Shown here: positions 1 through 64,000 of the stretch, piece by piece
How positions within the stretch are numbered: the stretch's first letter is position 1
Layout: every line of letters begins with the position of its first letter
Assembly (NCBI RefSeq): GCF_002223055.1
Contig: NZ_NKFL01000006.1
Coordinates: 1,426,001 to 1,490,000, forward strand
DNA length: 64,000 nucleotides
Origin: Burkholderia sp. HI2500
GTDB taxonomy: Bacteria; Pseudomonadota; Gammaproteobacteria; Burkholderiales; Burkholderiaceae
Direction of reading: 5' to 3'
Made by a program: the position numbers and the translations under genes
Notes under the pieces: generated by a model
Database searches by the model: none
Told to the model about the DNA's origin: nothing
Seen by the model: only the letters and a program-made list of their open reading frames with translations

Positions 1-33
1 TGCGCGCCGCCGGAATCGGCCAACCGCGCCGCG

Positions 34-1242
34 TTACGCGACGGACTTCAGGCAATCCTCCGCGCGCCAGCCGTGCAGCCAGTCGAGCGCGTCGTAGAAC
101 TGCGCCTGCGTGCGGCCGACCCAGAGGCCGTTGCGCACCTGCCGCTCGACGCCCTTAGCGTGATAGATCCGCCCCATCTCGCGCGCCGAATACAGCACGC
201 GCGCGGTGCGCGGAATCCGCACACGTTCATACAGCGCGAACGCGGCCTCGAAGTCGACATCGGTCCGGGCGACGGCCGCACCGAGCGTCACCGCGTCCTC
301 GAGCGCCTGGCACGCGCCCTGCGCGATGTATTGCGTCATCGGATGCGCGGCGTCGCCGAGCACCGTCGCGCGGCCTTCGCTCCAGCGTTCGACCGGATCG
401 CGATCGGCGGTCGCCCAGCGCTTCCACGACGTCGGCCGGTCGAGCATCTGCTTCGGCAGCGGATGGACGCCGTCGAAGTACGACAGCACTTCTTCCTTGC
501 TGCCCTCGCGCACGCCCCAGGTTTCCTGCTCGCGGCTGTGGAACGTGACGACGAGGTTGTACTGCCGCCCGCCGCGCAGCGGGTAGTGAACGAGATGGCA
601 ATGCGGGCCTGCCCACACGACCGGCGCATTGATCTGCAGGTCCTGCGGCATGTTGTCGACGTCGACCACCGCGCGATACACGACGTGGCCCGTCACGCGA
701 TGCGCGTCGCCGATCAGCGCTTGACGGATCGCGGATTTCACGCCGTCGCAGCCGATCACCGCATCGGCGCGATAACGTTCGCCGTGCTGGTCGGTCACGG
801 TCACGCCGTTGCCGTCCTGCTCGAAGCCGCACACCTGCGTGCTCGTCCGGAATTCGATCAGCGGATGATCCTTGACCGCCTCGTAGATCGACAGGTGAAT
901 GTCCGCGCGATGAATCACCGCATACGGATTGCCGAAGCGCTCGCGGTACGCGGCGCCCGTATCGACGCGCGCCACCTCGCGCGCATCGACCGCATCCATC
1001 AGTTGCAGCCAGTCGGTGAACACCGCCCGGCCGCGCGCGGCCTCGCCGACACCCAGCGCGTCGAGCGCGTTGAATGCGTTCGCCGCGAGCTGGATCCCCG
1101 CGCCGATCTCGCCGATCCGGTCGGCCTGTTCGAGCAGCTTCACGCGGATGCCCTGGCGCGCGAGCGCGAGCGCCGTCGCGAGCCCGCCGATGCCGCCGCC
1201 GATCACCAGCACGCGCCGGCCGTTGTGTTGTGTCTCGCCCAT
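34..1242 (-). CDS. mhbM: 3-hydroxybenzoate 6-monooxygenase (FAD-dependent)
   Basis: Flavoprotein hydroxylase predicted to convert 3-hydroxybenzoate to gentisate, the entry step of the pathway encoded by the three genes before it. The N-terminus carries the Rossmann motif GGGIGGLATAL, the middle has the DG-type motif IGCDGVKS, and near residue 300 the FAD ribityl motif GDAAHPMTQ is followed by GACQALEDA, as in p-hydroxybenzoate hydroxylase-fold enzymes. The start at MGETQ was preferred over longer in-frame starts because AGGAGA lies just upstream and it begins 19 nt after the isomerase stop. About 402 aa, normal for the family. It is the last gene of the operon visible here. Salicylate 1-hydroxylase is the main alternative; the gentisate context argues for the 3-hydroxybenzoate enzyme. 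Confidence 0.85.
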   Translation of the reverse strand: MGETQHNGRRVLVIGGGIGGLATALALARQGIRVKLLEQADRIGEIGAGIQLAANAFNALDALGVGEAARGRAVFTDWLQLMDAVDAREVARVDTGAAYRERFGNPYAVIHRADIHLSIYEAVKDHPLIEFRTSTQVCGFEQDGNGVTVTDQHGERYRADAVIGCDGVKSAIRQALIGDAHRVTGHVVYRAVVDVDNMPQDLQINAPVVWAGPHCHLVHYPLRGGRQYNLVVTFHSREQETWGVREGSKEEVLSYFDGVHPLPKQMLDRPTSWKRWATADRDPVERWSEGRATVLGDAAHPMTQYIAQGACQALEDAVTLGAAVARTDVDFEAAFALYERVRIPRTARVLYSAREMGRIYHAKGVERQVRNGLWVGRTQAQFYDALDWLHGWRAEDCLKSVA

Positions 1243-1261
1243 GTCTGTCTCCTGCTTCGTG

Positions 1262-1903
1262 TTACGCGACATAATCCGGTTGCCGCTGCGGTTGCGCGGC
1301 CTCGAACGCCGGCTCGTGCCGCGCGTGTTCATATACCGCGAGGCTGCGCGGATACGCGCTCAAGTCGCAATCCATCCGCAACGCGTTCGCGACCTGCGGC
1401 ACGAGGCATACGTCGGCGAGCGTCGGCGTGTCGCCGAAGCACCACGGGCCGTCGTCCGCGCGCGCGAGCAGCCGCTCGACGGCGGCCATCCCTTCCGCGA
1501 TCCAGTGCCGGTACCACGCGGTCTTCTGCTGCGGCGTGACCTTCAACTCGGTGTCGAGATAGCGCAGCACGCGCAGGTTGTTGACCGGATGGATGTCGCA
1601 TGCGATCAGCGTCGCGAGTTCCAGCACGCGCGCACGATGGTGCAGTTCGAGCGGAATCAGTCGAGGCGTCGGCTGGATCTGGTCGAGGTAATCGAGGATC
1701 GCGAGCGACTGCCCGAGACGAAAATCCCCATCGACCAGCGCCGGCACCGCGGCCGACGGGTTCACGTTCGCGACGTACGCCGCCTCGCGATGCTCGCCGG
1801 TGCGGATGTTCACCGGCAGCGTGTCGTACGGCAGCCCTTTCAGCGCGAGCGCGATGCGCACCCGGTAGGACGTCGAACTGTTGAAGAAGCTATGCAGTTG
1901 CAC
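1262..1903 (-). CDS. nagL: Maleylpyruvate isomerase (zeta-class GST)
   Basis: Glutathione S-transferase-fold isomerase of 213 aa. The N-terminal thioredoxin-like domain has the zeta-class signature SSTSYRVRIALALKGL (the SSxxxRVRIAL glutathione-activating motif) and NPSAAVPALVDG with QSLAILDYLD for glutathione binding. Zeta-class GSTs isomerise maleylacetoacetate or maleylpyruvate. Its position between the ring-cleavage/hydrolase genes and the hydroxylase makes maleylpyruvate to fumarylpyruvate the likely reaction. It acts in the cytoplasm. It follows the hydrolase gene by about 25 nt and is presumably cotranscribed. Confidence 0.88.
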   Translation of the reverse strand: MQLHSFFNSSTSYRVRIALALKGLPYDTLPVNIRTGEHREAAYVANVNPSAAVPALVDGDFRLGQSLAILDYLDQIQPTPRLIPLELHHRARVLELATLIACDIHPVNNLRVLRYLDTELKVTPQQKTAWYRHWIAEGMAAVERLLARADDGPWCFGDTPTLADVCLVPQVANALRMDCDLSAYPRSLAVYEHARHEPAFEAAQPQRQPDYVA

Positions 1904-1928
1904 GATGTCGCCTTTCGATGAAGATGCG

Positions 1929-2627
1929 TCAGACCACGCGCACGGTCAGCTCGCCGAGCCGTTCGACGCCGACCTTCATCACGTCGCCCGCGACCACCGC
2001 GCCGACGCCTTCGGGCGTGCCCGTGAAGATCACGTCGCCCGGTTCGAGGCGGAAGAACTTCGACAGGTCGGCCACCGTTTCCGCGACCGACCAGATCAGG
2101 TGCGACACGTCGCTCTTCTGCTTCGTCGCATTGTTGACGGTCAGCCACAGGCCGCCCTGTTCGAAGTGACCGACGTCGCTCGCCGGATGCACGGGCCCGA
2201 TCGGCGCCGAGCGGTCGAATGCCTTGCCGATTTCCCACGGACGGCCCATCTCGCGCATCTTCATCTGCAGGTCGCGGCGCGTCATGTCGAGGCCGACCGC
2301 GTAGCCCCACACGTGTTCGAGCGCGTGCTCGAGCGGGATGTCCGAACCGCCCTTGCCGATCACCGCGACAAGCTCGGCTTCGTAGTGATAGTTCTGCGTC
2401 TGCGACGGATAGGCGAGGTCGAGCGTGTCGCCGTACGCGACCGGCACGATCGAGTCGGCCGGCTTGCAGAAGAAGAACGGCGGCTCGCGATCGGGATCGA
2501 AGCCCATTTCACGTGCATGGGCCGCGTAGTTGCGACCGACGCAATACACACGGCGTACCGCGAACTGCGCGTCGCTGCCGGCAACGGGGAGCGCCACGGG
2601 CGCTTCGGGCGGGAAAACGAAAGTCAT
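1929..2627 (-). CDS. nagK: Fumarylpyruvate hydrolase (FAH family)
   Basis: A 232-aa fumarylacetoacetate hydrolase-family enzyme predicted to split fumarylpyruvate into fumarate and pyruvate, the last gentisate-pathway step. Visible family motifs are VGRNYAAHA near residue 30, the metal-binding E-x-E stretch YHYEAELVAVIG, the GYAVGLDMTRRD helix, and FTGTPEGVGAV near the C-terminus. The ATG at 2627 was chosen because family homology begins at MTFVFPPE; longer in-frame extensions run through the upstream intergenic DNA and are low-complexity. It lies about 90 bp downstream of the gentisate dioxygenase gene, same strand. Confidence 0.9.
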   Translation of the reverse strand: MTFVFPPEAPVALPVAGSDAQFAVRRVYCVGRNYAAHAREMGFDPDREPPFFFCKPADSIVPVAYGDTLDLAYPSQTQNYHYEAELVAVIGKGGSDIPLEHALEHVWGYAVGLDMTRRDLQMKMREMGRPWEIGKAFDRSAPIGPVHPASDVGHFEQGGLWLTVNNATKQKSDVSHLIWSVAETVADLSKFFRLEPGDVIFTGTPEGVGAVVAGDVMKVGVERLGELTVRVV

Positions 2628-2716
2628 GAATGGCTCCAGTGTCAATACGAATGAAGGGGCGCGCCGCCGCAGCGACGCACGGGAAACGGGAAACGAATCG
2701 TCGAAACCGGCCGGCG

Positions 2717-3760
2717 TCAGTCGCGCGCTTCGCGCAGCAGGTTCAGCGCGGACAGCACAGGCCGGTCGGAATAGCTGAACAGCACGCTGTCGGACGACGC
2801 AGACAGCCGCACCGGCGCCCACGACGGCGCGACGAAGATGTCGTGTGGCTCGAAATCGAATGCAACGCCGCCGATATGCGCGGTGCCGCGGCCTTCGACG
2901 ACGCAGTAGATCGTCGCGTCGGTGCTGCGGTACGTGCGGCCGTCGAAACCGGCAGGCAGGAACTGCATGAAGGTCGCGATCGTCGGCATCGGCCAGCCGC
3001 CCGTCGCGGGGTTGACGTAGCGCAGCTTCACGCCGTCCCACGCGTCGAGCTCGCCGTTCCGGTACAGCGCGTCGAGCGCTTCGCGGGTGCGGGCATACGG
3101 GTAGCTGAACACCGGCGACGTCGGATCGCTCACGCGATGCCGCACCGGCACCATGTTGTGACCGAAGCGCGCGAAGCTGTCGCCTTCCGGGCGATTCACC
3201 GGCTGCACGGCTTCCGGGTAGTTCTCCGCGAAGCCTGCGTCGAGATTCGCGAGCAGCGGGATGTCGAGCCCGTCGAGCCATACGACCGGCTCGCCGCCCG
3301 CTTCCTCCGACGGGTTGCCGTGGTCATGCCAAGCCCACGACGGCGTGATGATGAAGTCGCCCGGATACATCGTCGTGCGTTCGCCGTTCACGGCCGTCCA
3401 CGCGCCACGCCCTTCGACGATGAAGCGCAGCGCCGACTGCGTGTGCCGGTGGCTTGGCGCGATCTCGCCCGGCAGGATCAGCTGCAGGCCCGCGTACAGG
3501 GTCGGCGTCATGCTCGACTTGCCGGGCAGCCCCGGGTTCTCCAGCACCAGCACCCGGCGCACGGCTTCTTCCGCGCTGATCACGCTGCCGGCCTGCATCA
3601 CGAGGTCGCGCACCTGCGCGTACTTCCAGATCGCGGCCTGCGCGGCCGGCTGCGGAGTTTTCGGCACGAGGTTGTGCAGCGATTCCCACAGCGGCGCCAG
3701 GCGTTGCTCGGCGATCCGTGCGTAGTAGGCGGCGCGCGACGCGTCCGGGTGGGTCGTCAT
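2717..3760 (-). CDS. gtdA: Gentisate 1,2-dioxygenase
   Basis: Bicupin ring-cleavage enzyme of 347 aa, predicted to open gentisate to maleylpyruvate using Fe(II). The first cupin contains [16 protein letters not shown] (HxH plus downstream E) with the distal His in SWAWHDHGN. The second, degenerate cupin is near residues 270-330 ([10 protein letters not shown]). The start MTTHPDAS is preceded by AAGGAG. It is the promoter-proximal gene of the operon, divergent from the LysR gene across a 164-bp spacer with two imperfect dyads, so it is probably LysR-controlled. Confidence 0.92.
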
Positions 3761-3841
3761 GATGTCTCCTTGGAATCGGCCGATCGGCGTCGGCGCTATG
3801 TCGGGGCGGGAACCGTGCTGCAGTCCGTTAGTGGATTTATA

Positions 3842-3898
3842 TTCGACCAAGACATACCCGGTAAAATGGTCAAATCATCTGATCCATATGTTTCTGGA
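3842..3898. promoter_or_regulatory. Divergent gtdA/lysR control region with two dyads
   Basis: The spacer between the dioxygenase and the LysR gene is AT-richer than its surroundings. It holds TTCGACCA (3842-3849) paired with TGGTCAAA (3867-3874), and ATCCA paired with TGGAT around 3880-3896. LysR proteins typically bind such interrupted dyads between divergent genes, so these are candidate operators. Confidence 0.4.
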
Positions 3899-3924
3899 TA
3901 TACCTACTCGCGACGAGGCATGCG

Positions 3925-4869
3925 ATGGACTGGACCCACCGGCTGCGACTGCGGCATCTGCAGGTACTGTTGAGCCTTGCCGGCACCGGCAATCTGAGCC
4001 AGTCGGCGGTCGCGCTCGCCACCACGCAGCCCGCGCTGTCGAAATGGCTGAAGGAACTGGAAGAGGATGTCGGGCTGCCGCTGTTCGAACGGCATGCGCG
4101 CGGCCTGCGGCCGACGCCGTACGGCGAAGCGCTGATCGAGCATGCGCGCCGCGTCGAAGCGCAGCTCGACGTCGCACGTGACGACATGGCTGCGCTGCGG
4201 GAAGGCGGCAGCGGCCTCGTGACGATCGGCACGTCCGGCGTGGCGGCGGCCGACACGGTGCCGCTCGCGGTGTCGCAGTTGCTGAAACGGATGCCGCGAG
4301 CGCAGGTGCGGATGACCGAAAGCACGATGAACCAGCTGATGCCGCAGCTCGCACGCAGCGAACTGGATATCGTCGTGGGCCGCTCGGGATCGACCTCCGT
4401 CGATCCGCTGCTGCATGCCGAAGCGCTGTATGTCGATCCGGTCGTGTTCGTCGCGCGGCCCGGCCACGCGCTCGCCGGTGCAACGTCGGTCGGCTGGGAC
4501 GACGTGCTCGCCTACTCGTGGATCGTGTGGCCGTCGGGCACGCCCGTGCACAACGCGCTGGAGGCCGCGCTGTCGGCCGCCGGCCGCGTGCGGCCGCCGC
4601 ACTGCGTCGAATCGAATTCGTCGATCCTCAACCTCACGCTGCTGAACAACACCGACCTGCTCGGCGTGGCATCGCACCGCGCTGCGCAGCGCTTCGCGCA
4701 ATTGAACGCGATCCGGATCCTGCCGATGCAGCTCGAGGGCCAAGGCGCGGTGTCGATGTACTGGCACCCCGACAGCGCGAATCGCGCGGCCGTGGCCGCG
4801 ACGATCGAGTGCCTGCGCGCCTGTGCGGCGCCGCAGGTCGGCGGATGGGAGAAAGTGAAGGTGGAATGA
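3925..4869 (+). CDS. LysR-type regulator of the gentisate operon
   Basis: A 314-aa LysR-family transcription factor. The N-terminal winged HTH is plain (RLRHLQVLLSLAGTGNLSQSAVALATTQPALSKWLKELEEDVGLPLFERHARGLRPT, residues about 5-60, a complete family signature). It is followed by a substrate-binding domain (LVTIGTSGV through the C-terminus). It is transcribed away from the gentisate catabolic operon with a shared intergenic region, the usual arrangement for a LysR activator of aromatic degradation. The inducer is probably gentisate or 3-hydroxybenzoate by inference. The stop is followed within 6 nt by a GC-rich hairpin and then the 8-bp tandem repeat. Confidence 0.85.
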   Translation: MDWTHRLRLRHLQVLLSLAGTGNLSQSAVALATTQPALSKWLKELEEDVGLPLFERHARGLRPTPYGEALIEHARRVEAQLDVARDDMAALREGGSGLVTIGTSGVAAADTVPLAVSQLLKRMPRAQVRMTESTMNQLMPQLARSELDIVVGRSGSTSVDPLLHAEALYVDPVVFVARPGHALAGATSVGWDDVLAYSWIVWPSGTPVHNALEAALSAAGRVRPPHCVESNSSILNLTLLNNTDLLGVASHRAAQRFAQLNAIRILPMQLEGQGAVSMYWHPDSANRAAVAATIECLRACAAPQVGGWEKVKVE

Positions 4870-4875
4870 ATGGCG

Positions 4876-4897
4876 CGGCCCGGTGTCAACCGGGCCG
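4876..4897. terminator. GC-rich hairpin after lysR
   Basis: A perfect 9-bp stem, CGGCCCGGT with ACCGGGCCG around a 4-nt loop, starts 6 nt after the LysR stop. It has no T-run because the tandem GTGTTGCC repeat begins at its last base. It could stop transcription from either of the convergent genes, but is not a canonical intrinsic terminator. Confidence 0.4.
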
Positions 4898-5096
4898 TGT
4901 TGCCGTGTTGCCGTGTTGCCGTGTTGCCGTGTTGCCGTGTTGCCGTGTTGCCGTGTTGCCGTGTTGCCGTGTTGCCGTGTTGCCGTGTTGCCGTGTTGCC
5001 GTGTTGCCGTGTTGCCGTGTTGCCGTGTTGCCGTGTTGCCGTGTTGCCGTGTTGCCGTGGTGCCGTGGTGCCGTGGTGCCGTGGTGCCGTGGTGCC
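4897..5096. repeat. 8-bp tandem repeat (20 x GTGTTGCC + 5 x GTGGTGCC)
   Basis: An exact tandem array of 25 units, 200 bp. Units 1-20 (4897-5056) are identical GTGTTGCC and units 21-25 (5057-5096) are GTGGTGCC. The two blocks are pure, suggesting slipped-strand expansion of two seed variants. It sits between convergent genes, ending 8 bp from the stop codon of the minus-strand dehydrogenase. It has the form of a variable-number tandem repeat. Long open frames across it (period 8 aa, CCRVAVLP) are artefacts of an 8-nt unit. Confidence 0.97.
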
Positions 5097-5104
5097 GCGA
5101 CGCG

Positions 5105-6373
5105 TCACGCGCCGTCGCAGGATGCCGTACCGTCCAGCATCAGCGTGCCGACCCGCGCGGGCACGAGCGGCGTACGCGGCATCGGCGGCGTCCAGCCGAA
5201 CAGCGCCTGCGCAGCCGCGCTACACACGCGCCCCTGACACGCGCCCATCCCGCAACGTGACTGCAGTTTCGCGGCCGTCCAGCCCGGCGCTTGCGCGACG
5301 GCATCGAAACGCACGTCCTCGCAACGGCACAGCAACGTGTCGGCCCGCGCGAGCCGGCGGATCGATTCGCGGATCGCAAAGCGCTCGCGTACGGCATCGG
5401 CAAACACCTGCCAGTGCGCCCGTTGCGTAACCAGCGCGGCCAACGGCGCCGTCTGCCCGGTCGCCGCCAAACCGGCGATTTCGCCTTCGACCATCGCCAG
5501 TTCGCTGCCGCCGACGCCCGTGCACTCACCCGCCGCAAAAACACCATCGCGGCTCGTGCGCTGGTGCACATCGACCGCCACCGCGCCATCGTCGATCCGG
5601 CAGCCGAGATGACTCGGCAGCGCGGTGTTCGGCACGAGGCCGAAGCCGCACGCGAGCCGGTCGCAGTCGACGTCGAACTCGCGATCGCCCTGACGAATCC
5701 GCACGCGTTCGAGCCGCTTGTCGCCGAACGCCTCGACGACATGCGCATCAGGCCGATAGGCGGCGGTGACGAGCTTCGCGGCCTGCGCGAGCTTCGACGG
5801 CCAGCGCCACAGCCCTGCCCCGAAACCGGCCACGTCGCCCCATGCGGCCTGTTCGAGCACGTGCGACACGCGCGCGCCAGCCTGACGGGCCGTCGCCGCG
5901 CTCGCCAGCAGCAGCGGCCCGCTGCCCGCGATCACCGTGCGCTGCCCGCGCACGTCGAGGCCGTACTTGATCAACGCCTGCAAGCCGCCCGCGCCGGTAA
6001 CACCCGGCAGCGTCCAGCCCGGAAACGGCAACAGCAGCTCGCGTGCGCCGCAGCAGAGAATCAGCGTGCGGAAATCGAGCAACAGCCCGCGTTCGTCGTC
6101 TTCGAGCAGCAGCGTGCCCGGCTGCGTTTCGGCGACGATGCGCGTCGCCGCGAGATGCGTGACGTTCGGCTGCCGCAATACGGCGAGCCGCTCGGCGGCG
6201 GCCGGCGTCGGCATCGCCGCCGCGCCTTGCCGCCAGATCTGCCCGCCCGCCCGCGGGTTGTCGTCGACGATCGCAACCGTCGCACCACTGCGTGCGGCGG
6301 CCCGCGCGGCCGACAGCCCGGCCGGCCCCGCGCCGACGATCGCGACGTCGACGCTCAATCGTTCCTGTTTCAT
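5105..6373 (-). CDS. D-hydroxyproline dehydrogenase, FAD/BFD-like subunit
   Basis: Pyridine-nucleotide-disulphide-type flavoprotein of 422 aa. The N-terminal FAD motif is VAIVGAGPAGLSAARAA. A second nucleotide fold follows near residues 150-180 (VIAGSGPLLLASAATA). The C-terminus has a BFD-like iron-sulphur segment with clustered cysteines (LCRCEDV, then CGMGACQGRVC). This layout matches the large subunit of heteromeric D-hydroxyproline/opine dehydrogenases, oxidising cis-4-hydroxy-D-proline to pyrroline-4-hydroxy-2-carboxylate. The start MKQERLS overlaps the [2Fe-2S] gene stop by 4 nt (ATGA). Its stop lies 8 bp from the 25-copy tandem repeat. Confidence 0.85.
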   Translation of the reverse strand: MKQERLSVDVAIVGAGPAGLSAARAAARSGATVAIVDDNPRAGGQIWRQGAAAMPTPAAAERLAVLRQPNVTHLAATRIVAETQPGTLLLEDDERGLLLDFRTLILCCGARELLLPFPGWTLPGVTGAGGLQALIKYGLDVRGQRTVIAGSGPLLLASAATARQAGARVSHVLEQAAWGDVAGFGAGLWRWPSKLAQAAKLVTAAYRPDAHVVEAFGDKRLERVRIRQGDREFDVDCDRLACGFGLVPNTALPSHLGCRIDDGAVAVDVHQRTSRDGVFAAGECTGVGGSELAMVEGEIAGLAATGQTAPLAALVTQRAHWQVFADAVRERFAIRESIRRLARADTLLCRCEDVRFDAVAQAPGWTAAKLQSRCGMGACQGRVCSAAAQALFGWTPPMPRTPLVPARVGTLMLDGTASCDGA

Positions 6374-6603
6374 CGCGTGCGCTCCACCTGCATTCCGTCG
6401 CGGCACAGCGTCTGGCAGGCCAGCCGGCGGCGTCCGTCGATCGTCATCCTGCACTCCTGGCAGATTCCCATCCCGCAAAACGGCGCACGCGCCGCACCCG
6501 TGCACGACACGCGCGTCGTGTCGTCGCCGCTCGCCGCGACGGCGGCCGCGACGGTCGCGCCGTCGGCCACCGTCAGCGCGCGGCCGTCCAGATGAATGAT
6601 CAT
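6370..6603 (-). CDS. D-hydroxyproline dehydrogenase, [2Fe-2S] small subunit
   Basis: A 77-aa ferredoxin-like protein (Fer2_4 type) with cysteines in CTGAARAPFCGMGICQEC and a later LACQT. It matches the small electron-transfer subunit of heterotrimeric hydroxyproline/opine/sarcosine-type oxidoreductases. The ATG overlaps the stop of a repeat-borne mini-ORF (ATGA), and its Shine-Dalgarno GGAGG lies inside that repeat. Its own stop overlaps the start of the large subunit (ATGA). Confidence 0.88.
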   Translation of the reverse strand: MIIHLDGRALTVADGATVAAAVAASGDDTTRVSCTGAARAPFCGMGICQECRMTIDGRRRLACQTLCRDGMQVERTR

Positions 6604-6686
6604 GTCAGCCTCCGCCGGGCCGCCCCAAGGAGGCTGACCGCCCCCGCGGGGGGCAGCGAACGATGAGAGCGTGGGGGTCGTTTCAT
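6600..6686 (-). CDS. Repeat-encoded mini-ORF 2 (28 aa), ATGA-coupled
   Basis: An uninterrupted 28-codon frame beginning [11 protein letters not shown] and ending ARRRLT. It has GGAGG 8 nt upstream and a TGA overlapping the [2Fe-2S] gene start. It lies wholly inside one copy of the intergenic repeat, is Arg/Pro-rich and has no recognisable domain. Whether it is translated is unknown. It may only keep ribosomes moving across the repeat. Listed for its coupling geometry, not as a confident protein gene. Confidence 0.3.
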   Translation of the reverse strand: MKRPPRSHRSLPPAGAVSLLGAARRRLT

Positions 6687-6799
6687 CTCAGCCTCCGCCG
6701 GGCCGCCGCTGCGAGGGGCGCCGTGCATGGGACGGGAGTCAGCTCTGAAGCGCCAACACCGGTCGACAGCGAACGATGAGAGCGTGGGGGTCGTTTCAT
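6604..6799 (-). repeat. Two-copy intergenic repeat inside the hydroxyproline operon
   Basis: A 33-bp sequence is exactly repeated at 6654-6686 and 6767-6799, starting ATGAAACGACC on the minus strand. Each copy is followed downstream by the block GGCGGCCCGGCGGAGGCTGA (ending at 6688 and 6605). So the spacer consists of two divergent copies of one unit; the copy nearer the [2Fe-2S] gene also carries a GC-rich palindrome, CCCCCGCGGGGG. Both copies begin with ATGA and end with a Shine-Dalgarno-like GGAGG. Confidence 0.85.
6683..6799 (-). CDS. Repeat-encoded mini-ORF 1 (38 aa), ATGA-coupled
   Basis: A 38-codon frame also beginning [11 protein letters not shown] and ending ARRRLR. Its ATG overlaps the stop of the FAD oxidase (ATGA) with GGAG upstream. 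Its own TGA overlaps the start of mini-ORF 2. The middle differs completely from mini-ORF 2. No domain is recognised and expression is unknown. Confidence 0.3.
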   Translation of the reverse strand: MKRPPRSHRSLSTGVGASELTPVPCTAPLAAAARRRLR

Positions 6800-7923
6800 G
6801 TCAGCGCTCCGGCTACGAGGGACGCGCTCAGAAAGCGTCCCGGCAAATACGGTTCGATATCGATGGGCGGCCGTTCGCCGGCCATCAGCGCCGCGACGAG
6901 CCGCGCGCTGCCCGGCGCGGTCGTCACGCCGAGCCCTTCATGCCCGACCGCGAGCCACACGCCCGGCCGCGCCGGATGCTCGCCGAGCAGCGGCAGCCCG
7001 TCGGGGCTCGCGGAACGGAACCCCGTCCATGCGCGGATCCCGTTCAGGTCGGCCAGGTCCGGCAGATAACCCACCGCGCGGCGCAGCATGCGCGCGAGCA
7101 CGGGCGGGTCGACTTGCGCGTCCTCGGTGTCGAACTGGCGCGACGAACCGATCAGCAACTGGCCGGTCGGCCGCGGCTGCACGTTGAACGCGACCGACGT
7201 GCCGTCGCTCGCATGCGCGCTCGCCGCATAGCCCAGCTCGACGAGCTGGTGCGACACCTGGCCCGGATAGCGGTCGGTAATCAGCAGATGGCCCTTTTTC
7301 GGGCGCAGCGGCAACTCGGGCAGCAGCGTGCGCGCGGCGACGCCGTTCGCGACGACCACCCGCTCCGCGCGCAGCGTGTCGCCGCTCGCGAGCGTCACGC
7401 TCGGGCCGTCGACCGCGACGGCCCGGTCGCGCCGCAACGTGATGCGCGGCGCGCGCTGCAGCAGCCAGTTCGCGGTGACGGGCGCATAGAGGATCGCGTC
7501 GCCGGGAATCTTCAGCGCACCGCCGAGGCCCGCGCGCAGCATCGGCTCCAGCCGCGCGAGCGTCGCCGCGTCGATCAGCTCGCCCGCCACGCCATGCGCG
7601 GCCAGCGTCGCCTGCTTCGCGCGCGCCAGATCCATTTCGTGCGCATCGGCGGCGAGCCACAACGTGCCGCAGTTGCGGTACGCGCACCCTTCCGGCATCT
7701 CGCCGCTCAGCGCGCGCCACAGTTCGATCGAGTAATGGCTGAGCGCGAGTTCGGCCGCGTTGTCGTCCATTGCGACGAGATGCCCCATGCCCGCGCCGGT
7801 TGCCCCGCCGCTCGCGTCGTCGACGACGAGCACGCGCAGCCCGCGCTGCGCGAGTTCGTGCGCGCACGCCGCGCCGACGATGCCGGCGCCGATCACGACG
7901 ACATCCGTCTTCGTGTCGCTCAC
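6796..7923 (-). CDS. D-hydroxyproline dehydrogenase, DAO-type FAD subunit
   Basis: A 375-aa D-amino-acid oxidase-family flavoprotein with the N-terminal FAD motif [21 protein letters not shown] and a C-terminal [24 protein letters not shown] segment typical of glycine/sarcosine/D-amino-acid oxidases. With the BFD-like flavoprotein and the [2Fe-2S] protein it forms the three-subunit dehydrogenase. The GTG start overlaps the epimerase stop by 4 nt (GTGA), so epimerase and dehydrogenase are coupled. It is separated from its two partner subunits by the repeat/mini-ORF block. Confidence 0.85.
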
Positions 7924-8852
7924 GGCGCAATACCCCAGCCGAATGGATCGTCTTCCTCGATCAGCAGCGTCGCTTCCGCGCTCAGGTGCGCACTGCCGCG
8001 AATCGTCGGCACGATGCCGCCGTCGGCCACTTCGTAGCTCGCCTGGAACACGCTGCCGATCACGCTCGCCTGCCGCCAAACGGCGCCCGGTTCGAGCTTG
8101 CCGTCGGCCGCGAGGCACGCGAGCTTCGCGCTCGTGCCGGTGCCGCACGGTGAGCGGTCGTACGCGAGGCCCGGGCACAGCACGAAGCTGCGGCTGTCGT
8201 GCTCGGGATCGTCGACGAACAGCTCGATATGGTCGATCTCGCCGCCGTTCGCGCCGGTGATGCCCGCGCGTTCGAGCCCTTCGCGCACGGCCGACGCATA
8301 CGCGGTGAGCGCCGCGACGTTGTCGCCGGCAACGCGCTGCCCATGGTCGCTGATCAGGAAGAACCAGTTGCCGCCCCACGCGACGTCGCCCTTCACGGGG
8401 CCGTAACCCGGCACGTCGAGCGCGACGCCCTTCGCATGGCGATACGCAGGCACGTTGCGCACGCTGACCGACAGGTCGTCGTGCAGGGTCGCCTCGACGG
8501 TGCCGACGGGCGTCTCGATCCGGTGCACGCCGGGCGCGATGCGCCCCATATGGTGCAGCGTACGCACGACACCGATCGTGCCGTGCCCGCACATCCCGAG
8601 ATAGCCGCTATTGTTGAAGAAGATCACGCCGGCCGCCGCCTCGGGCGACACGGGTTCGCACAGCAGCGCACCGACCAGCACGTCGCTGCCGCGCGGTTCG
8701 AGAATGCAGGCGGTGCGGTAGCGGTCGTGCTCGCGCGCGAGCACGTCGCGGCGCTCGGCCATGGTGCCGCTGCCGAGCGCGGGGAAACCGGACACGACGA
8801 GCCGAGTGGGTTCGCCGCCCGTGTGCGAATCGATGATCTGGATGCGCTTCAT
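7920..8852 (-). CDS. lhpA: 4-hydroxyproline 2-epimerase
   Basis: Proline-racemase-family enzyme of 310 aa, predicted to interconvert trans-4-hydroxy-L-proline and cis-4-hydroxy-D-proline. Both catalytic cysteines are present: Cys88 in [12 protein letters not shown] and Cys236 in [11 protein letters not shown]. Two Cys separate true racemases/epimerases from the Ser/Cys dehydratase branch. The N-terminus [17 protein letters not shown] is the family signature. An ATG one codon upstream (8855) is an equal alternative; neither has a strong Shine-Dalgarno. First gene of the minus-strand half of the cluster. Confidence 0.93.
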
Positions 8853-8934
8853 CATGAGCTGTCCGAAGTGGGGAAAGGAGCACAGCTTCCTCCGTCGCGC
8901 GTCCGCCCGCTTGTGGCTTTTCGATGAGGACGAC

Positions 8935-8997
8935 GACGAAATCGGCATAGTGCGAAGCGCCCTTCCCGCGCCGTCCGGCCGCTGTGCCGATTTCGTC
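8935..8997. promoter_or_regulatory. 16-bp inverted repeat in the hydroxyproline divergent promoter
   Basis: GACGAAATCGGCATAG (8935-8950) and CTGTGCCGATTTCGTC (8982-8997) are reverse complements with one mismatch, separated by 31 nt. They sit in the 250-bp region between the divergent epimerase and deaminase genes. This is the only strong symmetric element there and is a candidate operator pair for the hydroxyproline regulator, which is not encoded in this window. Confidence 0.6.
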
Positions 8998-9103
8998 ATT
9001 TTGCTCCGCGATACGACTCAAGCGTGATGGGCATTTGCGCGGCGATACTGGTTGCCACACCGACACCTGTCGGCCGACCGATACAAACACGTAGGAGATT
9101 GAA

Positions 9104-10024
9104 GTGAGCCGAAACGCCATTCAGTGGACCGGGGTTTTCCCGGCCGTCAGCACCCAGTTCAAGCCGGACTTTTCCCTCGACATCGATGCCACGCACCGCG
9201 TGGTGAAGAACCTGGTGAACGACGGCGTATCGGGCCTCGTGGTCTGCGGCACGGTCGGCGAGAACACGTCGCTGTCGACGAGCGAGAAGCTCCAGGTGAT
9301 CGAGGCCGCACGCGACGCGGCCGGCGGCAAGATTCCGGTGATCGCCGGCATCGCCGAATTCACGACCGAATTCGCGCGCAACACGGTGCGTGAGGCGCAG
9401 CGCGTCGGTGTCGACGGCGTGATGGTGATGCCCGCCCTCGTCTACTCGGCGAAGCCGCACGAAACCGCCGCGCACTTCCGCGCGGTCGCAACCAGCACCG
9501 ACCTGCCGGTGATGGTCTACAACAACCCGCCGATCTACAAGAACGACGTGACGCCCGACGTGCTGATCGCGCTGCAGGATTGCGAGAACATCGTCTGCTT
9601 CAAGGATTCGTCGGGCGATACGCGCCGTTTCATCGACCTGCGCAACGCCGTCGGCGATCGCTTCGTGCTGTTCGCGGGCCTCGACGACGTCGTGGTCGAG
9701 AGCATCGCCGTCGGCGCCGAAGGCTGGGTGTCGGGCATGTCGAACGCGTTCCCGAAGGAAGGCGAGACGCTGTTCCGCCTCGCGAAGCAGAAGCGCTTCG
9801 ACGAAGCGCTCGCGCTGTATCGCTGGTTCATGCCGCTGCTGCACCTCGACGCGCGCCCCGACCTCGTGCAGTGCATCAAGCTGTGCGAAGAGCTGGTCGG
9901 CCGCGGCAGCGCGATCACGCGCCCGCCGCGCCTCGCGCTGCAGGGCGACACGCTCGCGGAAGTGAAGGCCATCGTCGCGAAGGCGCTCGAAACGCGCCCG
10001 GCGCTGCCCGACGTCGGTCTCTGA
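9104..10024 (+). CDS. Pyrroline-4-hydroxy-2-carboxylate deaminase (DHDPS/NAL family)
   Basis: A 306-aa TIM-barrel Schiff-base enzyme of the dihydrodipicolinate synthase/N-acetylneuraminate lyase family. The motifs VCGTVGEN (GTxGE), MVYNNPP (catalytic Tyr) and IVCFKDSSGD (Schiff-base Lys) are in order. In the hydroxyproline pathway such a protein deaminates pyrroline-4-hydroxy-2-carboxylate to 2-oxoglutarate semialdehyde. Genomic context supports that over lysine biosynthesis. GTG start preceded by GTAGGAGATTGAA. First gene of the plus-strand half. Confidence 0.88.
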   Translation: MSRNAIQWTGVFPAVSTQFKPDFSLDIDATHRVVKNLVNDGVSGLVVCGTVGENTSLSTSEKLQVIEAARDAAGGKIPVIAGIAEFTTEFARNTVREAQRVGVDGVMVMPALVYSAKPHETAAHFRAVATSTDLPVMVYNNPPIYKNDVTPDVLIALQDCENIVCFKDSSGDTRRFIDLRNAVGDRFVLFAGLDDVVVESIAVGAEGWVSGMSNAFPKEGETLFRLAKQKRFDEALALYRWFMPLLHLDARPDLVQCIKLCEELVGRGSAITRPPRLALQGDTLAEVKAIVAKALETRPALPDVGL

Positions 10025-10256
10025 CCGACTTCCCCTGCGGCGGCACGCGGGCTTTCCCCCTGCGCGCCGCCGTCTTCGGTCCGGCATGGCCTGCGGGCCC
10101 GTTCATACCGGCGCCCGAGCGCGCCGCGCGTGAACGCCCCGCAGCCCGCCCCGGTCGTTCGAACCGGGCGACGCCGGCCGGCAGGCTGGCGCCGCTGCTC
10201 CGTCGGAGCGCGGCGCACCTCGAGCCTGTGCCGACATTCCTCCAGGAGACACGCCC

Positions 10257-11882
10257 ATGCCAGGCCAAGGCAACGCTCACCCGTCTGTCCCGCTTTCCCG
10301 TTCCGCGCACCCCGACGCGGGTCACGGCAAGTTCAAGAAACAGCTGTCGCTGACCGATCTCACGTTCATCGGTCTCGGCGCCATTTTCGGTTCGGGGTGG
10401 CTGTTCGCCGCGAGTCACGTGTCGACGATCGCGGGCCCGGCCGGCATCTTCTCGTGGCTGCTCGGCGGCTTCGCGGTGCTGCTGCTCGGCATCGTCTACT
10501 GCGAACTCGGCGCCGCGCTGCCGCGCGCGGGCGGCGTCGTGCGCTACCCGGTGTTCTCGCACGGCCCGCTGCTCGGCTACCTGATGGGCTTCATCACGCT
10601 GATCGCCTTTTCGAGCCTGATCGCGATCGAAGTCGTCGCCGCGCGCCAGTATGCGGCCGCGTGGTTTCCGGGCCTGACCGTCGCAGGATCGAGCGACCCG
10701 ACCACGCTCGGCTGGCTCGTGCAGGCCGCGTTGCTGGGCTTCTTCTTTTACCTGAACTATTCGAGCGTGAAGACGTTCGCGAAGGCGAACAACATCATCA
10801 GCCTCTTCAAGTTCATCGTGCCGCTGGCGGTGATCGCGGTGCTGTTCACGTTCTTCAAGCCCGCGAACCTGACGATCCAGGGCTTCGCGCCGTTCGGTAT
10901 GCCAGGCATCGAGATGGCCGTGTCCGCCGGCGGCATCATCTTCGCGTACCTCGGGCTCACGCCGATCGTGTCGGTCGCGAGCGAGGTGCGCAATCCGCAG
11001 CGCACGATCCCGATCGCGCTGATCCTGTCGATCCTGCTGTCGACGCTGATCTACGTGCTGCTGCAGCTCGCGTTCATCGGCAGCATCCCCACCGACATGC
11101 TCGCCGCCGGCTGGCACGACGTGAGCAAGGCGTTCTCGCTGCCGTACCGCGACATCGCGCTGGCGCTCGGCGTCGGCTGGCTCGCGGTGATGGTCGTCGC
11201 CGACGCGATGATCTCGCCGAGCGGCTGCGGCAACATCTACATGAACGCGACGCCGCGCGTGGTCTACGGCTGGGCGAAGACGGGCACGTTCTTCAAGGTG
11301 TTCACGCGCGTCGACGAAGCATCGGGCATTCCGCGCGCGGGCCTGTGGCTCACGTTCGGCCTCGCGATCTTCTGGACGCTGCCGTTCCCGTCGTGGGAAG
11401 CGCTGATCAACATCGTGTCAGCCGCGCTGGTGCTGAGCTATGCGGTCGCCCCCGTCTCGGTCGCCGCCCTCCGACGCACCGCACCCGACCTGCCGCGGCC
11501 GTTCCGCGCCAGCGCATTCGGCATCACCGGCCCCGCGTCGTTCGTGATCGCCGCGCTGATCGTCTACTGGTCGGGCTGGAGCACGGTGTCCTGGCTGCTC
11601 GGCCTGCAGATCGTGATGTTCGTGATCTATCTCGCGTGCCGTCGCTGGGTGCCGACCGCGCACCTTAGCCTCGCCGAGCAGGTGCGCTCGTCCGCGTGGC
11701 TGATCGCGTTCTATGCCGCGATGATCGTGCTGTCGTATCTCGGCGGCTTCGGCGGCACGGGCCAGCTTGCCCATCCGTACGACACGGTCGTCGTCGCGGC
11801 CGTCGCGCTCGTCATCTATTACTGGGGGGCGAACACCGGCGTGCGCTCGGAGAAGCTGCAACTCGACGACGACGAGGACTGA
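10257..11882 (+). CDS. APC-superfamily amino acid permease (putative hydroxyproline uptake)
   Basis: A 541-aa, roughly 12-helix inner-membrane transporter of the amino acid-polyamine-organocation superfamily. After a hydrophilic N-terminal segment (about 30 aa), helix 1 carries GLGAIFGSGWLFAAS (GxG-type unwound substrate site). The Shine-Dalgarno AGGAGA lies upstream of the ATG. Its place between the deaminase and the semialdehyde dehydrogenase suggests that it imports hydroxyproline; specificity is inferred from context only. A hairpin follows its stop. Confidence 0.8.
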   Translation: MPGQGNAHPSVPLSRSAHPDAGHGKFKKQLSLTDLTFIGLGAIFGSGWLFAASHVSTIAGPAGIFSWLLGGFAVLLLGIVYCELGAALPRAGGVVRYPVFSHGPLLGYLMGFITLIAFSSLIAIEVVAARQYAAAWFPGLTVAGSSDPTTLGWLVQAALLGFFFYLNYSSVKTFAKANNIISLFKFIVPLAVIAVLFTFFKPANLTIQGFAPFGMPGIEMAVSAGGIIFAYLGLTPIVSVASEVRNPQRTIPIALILSILLSTLIYVLLQLAFIGSIPTDMLAAGWHDVSKAFSLPYRDIALALGVGWLAVMVVADAMISPSGCGNIYMNATPRVVYGWAKTGTFFKVFTRVDEASGIPRAGLWLTFGLAIFWTLPFPSWEALINIVSAALVLSYAVAPVSVAALRRTAPDLPRPFRASAFGITGPASFVIAALIVYWSGWSTVSWLLGLQIVMFVIYLACRRWVPTAHLSLAEQVRSSAWLIAFYAAMIVLSYLGGFGGTGQLAHPYDTVVVAAVALVIYYWGANTGVRSEKLQLDDDED

Positions 11883-11913
11883 CGCACTCGTTCCTTCTCC
11901 CATGATCCCTTCG

Positions 11914-11944
11914 GCCGGGCGCTCCACGCCCGGCTCCTGTTTTT
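11914..11944 (+). terminator. Hairpin between permease and semialdehyde dehydrogenase genes
   Basis: Perfect 8-bp stem GCCGGGCG/CGCCCGGC with a 5-nt loop, followed by TCCTG and five T. It could partly attenuate transcription between the two genes rather than end the operon. Confidence 0.45.
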
Positions 11945-11957
11945 CCCGAGGAAAACC

Positions 11958-13541
11958 ATGCAACTCACAGGTCAGCTCCTGATCGGCCCATCCGCCGTCG
12001 CCGGACAGAACGGCACCCTCCACGCGATCGCCGCCGCCACCGGCGAACGGCTCGAACCCGCCTTCGGCGGTGCGAGCCTGCACGACCTGGAAACGGCCTG
12101 CGCGCTCGCCGACGACGCCTTCGACACCTATCGCGAAACGTCGCTCGAAGCCCGCGCCGCGTTTCTCGACGCGATCGGCCGCCACATCACGGCGCTCGGT
12201 GACGACCTGATCGAGCGCTGCGTCATCGAAACGGGCCTGCCGCGCGCGCGCATCGAAGGCGAGCGCGGCCGCACGGTCGGCCAGCTCGCGCTGTTCGCGT
12301 CGCTCGTGCGCGACGGCGCCTTTCTCGACGCGCGCATCGATCCGGCGCGCCCCGAGCGCAAGCCGCTGCCGCGCGTCGACCTGCGCCTGCGCAACGTCGC
12401 GGTCGGGCCCGTCGCCGTGTTCGGTGCGTCGAATTTCCCGCTCGCGTTCTCGGTCGCCGGCGGCGATACCGCGTCGGCGCTCGCGGCCGGCTGCCCGGTG
12501 ATCGTCAAGGCGCATTCGGCGCATCCGGGCACGTCGGAACTCGTCGGCCGCGCAATCCAGCAAGCCGCGCGCGAATGCGGGATGCCGGCCGGCGTGTTCT
12601 CGCTGCTGTTCGACGCGTCGCGCGAGATCGGCCAGGCGCTCGTCGCCGATCCGCGCATCAAGGCCGTCGGCTTCACCGGCTCGCGCCGCGGCGGCGTCGC
12701 GCTGATGCACATCGCGGCCGCGCGCCCCGAGCCGATTCCCGTCTATGCGGAAATGAGCTCGATCAATCCCGTGCTGCTGTTTCCCGCCGCGCTCGACGCG
12801 CGCCACGATGCGATCGCGCCGCAGTTCGTCGCGTCGCTCACGCTCGGCGCAGGACAGTTCTGCACGAACCCGGGCCTCGTGCTCGCCGTCGACGGGCCCG
12901 GGCTGCGCGCGTTCGAGGAAACGGCCGCCGCTGCGGTGCGTGCCGCGCCCGCGCAAACGATGCTGACGCCGCCCATCCACGCCAGCTACGAACAGGGCGT
13001 CGCGGCGCTGCGCGATCACGCGGCCGTCGAGCTGCTCGCACAAGGCGCCGAAGGCAACCGCCTGCAGGCCCGCGCGGCACTGCTCGCGACCTCGGCCGAC
13101 GCGTTCGTCGCGCATCCCGAATTGCGAGAAGAAGTGTTCGGCCCCGCTTCGCTGATCGTGCGTTGCCCGGACGCCGACACGCTGCATCGCGTGCTGAAGT
13201 CGCTCGAAGGCCAGCTGACGATCGCGGCACACCTCGCCGATGGCGACGCGCCGCTGTTCGCCGCGCTGCGCCCGCGGCTCGAGCGCAAGGCCGGCCGCAT
13301 TCTCGTCAACGGCTTCGGCACGGGTGTCGAGGTCGGCCATGCGATGGTGCACGGCGGCCCGTTCCCGGCCACGTCCGACACGCGCACGACGTCCGTCGGC
13401 GCACGCGCGATCGAGCGCTTCCTGCGCCCGGTGTCGTATCAGGACCTGCCTGATGCGCTGCTGCCGGACGCGATCCGCAACGGCAATCCGCTGAACGTGC
13501 CGCAACGTATCGACGGCGTGCCCGCGCCGCGGGAGGCGTGA
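11958..13541 (+). CDS. 2-oxoglutarate semialdehyde (2,5-dioxovalerate) dehydrogenase
   Basis: A 527-aa aldehyde dehydrogenase predicted to oxidise 2-oxoglutarate semialdehyde to 2-oxoglutarate, the last step of hydroxyproline use. Motifs include [24 protein letters not shown] (N-terminal nucleotide region), [10 protein letters not shown] (NAD(P) binding), the general-base Glu in [10 protein letters not shown], and the catalytic Cys in [11 protein letters not shown]. Length and sequence style fit the KGSADH-III type found in hydroxyproline clusters. It is followed immediately by the reductase gene with a 1-nt gap. Confidence 0.9.
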
Positions 13542-13542
13542 G

Positions 13543-14565
13543 ATGACCGCCTCCACCGACGAAATCGTCCTGTCGCTCGATGACGTCCACGCGCTCGCGC
13601 TGCGCGTGCTGACGCACAACGGCATGTCCGACGCGCATGCGCGTGCCATCGCCAACGTGATCACGCAGGGCCAGCGCGACGAATGCCATTCGCATGGCGT
13701 GTACCGGCTGCTCGTCTGCGTGCGTTCGCTGAAGAAGGGCAAGGTCGATCCGCAAGCCGTGCCGACGCTGCGCCGGTTGTCGTCGTCGATCGTCTCGGTC
13801 GACGCACATCGCGGCTTTTCGCTGCTGGGCTTCGAGACCGGCCTGCCGGTGCTCGTCGAGATGGCGAAGCAGCACGGCATCGCCGCGATGACGATCAACC
13901 ACTGCTACCACTTCTCCGCGCTGTGGCCGGAGGTCGAGGCCATCGCGGCCGAGGGGCTGGTCGGCATCGCGATGAACCCGAGCCATAGCTGGGTTGCACC
14001 GGAAGGCGGCAAGGAGCCGGTGTTCGGCACGAACCCGATCGCGTTCGCATGGCCGCGCCCGGGCGGCGTGCCGTTCGTGTTCGATTTCGCGACGAGCGCG
14101 ATCGCGCGCGGCGACATCGAGCTGCATGCGAAGCAAGGCAAGGCGATCCCGCCGGAATGGGCGATCGACGCTGACGGCCGGCCGACCACCGATCCGAAAG
14201 CCGCGCTGCAGGGCGCGATGCGCACGTTCGGCGGCCACAAGGGTTCGGCGCTCGCGGCGATGGTCGAACTGCTCGGCGGCGCGCTGATCGGCGACATGAC
14301 GAGCCGGGAATCGATGGACTTCGACGAAGGCGTCGGCGCGACGCCGTGCCACGGCGAGCTCGTGATCGCATTCGACCCGAAGGTGTTCCTCGGCGACGAT
14401 CTCGACACGGGGCTCGCGCGCGGCGAACGGATGTTCGAATCGATCGTCGCGCAGGGTGCGCGGCTGCCGTCGCAACGCCGCTTCGACGCCCGCGCGCGCA
14501 GCATCGCGAACGGCGTGAGGATTCCGAAGGCGCTGTACGACGAGATCCTGACGCTGCTCGACTGA
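13543..14565 (+). CDS. Delta1-pyrroline-2-carboxylate reductase (Ldh/DpkA family)
   Basis: A 340-aa NAD(P)H-dependent malate/L-lactate dehydrogenase-2-fold enzyme. Family features are the conserved His in DECHSHGVYRL, MTINHCYHFSALWPEVE, FGTNPIAFAWPRP and FDFATSAIARGDIELH. Members near hydroxyproline genes reduce pyrroline-2-carboxylate, formed from trans-3-hydroxyproline, to L-proline, so this cluster may handle both hydroxyproline isomers. The start is 1 nt after the dehydrogenase stop, with GGGAGG inside the preceding gene. Confidence 0.82.
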   Translation: MTASTDEIVLSLDDVHALALRVLTHNGMSDAHARAIANVITQGQRDECHSHGVYRLLVCVRSLKKGKVDPQAVPTLRRLSSSIVSVDAHRGFSLLGFETGLPVLVEMAKQHGIAAMTINHCYHFSALWPEVEAIAAEGLVGIAMNPSHSWVAPEGGKEPVFGTNPIAFAWPRPGGVPFVFDFATSAIARGDIELHAKQGKAIPPEWAIDADGRPTTDPKAALQGAMRTFGGHKGSALAAMVELLGGALIGDMTSRESMDFDEGVGATPCHGELVIAFDPKVFLGDDLDTGLARGERMFESIVAQGARLPSQRRFDARARSIANGVRIPKALYDEILTLLD

Positions 14566-14905
14566 CGCGCGATCGAGCGGCGCGGCTTCGTCGTCGGCAA
14601 GACGGGCGATGAAGCCGCTGCTGGGCTCCGCTGGCGATGGCCGGCTTCCGGCTTCGCGTGCTCCCGCCATTCCGTCTTCGCGCCGCGCTTTGTTCGGTTC
14701 TTTCGGCCTGTGCGCCCACGCGCTGCCCGCCGCGCCCCACCCGCGCCGGTCGGCCTTGCCCGCCGGCGCCGCGCGCCCGGCGGCTGTGGGATAATCACGA
14801 AGTTTGCCCAGGGCGCAGCTCAAGAGGTTGTTTGCACGGGCGCGAGAGAGGCCTTTATTCCCCGTGCCTCCACCCTTTTCCCGCGATATTTCTTCAGCAA
14901 CGACC
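14566..14905 (+). other. Intergenic region upstream of ilvD
   Basis: This 340-bp stretch contains no convincing gene. An extended -10-like TGGGATAAT at 14787-14795 may be the ilvD promoter, but no -35 at normal spacing is evident. In-frame codons upstream of 14906 are low-complexity and were not taken as part of ilvD. Confidence 0.4.
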
Positions 14906-16765
14906 ATGCCCACTTACCGTTCCAAAACCTCCACCGCTGGCCGCAACATGGCAGGGGCGCGCTCGCTCTGGCGCGCCACCGGCATGAAAGACGACGATTT
15001 CTCGAAGCCGATCATCGCGGTCGTCAACTCGTTCACGCAGTTCGTGCCGGGGCACGTGCACCTGAAGGATCTCGGCCAGCTCGTCGCGCGCGAGATCGAG
15101 GCGGCCGGCGGCGTCGCGAAGGAATTCAACACGATCGCGGTCGACGACGGCATCGCGATGGGCCACGACGGCATGCTGTATTCGCTGCCGAGCCGCGACA
15201 TCATCGCCGACTCGGTCGAATACATGGTGAACGCGCACTGCGCGGACGCGATGGTCTGCATCTCGAACTGCGACAAGATCACGCCGGGGATGCTGATGGC
15301 CGCGATGCGCCTCAACATCCCGGTGATCTTCGTGTCGGGCGGCCCGATGGAAGCGGGCAAGACGCGCCTCGCGAACCCGGTCACCAAGGCCATCGAGGTG
15401 AAGAAGCTCGACCTCGTCGACGCGATGGTGATCGCGGTCGACCCGTCGTATTCCGACGCCGAAGTCGCCGAAGTCGAACGCTCGGCCTGCCCGACCTGCG
15501 GTTCGTGCTCGGGCATGTTCACCGCGAACTCGATGAACTGCCTGACCGAAGCCCTCGGCCTGTCGCTGCCCGGCAACGGCACGGTGGTGGCCACCCACGC
15601 CGACCGCGAGCAACTGTTCAAGCGCGCCGGCCGTCGCATCGTCGAACTCACCCGCCAGCACTACGAGCAGGACGACGAACGCGTGCTGCCGCGCTCGGTG
15701 GGCTTCAAGGCATTCGAGAACGCGATGACGCTCGACATCGCGATGGGCGGTTCGACCAACACGATCCTGCACCTGCTGGCGATCGCGCAGGAAGCCGGCA
15801 TCGACTTCACGATGAAGGACATCGACCGCCTGTCGCGCGTCGTGCCGCAGCTGTGCAAGGTCGCGCCGAACACGAACAAGTACCACATCGAGGACGTGCA
15901 CCGCGCAGGCGGCATCATGGCGATCCTCGGCGAGCTCGACCGCGCCGGCAAGCTGCACACCGACGTGCCGACCGTGCACGCGCCGTCGCTGAAGGACGCG
16001 CTCGACCAGTGGGACATCGTCCGCACGCAGGACGACGCGGTCCGCACGTTCTACCAGGCCGGCCCGGCCGGGATCCCGACGCAGGTCGCGTTCAGCCAGA
16101 ACACGCGCTGGCCGAGCCTCGACCTCGATCGCGCCGAAGGCTGCATCCGCTCGTACGAGCATGCGTTCTCGAAGGAAGGCGGCCTCGCCGTGCTGACGGG
16201 CAACATCGCGGTCGACGGCTGCGTGGTGAAGACGGCCGGCGTCGACGAGAGCATCCTCGTGTTCGAAGGCACGGCACACGTGACCGAATCGCAGGATGAG
16301 GCAGTCGACAACATCCTGAACGACAAGGTCAAGGCCGGCGACGTGGTGATCGTGCGCTACGAAGGCCCGAAGGGCGGCCCCGGCATGCAGGAAATGCTCT
16401 ACCCGACCAGCTACATCAAGTCGAAGGGCCTCGGCAAGGCATGCGCGCTGCTGACGGACGGCCGCTTCTCGGGCGGTACGTCGGGCCTCTCGATCGGCCA
16501 TTGCTCGCCGGAAGCGGCAGCGGGCGGCGCGATCGGCCTCGTGCGCGACGGCGACAAGATCCGCATCGACATCCCGAACCGCACGATCGACGTGCTGGTG
16601 TCGGACGACGAACTGGCGCGCCGCCGCGAAGAGCAGAACGCCAAGGGCTGGAAGCCGGCGCAGCCGCGTCCGCGCAAGGTGTCCGCTGCGCTGAAGGCCT
16701 ACGCGAAGCTGGTCATGTCCGCCGACAAGGGTGCGGTGCGCGACCTGTCGCTGCTCGACGACTGA
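14906..16765 (+). CDS. ilvD: Dihydroxy-acid dehydratase
   Basis: A 619-aa IlvD, catalysing 2,3-dihydroxy-isovalerate/-methylvalerate to the 2-oxo acids in valine/isoleucine biosynthesis. Signatures: [32 protein letters not shown] at the N-terminus, [12 protein letters not shown] (cluster cysteine), [19 protein letters not shown] (further cluster and catalytic region), and [25 protein letters not shown] near the C-terminus. The long form with three cluster cysteines matches the [4Fe-4S] E. coli type. The start at MPTYRS matches the family; upstream in-frame codons are not conserved in style. Followed by an intrinsic terminator. Single gene, not in an ilv operon here. Confidence 0.97.
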
Positions 16766-16847
16766 TTGGGGTAGCAACTAGCAAGGCCGGCTGCTTGTAA
16801 CACGTAGCCGGTCAGGCTGCGGGCCGTCGCCCGCTCGCCCGATCCAG

Positions 16848-16874
16848 AAGCCGCTCTCCGGAGCGGCTTTTTTT
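16848..16874 (+). terminator. Intrinsic terminator of ilvD
   Basis: A 9-bp perfect stem AAGCCGCTC/GAGCGGCTT with TCCG loop, running directly into seven T (16868-16874). It is about 80 nt after the ilvD stop. Confidence 0.9.
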
Positions 16875-16905
16875 CGTCCTGCGCCGACCGAATGCATCGG
16901 CATCG

Positions 16906-17745
16906 TCAGTGACGGAATTCTTCCGGGCCGCCGCCTCCGCCACCACCGTGGCTTCCGCCGCCGTTCCCGCCGCCTTGCGGACGCCCACCGCCGCCACCCC
17001 AACCACCGCCCGGGTGCACCGGTACCGGCATCGAACGGCCCTCACCGCCCGGCGCGGGAGGCGGACGCATGACGGCGGCCGGTGGCGGATGCATGACGGC
17101 CTGCGGCGGCGCTGCCGGACGCGGATTGCCGGCTGCACCCGGCATCGGCGCAGGCGCAGGCGCCGGCGCGGGCGCAGCCGGCGGCGGCGTGCGAATCGCG
17201 CCGTTCCAGCCGCCGCGTGCAGCGGACGGCCGCGCGTCATGCACGGGCGGCGGTCCGCCCGGTGCGGCCTGCGGCGGCCCACCCGGTTGCGGGCGCCCCT
17301 GTCCCGGCGGCACGCCGCCCGGGCCGAGCCGCGGTTCCGCTCGGTGTTCCCACCGATCGCGGTCATGGAACCAGGGGCGGTGACGGTAGTAGCGATCCCA
17401 GTACGCACCGATCGCGAACCCCGTGATCGGCACGCCGACGATCGCGCCATATTCGAGCAGCGGCGCATAACCGCCCTGGTACGGATAGTCGATCAGTTGC
17501 GCGTCGATCCAGCCGCGCACGCCCGGCAGCGCGACGTCGCACCACGTGTAGTCGCTCAGGCAGCCGAACACGTCCAGCGCGGTGCCCGGCGGAATCTGCG
17601 CGACGACCGGATAGTCGGGCGCGGGCCCGGCGAACAGTTCGGCCGGCGAATTCGTGTAGCCGGTGCTCTGTGCCTGTGTAATATCCGGCGCGGCCGCCAG
17701 GCCGAGCAGGACGACGCACAGGCTACGGACAATCGTGTTCCTCAT
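16906..17745 (-). CDS. Secreted SH3b-domain protein with Gly/Pro/His-rich tail
   Basis: A 279-aa exported protein. An N-terminal signal peptide ([26 protein letters not shown], cleavage after AQA or nearby) precedes a bacterial SH3-like domain (about residues 30-90: [28 protein letters not shown]...[18 protein letters not shown]). A short [26 protein letters not shown] segment follows, then a low-complexity Pro/Gly/Ala tail of over 130 aa ending in Gly/His-rich repeats. Such proteins are common periplasmic or envelope proteins of unknown role. It lies 33 nt downstream of the lipoprotein gene, probably cotranscribed. Confidence 0.75.
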
Positions 17746-17778
17746 GATGCTCTCCCGCGCGGTGCCGCCGCGCGCCGG

Positions 17779-18216
17779 TCAGTGCCGATGCCCGCCCCAG
17801 CCGCCGCCCCAGTGGCCGCCGCCCCACGGACGATGCCCGTACCCGCCGCGTCCACGCCAGCCGCCGCCCCATCCGCCCCAGAAGCCGACCGAGATCGCCG
17901 GTGCGCCCCAGCCGTACCAGCCCGGGTAATACGCGGGGGCATAGTACGGATACGGATAGGGATACGGTGGCGGATAGGCCGGCGCGACGTAGACGGGCGC
18001 CGGATCGACCACCGGCGGCGCGACCGCCGCCGCAGCCGGGCCCGGCGCAGTGGTGGCCGGCGCAGCCGGCGTGACGGGGATCTCGCGCTGCGTCAGCGTG
18101 GCCGGCGCCGGTGTGTAGTACGGCGCATAGCCATACGGACTCGTGTAATAACAGCCGCCGAGGGCCAGCGTCGTCAATGCGAATACCGCATACCTCGCGG
18201 CAGGAATCGGGGTCAT
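17779..18216 (-). CDS. Small Tyr/Pro/Gly-rich lipoprotein
   Basis: A 145-aa predicted lipoprotein with lipobox LALGGC (Cys22). The mature part begins [17 protein letters not shown] and contains a Tyr-Pro-rich stretch ([15 protein letters not shown]), then a Gly/Trp/His-rich C-terminus. No enzymatic domain is recognisable. It precedes the SH3b protein gene on the same strand; both have low-complexity tails ending in Gly/His and may act together at the envelope. Function unknown. Confidence 0.7.
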
Positions 18217-18513
18217 CGGTTGCTCCGGCAGAATCCACGCGTCGCCGCCAGGCGCGCGCCTGACTCTAGCTTACGTCCCCTGCAGATTTCCGCCCGGTAT
18301 GATCGGTTACTTTTTGTTTCGTGCACCGGACGGGCGCGCGGGCACGCCGCATGCTGGCACGTCTGCCGCACCCGCGTTGAAGTTCGCGCAAATGCCCTCA
18401 ACTTGAACGATGTCAGGCTGGCCGGCGCGGACGGGGTTCGCGAGCAACCGGCGGCCCGAAACCAGCGGACTTCGGCCCGCCCAGACAGGAACGCGGCTCA
18501 CGCCGCCATCGAC

Positions 18514-20049
18514 ATGACTACGCCACGGCCCACTCCCCGGGCGGACACGCCGCTCGATCCGATCATCCAGTTGCTGGCGCTCGCCGGCGAACAGGGTTAT
18601 CTGACCCACGCCGACCTCGTCGACGCGCTGCCGCCCGAAAGCGACAGCCCCGACGCGCTCGACGTCGTGCGCGCCGCGCTCGCCGACATCGGCATCGCCG
18701 TGCTCGACGAGCCGGCCGCGCCTGCGCCGTTCGCCGGTTCGGCGCCTGTCGACGTCGATCGCGATGCGCTCGACGAAGGCCGCGCGATGCTCGGCGACCT
18801 CGCACGCGGCACGAGCGCGTCGACCGATCCGCTCGCCCTCTACATGCGCCGCATGCAGGCGGTGCCGCTGCTCACACGCGAAGGCGAAATCGTGCTGGCG
18901 CGCGAGATCGAGACGGGCCGCCACCAGATCCTGCACGCGCTCGCCGGCTATCCGGCGGCGGTGGACGCGCTGCTCGCGCGTCATCGCGCCCCGGTTTCGA
19001 CCCGCGCAGCCGGGTCGTCCGACGACGACGCCGGCGACACGCCTGCGCCCGCCAGCTACGACGCGCTGCAGGCGGCCGTCGCGGCCTTGCGCGGCGCATT
19101 GCACGCGCACGGCTACCGTTCAGACGAATACCGTGACGCACGCAACCACGTCGCCGCCCTGCTCGGCTCGATCGCGTGGGTCGCACCGGCCGTCGACGAC
19201 GCGAGCGGCGTCGTGCGCACGCTCGTGTCCGCGCCGCATCGCGCCGCGGCGGGCGAAGCCGCCTGCTTCGACACGGTCGCGCGGCGGGCACTCGCAGCCG
19301 CGCTCACCGACGGCCAGCAGAAAGTGCGCGACGCCACGCGCGCGATGCTCGAAGCGAACCTGCGGCTCGTGCTGTCGATCGCGCGCAAGTACATGAACCG
19401 CGGCGTCGACCTGCCCGATCTCGTGCAGGACGGCAGCCTCGGCCTGATGCGCGCGATCGAGAAATTCGAATACCGGCGCGGGTTCAAGTTCTCGACCTAT
19501 GCGACCTGGTGGATCCGCCAGGCGATCGCGCGCGCGGTCGCGGATCGCGCCCGCACGATCCGCGTGCCCGTGCACGTCGGCGACCAGTACCAGCGGGTGC
19601 AGCGGCATGCGCTGCGTTTTCGGCAGCGCACGGGCCGCCGGGCGACGCCGGCCGACCTCGCCGCCGAAACCGGCCTCGACGAGGACAAGCTGCGCGCGGT
19701 GCTCGCGCTGCCTGCCGAGCCCGTGTCGCTCGACGCGCCGCTGCCCGACGCGGACACCGGCCTCGTCGAGCTGATCGAGGACCAGGCGTCGGCCAGCCCG
19801 TTCGAGCAACTGGCCGACACGCGGATGCGCGAATGCGTGAGGTCGCTGCTCCGGTCGGTCACGCCGGCCGAGGCAGACGTGCTGCGCCGGCGGTTCGGGC
19901 TCGGCGGCGCCGAGCCTGACACCTACGACGCGATCGCGCAGGACGCGGGCATGTCGCGCGAACGCGTGCGGCAGATCGAGAAGCGGGCGCTCGCCGCGTT
20001 GCGCACGGCCGCCGAGGCCGAAAACGCGCAGTCGTTCCTCGACGCGTGA
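18514..20049 (+). CDS. RpoD-paralogous sigma-70 factor (group 2-like)
   Basis: A 511-aa primary-type sigma factor. Residues about 10-60 resemble region 1.1 and [29 protein letters not shown] is region 1.2. After a shortened non-conserved region comes region 2 ([75 protein letters not shown]). Region 3 follows, then region 4.2 ([15 protein letters not shown]). The 2.4 helix matches housekeeping RpoD, so it should read RpoD-like -10 elements. It is shorter than the usual RpoD and the downstream gene is not dnaG-related, so it is an additional sigma factor. The ATG at 18514 was chosen where sigma homology begins; the frame is open far upstream but only as a shadow of the genes on the other strand. 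Confidence 0.85.
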
Positions 20050-20062
20050 CCGCCTCACGCGA

Positions 20063-20097
20063 CGCACGGTCGTGCCGCTTTCCGGCACGACCGTGCG
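20063..20097 (+). terminator. 15-bp perfect hairpin after the sigma gene
   Basis: CGCACGGTCGTGCCG pairs perfectly with CGGCACGACCGTGCG around a 5-nt loop, 13 nt after the sigma-factor stop. It has no T-run, so it may act with Rho or as an RNA-stabilising 3' end. Confidence 0.5.
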
Positions 20098-20230
20098 CGT
20101 CGAACCTGTGCTACGGTTGCCATTGACGTGCGTCAAGTTTTCTTCATCGCGTGTCGCGACAATGATGAAAGGCCGACCGGCGCATCGTTCGCCGTGTCCA
20201 TTCCGTTTGTGCTTCCCCGGATCCCTCGCC

Positions 20231-21133
20231 ATGCAGACGACCGTCAGCCAAACGTTCGAGGAAAACCGGCATATCGCGGCCTGCCTGCGCGAGGCGGCGC
20301 AGCGGCTGGCTGACCAGGGCGCGAATCCGTACCGGGTCGCCGCGTACCGCGCGTCGGCCGAGACGGTCGACGCGCTCGACCTCGACATCCGCTCCCTGTT
20401 CGAATCCGGTGGCGTCGATGCGCTCGGGATGCTGCCCGAGGTCGGCACGGGCGTCGCCCAGGCGATTGCCGAGCTGCTGGTGACGGGGCGCTGGCGCCAG
20501 CTCGACCGGCTGTGCGGCGACGCCGAACGCACCTCCGCGTTCGAAGCGGTGCCGGGCATCGGCCACGCGCTCGCGCTGCGCATTCACGACCTGCTGCACA
20601 TCGATACGCTCGAGGAACTCGAACGCGCGGCCCGCAACGGCCAGCTCGAAACGATCTCGGGCGTCGGCCCGCGGCGCGCGGCCGGCATCCGCGCCGCGCT
20701 CGACGACGTGCTGAGCCGCCGCCGGCGCTGGCAGGGCCACGTGCAGGACGCCGGCCGCGGCACGGAGCCGCCCGTCGAACTGCTGCTCTACATCGACCGC
20801 CTGTACCGCAACAAGGCCGCCGCCGGCGTGTTGCCGACGCCTGGCGTCGTACAACGCGTCACCGCGCATCGGCGCCCGAATGCGGACGACTACGTGCCGC
20901 TGCCCGTGATGCACATGACCAAGGGCGGCTGGCATTTCACCGCGCTGTGCCTGCATGCCGCGATGCGCACGCCGGAGGCGTCCCGCCCGACGGACTGGGT
21001 CTCGCTCTATTTCTACGACGCCCTGCAACGCGAGCATCAGCGGACCGTCTTCACCGAAACGTACGGCTCGCTCGTCGGCAAGCGCATCGTGCGCGGGCGC
21101 GAGCAGGAATGCCGCGTGTACTACGCGGGATGA
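20231..21133 (+). CDS. Helix-hairpin-helix protein related to PolX N-terminus, with unknown C-terminal domain
   Basis: A 300-aa protein. Residues about 8-170 resemble the N-terminal part of bacterial DNA polymerase X: an 8-kDa-like region (NRHIAACLREAAQRLADQGANPYRVAAYRASAETVDAL) and tandem HhH motifs (MLPEVGTGVAQAIAELL, VPGIGHALALRIHDLL, ISGVGPRRAAGIRAALDDVL). The polymerase palm and PHP exonuclease domains are absent. The last ~125 residues (from PPVELLLYIDRLYRN) form a separate domain I do not recognise. A DNA-binding role is likely; catalytic activity is not evident. The start follows a plausible leader after the sigma gene; it ends 1 nt from the convergent hypothetical gene. Confidence 0.7.
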   Translation: MQTTVSQTFEENRHIAACLREAAQRLADQGANPYRVAAYRASAETVDALDLDIRSLFESGGVDALGMLPEVGTGVAQAIAELLVTGRWRQLDRLCGDAERTSAFEAVPGIGHALALRIHDLLHIDTLEELERAARNGQLETISGVGPRRAAGIRAALDDVLSRRRRWQGHVQDAGRGTEPPVELLLYIDRLYRNKAAAGVLPTPGVVQRVTAHRRPNADDYVPLPVMHMTKGGWHFTALCLHAAMRTPEASRPTDWVSLYFYDALQREHQRTVFTETYGSLVGKRIVRGREQECRVYYAG

Positions 21134-21134
21134 C

Positions 21135-21635
21135 TCAGTCGTCGCCGGTTTCGTCGACGTCGAACGGGACGTCGAGCACCGACGCGACTTCGCGACATGC
21201 ATGGGTGAGCACGCGCGATCGGCGGCCGGAATAATCTGCCGCGAGATAGAACCAGGTCGAATGCGGCCCGCAATCGTCTTGACTGTTCCGTTTCGGTACG
21301 TCGAACCAGAACTTCACCATGTAGCCGCCCTTCCAGCGAACCGGAATCACCTGCGTGAGCTGCATTCTCGTGATTGCACCGTGGCGGAACCGGATGGTGT
21401 CGTCACCGACGCGGAACCCCGACCACGCGCCGTCGTTCGACACGAACACGGTCAGCATTTCGTCCGGCAGCACGACGGTCGGGGCGTCTTCCTGGGCCAG
21501 CTCGGCCGTCGACACCATCGCCGCCCCCGAACCGTCGCGCCCCGTCTCGACATCCACGTACGCTTCGATCGTCAGCTTCGCCTTGTCGTAGAAACTGCGC
21601 GTGACGTCGGACCGCACGGCGTCGGCGATCAGCAC
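21135..21635 (-). CDS. Hypothetical protein
   Basis: A 166-aa protein without signal peptide or membrane segment and without a domain I recognise. It is rich in beta-forming residues (DTIRFRHGAITRMQLTQVIPVRWKGGYMVKFWFDVP). The GTG start is weakly supported (no clear Shine-Dalgarno). It lies 6 nt downstream of the small membrane protein gene, so the two are probably cotranscribed. Confidence 0.55.
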   Translation of the reverse strand: MLIADAVRSDVTRSFYDKAKLTIEAYVDVETGRDGSGAAMVSTAELAQEDAPTVVLPDEMLTVFVSNDGAWSGFRVGDDTIRFRHGAITRMQLTQVIPVRWKGGYMVKFWFDVPKRNSQDDCGPHSTWFYLAADYSGRRSRVLTHACREVASVLDVPFDVDETGDD

Positions 21636-21641
21636 CAGTTG

Positions 21642-21923
21642 CTAGAATCGTGCACGCTCGCCGTATCGAAACGGCACATCGGGTGCGTCGCCGGGCTCGT
21701 CAGCCAGTTCGTCCTCCGGACTATCGGTCCGTACAGGCGGAGCGGCCATGACAGGCGGTTCAATGCCCCCGCACCGCCGAGTCACCCAATCGATTCCCAA
21801 CGCCAGCAGCACTTGCGGCGTCACCATCACGACGGCCACCGTCGCGAGCCCGGCGAGCACCCCGTAATGCGGCGCGACCCGCGATGCCGCATACGCGGCA
21901 GGAAACACAAGCAAAATCCACAC
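21642..21923 (-). CDS. Small membrane protein, two helices
   Basis: A 93-aa protein with hydrophobic segments at about residues 2-14 and 22-45 and an acidic soluble tail (SPEDELADEPGDAPDVP). GTG start. No family recognised. Immediately upstream of, and probably coupled to, the 166-aa hypothetical gene. Confidence 0.5.
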   Translation of the reverse strand: MWILLVFPAAYAASRVAPHYGVLAGLATVAVVMVTPQVLLALGIDWVTRRCGGIEPPVMAAPPVRTDSPEDELADEPGDAPDVPFRYGERARF

Positions 21924-22018
21924 GCTGCAACCCCGTTGTTCCAGTTTGCGATGTCTGGCACCGCATGACTCCGCGCATCACCCTGCCATCGGCCAACCCG
22001 CCGATGCATACTCGCCGC

Positions 22019-22444
22019 CTACGCACCCTCCGTCTTCGTGCGGCGGGCCGGATGGCGATGCGCGGCGATCCGCAGCAGCTTCTGGAACGACGGGCATTCG
22101 AGATGGTTCGATGCCGGGCACACGGCCGCATGCCGCAACGCATCGCGCACGGCGCCGAGACGGCGGATCGTGCGGTCGAGTTCGTCGGCCTTGCCGTCGA
22201 GCTTCGCGCGATCGATCGCAGGCATGCCGTCCGTGCCGACCATCGCGAGGATGTCGTCGAGCGAAAAGCCGGCCTCGCGGCCCAGTGCGATCAGCGCCAG
22301 GCGCTCCAGCACCGACTCGTCGTATTGCCGCCGCAGCCCGTGGCGGCCGATCGGGACGATCAGCCCCTTTTCCTCGTAGTAGCGCAGCGTCGACGCGGGC
22401 AATCCCGAGCGTCGCGCCACCTCGGCAATGTCCAGCCGGCTCAT
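22019..22444 (-). CDS. MerR-family regulator with SoxR-box-like operator
   Basis: A 141-aa MerR protein. The wHTH is DIAEVARRSGLPASTLRYYEEKGLI with RRQYDESVLERLALIALGREAGFSLDDI, then a dimerisation helix and a C-terminal CPASNHLECPSFQKLLRIA. It has only two cysteines (C-x7-C) there, not the four-Cys CxxCxC...C cluster ligand set of SoxR. It faces a DUF2938-type membrane protein gene across a promoter with the dyad CCTCAAGT-GA-ACTTGAGG, which probably is its operator. Effector unknown. Confidence 0.85.
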   Translation of the reverse strand: MSRLDIAEVARRSGLPASTLRYYEEKGLIVPIGRHGLRRQYDESVLERLALIALGREAGFSLDDILAMVGTDGMPAIDRAKLDGKADELDRTIRRLGAVRDALRHAAVCPASNHLECPSFQKLLRIAAHRHPARRTKTEGA

Positions 22445-22446
22445 GC

Positions 22447-22477
22447 TTGACCTCAAGTGAACTTGAGGTTGCAAGAT
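22447..22477 (+). promoter_or_regulatory. MerR-type promoter with SoxR-box-like dyad
   Basis: TTGACC (22447-22452), a 19-bp spacer, then CAAGAT (22472-22477). The spacer is filled by CCTCAAGTGAACTTGAGG (22451-22468), an 8-bp-arm palindrome with 2-bp centre. An over-long spacer occupied by a dyad is the hallmark of MerR-activated promoters. The dyad differs from the E. coli soxS box (CCTCAAGTTAACTTGAGG) at one base. It drives the plus-strand membrane protein gene. Confidence 0.75.
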
Positions 22478-22584
22478 AGTCGTTCGACTCGATGAAGACA
22501 AGCCCGGATCGCCATGAAACCGTTGAAACCACGCCGTATTCCGCTGCACCGCGCAGCCTGTTCCCTTCTCTGCGGAGGCACGCG

Positions 22585-23082
22585 ATGAGCCTGCCCGACG
22601 TCCTGCCCGACCTGCTGCTGATCGGCACGGGCGCCACGCTCGTGATGGATCTGTGGACACTGTTCCGGCGGCGTGCATTCGGCATTCCGTCGCTCGACTA
22701 TGCGCTGGTCGGCCGCTGGATCGGCCACATGATGCACGGCCGGTTCCGGCATGCGTCGATCGGAGCCGCGGCGCCCGTGCCGGGCGAACGTGCGCTCGGC
22801 TGGATCGCGCATTACGCGATCGGCATCGCGTTCGCGGCACTGCCTCTCCTGATCGCCGGCCCGGCGTGGATCGACGCGCCGACCCCGCTCCCCGCGCTAG
22901 TCGCCGGCCTCGCCAGCGTCGTCGCACCGTTCTTCGTGATGCAGCCCGCGTTCGGTTTCGGCATCGCGGCGTCGCGCACGCCGAACCCGGGCGTCGCGCG
23001 CCGGCGCAGTCTCATCACGCATCTGTCCTACGGTGTGGGGCTTTATCTGGCTGCGTACACGCTCGCGGCACTGACCCGTTGA
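22585..23082 (+). CDS. DUF2938-type inner-membrane protein
   Basis: A 165-aa polytopic membrane protein (about 4 helices) resembling the DUF2938 family: LPDLLLIGTGATLVMDLWTLFRRR at the N-terminus, LGWIAHYAIGIAFAALPLLIAGP in the middle, and a C-terminal HLSYGVGLYLAAYTL. Function unknown. Start chosen for GCGGAGGCACGCGATG. It is the only gene behind the SoxR-box-like promoter, so it is the predicted MerR target. A hairpin follows at 23115-23136. Confidence 0.75.
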   Translation: MSLPDVLPDLLLIGTGATLVMDLWTLFRRRAFGIPSLDYALVGRWIGHMMHGRFRHASIGAAAPVPGERALGWIAHYAIGIAFAALPLLIAGPAWIDAPTPLPALVAGLASVVAPFFVMQPAFGFGIAASRTPNPGVARRRSLITHLSYGVGLYLAAYTLAALTR

Positions 23083-23114
23083 GCAGATGGACTTCCGGAG
23101 GCCGTAACAGCTAG

Positions 23115-23136
23115 CGTCGGCTCAACCGAGCCGACG
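23115..23136. terminator. Hairpin after the DUF2938 gene
   Basis: Nine-bp perfect stem CGTCGGCTC/GAGCCGACG with AACC loop, 33 nt after the stop; no T-run. It lies between convergent genes and could serve both. Confidence 0.4.
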
Positions 23137-23340
23137 TCGATACCCACGCAAGCGCTTCGTCGAACATGGCGAGCGTATCGTCTCGTGTGCCAGCCGGACG
23201 ACGGCCACGCCGGGCATCGGCACCCGCGCAACGGCGACGACAACGCCGCGTGCCGGCATGCGGGCAAACGCCGCATGCTCGCGCGCTGCCGCCCGGTGCT
23301 TTCAAGTCGTTCATCCGGCCCGCCCGACCGGCGGGCCACG

Positions 23341-23781
23341 TCACTCCCCGCCGCAATCGATCAGGTTGTGGCGCACGCGCCCGAGCAGCCGCACCAGCGT
23401 GTCGCGCTCGTCGGGCGTGAAGCCGCGCAGCCCGTCGTCGGCGACGGTGTCACCCACTTCGAGCATCTGCGGAAAGATCTCGCGCGACTTGTCGGTCAGC
23501 CGGATCACGAATGCGCGGCGGTCGTCGTCGTTCGCGATGCGCTCGATCCAGCCATAGCTTTCCATCCGGTCGAGCAACCGCGTGAGCGAGATCGGCGCGA
23601 TCTCGAGCCATTCGGCGAGCCGCGCCTGATTCATCTCGCCCTTCCACGTCAGGTACGCGAGCACGCGGCTTTGCGCCCGGGTCAGCCCGATGCGCTTCGC
23701 GCGCCGGTCGAACAGGCGTCCGTTCAGGCGGGCGACATCGGCGATCAGATAGCCGATCCGGTTCTCGTAAGTCTTGTCCAT
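23341..23781 (-). CDS. MarR-family repressor of the adjacent efflux pump
   Basis: A 146-aa MarR protein with wHTH LTRAQSRVLAYLTWKGEMNQARLAEWLEIAPISLTRLLDRMESYGWIERIANDDDRRAFVIRLTDKSRE, a full match to the family core including the DxRxx wing. It is divergent from a DHA2 drug exporter, the standard repressor/pump arrangement. No Shine-Dalgarno precedes the ATG, and a perfect TATAAT on the minus strand ends only about 8 bp upstream, so the mRNA may be leaderless. Confidence 0.9.
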   Translation of the reverse strand: MDKTYENRIGYLIADVARLNGRLFDRRAKRIGLTRAQSRVLAYLTWKGEMNQARLAEWLEIAPISLTRLLDRMESYGWIERIANDDDRRAFVIRLTDKSREIFPQMLEVGDTVADDGLRGFTPDERDTLVRLLGRVRHNLIDCGGE

Positions 23782-23830
23782 CCGGCGATTATAGGGGTCA
23801 AGCCGGCCATGCCTCGGCGATAAGCGGATA

Positions 23831-23848
23831 TATAATAAGCGTGCTTAT
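23831..23848. promoter_or_regulatory. -10 box overlapping MarR-type palindrome
   Basis: TATAAT at 23831-23836 (plus strand) overlaps the palindrome ATAAGC-GT-GCTTAT (23835-23848). Another ATAAGC half-site lies 16 bp upstream. Repressor occupancy here would block the pump promoter. Confidence 0.6.
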
Positions 23849-23903
23849 AATTCCAGCCATACCGGATCGCCGCCCACGGCGACCGCCCCGTGGAGACACC
23901 CGC

Positions 23904-25433
23904 TTGAACCCCGCCGCCGACGCCCCCGCCTCGCCCGCCCTGAACCGGCCGATGCTGACCCTGTCGATCATGCTCGCCACGCTGATCCAGACCCTCGACA
24001 GCACGATCGCGAACGTCGCGCTGCCGCACATGCAGGGCACGCTGTCCGCGTCGCAGGACGAGATCACATGGGTGCTGACCTCGTATATCGTCGCCGCGGC
24101 GATCGCGACCCCGCTCACCGGCTGGCTGTCCGACCGGCTCAGCGTGAAACGGCTGCTGATCGTGTCGATCGCGGGCTTCACGGTCGCGTCGGCGCTGTGC
24201 GGGCTGTCCGAGACGCTCGTGCAGATCGTTGGCGCGCGCCTGCTGCAGGGCGTATTCGGCGCCGCGCTGGTGCCGCTGTCGCAGTCGATCCTGCTCGACA
24301 TCAATCCGCGCGAGAAACAAGGCCAGGCGATGGCGATCTGGGGAATGGGCGTGATGGTCGGCCCGATCCTCGGCCCGACGCTCGGCGGCTGGCTCACCGA
24401 CAGCTACAACTGGCGCTGGGTGTTCTTCATCAACGTGCCGATCGGCGCGTTCGCGCTCGCCGGCGTGATGACCTTCCTGCCCGCACGCGCGCCGCGCCCG
24501 CACGTGAAGTTCGACGCGTTCGGCTTCGCGACGCTGGCGCTCGCGATCGGCGCGTTCCAGGCGATGCTCGACCGCGGCGAACAACTCGACTGGTTCGGCT
24601 CGTACGAGATCCGCATCGAGGCGATCGTCGCGGCACTCAGCTTCGCGTTCTTCCTCGTGCATACGGCGACCGTCGGCAAGGCGTCGTTCTTCAAGTCGGA
24701 ACTGCTGCGCGACCCGAACTTCGCGACGGGCACGCTGTTCATCTTCGTGGTCGGCGCGGTGCTGTACGCGACCCGCGCGCTGCTGCCGCCGATGCTGCAG
24801 AACCTGATGGGCTACCCGGTCGCGACGACGGGCCTCGTCACCGCGCCAAGCGGCGCCGGCACGATGATCGCGATGCTGTTCGTCGGCAGGCTGCTGAAAT
24901 ACGTGGATGCGCGGATGCTGCTGCTCGCGGGGCTGGCGATTTCCGCGCTCGCGCTCTGGCAGATGATGCAGTACACGGTCGTGCTGTCCGAAGCGGACAT
25001 CGTGTGGCCGGGCGTGGTGCAGGGCTTCGGGCTGGGGCTCGTGTTCGTGCCGCTGAGCGCGCTGTCGTTCTCGACGCTGCCGCCCGACCTGCGTGCGGAC
25101 GGCACGGCCACCTACAGCCTGATGCGCAACATCGGCAGCAGTATCGGCATCTCGATCGTGCAGACGCTGATGACGCGCAACACCCAGGTCGCGCATGCCG
25201 ACCTCGCGACCCACATCACGCCGTTCAACCCGGCCGTGCAGGCGATGGTCGGCAGCCGCGTCGACATCGCGCTGCTCGACCGCACGATCAACCAGCAGGC
25301 GTCGATGATCGCGTACCTGAACGACTTCAAGCTGATGTTCGTCGCGACGCTGCTGATGATTCCGCTGTTGCTGCTGATCCGCCCGCCGCAGAAGGCGGCG
25401 AGCGTGGAAATCGCGCACGCGGCGATGGATTGA
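23904..25433 (+). CDS. DHA2-family MFS multidrug exporter (EmrB-like)
   Basis: A 509-aa 14-helix major facilitator of the drug:H+ antiporter-2 family. Motif D1 appears as LIQTLDSTIANVALPHMQG, motif A as GWLSDRLSVKRLL, and motif C as GPILGPTLGGWL. The TTG at 23904 was chosen because GGAGA lies at proper distance and it avoids running through the operator, as a GTG at 23841 would. It is divergent from and presumably repressed by the MarR protein. No membrane-fusion (EmrA-like) partner is adjacent. Substrate unknown. Confidence 0.85.
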   Translation: MNPAADAPASPALNRPMLTLSIMLATLIQTLDSTIANVALPHMQGTLSASQDEITWVLTSYIVAAAIATPLTGWLSDRLSVKRLLIVSIAGFTVASALCGLSETLVQIVGARLLQGVFGAALVPLSQSILLDINPREKQGQAMAIWGMGVMVGPILGPTLGGWLTDSYNWRWVFFINVPIGAFALAGVMTFLPARAPRPHVKFDAFGFATLALAIGAFQAMLDRGEQLDWFGSYEIRIEAIVAALSFAFFLVHTATVGKASFFKSELLRDPNFATGTLFIFVVGAVLYATRALLPPMLQNLMGYPVATTGLVTAPSGAGTMIAMLFVGRLLKYVDARMLLLAGLAISALALWQMMQYTVVLSEADIVWPGVVQGFGLGLVFVPLSALSFSTLPPDLRADGTATYSLMRNIGSSIGISIVQTLMTRNTQVAHADLATHITPFNPAVQAMVGSRVDIALLDRTINQQASMIAYLNDFKLMFVATLLMIPLLLLIRPPQKAASVEIAHAAMD

Positions 25434-25470
25434 CGGGCGCACGCGCGGCGCGCGCCCGCTTCGCCCCGCG

Positions 25471-26985
25471 TCAGGCCTTCATCGTGCCCGTGCGCACGTA
25501 GCGCTCGTGCCACGACAGCGCCTCGGCGAGCAGGTGCGGCGTGTGCTTGCCGAAGCTTTCGCGCGACGCACGCTCGAAGTAGTCCTCGAGCATCGGCCGG
25601 TAGTCGGGATGCGCGCAGGTCGCGATGACCTTGCGTGCGCGCTGCTTCGGCGACAGGCCGCGCAAGTCCGCGAGACCCTGCTCGGTGACGACCACCGCGA
25701 CGTCGTGCTCGGTGTGATCGACGTGGCTCGCCATCGGCACGATCCGCGAGATCGCGCCGCCCTTCGCGGTACTCGCAGACATGAAGCACGACAAGTAGCC
25801 GTTGCGCGCGAAGTCGCCCGAGCCGCCGATGCCGTTCTGGATCTTCGTGCCCATCACGTGCGTCGAGTTCACGTTGCCGTAGATGTCGGCCTCGATCATC
25901 CCGTTCATCGCGATGCAGCCGAGCCGGCGCACGAGCTCCGGATGGTTGCTGATCTCCTGCGGGCGCAGCACGATCTTCTCGCGGAACGTCGCGATTTCGT
26001 CGGCGAAGCGCTGCACGGCGGCCGGGCTCAGCGACAGCGCGGTGGCCGACGCGAAGCTCAGCGTGCCGTCCTGCAGCAGGTCGAGCATGCCGTCCTGAAT
26101 CACTTCCGTGTACGCGGTCAGGTTCGAGAAGCCGGCCGAGCTGAGCTCAGCGAGCACCGCGTTCGTGATGTTGCCGACGCCCGACTGCAGCGGCAGCAGG
26201 TTTTCCGGCAGGCGGCCGCGCTTCACTTCATGGCGCAGGAAGTCGATCAGTTGCAGCGCGATCTGCTTGGACGTCGCGTCCGGCGCGGAGAACGCGTTGC
26301 TGCGATCCGGCGCATCCGTCTCGACGATCGCGACGATCTTGTCGGCCGGGCAGCGCAGGTACGGCTCGCCGATCCGGTCGCCGCTCTTCGTCAGCGGAAT
26401 CGGCTTGCGGTGCGGCGGCAGCGCGGTGCCGTAATAGACGTCGTGCATCCCGTCGAGGCCGAGCGGCTGGCGCGAGTTGACCTCGAGGATCACGTGCTTC
26501 GCGCGTTCGAGCCAGGTCTTGTTGTTGCCGATCGACGCGGACGGAATCAGCAGCCCGTCCTCGCGGATGCCCGCGACTTCGACGATCGCGACATCGAGAT
26601 CGCCGTACAGCCCGAACCAGGCGTACTGCGCGACATGGCTCAGGTGGACGTCCTGGTAGTCGACTTCGCCGCCGTTGATCTTGTCGCGCAACGTCGGGTC
26701 GGACTGGTACGGCAGGCGCATCGAGATGCCGTTGGTGCGGGCGAGCGCGCCGTCGAGTTCCGGCGCGGTCGACGCGCCCGTCAGCACGTTGATCCGGAAG
26801 TCCTCGCCGCGCGTGTGCGCCGCGTCGATGTGGGCGGCAAGCGCGGCCGGGACGGCCTTCGGATAGCCGGAGCCCGTGAAGCCGCTCATGGCGACGGTCA
26901 TGCCGGGACGGATCAGCGCGGCGGCTTCGTCGGCGGTGCGGACGAGCGAACGCAGGGCGGGAGCGAGGATGCGTGATGAAGACAT
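25471..26985 (-). CDS. Acetyl-CoA hydrolase/transferase family (succinate CoA-transferase-like)
   Basis: A 504-aa class I CoA-transferase. Features: IRPGMTVAMSGFTGSGYPKAVP near the N-terminus, LQSGVGNITNAVLAELSS, the glutamate segment TAYTEVIQDGMLDL that corresponds to the catalytic Glu of AarC/Cat1-type succinyl-CoA:acetate CoA-transferases, GIGGSGDFARNGYLS, and VVTEQGLADLRGLSPKQRA. It moves CoA between succinyl-CoA and acetate or a similar acid. Start MSSSRIL chosen where family similarity begins. It is monocistronic, convergent with the MFS gene. Confidence 0.88.
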   Translation of the reverse strand: MSSSRILAPALRSLVRTADEAAALIRPGMTVAMSGFTGSGYPKAVPAALAAHIDAAHTRGEDFRINVLTGASTAPELDGALARTNGISMRLPYQSDPTLRDKINGGEVDYQDVHLSHVAQYAWFGLYGDLDVAIVEVAGIREDGLLIPSASIGNNKTWLERAKHVILEVNSRQPLGLDGMHDVYYGTALPPHRKPIPLTKSGDRIGEPYLRCPADKIVAIVETDAPDRSNAFSAPDATSKQIALQLIDFLRHEVKRGRLPENLLPLQSGVGNITNAVLAELSSAGFSNLTAYTEVIQDGMLDLLQDGTLSFASATALSLSPAAVQRFADEIATFREKIVLRPQEISNHPELVRRLGCIAMNGMIEADIYGNVNSTHVMGTKIQNGIGGSGDFARNGYLSCFMSASTAKGGAISRIVPMASHVDHTEHDVAVVVTEQGLADLRGLSPKQRARKVIATCAHPDYRPMLEDYFERASRESFGKHTPHLLAEALSWHERYVRTGTMKA

Positions 26986-27590
26986 GGCTGGTTTCTGACG
27001 CTTGGGGTCTGTCGTTGACGTCGCGAGGGGTGTCTCCTGAGCGACATGAAGCCCTTGGGGCCGCGAGGGGCGGCCGGCACCACAGGCACGGTCGGAGTAT
27101 CGCAGAGGCCATCGCCGCAAAATGTCCGCTAAATGCAAAAGATCCTTGCCGGATTTGCCGGGTATCGAACGACCGTTCTGTGACAGGCGTGCCGTTTAAA
27201 TCGGATGCACACGAAAGGTGCGCGAAAGCATCGGGCGAACGACCGGTCGCCGATCGACAACTCACGCGCATCAATCGAAGAATTTCCACTGCGCTTTATC
27301 GCCTGCGGATCAGCAATGACCGACGCCCGTCCGGCGCGGCCAATTGTCGCCCGATGCGGCTTGTCCCGACCTGACGCACGTCAAGCTCGCACGCGCCTCG
27401 CGACGCGCGGCGGGAAGCGCGAAAAGCGCCGCCGCACCGGCCTGTGAGGCCCGTCCGTCCTTGACAGTCGCGCGTTGCGAACCACACTGGAATACGGATG
27501 CCGCCGCCCCGTCTGGCCGCCCTTTCGCGCACGCTTTTTTCGGCCGGCCGATCGCCGCAAGACGCGGTAACACTCCCTCATGTCAGGACA
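26986..27590. other. Intergenic region between CoA-transferase and phosphonate operon
   Basis: About 600 bp with no supportable gene. It must hold the CoA-transferase promoter on the minus strand. Small frames here are uncharacteristic in composition. Confidence 0.5.
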
Positions 27591-27620
27591 TTGATCGAAT
27601 AAAAAGCACCAAATTACAAT
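27591..27620 (+). promoter_or_regulatory. Sigma-70-like promoter of the phosphonate operon
   Basis: TTGATC (27591-27596), 18-bp spacer, TACAAT (27615-27620), in a local AT-rich patch. Transcription would begin near 27627, giving a leader of only about a dozen nt with no Shine-Dalgarno before the ATG at 27639. Confidence 0.55.
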
Positions 27621-27638
27621 TCCGTATATATTTCGCCG

Positions 27639-28319
27639 ATGGACCAAAGAAAAACCGCCACACGTTCCGAACCGCCCCTGCCGCGCACCTGGGATGCGCG
27701 GCTGGCGCGCTCGCTTGTCCGACCGCTCGTCGACACGCCCGTCACCCCGAATCACCTCACTACCGTTCGCCTGCTGATCGGCCTCGCCGGCGCCTGGTGC
27801 CTCGCGCACGGCGGCTTCGGCTGGAGCAATGCAGGCGCGCTCCTGATCGTGCTGTCGAACTTCGTCGACCACACCGATGGCGAGCTCGCGCGCATCAGCG
27901 GGAAATCCAGCAAGATCGGTCATTTTTACGACCTCGCGGCAGACGCGCTCGTCACGGTCGCGCTGTTCGTCAGCATGGGCGTCGGCATCGTCGCCCAGGG
28001 CGGCCAGATGGCTGCGTCGCCGGTGCTGCTCGGCGCGGTGGCCGGCGCGGCCGTCGCGCTGATCTTCTTCCTGCGCATGCGGATCGAATCGTTCGCCGGC
28101 AAGGCCGGCACCAAGCAGGCATTCGCCGGCGGCTTCGAGACCGAAGACGTGCTGTACCTGCTGCCGCTCGTGACGCTGTTCGACGGCGTCGAGCCGTTCC
28201 TGCTCGCGGCGTCGATCGGCGCCCCGCTGTTCGCGGCGTGGGTCGTGTTCGACTGGTGGCGCATCGTTCGGCGCGGCAACGTTTCGCAGAACCCTACTGA
28301 AATCCAGGCTTCCAAATGA
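27639..28319 (+). CDS. CDP-alcohol phosphatidyltransferase (putative phosphonolipid synthase)
   Basis: A 226-aa membrane enzyme with the complete CDP-alcohol phosphotransferase signature D77-x2-D80-G81-x2-A84-R85-x8-G94-x3-D98-x3-D102 and about six hydrophobic helices. Such enzymes transfer a phospho-head group from a CMP-activated donor to a lipid alcohol. Here the downstream genes make and activate 2-aminoethylphosphonate, so transfer of CMP-AEP to diacylglycerol is the natural prediction (inference). First gene of the operon; its stop overlaps the next start (ATGA). Confidence 0.85.
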   Translation: MDQRKTATRSEPPLPRTWDARLARSLVRPLVDTPVTPNHLTTVRLLIGLAGAWCLAHGGFGWSNAGALLIVLSNFVDHTDGELARISGKSSKIGHFYDLAADALVTVALFVSMGVGIVAQGGQMAASPVLLGAVAGAAVALIFFLRMRIESFAGKAGTKQAFAGGFETEDVLYLLPLVTLFDGVEPFLLAASIGAPLFAAWVVFDWWRIVRRGNVSQNPTEIQASK

Positions 28320-29125
28320 CTCCTAGCACGCGCGACGACTCCGTGCTGAGCCCGGCACGCCCCGCGCCCGTGCGCGCGGCCGCGGCCGACCCCGATCGCA
28401 CCGTGGCCGACCGTGTCGGCCAGCTCGACCTCGACCGCCTGCGCGGCGACTACACGCGCCAGGGCTCGTTCCTTTATCTCGACACCTTCCTGCCGGCCGA
28501 CGCGCACGCGGAACTGGCCGACGCCGCCCGCGCGCTGCAGGCCGGCCTGAACCGCAATTACCTGCCCGGCCACAAGCAGGGCGGCAGCGTCAGCCGTCAT
28601 ACGATCGACGAGCAGGCGCCGTACATCGCCGAGCTGTATCGCTCGAAGGCACTGATCTCGTTCCTCGAGAAAGTCACGGGCGACAAGCTGATGCTGTCGC
28701 CGGACGACGATCCGCACGCATACGCGCTGTATTACTACACGAAGCCCGGCGACCACATCGGCTGGCACTACGACACGTCGTACTACGACGGCCGCCGCTA
28801 CACGCTGCTGATCGGCGTGATCGACGAATCGTCGTGCCGGCTCGACTACGAGCTGCACACACGCAATCCGGACGTAGCCGACGAGCCGGGCTCCGTGCAG
28901 ATCGCCGACGGCGGCATCGTGCTGTTCGACGGCGACAAGCTGCGCCACCGCATCACGCCGCTCGGCCAGAACGAGATGCGCGTGTCGCTCACGTTCGAAT
29001 ACGTGACGAACCCCGGCATGCGGCCGTGGAAGCGCTTCATCTCGAACATGAAGGACGCGATCGCGTATTTCGGTTTCCGCCAGGTGTTCAAGCAACTGGC
29101 GACGCGACGCACGAGCGGGTCATGA
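28316..29125 (+). CDS. 2-oxoglutarate/Fe(II) oxygenase (HalD-like fold)
   Basis: A 269-aa cupin-fold dioxygenase. The iron triad is H151-x-D153 (IGWHYDTSYYDG) and H211 (DKLRHRITPL), with R222 for 2-oxoglutarate. The Asp is present, unlike in 2OG halogenases where it is lost, so hydroxylation is expected. By context the substrate could be AEP, its lipid form, or the acyl/glycerol part. Hydroxylation at AEP C1 is known chemistry for PhnY-type enzymes, but this protein is not obviously PhnY. Overlaps both neighbours by 4 nt (ATGA). Confidence 0.75.
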   Translation: MTPSTRDDSVLSPARPAPVRAAAADPDRTVADRVGQLDLDRLRGDYTRQGSFLYLDTFLPADAHAELADAARALQAGLNRNYLPGHKQGGSVSRHTIDEQAPYIAELYRSKALISFLEKVTGDKLMLSPDDDPHAYALYYYTKPGDHIGWHYDTSYYDGRRYTLLIGVIDESSCRLDYELHTRNPDVADEPGSVQIADGGIVLFDGDKLRHRITPLGQNEMRVSLTFEYVTNPGMRPWKRFISNMKDAIAYFGFRQVFKQLATRRTSGS

Positions 29126-30123
29126 CACGCGCGGGCCTCATCCTGCTGTCCCTCGGGACCGCACTCTTCATCGCACTGCTGGCCTGGCAGGGCGTCGGCG
29201 CCGTGGCGTCCACGTTCCTCGCGGCCGGCTGGGGGCTCGCGCTCGTCGCGGCGTTCCACGTCGTGCCGCTCGCGATCGACGCGGTCGCGATCTCCGTGAT
29301 GTTCCGCCCCGGCCAGCCGGGCGCCGAGCTCGGCAACGCGCTGCGCGCGCGCTGGGTCGGCGAATCGGTGAACAGCCTGCTGCCCGCCGGGCAGATCGGC
29401 GGCCCCGTGCTGATGGTGCGCCACCTCGCGCAGCGCGGCACGCGGATGGCCGACGCGGCGGCAGCCGTCACGGTCAGCACGACGATGCAGGCGCTCGCGC
29501 AGATGGCGTTCGCGCTGATCGGCATCGCCGCGTTCAGCCTGTATGCGACGCACGAATCGGTCGCGCACCTGCGCACGCCCGCGCTGATCGCCACCGGCGT
29601 GCTCGGCGCCCTCGCCGTCGCGTTTTATGCGGCGCAGCGGCGCGGGCTGTTCGGCCGCGGCCTGCGCCTCGCGTCGAAGCTGCTCGGCCCGCGCGACTGG
29701 TCGTCGCTGGCCACCCGAGCCGATGCGATCGACGACGCGGTCGGCGCGCTGTACCGCGATCGTGCGAAGGTCGCGAAGACGTTCGCATTGAGTCTCGTCG
29801 GCTGGATCGTCGGCACCGCCGAAGTGTGGCTCGCGCTGCACTTCCTCGGGCATCCGGTGAGCTGGCTCGACGCGCTGCTGCTCGAGAGCGTCGGCCAGGC
29901 CATTCGTGGCGCGGCCTTCGCGATCCCGGGCTCGCTCGGCGCGCAGGAAGGCGGCTACCTGCTGCTCGCGCCGCTGGTCGGACTGCCGCCCGACGCGGCG
30001 CTCGCGCTGTCGCTTGCGAAACGCGCGCGCGAACTCGCGCTCGGCCTGCCCGGCCTGCTCTATCTGCATTTCAGTGAAAGAAACTGGCAGCGGCGCCGTG
30101 CGCCGCAGCCGCTCGCCGACTGA
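29122..30123 (+). CDS. Lysylphosphatidylglycerol synthase-TM/HpnL-like membrane protein
   Basis: A 333-aa polytopic membrane protein (about 7-8 helices) of the LPG_synthase_TM/UPF0104 type, resembling HpnL. Recognisable segments are RARWVGESVNSLLPAGQIGGPVLMVRHLAQRG and the C-terminal GQAIRGAAFAIPGSLGAQEGGYLLLAPLVGLPPDAALALSLAKRARELALGLPGLL. Relatives are associated with lipid head-group flipping or lipid-linked processes. In this operon it is a candidate flippase for the phosphonolipid. ATG overlaps the oxygenase stop. Confidence 0.75.
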   Translation: MTRAGLILLSLGTALFIALLAWQGVGAVASTFLAAGWGLALVAAFHVVPLAIDAVAISVMFRPGQPGAELGNALRARWVGESVNSLLPAGQIGGPVLMVRHLAQRGTRMADAAAAVTVSTTMQALAQMAFALIGIAAFSLYATHESVAHLRTPALIATGVLGALAVAFYAAQRRGLFGRGLRLASKLLGPRDWSSLATRADAIDDAVGALYRDRAKVAKTFALSLVGWIVGTAEVWLALHFLGHPVSWLDALLLESVGQAIRGAAFAIPGSLGAQEGGYLLLAPLVGLPPDAALALSLAKRARELALGLPGLLYLHFSERNWQRRRAPQPLAD

Positions 30124-30159
30124 TCGTTCAGATCCGCCGGCTTTTTGGTTGGAGAACCC

Positions 30160-30927
30160 ATGCGAGCCATCATTCTTGCGGCAGGCCTCGGCTTGCGCCT
30201 GCAACAACCGCCCGAGGCGCAGTTCCCGAAGTGCCTGCTGCGCTTCGACGACGTGTCGCTGCTCGAGCGCCATCTGCGCGTACTCGATGCCGCGGGCGTC
30301 GACGAGATCGTGCTCGGGCTGGGCTTCCAGCACGAGAAGGTCGAGCAGGAATTGAAGCGTCTCGGCCGCCAGGCCGAGATCGTGATCAACGACCGCTACG
30401 ACCTCGGCAGCGTGCTGACCGTGCATACCGTCGCCGAGGCGATGACGCGCGGCGGCGACGTGCTGCTGATGGACGCCGACGTGCTGTATGACGAGAACAT
30501 CCTGCACGCGCTGGTGGCCGATTCCGACAAGGCGGTCGACCGCCTGCTGATCGATCGCGACTTCGAGGCCGGCGACGAGCCCGTCAAGCTGTGCCTGAAG
30601 AACGGCGTGCCGGTCGAGCTGCGCAAGCAGCTCGCAGTCGACCTCGACTACGACACGATCGGCGAATCGGTCGGCTTCTTCCGCTTCACCGAAGGCACCG
30701 CGCGCCGCCTCGCGACGATCGTCGCGGGCTACGTCGACAGCGGCCGCGCGAACATGCCGCACGAAGAAGCCGTGCGCGACCTGCTGCTCGAAGGCGGTCA
30801 TTCGTTCGACGTCGCCGACGTCACCGGCTCGCCGTGGATCGAGATCGACTTCCCGAACGACGTCGCGCGCGCCACGCAAGAAATCCTCCCCCTGATTCAA
30901 CGTACTACCGCAGGAGCTGCACGATGA
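30160..30927 (+). CDS. Nucleotidyltransferase (MobA/GlmU-like), putative phosphonate cytidylyltransferase
   Basis: A 255-aa NTP transferase-fold protein. The N-terminal signature [13 protein letters not shown]...FPKCLLRF is intact (the GxGxR loop and Lys of the PKxL motif). The metal Asp is in [14 protein letters not shown] and the second acidic site in [15 protein letters not shown]. In phosphonate clusters such proteins (PntC-like) activate AEP with CTP. Start chosen for GGAGAACCCATG; a longer in-frame start at 30145 is less likely. Stop overlaps the next ATG. Confidence 0.78.
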
Positions 30928-32609
30928 ATGCACGCGAACCCAACTTCTCCGAATCGCGCAGCGCACGCCTGCGCCGCATGCTCGTCAGCAACGAACTCGA
31001 ATTCCTGATGGAAGCGCACAACGGCCTGTCCGCGCGGATCGTCCGCGAAGCCGGCTTCAAGGGGATCTGGGCATCGGGCCTCGCGATCTCCGCGCAGTTC
31101 GGCGTGCGTGACAACAACGAGGCGAGCTGGACCCAGGTCGTCGACGTGCTCGAATTCATGGCCGACGCGAGCGACCTGCCGATCCTGCTCGACGGCGACA
31201 CCGGCTACGGCAACTTCAACAACGTGCGCCGCCTCGTGAAGAAGCTCGAGCAGCGCGGCATCGCGGGCGTCTGCATCGAAGACAAACAGTTTCCGAAGAC
31301 CAACAGCTTCATCGGCGGCGAGCGCCAGCCGCTCGCGGAAATCGACGAGTTCTGCGGCAAGATCAAGGCCGGCAAGGATTCGCAGACCGATCCCGACTTC
31401 TCGATCGTCGCGCGCGTCGAAGCGCTGATCGCGGGCTGGGGGATGGACGAGGCGCTGCGCCGCGCGAACGCATATGCGGAAGCCGGTGCGGACGCGATCC
31501 TGATCCACAGCAAGCTGTCGCGCCCGGACGAGATCCTGCAGTTCGCGCGCGAATGGAGCGGCAAGGCGCCGCTCGTGATCGTGCCGACCAAGTACTACAG
31601 CACGCCGACCGACGTGTTCCGCCAGGCCGGCATCAGCACCGTGATCTGGGCGAACCACCTGATCCGCGCGTCGGCATCCGCGATGCAGGCAACCGCACGC
31701 GAGATCCACGAGAGCGAAACGCTGATCAACGTCGAAGACCGCGTTGCATCGGTCAACGAAATCTTCCGCCTGCAGGACGCCGACGAATATTCGGCGGCCG
31801 AGCGCATCTACCTGTCGTCGTCGTCGCGCGCGTCGAACGCCGCGATCGTGCTGGCGGCCAGCCGCGGCAAGGGCCTCGAAGCCGTGACCGAAGACAAGCC
31901 GAAGGTCATGCTGCCGGTCGCCGGCAAGCCGCTGCTGCGCTGGCTCGTCGACGGCTTCAAGACGCACGGCGTGAACGACATCACCGTGGTCGGCGGCTAT
32001 CGTGCCGACGCGATCGACACGTCGGGCATCAAGCTCGTCGTCAACGAACGCCATGCACAGACGGGCGAACTCGCGTCGCTCGCCTGCGCGGCCGACCGCC
32101 TGACCGGCGACACCGTGATCTCGTACGGCGACCTGCTGTTCCGCAGCTACATCGTGCGCGACCTCGCGGAGAGCGAGGCCGAGTTCAGCGTGGTGGTCGA
32201 TTCGTCGCTCACCGAAACCAACCAGAGCGTGCGCGACTTCGCACTCTGCTCGGCTGAAGACGATCGCGGCCTGTTCGGCCAGAAGACGTACCTGCAACGC
32301 GTATCGAGCGACGTCGCCGCAGGCACGCCGCACGGCCGCTGGATCGGCCTGCTGAACGTGCGCGGCGCCGGTGTCGACCGCCTGAAGGCCATGCTCGCGA
32401 CGCTGCAGGCGCGTCCTGATTTCGACACGCTCGACATCCCGTCGCTGCTCAACGAACTGATCGCCGCCGGCGAGAAGATCGAGGTGCAATACGTGCACGG
32501 CCACTGGCGCGGCGTCAACGATCTCGAGGACTTCCGCCGCGCGGGCGACTTCGCGCACGGCCAGACGCCGCTGTCCGAACCGGGTGCCGGCAACGGGGGC
32601 GCGCAATGA
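30924..32609 (+). CDS. pepM: Phosphoenolpyruvate mutase fused to nucleotidyltransferase
   Basis: A 561-aa bifunctional protein. Residues 1-295 are a PEP phosphomutase (ICL/PEPM superfamily) with the diagnostic [10 protein letters not shown] at 119-128 (EDKxxxKxNS) and DGDTGYGN at 90-97, making phosphonopyruvate from PEP and so the committing C-P bond step. Residues about 305-550 are a second nucleotidyltransferase domain. Its signature loop reads LAASRGKGL (310-318) where the stand-alone NTase has LAAGLGLRL, followed by the usual [11 protein letters not shown]. Possible reduced or altered nucleotide use. ATGA overlaps at both ends. Confidence 0.92.
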
Positions 32610-33787
32610 TCGAAGCGGCCCAGTTCGTCGAGGCCGCGCGCGAGCGCGGTTTCGACTGGTACGCGGGCGTGCCCTGCTCGTACCTGACGCCGTTCATCAA
32701 TTACGTGCTGCAGGACCCGACGCTGAATTACGTGTCGGCCGCGAACGAAGGCGACGCGGTCGCGCTGATCGCGGGCGCGACGCTCGGCGGCAAGCGCGGG
32801 ATCGCGATGATGCAGAACTCGGGGCTCGGCAACGCGGTGAGCCCGCTCACGTCGCTTACGTGGACGTTCCGCCTGCCGCAGCTGCTGATCGTCACGTGGC
32901 GCGGCCAGCCGGGCGTGGCCGACGAGCCGCAGCACGCGCTGATGGGCCCGATCACGCCCGCGATGCTCGACACGATGGAGATCCCGTGGGAGACGTTCCC
33001 GACCGACCCCGAACAGGTCGGCCCGGCACTCGACCGCGCGATCGCGCACATGGACGCGACGGGCCGCCCGTACGCGCTCGTGATGCAGAAAGGCAGCGTC
33101 GCGCCGTATGAGCTGAAATCGAACCCGGCCGCGAAGCCGCGTGCGCATGTCGCCGCGCAAGCGTCGTCGCGCGCTGCGTCGGCCGAAGCCTGGCCGACCC
33201 GCCAGGACGCGCTGCAGCGCGTGATCGCGCACACGCCGGTCGATTCGACCGTCGTGCTCGCGTCGACCGGCTTCTGCGGCCGCGAACTCTACGCAATCGA
33301 CGATCGCCCGAACCAGCTGTACATGGTCGGCTCGATGGGCTGCGTCACGCCGATGGCGCTCGGTCTCGCGCTCGCACGCCCCGACCTGCGCGTGGTCGCG
33401 GTCGACGGCGACGGCGCCGCGCTGATGCGCATGGGCGTGTTCGCGACGCTCGGCACCTACGGCCCGGCCAACCTCACGCACGTGCTGCTCGACAACGGCG
33501 CGCACGAATCGACGGGTGGCCAGGCCACCGTGTCGCAACATGTTTCGTTCGCGGGCGTGGCTGCCGCGTGCGGGTATGCGTCGGCGGTCGAAGGCGATAC
33601 GCTGGATGTGCTCGATACGGCGCTTGCTTCGTCGGCCGATGGTGCGCAGTTCGTGCGACTGGCAATCCGCACCGGCGTGCCCGACGGCCTGCCCCGCCCG
33701 ACCGTCACGCCGGTCGAGGTCAAGACCCGTCTGATGCGGCACATCGGCGCCGCACAGACCGAAGCCCACGTTGAAGGAGCCCATTGA
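32606..33787 (+). CDS. ppd: Phosphonopyruvate decarboxylase
   Basis: A 393-aa ThDP-dependent decarboxylase that converts phosphonopyruvate to phosphonoacetaldehyde, pulling the unfavourable mutase reaction forward. The N-terminal PYR domain has [43 protein letters not shown] (Glu of the PYR domain in NEGDA). The C-terminal PP domain has the GDG motif in [15 protein letters not shown] and [15 protein letters not shown] low-complexity linker lies near 175-195. Overlaps pepM by 4 nt and phnW by 1 nt (TGATG). Confidence 0.93.
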
Positions 33788-34851
33788 TGCTGCTGCTGAA
33801 CCCCGGCCCGGTCACGCTCACCGAACGCGTGCGCCGCAGCCTGCTGCAACCCGACCTGTGCCATCGCGAAAGCGAATTCTTCGATCTGCAGGATGAGGCG
33901 CGTGCGCGGCTCGTTGCTGCGTATGAGCTTGATCCGGCTGAGTGGACGGCCGTGCTGATGACCGGTTCGGGTACGGCCGCTGTCGAAAGCATGATCGCGG
34001 CGCTCGTGCCGAAGGACGGCAAGCTGCTCGTGATCGAGAACGGTGTTTATGGCGAGCGGATCACGCAGATCGCGACGCAGTATGGGATCGCGCATGATGT
34101 GCTCAAGCATGAGTGGATGCAGGCGCCGGATCTTGCGCAGATTGGTGCGAAGCTCGATGCGGGTGGTTACTCGCACGTCGCCGTGATCCATCACGAAACC
34201 ACGACGGGCCGCCTGAACGACCTCGGCGCGATCGCGGAAGTCTGCCGCTCGCGCGGCGTGAAGATGCTCGTTGATGGTGTGAGCAGCTTTGGGGCGGAAG
34301 CGATCGATTTTGCCGGTGGTGATATCGATGCTGTGGCTGCGACCGCGAACAAATGCCTGCATGGTGTGCCGGGCGCAGCGTTCGTGATCGTGCGTCGCAG
34401 TGCGCTCGCGAAGGCCTCAAGCCGTACTTACTACCTCGATCTCGGTCGTCTCGCGAAGCTGCAGGACCAGCGCAATACGCCGTTCACGCCTTCCGTGCAT
34501 GCGTATTACGCGCTCGTCGAGGCGCTGCGCGAGTTTGCCGAAGCCGGCGGCTGGCGTGCGCGGCATGCGCATTACAAGGCGCTCGCCGATCAGGCGCAAG
34601 CCGGGCTTGCGGCGCGCGGAATGCCGCTGGTGTTGCCGGAAGGTGAATCGTCGGTCGTGCTGCGTGCGTACCGGTTGCCGCAAGGTGTGACGTACGAAAC
34701 GCTGCATGACGGGCTGAAGGCTCGCGGCTTCGTGATCTATGCGGGGCAAGGCGGGCTGTCGAAAGAACTGTTCCGTATCTCGACGATGGGCGCGATTCAG
34801 GCGGCTGATGTTGAGCGGTTGCTGGAGGGGTTTACGGCACTGACGCGGTAA
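33787..34851 (+). CDS. phnW: 2-aminoethylphosphonate-pyruvate transaminase
   Basis: A 354-aa fold-type I PLP transaminase. LLNPGPVTLTERVRRSLL opens the protein; D163 (LVDGVSSFGA) and the Schiff-base K189 (ATANKCLHGVPG) are in place. It interconverts phosphonoacetaldehyde plus alanine with AEP plus pyruvate. Behind pepM and ppd it should run toward AEP synthesis rather than degradation; no PhnX hydrolase is nearby. Start ATG 33787 gives TGATG coupling to ppd. Large parts use many T-ending codons (GCT, GTT, GAT, GGT), unlike the neighbours. A strong terminator follows. Confidence 0.93.
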   Translation: MLLLNPGPVTLTERVRRSLLQPDLCHRESEFFDLQDEARARLVAAYELDPAEWTAVLMTGSGTAAVESMIAALVPKDGKLLVIENGVYGERITQIATQYGIAHDVLKHEWMQAPDLAQIGAKLDAGGYSHVAVIHHETTTGRLNDLGAIAEVCRSRGVKMLVDGVSSFGAEAIDFAGGDIDAVAATANKCLHGVPGAAFVIVRRSALAKASSRTYYLDLGRLAKLQDQRNTPFTPSVHAYYALVEALREFAEAGGWRARHAHYKALADQAQAGLAARGMPLVLPEGESSVVLRAYRLPQGVTYETLHDGLKARGFVIYAGQGGLSKELFRISTMGAIQAADVERLLEGFTALTR

Positions 34852-34874
34852 GCGTTATCCGCACCTCATCTACG

Positions 34875-34906
34875 AAAGGCCCGGGCAATGCTCCCGGGCC
34901 TTTTTT
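34875..34906 (+). terminator. Intrinsic terminator of the phosphonate operon
   Basis: Eleven-bp stem AAAGGCCCGGG/CCCGGGCCTTT with a 7-nt loop, ending in six T, 24 nt after the phnW stop. Confidence 0.92.
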
Positions 34907-35505
34907 ATTGTTCGCGATGCTCCGGCAAAGGCTGAACTCATTGACAACGTTCGGCTGGCAGCGGTGGCTGGCCGGTTGTCGACCCACATCGGCCGCGTGT
35001 ATTTAACGGAATGGTGGCTGCTTTGGAGGTCTTCGAGACTTCGCGTCATCCCGATCGCATTCAGCCCTGAGGTGCCTCCAGCAGCACGTACCTGCGGGCG
35101 CGGCAATGCCAAATATCACCGGTCGATCCAGCGATCAATGTTGCGTTCAAATCAACTGCGTGGACCGAGACGCGGTGCTTCTTCCAGTCTGGACCTACCC
35201 CCCGTCCATCAGTCAGTCGTTCAGCCTCTGGTCGATGCCGGACAATACCAAGCGTTTACCCCTACAATACATTTTATTTAATTCTAGATAATCTTTCTAG
35301 AAACGGGAGCCCAAGGAGCAGACGGGCCGCTCACCAGCGGCCGCGCTCCCGACCATAACGCTACGGAATGCTAATCAGTCTTTCCTCGGGTGATGGGCTG
35401 CTCTGACGAATACTCACATTCGGAAACGTCGCCAACGTCGCGACTTCGACAGGAGACGCCGCTTGCATTTTCAACAGCAACCCAGTTCAACAAGAGGCTA
35501 AGCAT
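34907..35505. other. AT-richer intergenic region with CTAGA dyad
   Basis: About 600 bp without a supportable gene and visibly lower in GC than the flanks. It contains the inverted repeat TTCTAGA-7 nt-TCTAGAA (35282-35302) upstream of the substrate-binding protein gene. Small open frames here lack coding character. Confidence 0.5.
35282..35302. promoter_or_regulatory. Inverted repeat TTCTAGA-N7-TCTAGAA
   Basis: Perfect 7-bp arms in an AT-rich patch about 200 bp before the binding-protein gene. A related sequence (TTAATCTAGA) occurs upstream of the YheO/DauR-like regulator at about 39735-39745, so this may be an operator for that regulator. Confidence 0.4.
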
Positions 35506-36651
35506 ATGAAATCTCAACTCAAACCCGGCAACGCCGCGCTGACACTCGCCTGCGTTGCCATGGTCTACGGTCAAGCGGCTCTCGCGGACGTGATCGTGAA
35601 GATCGGCAGCGCCGAACCGCTGACCGGCAACATTGCTCACATGGGCCAGGATGCGGCCGATGGCGCCAAGCTCGCCGTCCAGCAGATCAACAAGGCCGGC
35701 AATCTGGTCATCGGCGGTCAAAAGGTCATCCTGGAGGTCGAGTCGCTGGATGACCAGGCCGATCCCAGGATCGGTACGAACGTCGCGCAGAAGCTGGTCG
35801 ACGATGGCGTCGTGGCCGTGATCGGCCACCTGAACTCCGGCGTGTCCATCCCCGCGTCCAAAATCTACCGCGACAACGGCGTCACGCAGATCACGCCGGG
35901 CTCCACCAACCCGCAGTACACACTGCAAGGCTACAAGACCGCCTTCCGCGTGATCGGCACCGATGCCCAGCAGGGCCCCGCCCTCGCGAAATACGCCAAA
36001 AACCAGAAAGTCAAGACGGTCGCCATCGTCGACGACGCCACGGCCTACGGCCAGGGTCTTGCGGACCAGTTCGAGAAGACCGCCAAGGCCGAAGGCATCC
36101 AGGTGCTATCGCGCGATGCGACCAACGACAAGGCCACTGACTTCAAGGCCATCCTGACCAAGATCAAGTCCGAACGCCCCGACGCGATCATGTATGGCGG
36201 CGAGGACGCCACCGGCGGCCCCTTCGCCAAACAGGCCATGCAACTGGCCCTACGCGCCAGGATCCTGGCGGGCGACGGTGTCTGCACGACCGATTTGGCC
36301 AGGTTGGCCGGCGACGCCGCCGACAATCTGGTCTGTTCCGTCGCGGGCGGCGATCTGTCCGCGATGGCGGGCAGCGCTGCGTTCAGCAAGGAACTGAAGG
36401 CCGTGTACGGCCACGATCCAGTGGTCTACTCGCCGGTTGCGTACAGCGCCGTCTACGTGATCGTCGATGCGATGAAACGCGCCAACTCGATCACGCGCGC
36501 CGGCATCCTGTCCGCCATGCCCGCGACCAATCTGAACACGCTGATTGGCAATATCCGGTTCGACGAGCACGGCGACCTGAAGGACAGCACCATCTCCCTT
36601 TACAAGTACGTGAAAGGCAAGCGAACCCTGCTGGAAGTCGAGAAGATGTGA
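35506..36651 (+). CDS. Branched-chain-amino-acid-type ABC substrate-binding protein (LivJ/LivK-like)
   Basis: A 381-aa periplasmic binding protein. The signal peptide is MKSQLKPGNAALTLACVAMVYGQAALA, then VIVKIGSAEPLTGNIAHMGQDAADGAKLAVQQIN, the family N-lobe signature, with GHLNSGVSIPASKIYRDNGVTQITPGSTNP in the binding site. It would deliver an amino acid to a Liv-type transporter, but no permease or ATPase genes accompany it here. AAGAGG precedes the ATG. Convergent with the asparaginase operon. Ligand unknown; the neighbouring asparaginase and PLP-enzyme genes suggest an amide or diamino acid. Confidence 0.88.
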   Translation: MKSQLKPGNAALTLACVAMVYGQAALADVIVKIGSAEPLTGNIAHMGQDAADGAKLAVQQINKAGNLVIGGQKVILEVESLDDQADPRIGTNVAQKLVDDGVVAVIGHLNSGVSIPASKIYRDNGVTQITPGSTNPQYTLQGYKTAFRVIGTDAQQGPALAKYAKNQKVKTVAIVDDATAYGQGLADQFEKTAKAEGIQVLSRDATNDKATDFKAILTKIKSERPDAIMYGGEDATGGPFAKQAMQLALRARILAGDGVCTTDLARLAGDAADNLVCSVAGGDLSAMAGSAAFSKELKAVYGHDPVVYSPVAYSAVYVIVDAMKRANSITRAGILSAMPATNLNTLIGNIRFDEHGDLKDSTISLYKYVKGKRTLLEVEKM

Positions 36652-36658
36652 ACGAGGC

Positions 36659-36699
36659 GGGGCCGACGCGGGCGCCTTCAAGCCCCCCGCGCCGGCCCC
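36659..36699. terminator. Strong hairpin between convergent genes
   Basis: GGGGCCG(36659-36665) and CGCGGG (36667-36672) pair with CCCGCG (36686-36691) and CGGCCCC (36693-36699), a 13-bp stem with one mismatch and a 13-nt loop. No T-run. It lies between the convergent binding-protein and asparaginase stops. Confidence 0.5.
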
Positions 36700-36748
36700 G
36701 CACCGGGCGCATCTTCGCCGAGATCGTTGAGTGGCCGCCGTCCGCGGA

Positions 36749-37678
36749 TCAGCGCCCAGCCTTTCCGCTGCGAGTTGCACGACCAAGCTCCGCGATGAGC
36801 CGGATTCGTGCCTTTGATGCGTCCAGGCCGTCATAACCTGCCGTGGTCAGGCCGAGGTTGTGGGCGCGCTCATAGGCATATTTGGGTACGGCTGAATTGA
36901 CCCGGAAACCCTGGGCACAGCGTGTCGATAGCACGACGGGGATATGCCGCGCGGCTTCGCTCAGGAATCTCTCCGACTGCGCCGAGAACCCCCCTGCCCC
37001 CTTGCCTGCCACGACGAGACCGTCGAGTTCGGAGATAGCCGGCAAGCCGACGAGTGGCCCGAAGGTCTCCATGACGATCGCAACGCGGGCGCCGAGGTCG
37101 GATACATCGAGATCCGCGTAACTCTCGTCAACGGTTCCCGAACCTGTGAGCGTCACAATGTCGGCCTCGATGGAGCCGCGGATCGCTGTTTCCGGTCCGA
37201 AGGGCTGAATGGCCTGCGGCCATACCTTGACGATCGAGACCGGATCGAAAATCCGTCCCGCGAAGGTCACGAGAGCGCTCGCGCCCCTCTGCATGGCCTG
37301 TGCCAGACGTCCGGAATCCGCCAGATTGCGCGGACCGTCGGCATTGGCATTGCCGCCGGGGATCGCCGCACCGGTCAAAACGACGGGCCGATCGCGATCA
37401 AAAAGCAGAGCGGCCGCATAGGCGACGTCTTCCATTGCGTCGGTGCCGCAGCACATGACGAAAGCTTCGCTCTCGCGATCCTGCCGCATGACGTCACGAG
37501 CGCGGCAAAGTGAGGCAAAAGTCAGATCGCAGCTATCGACAGGATCGATATCACGTCCGATCCAGTCTGCTTGACCGCTCGATACGATCAGATCACGCGC
37601 CAGTAGACGCTTGATCGTCCCATCACTCTGATAGCTTTCCGTGATGGTGCCGCCGCAATTCAGAAGTCCGATTTTCAT
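36749..37678 (-). CDS. Asparaginase/glutaminase family amidohydrolase
   Basis: A 309-aa asparaginase-fold enzyme. The first catalytic Thr is in LLNCGGTITESY (GGTIT) and the second motif reads VMCCGTDAMEDVAYAA where typical members have HGTDTMEETA, so Thr and Asp are kept but His is Cys. VVLTGAAIPGGNANADGPRNL follows the usual VLTGAMR region with divergence. Likely hydrolyses an amide of an amino acid. It is the last gene of a four-gene minus-strand operon, 11 nt after the PLP enzyme. Confidence 0.82.
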   Translation of the reverse strand: MKIGLLNCGGTITESYQSDGTIKRLLARDLIVSSGQADWIGRDIDPVDSCDLTFASLCRARDVMRQDRESEAFVMCCGTDAMEDVAYAAALLFDRDRPVVLTGAAIPGGNANADGPRNLADSGRLAQAMQRGASALVTFAGRIFDPVSIVKVWPQAIQPFGPETAIRGSIEADIVTLTGSGTVDESYADLDVSDLGARVAIVMETFGPLVGLPAISELDGLVVAGKGAGGFSAQSERFLSEAARHIPVVLSTRCAQGFRVNSAVPKYAYERAHNLGLTTAGYDGLDASKARIRLIAELGRATRSGKAGR

Positions 37679-37689
37679 GGAGGGAGCCT

Positions 37690-38835
37690 TTACGCAAGCG
37701 TATCGGGAATTTCCGCGTACATATCCGCGATGGCCTCGGCATTCTTGATACCCGTGCCCGTCAGCAGGACAACCGTTTCCTCTCGCGCCTCAATCGCCCC
37801 CAGTTGCGTGAGCCGATCAAATCCTGCAACCGCGGTCGCCGAAGTCAGCTCCGGCAGAAGGCCCAGTCGCGCAATCCGCCTGAGCGCGTCGACGATTGCT
37901 TCTTCCTCCACGGCCACAGTCGTACCGCCCGTCTCCCTGACAGCGTTGATCACTTGCGCCAGCCGTAGAGGATGGGCGATGGCCGTCCCCTCGGAAACCG
38001 TCTTTCGGACCTCGCGGGGAATGGGCGTCGTGACGCCCGCCTGAAAGCTGGCATCGATAGGAGAACAGTTCAATGGCTGGCATACGAAGAGCCTGGGCAT
38101 TTTGTGAATCTGGCCCGCGCGCATCAGTTCCGAGAACGCCAAATAACAGCCGAGTACATTGCTGCCCGCGCCTGCAGGCATGACGATGTTGTCCGGCGCC
38201 TGGAAGTTGAGGTCCTCCCAGATCTCGTAGCCGACCGACTTGGTCCCTTCGAGGAAAAATGGCTGCCAATTGTGGCTGGCGTAGAAGATGCTCGCGGACT
38301 GCAGGACGGCCTCGTCCTCGCACGCCTGTCGCGGGCCGTCGACCAGCTGTACCTCCGCCCCATAGGCTCGCATCTGGGCAATCTTCGCGGGCGACGCGTA
38401 TGCGGGCGCCAGAATCTTCACGCGCACGGCGCCTGCAGCGCCATACGCCGCCACCGACGCTCCGCCGTTTCCCGAACTGTCCTCCAGAACGGACGCGATG
38501 CCTTGCTGCCGCAACATCGAGAGCATCACCGTCGTGCCGCGATCCTTGAAGCTGCTTGTGGGGCTGAACCACTCCAGCTTGAAATGCGGCCGGTGGTCGC
38601 CCCACGTCTTCTGGATCAACGGGGTGCACCCTTCCCCCATGGAGATGGGGGAGACGATCTCGACTGGAAGCGACGCGCGATAGCGCCATTGGGAGCGAAC
38701 GTGTCGATCGATGTCGTCCCGGGAAATGCCAGCCTGCGGCGAGATCAGGAGCGGCCTGCGGTCGTCCGAACACCACCGAGGCGTGTCGAGAGGATAAGTA
38801 GTGCCGCTGAGCGGCTCGACATAGTGCGGTTTCAA
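37690..38835 (-). CDS. PLP-dependent threonine synthase/dehydratase-like enzyme
   Basis: A 381-aa fold-type II PLP enzyme. The Schiff-base lysine lies in SPTSSFKDRGTTVMLS (SFKDRG), the phosphate-cradle region near VMPAGAGSNVLGCYLAF, and an SSGNGGASVAAYGAAG loop binds the substrate carboxylate. It resembles threonine synthase but lies among amino-acid catabolic genes, so a lyase/dehydratase or beta-replacement role is equally possible. TTG start with GCGGAGG eight nt upstream. Preceded by a truncated ornithine cyclodeaminase. Confidence 0.8.
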   Translation of the reverse strand: MKPHYVEPLSGTTYPLDTPRWCSDDRRPLLISPQAGISRDDIDRHVRSQWRYRASLPVEIVSPISMGEGCTPLIQKTWGDHRPHFKLEWFSPTSSFKDRGTTVMLSMLRQQGIASVLEDSSGNGGASVAAYGAAGAVRVKILAPAYASPAKIAQMRAYGAEVQLVDGPRQACEDEAVLQSASIFYASHNWQPFFLEGTKSVGYEIWEDLNFQAPDNIVMPAGAGSNVLGCYLAFSELMRAGQIHKMPRLFVCQPLNCSPIDASFQAGVTTPIPREVRKTVSEGTAIAHPLRLAQVINAVRETGGTTVAVEEEAIVDALRRIARLGLLPELTSATAVAGFDRLTQLGAIEAREETVVLLTGTGIKNAEAIADMYAEIPDTLA

Positions 38836-38858
38836 GTTTTCCGCCTCCGCTTTGGCAC

Positions 38859-39038
38859 CTACCGGATCGCTGCAAGAGCAAGACGATGACGGCTGGGACG
38901 TTGGGGGTGAAACACACGGCCCGCGCGCTGCCCATGCAGTTCGAAGGCCACGCGCACCGCCGCGATCACGGCGTCCGGCACGAGCAATTGAGCGACGACA
39001 TGCTGGTCGACGAGAAGTCGCGTGGCGTCATTTGACAT
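38859..39038 (-). pseudogene. Truncated ornithine cyclodeaminase/mu-crystallin remnant
   Basis: A 59-codon frame, MSNDATRLLVDQHVVAQLLVPDAVIAAVRVAFELHG and about 25 more residues, matching the N-terminus of the ornithine cyclodeaminase/alanine dehydrogenase family (..LLvdqxVvxxLlxpdaViaAVrxAFxlHg..). The family is over 300 aa, and the rest is missing. The ATG overlaps the end of the regulator gene by 11 nt, so it was once translationally coupled. It ends about 23 bp before the PLP enzyme. Confidence 0.6.
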
Positions 39039-39657
39039 CGCTGTACACCGTTGCGCGCGAGACGCCCAGGTAGACGGCAATGGTGTCCATCGCCCGACGG
39101 ACCTCGAGCAGGCCGGCCGCCGCTCGCTCCTTCAGGAGCGAGCGGCGGTCCTCCGGCTTGAGCGAGCGCGGTGTCGACGCCATGCGTGCGGCGAACTCGT
39201 CGATACGGGCGCGAATGAGATCCGCGCCAGCGGGGTCCAGCGATTCCCTGGCAGGCGCGGTGCCCTCGACCGCCATGAAGCTGCTCAGCATGTTCTGAAA
39301 TCCCCGGAACAACGTGAGGTCGATATTCAGGCACAACGCGGCGATGTAGTCGCCTTTGGAGTCCTTGATACCGATGGAAGTGCTCTTCACCTGACGGCCG
39401 TCCGAGAACTGATTCGGATAGTTGGCGATGATCTGCTCGTAGGCGGCGTCCATGATCCGCGCAAGCCCCAATTCAGTGGCAGGCTGTCCGACTTCTCGAC
39501 CTGACAGGTTGTTGTGGATCGCGAGCACCGCGTGCTCCGGGTCGAGGAGATCATGGACCACGACCTCGGTAAACGGGGCGAAGGTCCTGGCCAGCCCTTC
39601 GGCGACCTGTTTGAGCTGCCCCAGCAGTAGCTGCTGTTCGGGCGTCTTCTTCGGCAT
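39028..39657 (-). CDS. YheO/DauR-family transcriptional regulator (PAS-like + HTH)
   Basis: A 209-aa regulator. The N-terminal YheO-like PAS region spans about residues 10-120 (FTEVVVHDLLDPEHAVLAIHNNLSGREVGQPATELGL ... SKGDYIAALCLNIDL) and the C-terminal HTH is DTIAVYLGVSRATVYSDVK. DauR of this family represses D-arginine catabolism. Here it heads an operon of amino-acid enzymes. A longer start at 39684 is possible; neither has a good Shine-Dalgarno. Upstream on the minus strand lie TTGACA and a CTAGA-containing motif shared with the divergent region at 35282. Confidence 0.78.
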   Translation of the reverse strand: MPKKTPEQQLLLGQLKQVAEGLARTFAPFTEVVVHDLLDPEHAVLAIHNNLSGREVGQPATELGLARIMDAAYEQIIANYPNQFSDGRQVKSTSIGIKDSKGDYIAALCLNIDLTLFRGFQNMLSSFMAVEGTAPARESLDPAGADLIRARIDEFAARMASTPRSLKPEDRRSLLKERAAAGLLEVRRAMDTIAVYLGVSRATVYSDVK

Positions 39658-39795
39658 GTCGGGTCCAGTGATTTTCCTTGGCATGCCGGGCAGTTTGGCC
39701 ACGTCAAGACGATTTGTCAAATTCAAAACAATTCGTCTAGATTAACATCCTGAACATGGCCGGAAGCAACGGCCGGTTCCTGGTTCTTGTCTTGA

Positions 39796-40161
39796 TTACT
39801 GGCCCGATTCGTCTGCTGACCATACGGCCAGTTCATAGCCATCGGGATCAAGGAACTGGAAGCGCCGACCGCCAGGGAACGAGAAAATCTGGCGGGTGAT
39901 GGTGGCTCCCGCCGCCTCGATCCTTCGACGGGTTTCAACCAGATCGTCAGCGTAGAGAATGACTAACGGGCCGCCGGGCCGAACGGGCTCACCGGTCGTC
40001 AACCCGCCTGTGATCCGGCCGTCGCGAAACTCGGTATAGGTGGGACCATAATCCGTGAAGGTCCAGCCGAACACGCTGCCATAGAAGGCCTTGCTTCGTG
40101 CAATGCTGTTAACATTGAATTCGATGTTGTCGATCTGCCGGTCTTTCCCTCGAATGCTCAT
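39796..40161 (-). CDS. VOC/glyoxalase-family protein
   Basis: A 121-aa vicinal-oxygen-chelate protein: IDNIEFNVNSIARSKAFYGSVFGWTFTDYGPTYTEF followed by the second beta-alpha-beta unit VILYADDLVETRRRIEAAGATITRQIFSFPGGRRFQFLDPDGYELAVWS. It is the small single-domain type like those annotated as glyoxalase/bleomycin-resistance proteins; substrate unknown. Start MSIRGK is preceded by AAGGAAAG. Confidence 0.82.
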   Translation of the reverse strand: MSIRGKDRQIDNIEFNVNSIARSKAFYGSVFGWTFTDYGPTYTEFRDGRITGGLTTGEPVRPGGPLVILYADDLVETRRRIEAAGATITRQIFSFPGGRRFQFLDPDGYELAVWSADESGQ

Positions 40162-40300
40162 CCGTGCCACTTTCCTTGGTGTTTGTCGAGAATCGATTAT
40201 AGGCACCGTGGCCACGCCCATGACGACGCGGGGTCGTTCTGAAGACGTTCGTTTCCGGCCGTTGAGCGATTTCCACGGCAATCCATAAAAAACCTCCCAC

Positions 40301-41125
40301 ATGACCCCGAGAATCGCTCGTTTTGTTCCGCTGCTGGCGCTCGCCGCGGCACCGTTCGCTCACGCTGGCGATAAGCAGTCCTGCAACGACGAAACCGTCA
40401 CAGCCATCGCCCGCTGGGCCGGCATCGCAAGCGCACGCATCGCGACGCGCGACACGAACCGGCTCGTCGTCGCATCGGCATGCAAGGCCATGCCGAACGC
40501 GCCGGAAACGACGATCGCGGCCGTTGCGTTCGATTCGCTGCCCAAAAGCAAGAACCCCGACGAAAGCAGCAAGCTGCAGGTCGTCGCGCTCGTCGAAGGG
40601 AGCAAGGTCGTAGCGGCAGACCGTTCGGTGATCCAGGAGGACGCGGCGATACAGATCGGCGAGAACAGTTACCGCATCGATACGGCGCCGTACCGACTGT
40701 CGCCCGATGTACGGGCATTCGGCGTCGTGTTCAGCAGTACCGCGCACGGACCGAGCTGTCCGGATGCCTACATGGAGAACGAACTGACACTGTGGATTCG
40801 CGAAGGCGCCCGTATCCGCCCCGTGTTTGGTACCAATCTCAATGGCTGGGTCGCCACCACCGGCACCGCGTGCGGCCCCGATACCAGCGACCTGCGTAGT
40901 GAGTCCGCCCGCATGACGATTGCGGTCGAGAAGACGTCGCACAACGGCTTTGCGGACCTGTCGATTACGGCACACGTCATGAACGCGGAAAGCAACGACG
41001 ACAAACAACCGGACGCGGGAAAACGCACCGTGCGCACGGTCGTCAAATACGACGGCAAATCATACGGGAGCGATATGTACCGGGACTTCTGGTATTCGCC
41101 TGCCTCGAAGAAGCGATTCAAATGA
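40301..41125 (+). CDS. Hypothetical exported protein
   Basis: A 274-aa protein with signal peptide MTPRIARFVPLLALAAAPFAHA (cleavage AHA-GD). The mature protein has four cysteines (CNDE, SACK, SCPD, TACG), suggesting periplasmic disulphides, and a Lys/Asp-rich C-terminus. No family recognised. Monocistronic, ending 37 bp from the convergent acyltransferase. Confidence 0.7.
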   Translation: MTPRIARFVPLLALAAAPFAHAGDKQSCNDETVTAIARWAGIASARIATRDTNRLVVASACKAMPNAPETTIAAVAFDSLPKSKNPDESSKLQVVALVEGSKVVAADRSVIQEDAAIQIGENSYRIDTAPYRLSPDVRAFGVVFSSTAHGPSCPDAYMENELTLWIREGARIRPVFGTNLNGWVATTGTACGPDTSDLRSESARMTIAVEKTSHNGFADLSITAHVMNAESNDDKQPDAGKRTVRTVVKYDGKSYGSDMYRDFWYSPASKKRFK

Positions 41126-41162
41126 CGGTGACGCGAAGCCACGGTGAGTCCGCCCCACCCGC

Positions 41163-43566
<2,404 letters not shown>

Positions 43567-43576
43567 CCGCGCGATA

Positions 43577-44479
43577 TCAGGAAGTCGTTTCCCGGCGCGC
43601 CGAATCCGCAGGCGCGTCGGGATTCGCCCCCTGCTCCCAATCGCCGGGCCTGGGCGGCTTCGTCACGCGAATCAGCACCAGCGCAACGCAGAACGTCACG
43701 ACCACGTAGACCATGATCGGCTGCCACGGAATGACAACGGCCGTGCGTTGATACTCCTGCGGCATATGGCGAACCAGCGGCGTCGCGATCGACACATAGC
43801 CCGTCAGCATGCCCAGCATCGCGATCGCAGCCGTCATCAGCGACATGCCGCAACTCCACATGCGCCGCCCGCGCGGCGCGATGGCCGTGCCCAGGACCAG
43901 CGCGACTGCCGCCGCCTGCAGCAGATTCTTCGGCCGGATGTTCGGAATGAGGTAAGCGAAAGCGCCCGCATGCGCCGCCGCGTACGATATCGCCCAGTAA
44001 TACAGGGCCGACGCCACGGCCAGCAGGCCGAAAGACACGAAATGCCGCACCGTCGAACCCGACGCGGCCTGCGGCAGGTGCAGGTAGTCGCTGCTGAGCC
44101 TGTTGTACATCAGCGCAAAGCCGATGATGCCGAACGGCAACCCGACGAGCACCGGGACCCACGTCGACAGCAGGAGCCACACGACACACGATACGCACCA
44201 GGTCGCTAGCGCCAGCGTGCGTCCCCAGCGGCGGCGCAACGCAAGCGCAACGTGACTGATCAGCCCCGCAACCGCCGACACGAACAGTGCGCACTGCAGC
44301 GCCCGGAACTGCCACGACCACGCCGAAAACGCATTCAGCGATCGCTCGTGCTGGACGAACAGCACGAACGGGACGAACTGCAGCAGCGATGTCAAGTTTT
44401 GCAGGGTGCCGTGATACGCGATCACGCGAATCGTCGTATAGCGGCGGGAAGCAGGAATGGCAGCGCCTGTCGTGAGCAT
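43577..44479 (-). CDS. Hypothetical polytopic membrane protein
   Basis: A 300-aa protein with about eight hydrophobic segments and a hydrophilic C-terminal tail (KPPRPGDWEQGANPDAPADSARRETTS). No family recognised. Its stop lies 10 bp from that of pip (convergent). Confidence 0.6.
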   Translation of the reverse strand: MLTTGAAIPASRRYTTIRVIAYHGTLQNLTSLLQFVPFVLFVQHERSLNAFSAWSWQFRALQCALFVSAVAGLISHVALALRRRWGRTLALATWCVSCVVWLLLSTWVPVLVGLPFGIIGFALMYNRLSSDYLHLPQAASGSTVRHFVSFGLLAVASALYYWAISYAAAHAGAFAYLIPNIRPKNLLQAAAVALVLGTAIAPRGRRMWSCGMSLMTAAIAMLGMLTGYVSIATPLVRHMPQEYQRTAVVIPWQPIMVYVVVTFCVALVLIRVTKPPRPGDWEQGANPDAPADSARRETTS

Positions 44480-44561
44480 GGGCAGCGTCGAAAAGCCGGT
44501 CGGACCGGAAGCATACTCCTTTGATCCGTTCAGCCGCGCCGCTCGTGTGCCACATGTGCCG

Positions 44562-44834
44562 TCAAAGCGCCGCTTCGACGATCGCCTTGCCGCGGATCGC
44601 CCGCTCGACGAGCTGTTCGTCGCCGACCTTGCGGATCGCGTCGTCGAGCAATCCTTCCGGCGCTTCGGTCGCCACCTTCAGCAAGCCCGACAGGCCGCGC
44701 GCGTCGAGCACCACCAGCGTTTCCATCGAATCCGCGCGGCTCACGAGCACACGGCGCCATGCCGGCCCCGCGCCGAAGCTCGCGCAGAGCGCAATCGTGT
44801 CGCTGCCGAGCGTGTAGTCGAAGTTCTTGATCAT
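44562..44834 (-). CDS. Small hypothetical cytoplasmic protein
   Basis: A 90-aa protein, MIKNFDYTLGSDTIAL... ending VERAIRGKAIVEAAL, without signal or membrane segment; family unknown. It is not a plausible Tli3-type immunity protein because those are exported lipoproteins. Confidence 0.5.
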   Translation of the reverse strand: MIKNFDYTLGSDTIALCASFGAGPAWRRVLVSRADSMETLVVLDARGLSGLLKVATEAPEGLLDDAIRKVGDEQLVERAIRGKAIVEAAL

Positions 44835-45061
44835 GATGCGCCGCCGTTGCAAGGGAATGGCGCTGCGCGACGGTGCGGCGCCGTGACGTCGACGCACCGG
44901 CGCGTGCCGCCGGCGTGTCGGACCGGGATCCGAACCGTTCGCCGGCATCACCATGCTAGGCGCGCAGAATTAACGAAGACTTAAAGCGTTCGCACGGTCT
45001 CGCACCCCGGTCGGACGCGCATCGTACGTGTCAAACCGACCGGTCATCGCGCCAGCGAAGC

Positions 45062-46531
45062 TCACCACGAATAGCCCTGCATGCCGTAATTCGTGTCGTG
45101 TCGGCGTCCCCACCACGGCAGGTAGGCATTGTTGCCGCCGCGTGCGCGAAACCAGTCCTTGTCGGCATCGATCGTCGTGAGCTCCGACGGTGGCCGGACA
45201 ACGACTGCGACCGGGTGATCCGGATCGGTCGTGCCGGCGACGAGTGCATTGCCGCCGAAGTGGTTGATCCGGCCGATGGCGAGCGCGACGTCGGTCAATG
45301 CGCTGCCTGTTCCCATGTCGCCGAGTACGGCGGCCGTGTTGAACGTCTGCTTGCGGTGGTCGTATTCGGGAAGGGTTTCGGTCAAGGTTTGCGCGAGCGC
45401 GGCAAGACGGGCCGACGATGCGTCGCTGCCTTTACCTGCGTCGTGAACGATGTAGTTCAGGTCCGTGGCCGCGACGCCGGCATTGCGTGCCGATTGGTCG
45501 ATGGTCGCTTTCCACGCCTGCACGGTGCGCGTCGTGCCGACTTTCTTCGGAAAATCGAGCGTGTTACCGGTCGCGGCCTTGCCGATCCACGCGAGCGGTT
45601 CACGCTCCGTGTTGAAGGCTGGGCCGGCGAGGAACAGCACGACAAGGTTCTCGTTGATCTGTGCATCCGTGGGCGGGAAGTTGGGTGCGTCCCAGTTCAT
45701 CACCCAGACGCTCTTGTCGGGGTTCGCCTGCAAGTAGTCCAATGCGTTGTTCAGCGATGTGAAGCCGGCATTCGGGCCGCCTTGCGTGATTTGTACGTCG
45801 GGAGGCGTGTCGCGACTCCACAAAGTCTTGGGTGACGGCGGGCCGATCTCGAAGAAGTTCATCATCCGATCGATCATGCGCGATCGGGCATAAGCCGCGT
45901 CGAGGCGAAGTGGAGTGGCAATTTCGACCCGGATACCCGCGAGTTCGCGCCAATCGTTTTGCTTCTCGGGCTTCACCGTGTAGAAATATTTTGCGTTGCT
46001 GATATAACGGGTGCGTATGAGCAGGATGAATTTATCAATGTACTTGGCATAGAAGCCCTTGAATGTCTCCTCGCCGCGATTGCCGTACACCAGTGCGCCA
46101 ATTGATTGAAGCGTCGCAAAGGATTGAGGATCGGTTCGAACCATGTCATCGCTTTTGTTCGGCGCGGCAAGCCCTTGCGTCCACAGCAATTGCCATTCTG
46201 TCGGGTAGTCCATGCGTTGCAACGGGTTCAACCAAATCAGGCCGACGACCTGCGCAATGAATGGCTTCGCCGGCTCTTCGACTGCGGGAACTGCGTTCGC
46301 TATCGGCTCAGGGGCGGGTGCGGAATACACCGAACGGACCATGGCCGTCGTGAACAGAAACGCCACGAGCGCCATCAGACTCGGCACTACTACAAATCGC
46401 TTCATCCAATCTCCTATTTCGAATTGGGTCGAGTCGGGTTGCTCAACGTGCGCCATCAGTACGGCTGCGATCGTCCACGCTGCGACCGCAACGGCGACAC
46501 GTCGAGGCCATGTAGAAATCAGAATCTTCAA
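45062..46531 (-). CDS. tla3: Tla3-like T6SS effector adaptor (DUF2875)
   Basis: A 489-aa protein with two N-terminal membrane segments (RRVAVAVAAWTIAAVLMA; FVVVPSLMALVAFLFTTAMV) and a large soluble region resembling DUF2875 (e.g. PFIAQVVGLIWLNPLQRMDYPTEWQLLWTQGLAAPN). In known T6SS loci a DUF2875 protein (Tla3) loads the Tle3 lipase onto its VgrG. The TTG start overlaps the tle3 stop by 4 nt (TTGA) with a G-rich Shine-Dalgarno inside tle3. No vgrG is adjacent. Confidence 0.72.
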   Translation of the reverse strand: MKILISTWPRRVAVAVAAWTIAAVLMAHVEQPDSTQFEIGDWMKRFVVVPSLMALVAFLFTTAMVRSVYSAPAPEPIANAVPAVEEPAKPFIAQVVGLIWLNPLQRMDYPTEWQLLWTQGLAAPNKSDDMVRTDPQSFATLQSIGALVYGNRGEETFKGFYAKYIDKFILLIRTRYISNAKYFYTVKPEKQNDWRELAGIRVEIATPLRLDAAYARSRMIDRMMNFFEIGPPSPKTLWSRDTPPDVQITQGGPNAGFTSLNNALDYLQANPDKSVWVMNWDAPNFPPTDAQINENLVVLFLAGPAFNTEREPLAWIGKAATGNTLDFPKKVGTTRTVQAWKATIDQSARNAGVAATDLNYIVHDAGKGSDASSARLAALAQTLTETLPEYDHRKQTFNTAAVLGDMGTGSALTDVALAIGRINHFGGNALVAGTTDPDHPVAVVVRPPSELTTIDADKDWFRARGGNNAYLPWWGRRHDTNYGMQGYSW

Positions 46532-48837
46532 ATCGCGCCCCCGACCTTGAGATAGACTTGTCCTTCGCGTTCGTCCACGATCGAGGAGGGAATCTTGGCT
46601 TCGCTTTTCTCGGCATGTACCCATTCATCGAGGGGCGTTCTATCGAGCGTTCCTGACGCAAAATAGTCGCAGTACTTCTTGTTCGGATTGCCATTGGGGA
46701 TGCCGTCCCCCATCCGCCAATCCGCCTCGACCCGCAAGTCGTAGAGTTGATCCGGCGTCAGATAGCAAACCCCGATCGCCACATCGTACGCAAGCGCCTT
46801 TTTCGCATGCTCCGGATTGGTCATCGTCGTGGAATGGTTCGTCGGGCTGTTGGTCGAGCCACGATCGAGCCAATCGACAATCTGTTTATCGCGCCATTCC
46901 TTGTAGCCCTCCGGCATTTCGCTCTTGCCGTCCTCGCCGATCACGTGGCCATCACCATCGAGCCATTCCGTATTCAGCGTTCGCCGCGCCTCCATCCGCA
47001 TCAACGCGCGGTCCTCGTAACGCTGTCCGGCTTCGCTCTCTGCCGTGCCTTGCGCGACGCTGTCATTGTTCTTCGCCTCGTACTGATCGTAGGGATCGTC
47101 CGCGCGCTTGTCTGCCTCGCTCTTGCTTGCGTCGCGCCATGCGGCCGGCGGATCGTTGCCTTCGTTGAAGTCGCTGGTCGCATTGCCGTCCTTCGTTTCG
47201 ATGCGCTTGCCGAACCGCAACGCCTTCGGCGGGAACGGTTCGTCGAGTGCCGGCGCGTCCGCCACCACGGCCCAGCCCTCCGGCGGATTGGCGTTCACGC
47301 GGAACATATTCAATGTCGAGCTGATCTGGGTCACGAAAAACATGATCGGCGCGGATGCAAGCGTGGCCGCTATCCCGAACACGGACTCGTTTCCCTTGAG
47401 TGCACCGATGAGGTTGAATTTGGCAGGCGGTGAAGGCGGATACCAGAATCCCGACGTCGTTCCCTCTTTGCCATGCCGCCAGTCATCCTCCCAATACCGA
47501 TATTTCTCCTGCACGCCGACGTGGAAGCCGGAGGCAAAGACGCGCTGCGTCAGCACGCCGGGGACGCTGATATCGTTCAGCTCGTTCTCGTCGATGCCGC
47601 GCCAGCCGATGCCTTGAACCGTGACGGCCGAAATCACCTGGTCGTGCGGACAGCAATACGCGGTGACGCGACCATACGTCGATCCGTTCAGGCCGTGGCG
47701 TACCCGATCCTCGTGTGCGGCATAAGACCGCTTGCTGGTCGGCGATACCCGTTCGTTCGCCATGTCTTCATCGATCTTGTCTGCGGGAAGTTCATAGGCC
47801 TTCCGCGTGCCGATGATCGACAGAAACTTGCCGAACGTTTTCGTGCGCGCGGCGTAGGTCTGCCGCCCGCGACGACCGCTGCCGTCCCTGGTCGCGCGTT
47901 GCGACCAGGTATCCATGAACGTATCGGATGGATTCGGGCCGTCTGCGCGCGCAAGACTGTACGGCGCATTCGCCAGCACGTAGGCGTCGGCCACGCAATG
48001 CCCGCTACGTCCCCACGGATCTTCGACATCGGGTAGTGCGTCGCCGAAGAAAGCCGCGGCAAGGCCCACGATGTTGCCCTGGCTATGGCACACGACGGTA
48101 ATCGGCACGTCGGCCTGCATGCGGCGGATCGACTCGATCAACCTCGCAAGGCGCAACGCCGCGAGCACGCCATACGCGCGGGGCGGCGCGCGATACAGCG
48201 GCCGATTGGTCGGATTGATGCCCTGCACGGTTATCCACCCGGCCGCGCGGTCGTCGAGGCCGCCGTGCCAGAGATCGGGCAGGCTCGCGCAACCGTTCGT
48301 GAACGGGCCGCCGCCCCAGTAGTCCTTCTCGTTCAGGAAGATCTTGTCGCCGTATTCTTTGAGTTCCTCGGCTGTCGCCCGATAGCCCCACCGGAAATGA
48401 ATGACCGGTGAAAACGACGGATCGGGCTTGACGTAGTTGTCCGCAAGCAGCTTCGGATTCAAAAACCCGTCCGGCGTCACGCTTTCCGTGTACTTCGCCG
48501 GCACCAATTGCCCGGCGTCGATGCCGTGATACATCAATTGATCGTCCAGCCGGCCGAGCCGGCGATTCAGGCCATCGCACAGCCCCTGCTCGGCGGCTTC
48601 GAACCATTCGCCTTCGGAATTCACACCATGGACGAAGATGACGATACCGGGCAACGGCATTTGCTTGATGCAGATCAGCCGAGTGTCTTTCGTCCACATC
48701 GACACCCCGTCGCCTCGGCCGACGACGATCGGTGGAGGCTTGCGTGGCGTTCCGGTGCTGTCCGACTCGGTGGCATCGATCAACCGTGCGACGGGTTCGT
48801 CCGTCGCCGATCGATGTTCGGGATAAAGCTGGGTCAC
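46528..48837 (-). CDS. tle3: T6SS antibacterial phospholipase effector, Tle3 family (DUF3274)
   Basis: A 769-aa alpha/beta-hydrolase effector predicted to attack membrane phospholipids of competitor cells. The N-terminal part has GIVIFVHGVNSEGEWFEAAEQGLCDGLN and the nucleophile elbow ITVVCHSQGNIVGLAA with Ser252 (CHSQG in place of GHSQG). The DUF3274-like C-terminal half contains FWYPPSPP, charged linkers and a C-terminal domain from about residue 600. No PAAR or signal. GTG start with AGGAG at good spacing. First gene of a two-gene unit with the DUF2875 protein. No immunity lipoprotein (Tli3) is visible within several kb. Confidence 0.82.
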   Translation of the reverse strand: MTQLYPEHRSATDEPVARLIDATESDSTGTPRKPPPIVVGRGDGVSMWTKDTRLICIKQMPLPGIVIFVHGVNSEGEWFEAAEQGLCDGLNRRLGRLDDQLMYHGIDAGQLVPAKYTESVTPDGFLNPKLLADNYVKPDPSFSPVIHFRWGYRATAEELKEYGDKIFLNEKDYWGGGPFTNGCASLPDLWHGGLDDRAAGWITVQGINPTNRPLYRAPPRAYGVLAALRLARLIESIRRMQADVPITVVCHSQGNIVGLAAAFFGDALPDVEDPWGRSGHCVADAYVLANAPYSLARADGPNPSDTFMDTWSQRATRDGSGRRGRQTYAARTKTFGKFLSIIGTRKAYELPADKIDEDMANERVSPTSKRSYAAHEDRVRHGLNGSTYGRVTAYCCPHDQVISAVTVQGIGWRGIDENELNDISVPGVLTQRVFASGFHVGVQEKYRYWEDDWRHGKEGTTSGFWYPPSPPAKFNLIGALKGNESVFGIAATLASAPIMFFVTQISSTLNMFRVNANPPEGWAVVADAPALDEPFPPKALRFGKRIETKDGNATSDFNEGNDPPAAWRDASKSEADKRADDPYDQYEAKNNDSVAQGTAESEAGQRYEDRALMRMEARRTLNTEWLDGDGHVIGEDGKSEMPEGYKEWRDKQIVDWLDRGSTNSPTNHSTTMTNPEHAKKALAYDVAIGVCYLTPDQLYDLRVEADWRMGDGIPNGNPNKKYCDYFASGTLDRTPLDEWVHAEKSEAKIPSSIVDEREGQVYLKVGGAI

Positions 48838-49154
48838 CCTGGCTCCTGCGCGCGGTTTGGTGTTGTTCTGCCGTTCCGCCGCCAGTCATTCAAGCTGACG
48901 CGACGTGAACGCAGATGCGGATCATCGGAAATCCGCGCACCAGCGCACAAGTGCAGTTTTCTCTTTTCCTACAGAATTGAACTCGTCCGATTCAATCGAA
49001 CGGAATGACACGTGACTTTCCGGTCATGTCTCACGGTCGAGTACGAAGTGTCTTCCGAGCCGCGCGCATGGACCGTCCGGTTCGCAGCCGTCACGAACGT
49101 ACGCGCCTGCAGACACGCGATCAACAACCGACCGCTCCGATCGGCGAACCCGCG
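48838..49154. other. Intergenic region upstream of tle3
   Basis: About 317 bp with no gene I can support. It would contain the tle3 promoter (an AT-richer patch at 48955-49005) and the 3' end of the transglutaminase transcript. Short frames have no signal peptide or lipobox, so no immunity gene is hidden here. Confidence 0.5.
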
Positions 49155-50201
49155 TCAAACGACATCGAGCGGCTCCACCGTCACCCCGACCTTCAGCTCC
49201 TGATCCGCGCCGCCGCCGCGAATCACGCCGCGCAACGGCGTCACGTCCGCATAGTCGCGGCCGATCGACAGCATCACGTAGTCGTCGCCCGGCGCGCGAT
49301 CGTTGGTCGGATCGAGCTGCAGCCAGCCGTTATCCTCGGGCCATGCCGGGTCATACACCTCGACCCATGCATGCGATGCGTCGGCACCAATCAGCCTCGG
49401 CTGCCCGGGCGGCGGCTGCGTGAGCAGGTAGCCGCTCACGTAACGCGCGGCCAGCCCGAGCGAGCGCAGCGCGCCGATCATCACGTGCGCGAAATCCTGG
49501 CACACACCCTTGCGCAAGCGCAGCGCATCGAGCGCCGACGTCGTGATGTCGGTGCTGTTCGGCGTATACGCAAAATCGGCATGCACGCGCCGCATCAGTT
49601 CCCACGCGGCCTGCACGAGCGGCCGTTGCGGCGTGAAGCTCGCGGCCGCATACGCGGCGAGTTCGGGATCGCACATGACATGCGGCGACGTGAACACGAA
49701 TTCGCTCGCCGCGTCGTAAGGCTGCCCTGCGCGGAACCGCAAGCGGTCGCGCACTGCTTCCCACGCCATCGCCTGTTTCGCGTCGGGTTTCGCGATGGCG
49801 GGCGGCGGCTCGCCGCGCGCCCCGCGCGACCACACCGGCGGCGTCACGCGTACCGTGCTGCAACTGCGCACGAGCAGCGCATCGTGCGGCTGGTTCAACG
49901 CAAACGACGCGCGCGCGTTGCCGAATGCATCGATCTCGGTCCCGACCGATTCCGGCGCGGGGTCGATTTCGAGCGCGAACGACAGCACCTGCTGGCGCGG
50001 CGTGACGAGCGGCTGCAGGCGTGCCTGGTGCTGCGCCGATTCGACGCGCGCCGCGTAACGGTATTCGGTGTCGTGCGTGACGCGCAGCAACCGGCCGGGC
50101 GCACCGTCGGCCTTTGCGGCCGGCGCCGATGGCGGTGCCGATGCGTTCCGCGCATTGCCGGAACCGTGCGGCGCTTTCGCCGCGCCTTTCGTCGTCACCA
50201 T
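49155..50201 (-). CDS. Transglutaminase-like protease-fold protein (module B)
   Basis: A 348-aa bacterial transglutaminase-like protein. After a low-complexity Ala/Pro linker (residues 1-35) comes the N-terminal beta domain (RLLRVTHDTEYRYAARVESAQHQARLQPL). The core follows, with Cys234 in LRKGVCQDFAHVMIGALRSLGLAARYVSGYL, His in ASHAWVEVYDP and Asp in WLQLDPTND, a full triad. In this gene set it is predicted to cleave or ligate the peptide made by the ATP-grasp partner. Its start overlaps the end of the fused ATP-grasp/alpha-E gene by 7 nt. Confidence 0.85.
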   Translation of the reverse strand: MVTTKGAAKAPHGSGNARNASAPPSAPAAKADGAPGRLLRVTHDTEYRYAARVESAQHQARLQPLVTPRQQVLSFALEIDPAPESVGTEIDAFGNARASFALNQPHDALLVRSCSTVRVTPPVWSRGARGEPPPAIAKPDAKQAMAWEAVRDRLRFRAGQPYDAASEFVFTSPHVMCDPELAAYAAASFTPQRPLVQAAWELMRRVHADFAYTPNSTDITTSALDALRLRKGVCQDFAHVMIGALRSLGLAARYVSGYLLTQPPPGQPRLIGADASHAWVEVYDPAWPEDNGWLQLDPTNDRAPGDDYVMLSIGRDYADVTPLRGVIRGGGADQELKVGVTVEPLDVV

Positions 50202-52843
50202 AACGTCCTGCCCGCCTCGCGCACGTGGCTGAAATAGCGTTCGCCGATCCGGTTCGACAATTCCCATACTGCCTTCACCGTGGTGTCGAGCGCTTCGAGC
50301 AGCTTGTCGTGCCGGCCGCCGTCGGCGGTCTCGCACAGCTCGTGCAGCAACCACGCGGGGACGTCGGGAATCGTCTCGGCCAGCTCGGACAGCGCGTAGC
50401 CTTCGCTGCGCTCGACCTTCGTCAGCCGGCCGCGCAGCGCCTGCACGACCCAGCCGAGCGAGCGCGGATTGTCGGTATCGAGCACGACGAGCGACAGCAG
50501 CGGCGCGACGTCGAAGCCGCGCTGGAACCGCGAACGGAACGTGATCGTGCTGTCGAACAGTTCCAGCACGAGCTCGAAGCCGTCCTGCCGGTGCACCGCG
50601 CCTTCGTCGAAGGCCGCCTTCAGCACGCTGCACAGGAAGTCCAGCCGGTCGATCTGCCGGCCGATCGACAGCAAGCGCCAGCCGTCGTCGCGCGTCATGT
50701 TGTCGGTCTGCGCGCCCGTGATCGCGCCAAGCAGCAGGCCGAGGCGCTCCAGCAACTGCAGCGCCTCGTTGCCGATCTGCTCCTCGGCTTCCGGCAGGCC
50801 CGCGCTGTCCGCGAACAGTTGAGTCGCGTCGTCGATCAGCCGCCACTGATCGCTCGACAGTCGCTCGCGGATCGCGGCGGCCGCGCCACGCATGCCGAAC
50901 AGGCAGGACGCAATGCCCGACGTGCGATCCGCGCCGCGCGTCAGCGACGTCGCGAGCGCGTGCTGGAACGCGCGCGGCGCATCGACGGCGTTCGGCGCGT
51001 CGGCCGCGATCAGGCCCGTGTCGCGGCACAGCGTGTCGAGCAGTTCCAGGTGCGCGGGGCTGTCGACGTCGTCCTCGCCGCGCAGCCGTTCGAGCGCGGC
51101 ACGCGCGAGGCGCATCAGGTTGGTTGCGCGTTCGGTATAACGGCCGAGCCAGAACAGGTTTTCAGCCGCACGACTCGCGATCGCGCGCGGGCGTTCGACG
51201 AGATCGTCGGGGCCGAGGTGCGTCTGCAGCAGCGTCGTCGAATCGACGATGCCTTCGGTCATCACCCACGTATCGACGGTGCTGCCGCCGCGCGGCATCG
51301 GCGCGTTGAACAGCGTGTCGCGCGTGCCGACCCGCGACAGCCCGCCGGGCAGGAGCCGCCAGCGCTGCGCACCGTCGGCAAGTGCGAACACGCGCAGCAG
51401 CACCGGCTTCGGCACGATGCGCGCGCCGCCGTTGCTGTCGGGTGCGTCGTGGCGCGGCCAGGTCGGCGCCTGCGACAGCGGCAGGTCGGCCTGCACCGTG
51501 TAGTGCTCGGGCCGCGCGAGAATCCGCGCGCGCCACTCGGCCAGCTGCGCCTGCGTGAGCCGCGCGCCGATCACCGGCTCGAATGCGCCGCCTTCCTGCA
51601 CGTCCGGTGGATAGGATGCCTTGACGATGCCGCGCGCGAGCTGCGGCAGCGCGTCGTCGCACGCGGCCGCTTCACCGCACCACCACGAATGCACGGCCGG
51701 CAGCGTCAGCGTTTCGCCGAGCAGCCCTTCCGCCAGGCGCGGCATGAAGCCGAGCATCGCCGGTGATTCGAGAAAGCCCGAGCCCGGCGCGTTCGCGAGC
51801 AGCACGTTGCCCGCGCGCACGGCCTGCAGCAACCCCGGCACGCCGAGCATCGAATCGGTCCGCAGTTCGAGCGGATCGAGCCATGCATCGTCGACGCGCC
51901 GCAGGATGCCGTGCACCGGCTCGAGCCCGCTCAGCGTCTTCAGGAACACGCGGTTGTCGCGCGCGGTCAGGTCGCCGCCTTCGACGAGCGTGAGGCCGAG
52001 GTAGCGCGCGAGATACGCATGCTCGAAATAGGTCGCGCTGTGCGGCCCCGGTGTGAGCAGCACGATCCGCGAATTCTTGCGAGCCGGGCTGAGCGCCTGC
52101 ATGCTCTGCAACAGCGCGCGGTACGCGGACGCGAGCCGCTGCACGCGCAGCCCGCGAAACCCGCGCGGAAAGAGCCGCGACACGATCAGGCGGTTTTCGA
52201 GGAGGTAGCCGAGGCCGGCCGCGCCCTGCGTGTGCTGGGCGACGATCCGCCACTGCCCGTCCGGGCCGCGCGCAAGGTCGAACGCGACGACGTGCAGCCA
52301 GGTATCGCCCGGCACGCGCGCGCCGCGCATCGCGCGCAGGTAGCCGGGATGCCCGGTGACGAGCGCGGGCGGCAGCAGCCCGCGTTCGAGGATCGTCTGC
52401 GGCCCGTACAGGTCGGCCAGTGTCGCGTTGAGCAGCCGCACGCGCTGCAGCACGCCGCGCTCGATCGCGACCCAGTCCTCGGGCGTGACGATCAGCGGCA
52501 GCAGGTCGAGCGACCACGGGCCGGCCGCGCCGTCGCCGGCGCGCTGCTCGTGCAGTTGATAGAACAGGCCGTTCTCGCGCATGCGCCGGTGCAGCGCGTC
52601 GGCGCGGCGATCGAGGTCGGCCACGCCGTCGCTGCCGATCGACGTGAAGAAGCTGCGCCACGCGGGCGCGAGCGCAGGCGCGTTCAGGCCGGCCGCGCTG
52701 CCGCGCAGTTCGTCGTAGCGGCCGGCGGCAGCCGGCGCCGCAAGCGCGGCGGCCAGTTCCGCGGCATCCGGCTGCGCGCCGGTATCGAAAAGCGTGGGCA
52801 TCGCGTCGAGGGCGGCGAGATGATCGGTGTCAATGGGCGGCAC
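50195..52843 (-). CDS. Fused circularly permuted ATP-grasp + alpha-E protein (module B)
   Basis: An 882-aa fusion. Residues about 60-530 are a circularly permuted ATP-grasp of the DUF404/DUF407 type (LYGPQTILERGLLPPALV, YLLENRLIVSRLFPRGFRGL, VLLANAPGSGFLESPAMLGFMPRL). Residues about 545-875 are an alpha-E (DUF403) domain beginning ASRAAENLFWLGRYTERATNLMRLAR. Where the stand-alone homologue has VLEDNARTPSG this copy has VAQHTQGAAG, and it lacks the EVHGSGGYGM loop, so ATP-grasp activity may be reduced. GTG start; ATG at 52801 possible. Coupled to the transglutaminase gene downstream. Confidence 0.82.
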   Translation of the reverse strand: MPPIDTDHLAALDAMPTLFDTGAQPDAAELAAALAAPAAAGRYDELRGSAAGLNAPALAPAWRSFFTSIGSDGVADLDRRADALHRRMRENGLFYQLHEQRAGDGAAGPWSLDLLPLIVTPEDWVAIERGVLQRVRLLNATLADLYGPQTILERGLLPPALVTGHPGYLRAMRGARVPGDTWLHVVAFDLARGPDGQWRIVAQHTQGAAGLGYLLENRLIVSRLFPRGFRGLRVQRLASAYRALLQSMQALSPARKNSRIVLLTPGPHSATYFEHAYLARYLGLTLVEGGDLTARDNRVFLKTLSGLEPVHGILRRVDDAWLDPLELRTDSMLGVPGLLQAVRAGNVLLANAPGSGFLESPAMLGFMPRLAEGLLGETLTLPAVHSWWCGEAAACDDALPQLARGIVKASYPPDVQEGGAFEPVIGARLTQAQLAEWRARILARPEHYTVQADLPLSQAPTWPRHDAPDSNGGARIVPKPVLLRVFALADGAQRWRLLPGGLSRVGTRDTLFNAPMPRGGSTVDTWVMTEGIVDSTTLLQTHLGPDDLVERPRAIASRAAENLFWLGRYTERATNLMRLARAALERLRGEDDVDSPAHLELLDTLCRDTGLIAADAPNAVDAPRAFQHALATSLTRGADRTSGIASCLFGMRGAAAAIRERLSSDQWRLIDDATQLFADSAGLPEAEEQIGNEALQLLERLGLLLGAITGAQTDNMTRDDGWRLLSIGRQIDRLDFLCSVLKAAFDEGAVHRQDGFELVLELFDSTITFRSRFQRGFDVAPLLSLVVLDTDNPRSLGWVVQALRGRLTKVERSEGYALSELAETIPDVPAWLLHELCETADGGRHDKLLEALDTTVKAVWELSNRIGERYFSHVREAGRTLW

Positions 52844-53015
52844 GATGTCGTTCCGTCGTCAGGGCGCGGCCGCGCACGCGCGCCGCCACCCGGGCGGCGG
52901 GGCGCGGCGCGCGGCCGCAATCTGCCCGCATCCTAGCATTCCGGCGGGGCCGCCAGCGACCGAAACCGCCGGGTATCGCGAACCGCGCATCGTCATCCGC
53001 GTCGTCATCGTCCGG

Positions 53016-56000
53016 TCACGGCCGCCGCAGGTCGAGCGTGAACGGGAATTCGCGGCTCGGCGCGGCCGCCGCGACATCCATCCGCCCCGGCGTATGCCCC
53101 ATCTCGACGAAGCGTGCAAGCCGGCGGCTCTCGGCTTCGTACGCATTGACCGGGAACGTCGCGTAGTTGCGCCCGCCCGGATGCGCGACGTGATAGCGGC
53201 AACCGCCGAGCGAGCGCTGCAGCCACGTATCGACGATATCGAACGTGAGCGGCGCGTGCACGCCGAGGGTCGGATGCAGCGCGGACGGCGGCGACCACGC
53301 CTTGTAGCGCACGCCCGCGACGTATTCGCCGACGGTGCCGGTCGGCTGCAGCGGCAGCGCGCGGCCGTTGACCGTCACGACGTGCCGGTTGTCGTTCAGC
53401 CCCGTTACGCGCACTTCGAGCCGTTCGACCGACGAATCGACGTAGCGCACCGTGCCGCCGGGCGCGCCCTCCTCGCCCATCACGTGCCACGGCTCCAGCG
53501 CGCCGCGCAGCGACAGCTCCATGCCGTTCACCGCGATCTGGCCGAACAGCGGGAAGCGGAATTCGAAGTGCGGCGCAAACCACGCCGGATCGAACGCGAA
53601 GCCGGCGTCGCGCAGTTCGGTCAGCACGTCGTCGAAATCCATCTGAAGAAACGCGGGCAACATGAAGCGGTCATGCAGCGCGGTGCCCCAGCGCGTGAGC
53701 GGCGTCGTGTACGGCGCGGCCCAGAAACGCGCGACCAGCGCGCGCAGCAGCAATTGCTGCACGATGCTCATCCGCGCATGCGGCGGCATCTCGAACGCGC
53801 GCAGTTCGAGCAGACCGAGCCGGCCGGTCGACGAGTCCGGCGAATACAGCTTGTCGATGCAGAACTCGCTGCGGTGCGTGTTGCCGGTCACGTCGATCAG
53901 CAGGTTGCGCAGCACGCGGTCGACGAGCCACGGCGGCATGTCCTGCCCGAACAGCAGCTTGTTGCGCTGGATCTCGGCGAACGCGATGTCGAGCTCGTAG
54001 AGCTGGTCGTTGCGCGCCTCGTCGACGCGCGGCGCCTGGCTCGTCGGCCCGATGAAGAGCCCGGAGAACAGGTAGGACAGCGACGGATGGTTGTGCCAGT
54101 ACGCGATCAGGCTCGCGAGCAGGTCCGGGCGGCGCAGGAATGGGCTGTCGGCCGGCGTCGCGCCGCCGAGCACGAAGTGGTTGCCGCCGCCCGTGCCGAC
54201 GTGGCGGCCGTCGACCATGAACTTCTCGCTGCACAGCCGCGACTGCCACGCGGCGTCGTACAGGAATTCGGTGTGATCGACGAGTTCGTCGAAGTTGCTG
54301 GCCGGATGAATGTTCACCTCGATCACGCCGGGATCGGGCGTCACCTGCAGCAGCTTCAGCCGCGCGTCGCGCGGCGGCGGATAGCCTTCCAGGACGAGCT
54401 TCACGCCCAGCGCGTGCGCGGTCAGCTCGATCGCGCCGAGCAGCTCGAGATAATCCTCGAGCGCGGCCAGCGGCGGCATGAACAGGTACAGGATGCCGTT
54501 GCGCACTTCGACGCACAGCGCGGTGCGCGTGATCCACGCGGCCGATTCGAAGCGCTCGGGCTGGCGACCCGGGTCGCGCGCGGCCGGCCGGCCGTTGCCG
54601 GCCGTGCCGTCGTCGCGCCACTGCATCACGGTCTGCGCGGATGCCTCGCGATGCACGCCGGACAGGTAGCGCGGCGCATCGGCCGGCCCTGCGTAGCGCG
54701 CGCGGATCGCAGCGGCATCCGGCAGCGCGTCACGCGGCGCGAACGGGTCGCGCTCGACGAGGTACGGATAGTCGGCGCGGCTCGCCCACGGCAGCGAATC
54801 GAGCGGCAACCGATAGCCCATCGGCGAATCGCCGGGCATCAGGTACATCCGCTCGTCGCGGAAGAACCACGGGCCCGTCTGCCAGCGCGGGCCGTCGAGG
54901 CCGGGCGCAGCTTCCGTACGCTTGACCGGCAGCACGTAGCCGACCACGCTGTCGAGCTGCTGCTCGAACACCTTGCGCAGCCGCGCGCGTTCGAGCTCGT
55001 CGTCGAGACGCGAGTCGAACGGGTCGACGTTGACCGGCAGCCGGCGCTCGCGCCACAGGTAGTACCAGACGTCCTCGTAGCCGGGCCGGATGAATTCGCC
55101 GGTCAGGTTCAGCCGCGCGGCGAGCGCGTCGATGAAGCGCTTCGCGTCGTCGGTCGTATACGCGGACGGCTCGCGCTCGTCGGCGAACAGCGACGGATCG
55201 TGCCATACGGGCTGGCCGTCCGCGCGCCAGAAGATCGACAGCGCCCAGCGCGGCAGTTGCTCGCCCGGGTACCACTTGCCCTGCCCGAAATGCAGGAAGC
55301 CGCCGTCGCCGTATTCCGCGCGCAGCCGCTGCACGAGTTCGGTTGCATAGCCGCGCTTGGTCGGGCCGAGCGCGTCGGTGTTCCACTCGGCGCCGTCGCG
55401 ATCGTCGATCGACACGAAGGTCGGCTCGCCGCCCTGCGTGAGCCGCACGTCGCCGGCCGCGAGCGCGCCGTCCACCTGTGTGCCGAGCGCGAGCACGCCG
55501 TCCCACTGCGATTCCGTGTACGGCTTCGTCACGCGCGGCGATTCGTACACGCGCGTCACGGTCATCTCGTGCTCGAACGACACCTCGCACTCGTCGATCA
55601 GCCCCTCGACCGGCGCGGCGCTGGTCGGCTGCGGCGTGCAGGCCAGCGGAATGTGGCCCTCGCCGGCGAGGAGACCCGAGGTCGGGTCGAAGCCGATCCA
55701 GCCGGCACCCGGCAGGTACACCTCGCACCACGCATGCAGGTCGGTGAAGTCGACCGACGTGCCGCTCGGGCCGTCGAGCGATTTCACATCGGGCGTCAGC
55801 TGGATCAGGTAGCCCGACACGAAGCGCGCGGCGATGCCGAGATGACGGCACAGCTGCACGAGCAGCCACGCGCTGTCGCGGCACGAGCCCGAGGCCAGTT
55901 CGAGCGTCTGCTCGGGCGTCTGCACGCCCGGCTCCATCCGCACGAGATAGCCGATGTCGTGCTGCAGTTGCTGGTTCAGCGCGACGAGGAAGTTCACGGT

Positions 56001-56429
56001 GCCGGCCGGCGTGCGGTCGACGCCGTCGAGATACGCGCGGAACAGCGGCGACGCGCTCGTCTGCGGATCGCACACGAGATACGGCGCGAGCTCGGTCTTC
56101 AGCGCGTCGTCATAGCTGAACGGGTACTGCTCCGCGCTGGCTTCGAGGAAGAAGTCGAACGGGTTGTACACCGACATCTCGGCGACGAGATCGATCGTGA
56201 TCTCGAAGTGCTCGGTGCGCTCCGGAAACACGAGCCGCGCGAGATAGTTCGAGAACGGGTCCTGCTGCCAGTTGATGAAGTGCTGCGCGGGCTCGACCGT
56301 CATCGAATACGCGAGGATCGGCGTCCGGCAGTGCGGCGCGGGCCGCAGGCGCACGACCTGCGGGCCGAGGTTGACGAGCCGGTCGTAGCGATAGCGGGTG
56401 GTGTGATGCAGCGCGACGTGGATGGACAT
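53016..56429 (-). CDS. Large transglutaminase-like/DUF2126 protein (module A)
   Basis: A 1137-aa protein. Residues 1-300 are a transglutaminase-like unit (MSIHVALHHTTRYRYDRLVNLGPQVVRLRPAPHCRTPI; Cys in LASGSCRDSAWLLVQLCRHLGIAARFVSGYL; His in DLHAWCEVYLPGAGWIGFDPTSG). The rest is the long DUF2126 region (TQGGEPTFVSIDDRDGAEWN, LHFGQGKWYPGEQLPRWAL, GGGNHFVLGG, SLSYLFSGLFIGPTSQAPRVDEAR), which has features of a glutamine-synthetase-like/carboxylate-amine ligase in published analyses. Start MSIHVALHH matches the family. Last gene of module A, 96 bp after the preceding stop. Confidence 0.85.
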   Translation of the reverse strand: MSIHVALHHTTRYRYDRLVNLGPQVVRLRPAPHCRTPILAYSMTVEPAQHFINWQQDPFSNYLARLVFPERTEHFEITIDLVAEMSVYNPFDFFLEASAEQYPFSYDDALKTELAPYLVCDPQTSASPLFRAYLDGVDRTPAGTVNFLVALNQQLQHDIGYLVRMEPGVQTPEQTLELASGSCRDSAWLLVQLCRHLGIAARFVSGYLIQLTPDVKSLDGPSGTSVDFTDLHAWCEVYLPGAGWIGFDPTSGLLAGEGHIPLACTPQPTSAAPVEGLIDECEVSFEHEMTVTRVYESPRVTKPYTESQWDGVLALGTQVDGALAAGDVRLTQGGEPTFVSIDDRDGAEWNTDALGPTKRGYATELVQRLRAEYGDGGFLHFGQGKWYPGEQLPRWALSIFWRADGQPVWHDPSLFADEREPSAYTTDDAKRFIDALAARLNLTGEFIRPGYEDVWYYLWRERRLPVNVDPFDSRLDDELERARLRKVFEQQLDSVVGYVLPVKRTEAAPGLDGPRWQTGPWFFRDERMYLMPGDSPMGYRLPLDSLPWASRADYPYLVERDPFAPRDALPDAAAIRARYAGPADAPRYLSGVHREASAQTVMQWRDDGTAGNGRPAARDPGRQPERFESAAWITRTALCVEVRNGILYLFMPPLAALEDYLELLGAIELTAHALGVKLVLEGYPPPRDARLKLLQVTPDPGVIEVNIHPASNFDELVDHTEFLYDAAWQSRLCSEKFMVDGRHVGTGGGNHFVLGGATPADSPFLRRPDLLASLIAYWHNHPSLSYLFSGLFIGPTSQAPRVDEARNDQLYELDIAFAEIQRNKLLFGQDMPPWLVDRVLRNLLIDVTGNTHRSEFCIDKLYSPDSSTGRLGLLELRAFEMPPHARMSIVQQLLLRALVARFWAAPYTTPLTRWGTALHDRFMLPAFLQMDFDDVLTELRDAGFAFDPAWFAPHFEFRFPLFGQIAVNGMELSLRGALEPWHVMGEEGAPGGTVRYVDSSVERLEVRVTGLNDNRHVVTVNGRALPLQPTGTVGEYVAGVRYKAWSPPSALHPTLGVHAPLTFDIVDTWLQRSLGGCRYHVAHPGGRNYATFPVNAYEAESRRLARFVEMGHTPGRMDVAAAAPSREFPFTLDLRRP

Positions 56430-56525
56430 GGGAGCTCGGTTCGGGTTGGGCCAGCCGCGCGCCGCGTCGCGCTCGATGCGACGCGGCACCCCGGCCTGGC
56501 GGATTCGGCGAAAACGTGCGCGAGG

Positions 56526-57539
56526 TCAGACGAGCTCGGGCGTCTGCACGACGCTGATCTCGACACCGACGGCCGTCGCGCCGAGCCCCGTCACCGGCTG
56601 CGCGTCGCGATAGTCGAGGCCGACCGCGATGCGCACGTAGCGCTCGTCCGGGCAGCGATTCATGAACGGATCGAACCCGACCCAGCCGAGCCCTTCCACA
56701 TACGCCTCGGCCCACGCATGGCCGGCCGGCTGCTGCGTCAGCCCGGCCGCCTGCGACTGCGCGCCGTGCGCCGGCTGCGGCATTCCCTGCGACTGCGACT
56801 GCGATTGCGACTGGGACTGTGACTGCGACTGCGCCGCATGCGACGCGCCGAGCACCTGCTGCATGCCCTCGCCGCTCTGCAGCGCGAGCGCTTCTTCCTG
56901 CTCGACGTCGCCCGCGTTCTGCTTCGCGTCGGCGATGCGTTGCATCGCGCTGTCCGCCAGCACGTAGCCCGAGATATAGCGCGCGGGAATCTTCAGCACG
57001 CGCGCGGCCGCGATGAACGCATGCGCATGGTCGCGGCTCGTGCCCTCGCCGCTTTGCAGCGCGGTTTCCGCGTCGACGGGGGCGTCGGCGGCCAGGTTCG
57101 GTGCATACGCGATGCGGTCGTGCACTTCCGTCATCAGCCAGTGCAGCGCGTCGAGGCTGTGCGGCTCGATCGGCAGCGCTTGCGCCAGCGCACGCACGGT
57201 GTCGCCGGCCTTCGTCAGCGCCGTTTCGCGCTCGAAGATCCACGGCGGCGCATAGCCTTCAGGATGACCGAGTATGCCCGCGCGGTCCTGCGTCTCGACG
57301 ACGCCGGCCGCGATGACGACGATCTCGGCCTTCGCGCCGCGGTCGTGCCGCACGAGGTCGATCCGGTTGCCGAGCCCGTCGGCATAGGACAGCGACGGCT
57401 CGACGCCGTCGATCGTGACCTGCCACGCGCGCACCGTCTGCCCGGGGCCCGACTGCGGGCGCAGCCGCAGCCGTTGCAGCGCATGGGTGGCTTGATCGTC
57501 GAACTGATAACGCGAGATGTGTCGGATGGCGAGTCGCAT
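56526..57539 (-). CDS. Transglutaminase-like protein lacking the catalytic Cys (module A)
   Basis: A 337-aa transglutaminase-fold protein. The N-terminal domain MRLAIRHISRYQFDDQATHALQRLRLRPQ is standard. The nucleophile position reads SGEGTSRDHAHAFIAAARVLKIPARYISGY, so Ser168 stands where both paralogues in this window have Cys. His274 (GHAWAEAYV) and Asp290 (WVGFDP) are kept. Between them is an insertion with an SQ dipeptide run (about 237-251) coded by a hexanucleotide repeat. It may be a non-catalytic or serine-based version. Nine nt downstream of the alpha-E gene. Confidence 0.82.
   Translation of the reverse strand: MRLAIRHISRYQFDDQATHALQRLRLRPQSGPGQTVRAWQVTIDGVEPSLSYADGLGNRIDLVRHDRGAKAEIVVIAAGVVETQDRAGILGHPEGYAPPWIFERETALTKAGDTVRALAQALPIEPHSLDALHWLMTEVHDRIAYAPNLAADAPVDAETALQSGEGTSRDHAHAFIAAARVLKIPARYISGYVLADSAMQRIADAKQNAGDVEQEEALALQSGEGMQQVLGASHAAQSQSQSQSQSQSQSQGMPQPAHGAQSQAAGLTQQPAGHAWAEAYVEGLGWVGFDPFMNRCPDERYVRIAVGLDYRDAQPVTGLGATAVGVEISVVQTPELV
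56788..56833. repeat. Hexanucleotide repeat coding a Ser-Gln run
   Basis: Imperfect copies of GACTGC (plus strand), about 7-8 units, code for (SQ)n on the minus strand inside the Ser-variant transglutaminase. The unit length is a multiple of 3, so slippage would change linker length without frameshift. Confidence 0.8.
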
Positions 57540-57547
57540 GGCAAGTC

Positions 57548-58489
57548 TCAGTCGAAGTTGTAAGCCTGGGCGATTTCGAGCCCGAGGCTGTTGTTGCGGC
57601 CGATGAAGTCGGTCAGGAACTCGTGCAGGCCACTCTTGAAGATCCGCTCGACCGAGGTGTCGGACAGCATTTGCAGGATCTTCGTGGCCGTGTCGTGACA
57701 CGGGTGTGTCACACCGTAATCCTTTGCGAGCAGGTTCAGGCTCGACACGACGCGCCCGTAGCAATAACGCAGCGAACGCGGCATGCGGCCGTTCAGGATC
57801 AGGTAGTCGGCGATGTTCATCGGCTTGTACTGCACGTCGTACACCCAGCGGTACGAACGGTGCGCGGCGACGCAGCGCAGGATCGTCTCCCACTGGTAGT
57901 TGTCGAGGATCGTGCCGACGTGCGACACCGACGGCAGCAGCAGGTGGTATTTCACGTCGATGATCCGCGCGGTGTTGTCGGCGCGCTCGACGAACGCGCC
58001 GATCTGCGCGAAATCGAAGATCTCGTTGCGCAGCATCGTGCTGTAGAAACTGCCGAGGATCAGCGCGGTTTCGCGCTTCACCTGGTCGAGCACGGCCGGC
58101 AGTTCGCTCTCCGGCACCGGCTGCGCGAGCGCGCGGCGCAACGCGAGCCACGCGCCGTTCACGCTCTCCCATGCCTCGCGGGTGAGCGCCGTGCGCACCA
58201 TCCGCGCGTTCGAGCGCGCGGCGTCGATGCACGACAGCACGCTCGACGGGTTGTCGCGGTCGCGCAGCAGGTAGTCGGTCACGGTATCGGCCGCATACGC
58301 GTCGTATTTCTGCCGGTAGCCGTCGTCCGTGCCCGAGCTGACGAGCACCGACGACCATTCGGCCGGCGCGTCGGACGTGCGCGTGAGCGCCATCCGCAGC
58401 CCGGCATCGACGATGCGCGCGATGTTCTCCGCGCGCTCGATATAGCGGTACATCCAGTAGAGACCGCTTGCAGTACGTCCCAGAAGCAT
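57548..58489 (-). CDS. Alpha-E domain protein (DUF403, module A)
   Basis: A 313-aa all-helical alpha-E protein: MLLGRTASGLYWMYRYIERAENIARIVDAGLRMALT at the N-terminus with the family's RT(A/S)xxLYWxxRYxERAENxAR signature, which recurs in altered form near residues 165-180 (FVERADNTARIIDVKYHLLLPS). These proteins always accompany the ATP-grasp partner; biochemical role undetermined. Between the ATP-grasp and the Ser-variant transglutaminase genes, same strand. Confidence 0.9.
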   Translation of the reverse strand: MLLGRTASGLYWMYRYIERAENIARIVDAGLRMALTRTSDAPAEWSSVLVSSGTDDGYRQKYDAYAADTVTDYLLRDRDNPSSVLSCIDAARSNARMVRTALTREAWESVNGAWLALRRALAQPVPESELPAVLDQVKRETALILGSFYSTMLRNEIFDFAQIGAFVERADNTARIIDVKYHLLLPSVSHVGTILDNYQWETILRCVAAHRSYRWVYDVQYKPMNIADYLILNGRMPRSLRYCYGRVVSSLNLLAKDYGVTHPCHDTATKILQMLSDTSVERIFKSGLHEFLTDFIGRNNSLGLEIAQAYNFD

Positions 58490-58553
58490 CTCGTGTCCAC
58501 TCCGTCTTCGTTCGGTTGGCGCCCCGGTCGCGGGGCGCGCGGTCGCGTCCGGC

Positions 58554-59969
58554 TCAGTCGGCCAGCACCCAGGTGTCCTTGGTGCCGCCGCCCTGGCTCG
58601 AGTTGACGACGAGCGATCCCTCCTTCAGCGCGACGCGCGTCAGCCCACCCGGCGTGATGCGGATGCGATCCGACACCAGCACGAACGGCCGCAGGTCGAC
58701 GTGGCGCGGCGCGAGGCCGGCTTCGGTCAGGATCGGCGTCGTGGACAGCGCGAGCGTCGGCTGCGCGATGTAGTTCGCGGGGCGCGCGCGCAGCTTCGCG
58801 GCAAAGGCTTCGAGCTCGGCTTTCGACGCGCACGGCCCGACCAGCATCCCGTAGCCGCCCGAGCCGTGCACTTCCTTCACGACCAGTTCGTCGAGATGGT
58901 CGAGCACGTATTTCAGGCTGTCGGCCTCGCCGCAGCGCCAGGTCGGCACGTTCTCCAGCAGCGCCTTGCGGCCCGTGTAGAACTCGACGATCTCCGGCAT
59001 GTACGAGTAGATCGCCTTGTCGTCGGCGATGCCGGTGCCGGGCGCGTTCGCGATCGTGATGTTGCCCGCGCGGTACACGTCCATGATCCCCGCGACGCCG
59101 AGCACCGAATCGGGGCGGAACGTGAGCGGATCGAGGAACGCGTCGTCGACGCGGCGATACAGCACGTCGATCGGCTGGAAGCCTTCGGTCGTGCGCATCG
59201 CGACGCGGCCGTCGATCACCTGCAGGTCGCTGCCCTCGACGAGATGCACGCCCATCTGGTCGGCGAGGAACGAATGTTCGTAGTACGCGGAATTGTGGAT
59301 GCCGGGCGTGAGCACGGCGACGGTCGGGTTGTCGGCGTTGCCGCCCGGCGGGCACACGGCCGCGAGCGACTGGCGCAGCATCTGCGGATAAGTCTCGACC
59401 GGGCGCACCTTCACCTGCTGGAACAGCTCCGGGAAGAGCTGCATCATCGTCTCGCGGTTTTCCAGCATGTACGACACGCCGGACGGCGTGCGCGCGTTGT
59501 CCTCCAGCACATAGAATTCGTTCTCGCCGGTGCGCACGATGTCCACGCCGATGATGTGCGTGTAAACGTTGCCGGGCGGCCGGAAATCGATCATTTCCGG
59601 GATGAACGCTTCGTTGTGCGCGATCAGGTGCTTCGGCACGATGCCCGCGCGCACGATTTCCTGGCGGTGGTAGATGTCGTCGAGGAACGCGTTGAGCGCC
59701 ATCACGCGCTGCTCGATGCCGAGCGACAGCCGGCTCCATTCGGCGCCCGAGATGATGCGCGGGACGATGTCGAACGGAATCAGCCGCTCGGCGGCCTCCG
59801 CGTCGCCGTAGACGGCGAACGTGATGCCCGTCTTGCGGAACACGCCTTCCGCGTCGTAGGCCTTCTGGGCGAGGCTCGCGGGATTCTGCGTGTCGAGCCA
59901 CTGCTTCAGGCGCGCGTAGGGCGCCCTTACCATGTCGCCGGATTGCAGCATTTCATCGAATGGCTTCAT
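58554..59969 (-). CDS. Circularly permuted ATP-grasp ligase (DUF404/DUF407, module A)
   Basis: A 471-aa stand-alone ATP-grasp of the circularly permuted type, predicted to form amide/peptide bonds. Recognisable parts: MVRAPYARLKQWLDTQNPASLAQKAYDAEGVFRKTGITFAVYGD at the N-terminus, EFYVLEDNARTPSGVSYMLENR (E-D-N metal motif), VEGSDLQVIDGRVAMRTTEGFQPIDVLYRRVDDAFLDPLTFRPDS, ITIANAPGTGIADDKAIYSYMPEI, and VKEVHGSGGYGMLVGP (P-loop-like). The start MKPFDEML has GGAG upstream and gives normal family length. First gene of module A. Confidence 0.9.
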   Translation of the reverse strand: MKPFDEMLQSGDMVRAPYARLKQWLDTQNPASLAQKAYDAEGVFRKTGITFAVYGDAEAAERLIPFDIVPRIISGAEWSRLSLGIEQRVMALNAFLDDIYHRQEIVRAGIVPKHLIAHNEAFIPEMIDFRPPGNVYTHIIGVDIVRTGENEFYVLEDNARTPSGVSYMLENRETMMQLFPELFQQVKVRPVETYPQMLRQSLAAVCPPGGNADNPTVAVLTPGIHNSAYYEHSFLADQMGVHLVEGSDLQVIDGRVAMRTTEGFQPIDVLYRRVDDAFLDPLTFRPDSVLGVAGIMDVYRAGNITIANAPGTGIADDKAIYSYMPEIVEFYTGRKALLENVPTWRCGEADSLKYVLDHLDELVVKEVHGSGGYGMLVGPCASKAELEAFAAKLRARPANYIAQPTLALSTTPILTEAGLAPRHVDLRPFVLVSDRIRITPGGLTRVALKEGSLVVNSSQGGGTKDTWVLAD

Positions 59970-60571
59970 CGATCTTTTCTCCATCGATCGTTTTCCCCGG
60001 CATTGCGCATGCCGGACCGGCGTAATGAATGCTTTGCAAGGAACGTGCCTTGCGCGATCCCCTCGATATCCCCCCGTTTTTGCGCCGCGCCGGGCACGCC
60101 CGCGCGGCATTGCGCACCATCACGGTGCAGCGCCCGACGCGACGGGCGACGACGGTGCGTCGCCGGCGCGCACGGTTCATGCTGCGCCGCGTCTTTCGAA
60201 CATAGTTCCCCCGCGTGTCACGAATGTGCAATCTGCACTGCACAAAAAAACGGCCCGCCCGCGCATCGGACCACCGGAACGAAAGAACGGGAAGGCGGGC
60301 CGGCACGCGCACGGCGCAACCGGCCCTGGGGGAAGTACCGTCTGCGGCCGCACCGGCAGTTCGACGCGATGAACTGTCCGGTTAAGCCGGGTCCGGCACC
60401 TCAACGCTATGCAGCCGTAATCCCGCCGACAACGCCCATGCATATTTCGACTGACACCCATCGAAAAAAAACATCGGGTCGAGCGGCGCGAGGCGCGGTA
60501 CGCTAGAACGTTCGTGCAGCAAACGGTGCCGCCGCCTTTCAGGCGCCCGACTATAAAAAGCGAAGATCGAA
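59970..60571. other. Intergenic region upstream of module A, with minus-strand terminator
   Basis: About 600 bp with no supportable gene. It holds an intrinsic terminator on the minus strand at 60244-60302, followed by about 275 nt to the ATP-grasp start, so an attenuated leader or a small RNA from 60303-60560 is possible. Confidence 0.5.
60244..60302 (-). terminator. Minus-strand intrinsic terminator in a leader region
   Basis: CGGCCCGCC (60251-60259) pairs perfectly with GGCGGGCCG (60294-60302); on the minus strand the stem is followed by seven U (60250-60244). The loop region contains a further partial stem. It does not follow any recognised minus-strand gene. Confidence 0.75.
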
Positions 60572-61570
60572 ATGGAAGCAAAGTGGCTGGAAGATTTCCT
60601 GAGCCTTGCGGATACCAAGAGCTTTTCCCGGGCCGCGCGTAACCGGCACCTCACGCAATCGGCATTCAGCAGACGAATAGCGGCACTCGAAACCTGGATG
60701 GACGCGAAGCTGGTGGATCGGAGCATCAACCCGATCACGCTCACGCCAGCCGGCCAGATGTTCCGCGGGCTCGCCGCGGACATCCTGCGCAGCATGTATG
60801 CGGCGCGCAATCTCGTGAACGGCTACGACCAGTTCGCGGCCAGCGACCAGGTCGTGCGTTTCGCGGTGGCCCACACGCTCGTCTTCACGCTGTTTCCCGA
60901 ATGGCTCAAGCAGCTCAACGGCGAGGTCGGCCACGTCACCGCACGCGTCAACGCGGTGAACGTGCCGGAAGGCGTGCAGCAGCTCGTCGAAGGGGAATGC
61001 GACCTGCTGCTCGGCTATCACCATCCGCAGCTGCCGATCGTGCTCGACCCGAATCACTTCCCGTTCGTCAGCCTCGGCGTCGAGCGGATCCTGCCCGTGT
61101 CGACACCCGATGCGCGCGGCAAGCCCGTGTTCCAGTTGCCGGGCACCCCCGATGCACCGCTGCCGCTGCTCGCGTATTCGTCGGGCGCGTTTCTCGGCAA
61201 CATCGTCGAGATGCTGCTGCTGAATGCCACCGAGCCGTACATGCTGCACCGCTGCTTCGAGACGCACATGTCCGAGGCCCTGAAGGGCATGGTCGTGGCC
61301 GGGCACGGGATCGGCTGGCTGCCGGAAAGCTGCGTCGCGAAGGAACTCGCGGAAGGCACGCTCGTGTGCGCAGGTTCCGGCGACTGGATCACCGAGCTCG
61401 AAATCCGCCTGTACCGATCGGCCCGCAAGCGCGGGCTCGCGGCCGAGCAACTGTGGACCTACATCATGAACCGGCCGCGCACGGCGGTCGACGGTGCAGC
61501 CGGCGCGGCCGAACCCGCGGCCGCACCGGCGATGCGCATCGCCCGGCGCAGCGCGGGCGGCAGCCGCTGA
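60572..61570 (+). CDS. LysR-type regulator, HypT (hypochlorite sensor)-like
   Basis: A 332-aa LysR protein. The wHTH is MEAKWLEDFLSLADTKSFSRAARNRHLTQSAFSRRIAALETWMDAKLVDRS, with the TKWLxDFL...SQxAFSRRIRALE style seen in HypT/YjiE, and the effector domain follows (VVRFAVAHTLVFTLFPEWLKQL...). HypT senses hypochlorite by Met oxidation; whether this protein does is unknown. Ala-rich C-terminal tail. It is divergent from the ATP-grasp operon across 600 bp and could regulate it. Confidence 0.8.
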   Translation: MEAKWLEDFLSLADTKSFSRAARNRHLTQSAFSRRIAALETWMDAKLVDRSINPITLTPAGQMFRGLAADILRSMYAARNLVNGYDQFAASDQVVRFAVAHTLVFTLFPEWLKQLNGEVGHVTARVNAVNVPEGVQQLVEGECDLLLGYHHPQLPIVLDPNHFPFVSLGVERILPVSTPDARGKPVFQLPGTPDAPLPLLAYSSGAFLGNIVEMLLLNATEPYMLHRCFETHMSEALKGMVVAGHGIGWLPESCVAKELAEGTLVCAGSGDWITELEIRLYRSARKRGLAAEQLWTYIMNRPRTAVDGAAGAAEPAAAPAMRIARRSAGGSR

Positions 61571-62282
61571 TCGTCGCGTTCGCGTCGTTCCCGCGGACGA
61601 CGCGAACGCAAGCACGGTTGGCGACAATCCGGTGTGCGCATCCATTCGCGCCGCGTCGCTTCCCGGATTACACGCCCCGCTTTCCGGTAGCAAGCAACGA
61701 TCCCGCTTTAGCCTGAAAAATGACCGTGCCGGACGCGTAATCGATATCAGATGATTCGCAATCGTTTGCATCCCGTGGATGAACTTTTTACGTCCGGCAT
61801 TGCACATCGGCATTTTCCGTCTGATTATCAGGACAGAAATACCCTGTTACAGAACAAATTAAAAGTTTCGATTTACCTGTAACAATCTAAAATACCAACA
61901 ACGCCTCCCCCGCATTTCATATCGTGCGACCTGTATCTGGATCGATTTCAATTTTTCCGGAACACAGCCGCAAAAATTCCTTTTATCAGTCGTTATTTTT
62001 CGGCACGAATGGCGATACGTCCGACGTGATTCAATGCGTGGCGGATCATCGCTACCGACTAGCAATATTCATATTCGGCAATATCGACTTTCTTCATAGT
62101 TAATGGAATCATACGAATCCGTCGCAATCCTATTTAAATAGGATATTTAACGTCGTCCCATTCAGGCCACACGCGGTTGTTGGTTCAAAGTCCATCGTGT
62201 ATCAATAGCGTGTCGCAAAAAGAACGTTGGCAAATCTGACTCGGAATAAATGCTCGCCATTGATTCCGGACGGGAGGTTGCA
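61571..62282. other. AT-rich intergenic region with 18-bp palindrome
   Basis: About 710 bp, the most AT-rich stretch of the window (especially 61740-62160). No supportable gene. It contains the perfect palindrome at 62127-62144 and presumably the promoter of the following exported-protein genes. Confidence 0.55.
62127..62144. promoter_or_regulatory. 18-bp perfect palindrome ATCCTATTTAAATAGGAT
   Basis: Perfect dyad in AT-rich DNA 139 bp before the start of the first gene of the run. Likely a regulator binding site; the protein is not identifiable from the sequence. Confidence 0.5.
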
Positions 62283-62726
62283 ATGTCTTCCTCGTTTCGA
62301 CAGCATGCTCGCCCTTTGCTGAGCGTCTTCATCTGCGCGCTCAGCATGAATGCGATGGCCCAGACGCTCGCGTCCCAGCCGTCCGCGTCCGCGCCCGCCC
62401 CTGCATCCGGCCCGGGTGCGGATCGCTACGTCATTTCGTATATCTGCGGCGATGCGCGGATCGACGGTACGGCACCGCTACCGCCCGACGGACGGCCGTA
62501 CAACCTGGGCGTGTCGTTTGCTTCAGCCAAGACGGGGCAGCCGCTCGCCAACGTCCAGGTGCGCCTGCGGCGACATGGCCGCGTGCTCGTCGAATTCAAT
62601 GCATCGGGGTCGCGTTGCCTGTTCAGCGTGCCCGATGCGAGCTACCGGGTCGAAGGAACCTATCAGGGCGCGACCCAGTTCGCGATCGTCGAAACGGGTG
62701 CGCTGACCACGCAGTTGAAATGGTGA
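62283..62726 (+). CDS. Small secreted protein
   Basis: A 147-aa exported protein. The signal peptide MSSSFRQHARPLLSVFICALSMNAMA ends at AMA-QT, followed by an Ala/Ser/Pro linker. A compact domain follows, with two Cys (ISYICGDAR, SGSRCLFSV) and a carboxypeptidase-regulatory/beta-sandwich flavour (GQPLANVQVRLRRHGRVLVEFNASGSRCLFSVPDASYRVEGTYQGATQ). Start chosen for GGGAGG. Function unknown. Confidence 0.65.
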   Translation: MSSSFRQHARPLLSVFICALSMNAMAQTLASQPSASAPAPASGPGADRYVISYICGDARIDGTAPLPPDGRPYNLGVSFASAKTGQPLANVQVRLRRHGRVLVEFNASGSRCLFSVPDASYRVEGTYQGATQFAIVETGALTTQLKW

Positions 62727-62788
62727 GCGCCACCTGAGCGAACCGCATCACGTCTTACACCACAACGTATCGAATCGAGGAGACATGA

Positions 62789-63592
62789 ATGACTCGTGCA
62801 GAACGACAGGACGGCTCGCCCGCCCACCAGCCGAAACCCTCCTGGGGTCCTGGAAAGAACGCGGCGCTCAGCTTCGCCGCATTCGCCGCGATCTTCGGCC
62901 TCTTCGCGTACGCCGAACGGGACACGACGGTCGGCCATGCGAGCGTGACGCACGACATCTCCGGCGCGATCGGAACCGCCGTCGGGAAAACCCGCAACGC
63001 GATCATGGCCCTTGCCTCGCACGCACCCGCAACGGGCACGTCCGGAACATCGGCCGAGCCCGGGGCAGCCTCGACACGCACGCCGGCCTCGCCGCCCGCG
63101 CCGCCGTCGCAGGTTGCGTCGACGTCGGCCGCGCCCGAGGTATCCACCGTGCCGCCCGTCTCGCTCGCGGTCGAACCGAAAGCCGCGCGGCAGCCCGCCC
63201 CCCAAGCCGTCGTGAAACAGCGGCAGTCGGCGCATGCGCCGCCCGTGACGCTCGCGGCCGGTACGCATGCGGCATCGGCCAACGGTCGCGCCGCCACGCG
63301 GCACGGCGCCGCGCACCGTGCGCAGCGTGCCGAAGCGCTGGCCGGCACGAGCAGGCGCATGGACTTCGCGCCCAAGCCCCGGCCGGACGGCAGCGACACC
63401 ATGCGCATGCAGACGGCCAGCATCACGCACGCGGAGCTGGAAAGCGCGCGTGCGCTGGCGAAGGCGCGCTCGTGCGCGGTGATCGACGAATGGGACTGCG
63501 TGGAACAAAACGCGAGCCGGGCACTCGCGATCGACCCCAAGAACAGCGAATCGCGTGCATTGCTCGGTCAGGCGATCCGCAACCGGCTGTAA
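62789..63592 (+). CDS. Single-pass membrane protein with Ala/Pro-rich linker and TPR-like end
   Basis: A 267-aa protein: short cytoplasmic N-terminus, one helix near residues 25-43 (AALSFAAFAAIFGLFAYA), a long low-complexity Ala/Pro/Thr segment (about 75-205), and a C-terminal helical region (HAELESARALAKARSCAVIDEWDCVEQNASRALAIDPKNSESRALLGQAIRNRL) resembling a TPR repeat. GAGGAGA precedes the ATG. Downstream of the small secreted protein on the same strand. No family recognised; the layout recalls accessory envelope or pilus-assembly proteins. Confidence 0.6.
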   Translation: MTRAERQDGSPAHQPKPSWGPGKNAALSFAAFAAIFGLFAYAERDTTVGHASVTHDISGAIGTAVGKTRNAIMALASHAPATGTSGTSAEPGAASTRTPASPPAPPSQVASTSAAPEVSTVPPVSLAVEPKAARQPAPQAVVKQRQSAHAPPVTLAAGTHAASANGRAATRHGAAHRAQRAEALAGTSRRMDFAPKPRPDGSDTMRMQTASITHAELESARALAKARSCAVIDEWDCVEQNASRALAIDPKNSESRALLGQAIRNRL

Positions 63593-63697
63593 GTCGGGTC
63601 CGCATCGCCGGGCACTCGCAGCCCGGCCGCGCGACGTGCGGCGACGTGCGTCGTCACACGGACAACCGACGTGATCGTGTCAATAGGAGGACACCTC

Positions 63698-64000
63698 GTG
63701 GACAACAATCGGAAACAACAATGCACCACCGTCGCTCCGTCCAACCGACGGCTCCTCCTGCATGCGCCGCTGGTGTTGCTGCTCGTCGCGTCCGGCCCCT
63801 GCTTCTCCGCCGACGGCGATCCGGAAACGGGCCGCGTCAACGAATTCGCCGGGACCCACGGCGCCCCGGACGCGGTGCCGCGCGGTGGGCAGCCGATGGT
63901 CGTGTCGATCCAGATTGCCCAGGCCGAGGTGGCCCCGCCCCCTCATGAGCCGACGCCGATCGCGCGGGCGTCGGATGCGTCGATGCAGATCGCGCAGGCA
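63698..64000 (+). CDS. Partial exported protein, cut by window end
   Basis: Open frame from GTG at 63698 with TAGGAGG 8-9 nt upstream, running to the window end (101 codons so far). The N-terminus MDNNRKQQCTT...RRLLLHAPLVLLLVASGPCFSADG is a signal peptide. The mature part is Ala/Pro-rich (GGQPMVVSIQIAQAEVAPPPHEPTP). Likely third member of the run of exported proteins. Family unknown because of truncation. Confidence 0.55.
   Translation, partial: MDNNRKQQCTTVAPSNRRLLLHAPLVLLLVASGPCFSADGDPETGRVNEFAGTHGAPDAVPRGGQPMVVSIQIAQAEVAPPPHEPTPIARASDASMQIAQA

Follow-up and report, generated by a model that had tools for sequence, protein, structure and literature searches.

Hopanoids are the bacterial counterpart of cholesterol, serving as sterol surrogates, and are widely used as molecular fossils; their head groups shape their location and function. 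The hpnI, hpnJ, hpnK and hpnL genes serve to place a polar group on a bacteriohopanepolyol, and in the genome of Burkholderia sp. HI2500 HpnL is found alongside these enzymes: besides the gene described below, two further HpnL genes are present, one adjoining HpnI and the other adjoining HpnI-J-K. The functions of HpnL and HpnA were called not established in the available part of a 2025 survey (PMC12583986). On the phosphonate side, the pnt clusters of Treponema denticola and Atopobium rimae contain PepM, Ppd and a transaminase for 2-aminoethylphosphonate (AEP), a nucleotidyltransferase fused to PepM and a separate PntC-like nucleotidyltransferase, with CMP-AEP as the expected intermediate (PMC6697681, available part). 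Links between PepM and terpene or hopene cyclase genes were described for Roseomonas (PMC8776678), Pandoraea (PMC5987411) and Nitrosococcus oceani (PMC7285500), and in Acetobacteraceae an 'undiscovered terpene-phosphonate' had been put forward before (PMC8776678). These papers offer cluster calls and a guessed product; at gene level our comparison covered Pandoraea, through independently fetched genomes (loci L137 and L144). Among the literature matches listed, they held the only statements related to a phosphonate hopanoid.

We analysed a window of 64,000 nucleotides from Burkholderia sp. HI2500 that contains seven genes, g1 to g7 in order. With the pnt clusters they share PepM, Ppd, the AEP transaminase, both kinds of nucleotidyltransferase and the expected CMP-AEP intermediate. 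Here, though, the next enzyme is a CDP-alcohol transferase, which is coupled to a 2OG hydroxylase and HpnL and has a linkage to hopanoid genes, and the seven genes include no LicD or glycosyltransferase. The difference from the hpnI, hpnJ, hpnK and hpnL system is that the proposed head group would be AEP delivered by CMP activation, not a sugar. We propose, with a probability of about 0.6, that the operon makes a phosphonohopanoid.

The operon and its phosphonate genes

The seven genes (27639-34851) lie on one strand, and their six junctions comprise five 4-nt overlaps and a 36-nt gap between g3 and g4. The preliminary description was right in treating them as a coupled operon, which is real, though its count of six in seven junctions overlapping or under 40 nt should read six in six. 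The single promoter-like element that it reported was recovered as a consensus match ending 18 nt upstream of the first ATG, and such sites were found four times in the region vs 0.8 in shuffles. Its terminator is present as a hairpin, but terminator-like sites as a class (6 observed vs 5.3 in shuffles) do not make the scan alone significant. For g7, an ATG at 33787 is an equally likely start as the listed TTG.

Table 1. Features of the operon in the window (nucleotide positions).
Feature	Assignment	Position	Strand	Basis
Promoter-like match	TTGATC, 18 nt, TACAAT	27591..27620	+	Consensus match only
g1	CDP-alcohol phosphotransferase, proposed CMP-AEP:hopanoid transferase	27639..28319	+	PF01066; fusion to g2
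g2	2OG/Fe(II) oxygenase, HalD/BesD fold, HxD...H ligands, proposed hydroxylase	28316..29125	+	PF23169
g3	HpnL membrane protein, flippase-like	29122..30123	+	TIGR03476
g4	Nucleotidyltransferase, PntC-like	30160..30927	+	phmmer and Foldseek, nearest Tde-PntC
g5	PepM fused to a second NTP_transf_3 domain	30924..32609	+	TIGR02320, PF12804
g6	Phosphonopyruvate decarboxylase Ppd	32606..33787	+	TIGR03297
g7	AEP aminotransferase PhnW/AepZ	33784..34851	+	TIGR03301
Terminator-like hairpin	12 pairs, then T run	34874..34904	+	Sequence scan

The PepM, Ppd and PhnW/AepZ proteins scored 407, 487 and 399 bits against their curated models (cut-offs 320, 312.5 and 361, respectively); since all three exceed them, the AEP half of the predicted pathway is secure, as had been proposed. 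The PepM motif EDKxxxxxNS was present in all 14 aligned operon proteins, while g7 stayed under the cut-off of the catabolic-type model TIGR02326, transamin_PhnW (268 of 401 bits). The second domain of g5 was matched at about residues 307-424, so that the operon has two nucleotidyltransferases, one of which had been overlooked. In the available part of PMC2776528, the association of PepM, PhnW and Ppd in B. xenovorans was taken as aminophosphonate catabolism; we rejected AEP catabolism here, given that PepM is the enzyme of C-P bond formation and in this operon is fused to a nucleotidyltransferase. A secreted phosphonate of flavophos type was also rejected, as that cluster, given as six Burkholderia genes in the available part of PMC12871164, differs from g1-g7.

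Tde-PntC was the nearest solved nucleotidyltransferase to g4 both by phmmer (3.6e-11; LicC 1.8e-7) and by Foldseek (6pd2, 4.3e-16; IPCT-DIPPS 1.1e-13; LicC 9.6e-13). Of the two Tde-PntC residues at the AEP-amine position, Glu104 corresponds to an invariant D105 in g4, and Glu196 is matched by E202 by eye only, the HMMER alignment being shifted there. An inositol-phosphate cytidylyltransferase model ranked first for g4 in NCBIfam, yet with 63.7 bits of a 580 cut-off, and inositol-phosphate activation is weakened by the greater nearness of PntC in sequence and fold. The nearness of g4 to PntC supports its predicted role in CMP activation, which the preliminary description had also assigned.

The transferase, the oxygenase and HpnL

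The g1 protein matched PF01066 with 54 bits (cut-off 22), and its translation contains the CDP-alcohol phosphotransferase motif DxxDGxxARx8GxxxDxxxD. It shares fold and motif with AF2299, its nearest solved relative, and with IPCT-DIPPS and PIP synthase, from which it differs in substrates; against curated models of characterised CDP-alcohol equivalogs it scored far under the cut-offs. The sequence of g1 does not by itself reveal the acceptor. At 23 of 145 loci g1 and g2 form a single fused protein, a fusion by which their partnership is shown. The structure predicted for the fused protein had a pTM of 0.51, so the relative placing of the two domains was left aside.

The g2 protein (PF23169, 50.8 bits, cut-off 26) resembles the HalD/BesD halogenases and hydroxylases in fold and in its N-terminal half, and public records name it 'HalD/BesD family halogenase'. 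We rejected this name because the iron-ligand motif of g2 is HxD (14/14 aligned proteins and 8/8 wider rows), not HxG/A; HalD, BesD and HalB have HxG at that place. Residues H151, D153, H211 and R222 were invariant in the 14 aligned proteins, and the oxygenase noted earlier is thus predicted to be of hydroxylase type.

The HpnL-like flippase that had been reported is borne out at family level, g3 scoring 374 bits against the HpnL model (cut-off 195.65), with the flippase role a predicted one. HpnL-like genes at loci L173, L175 and L176 reached 140-149 bits, under that cut-off. Together with the CDP-alcohol transferase, HpnL supports the earlier view that the product would be a lipid and not a secreted compound.

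Distribution and hopanoid linkage

The operon is near-universal in its genus, with g2 in 64 of 65 genomes, and a phylum-level search of 289 genomes found g2 in three, all Burkholderiaceae. We compared gene order, a check suggested at the outset, across 80 named loci (Burkholderia, Cupriavidus, Paraburkholderia and kin) and 13 loci from eight further genera (L132-L144). The order g1-g7 was kept in 47 of the former and in all 13 of the latter, and is therefore not due to chance. Another 31 named loci have g1-g4 only (30 named Paraburkholderia and Burkholderia sp. WSM2232) and two end at a contig edge. The "self-contained" unit of the preliminary description is accordingly right only in part, given the 31 loci without g5-g7, though 28 of the 30 searchable genomes of this kind have PepM at another place. 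Gene calls viewed by eye at seven of these 31 revealed no replacement head-group genes beside g1-g4, and the following gene was MFS-type in six of the seven. Across 398 genomes of the family, g2 and PepM occurred together in 236, g2 only in 7 (decayed in two of them), PepM only in 5, and neither in 150.

Outside the Burkholderiaceae, operon genes were accompanied by SHC (squalene-hopene cyclase), HpnN, HpnA, HpnH and DXS in four genomes of other families. In particular, the set lies among hopanoid genes at L173, L174 and L175; at L175, g1 is overlapped by HpnN on one side and by HpnA on the other, and HpnH adjoins DXS in two genomes (G781 and G530). HpnG-like and squalene-synthase-like genes of L174 were under the cut-offs. 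Within the Burkholderiaceae, leaving aside the three big genera, 8 of the 13 fully fetched loci had HpnN and/or DXS, which covers 5 of 8 genera. In three genomes (G079, G108, G123) the distance from the operon to HpnH is about 7-9 kb. None of the eight hopanoid genes queried was found near the operon in the 80 named loci, at L135, L136 and L141-L143, or in the window.

SHC was present in 242 of the 243 Burkholderiaceae genomes with g2; in the single exception HpnH is cut by a contig end. SHC is common in the family (290 of 398 genomes, 48 of them without g2), so this co-occurrence test has little power, and the counts ignore ancestry. In other families, all four genomes with the operon have SHC, and both genomes with only a remote g2 lack it. 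The remote g2 genes of G702 and G507 had no other operon gene at their loci. Finally, HpnH exceeded the cut-off in each of 12 chosen genomes, HI2500 among them.

Proposed product, alternatives and meaning

In the proposed pathway, PepM, Ppd and PhnW/AepZ would convert PEP to AEP, as their curated families support, and PntC-like g4, perhaps with the nucleotidyltransferase domain of g5, would make CMP-AEP, with support at fold level. Judging from gene context, g1 would attach AEP to one of the hydroxyls of a C35 bacteriohopanepolyol, for instance bacteriohopanetetrol; g2 would act with g1, hydroxylating AEP or the hopanoid side chain, and HpnL, going by its family, would flip the product or hand it on. 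The expected ions would be [M+H]+ 654.4857 for bacteriohopanetetrol-AEP and 670.4806 with one more oxygen. On balance we favour the wider statement that phosphonohopanoids, here bacteriohopanepolyols with a hydroxylated AEP head group, are produced in the Burkholderiaceae and in several further families of proteobacteria through a dedicated CMP-AEP:hopanoid transferase/hydroxylase pair and are moved by an HpnL flippase.

The preliminary description had proposed a diacylglyceryl-AEP or hydroxy-AEP lipid. Its membrane AEP lipid is retained, but the diacylglyceryl acceptor is probably wrong, because the co-occurrence with SHC and the genes that surround the operon in other genera and families point to a hopanoid; the head group is probably carried by a hopanoid and not by an ordinary glycerol lipid. 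A glycerophosphonolipid flipped by HpnL, with hopanoids as neighbours only in being fellow membrane lipids, would suit the family of g1, whose best known phosphatidyltransferases act on glycerolipids, and the lack of hopanoid neighbours in the named loci and the window. We consider it doubtful, though worth keeping in view: outside the family the operon is embedded in hopanoid genes, in five genera HpnN and/or DXS flank it, g3 is HpnL and not a general flippase, and SHC accompanies nearly every g2 although diacylglycerol is universal.

For other pnt clusters it has been proposed that AEP is placed on a surface glycan or a polyprenyl carrier; for this operon that appears very unlikely. The account of PntC in PMC6697681 concerns the tailoring of surface glycans and lipids, and DXS beside the operon would suit a polyprenyl carrier too, but the seven genes include no glycosyltransferase, no LicD-type transferase and no polymerase, and HpnN, HpnA, HpnH and SHC are hopanoid genes. 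It is also improbable that g1-g4 serve another CMP- or CDP-activated head group (e.g. phosphoethanolamine or inositol phosphate), the AEP genes being separate and merely co-transcribed, even with g1-g4 standing alone in 31 loci and the IPCT model ranking first for g4. PepM is kept elsewhere in 28 of the 30 searchable genomes with g1-g4 only, the presence or absence of g2 matches that of PepM in 386 of 398 genomes, PntC is closer to g4 than any other solved nucleotidyltransferase, and a g4 copy immediately precedes PepM at L128 and L131. Some genomes do keep g2 without PepM (7 of 398 in the family and 2 of 30 Paraburkholderia), which fits that alternative; there, AEP may be imported, or g1-g4 may act on a different substrate.

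If the phosphonohopanoid reading is true, it would define a new hopanoid class, a membrane lipid still awaiting isolation, whose head group would be zwitterionic and phosphatase-resistant and which might escape standard hopanoid analysis. HpnL would gain a substrate, and HpnL, perhaps also HpnA, testable roles. Such a lipid would connect hopanoid biology with the C-P cycle and would explain why PepM is retained in nearly all sampled Burkholderia.

Layout and gene families of the operon

We identified a run of seven genes with 4-nt overlaps at five of its six junctions and a 36-nt gap at the remaining one, framed by a promoter-like match and a terminator-like hairpin (see table), and so confirmed the coupled seven-gene operon of the preliminary description. 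Its claim that the operon makes 2-aminoethylphosphonate (AEP) was borne out by the PepM, Ppd and PhnW/AepZ scores, although g7 was below the cut-off of a separate PhnW model, TIGR02326 (268 vs 401 bits). The EDKxxxxxNS motif of PepM was present in 14 out of 14 aligned operon proteins.

Features of the operon in the window and their family assignments
Feature	Family	Position	Strand	Curated cut-off
promoter-like match	5' frame of operon	27591-27620
operon	g1-g7	27639-34851	+
g1	CDP-alcohol phosphotransferase		+
g2	2OG/Fe(II) oxygenase	28316-29125	+
g3	HpnL		+	exceeded
g4	nucleotidyltransferase		+
g5	PepM fused to a second nucleotidyltransferase		+	exceeded (PepM)
g6	Ppd		+	exceeded
g7	PhnW/AepZ		+	exceeded (TIGR03301)
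terminator-like hairpin	3' frame of operon	34874-34904

Clusters with both a PepM-fused and a separate nucleotidyltransferase have been reported, and the assayed enzymes Ari1348 and Tde1415 preferred AEP (PMC6697681). Tde-PntC was nearest to g4 by sequence (3.6e-11), and the g4 model (mean pLDDT 78.6) was nearest to the PntC-AEPT fusion 6pd2 (4.3e-16, TM 0.83), ahead of the inositol-phosphate (1.1e-13) and phosphocholine (9.6e-13) cytidylyltransferases. The top NCBIfam model for g4 was of the inositol-phosphate type, far below its cut-off (63.7 vs 580). The PK, GD and ND positions of the PepM-fused domain were invariant in 14 out of 14 sequences.

Transferase g1 and oxygenase g2 are partners: 23 of the 145 loci holding both genes carried them as a single uninterrupted frame of ~500 residues (22 loci from genus g11 and one from genus g7, these being genus codes), and PF01066 and PF23169 were precomputed in one chain in database proteins, one of them named Pandoraea pulmonicola. 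AlphaFold modelling of the fused protein (mean pLDDT 81.8, pTM 0.51) gave a g2 part that matched HalD and HalB and a g1 part that matched AF2299. NCBI and UniRef label g2 and its homologues 'HalD/BesD family halogenase'. However, HalD, BesD and HalB have HxG where g2 has the iron-ligand motif HxD, which was found in 14 out of 14 aligned and 8 out of 8 wider g2 sequences; the name is therefore doubtful and, judged from this motif, g2 is expected to be a hydroxylase. Many database records of g2 homologues may thus carry a wrong function. A 64% identical homologue (P0117) is recorded as fungal (Auriculariales sp.) and lies on a contig of 758 kb; it probably comes from a bacterial partner or a contaminant in that assembly.

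Distribution and split of the operon

We detected g2 in 243 of the 398 sampled Burkholderiaceae genomes (11 out of 25 genera), and in 64 out of 65 Burkholderia genomes. Among the 80 named loci (the best 80 of 371), 47 held all seven genes in the same order, 31 held g1-g4 only and two ended at a contig edge. The loci are not independent, several named and unnamed ones coming from shared genomes. The full order also occurred in 13 loci of eight further genera (L132-L144), and the four-gene loci belonged to Paraburkholderia by name and to Burkholderia sp. WSM2232. PepM was over its cut-off elsewhere in 28 of the 30 split genomes searched (that of L076 was left out), but was not found in the other two, P. 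monticola and P. phosphatilytica; it was present in all eight Burkholderia/Cupriavidus-type genomes searched alongside. In nine of the ten PepM regions fetched from split genomes g5, g6 and g7 stood together, while the tenth (L129) was its genome's second PepM, 36% identical. Two Paraburkholderia-type genomes had, besides their g1-g4 locus, an extra g4 copy directly before g5 (L128:350-1090, L131:8461-9201), an apparent trace or intermediate of the operon split.

Over the 398 genomes, with PepM at E <= 1e-80, 236 had both g2 and PepM, 7 g2 alone, 5 PepM alone and 150 neither (Fisher 1.8e-93, not corrected for ancestry). Among those with g2 alone, G194 had partial g1, g2 and g4 with no g3 match, and G220 had stop codons within g2; therefore, both pathway halves have decayed there. 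G302 had two separate g2 matches. The other four (G125, G258, G277, G336) had no defect among the genes listed, and count against a strict coupling of g2 and PepM.

Hopanoid genes around the operon

We found squalene-hopene cyclase (SHC; E <= 1e-60) in 290 of the 398 family genomes and in 242 of the 243 g2 carriers; g2 was present in 1 of the 108 genomes without SHC, and 48 genomes had SHC without g2. The sole g2 carrier without SHC (G381) is assembled in 680 contigs, one of which breaks off within HpnH; a search relaxed to 1e-10 still gave no SHC there, and the gene may be missing from the assembly. HpnH was over its cut-off in 12 out of 12 chosen genomes. Two 1.2 Mb genomes of genus code g8 (G091, G121) have kept SHC and have no g2. 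Since most of the larger sampled genomes have SHC anyway, this test alone has little power, and it is gene adjacency, rather than co-occurrence with SHC, that carries the hopanoid argument.

The class-level search, covering 369 genomes, recovered g2 in six genomes outside Burkholderiaceae. Two of them (G702, G507) had remote homologues with no other operon gene in the stretch, and SHC was not found in either. The other four held the operon in a different setting (L173-L176), all with SHC over the cut-off in the genome. L174 reads squalene-synthase-like, HpnG-like, g1, HpnA, g2, g4, g5, g6, g7, DXS; L175 reads HpnN, g1, HpnA, HpnL-like (other strand), g2, g4, g5, g6, g7, with 4-nt overlaps of g1 with both HpnN and HpnA. 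L173 reads SHC, HpnG-like, a further oxygenase, HpnN, g1, HpnA, HpnL-like (other strand), a second CDP-alcohol transferase, g2, g4, g5, g6, g7, DXS, where the HpnG-like gene, the further oxygenase and the second transferase were named by eye. L176 meets a contig edge either inside g5 or past it, and has an HpnL-like gene only. We did not find g3 itself in any of the four loci; three have an HpnL-like gene in its place. HpnA (488-519 vs 368), HpnN (999 and 1024 vs 752) and DXS (898 and 909 vs 466) were over their cut-offs; below them were the HpnL-like genes (140-149 vs 196), the HpnG-like (153 vs 187) and squalene-synthase-like (107 vs 287) genes of L174, and the SHC piece of L173 (428 vs 431), because the stretch cuts that gene. 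HpnH adjoins DXS in genomes G781 and G530. The second CDP-alcohol transferase and the further oxygenase, PhyH-like by eye, stand within the L173 hopanoid-phosphonate cluster (L173:9905-10672, L173:16968-18014).

Within the family, HpnN lay in the fetched stretch of six of the 13 full loci from further genera (L132, L133, L134, L137, L138, L144) and DXS in four (L134, L139, L140, L144), so that 8 out of 13 loci and 5 out of 8 genera had one or both; the four HpnN/DXS proteins scanned were all over their cut-offs. In G079, G108 and G123, ~7 to 9 kb separate HpnH and the operon. Eight hopanoid and isoprenoid queries had no match in the best 80 of 371 loci, L135, L136, L141-L143 or the window. In the g2 tree, a branch with support 100/100 had the four outside sequences on one side, and the 20 rows lacking hopanoid neighbours grouped together within the family (support 100/98). 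This suggests an older linkage that was lost later, with the caveat that the tree is midpoint-rooted and has long outer branches. The other two HpnL genes of the window's genome lie in an HpnI-J-K-L run (L120) and beside another HpnI, that is, next to enzymes dressing hopanoids with a polar head. This second HpnI-HpnL pair (L121:6337-8651), apart from the run, suggests another hopanoid glycolipid.

Earlier reports and the proposed pathway

A hopene cyclase gene linked to a PEP mutase gene was reported in several Roseomonas species, with mention of an 'undiscovered terpene-phosphonate' (PMC8776678), and automatic 'phosphonate-terpene' calls exist for Pandoraea (PMC5987411) and Nitrosococcus oceani (PMC7285500); the terpene-phosphonate idea is therefore already in print. 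A phosphonate cluster was listed beside hopanoid clusters in B. ubonensis-type strains, with no link drawn between them (PMC5472815). Burkholderiaceae made up almost half of those genomes in one set that combined production and consumption traits for phosphonates (PMC8931226), and the functions of hpnA, hpnB and hpnL were stated as not established (PMC12583986). Among the titles and abstracts listed from the open-access literature, we found no chemical description of a phosphonate hopanoid, and did not meet the gene set, its split, the fusion or the hopanoid embedding.

We observed which genes are present and in what order, as well as their fusion, co-occurrence and linkage, and we infer all of the chemistry beyond AEP. 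The preliminary description was probably right in proposing a membrane-lipid product; its diacylglycerol acceptor we would replace by a hopanoid, at odds of about two to one. In the most economical pathway, AEP would be activated with CTP, g1 would move it to a hydroxyl of a C35 bacteriohopanepolyol, g2 would hydroxylate either the AEP or the hopanoid side chain, and HpnL would handle the product.
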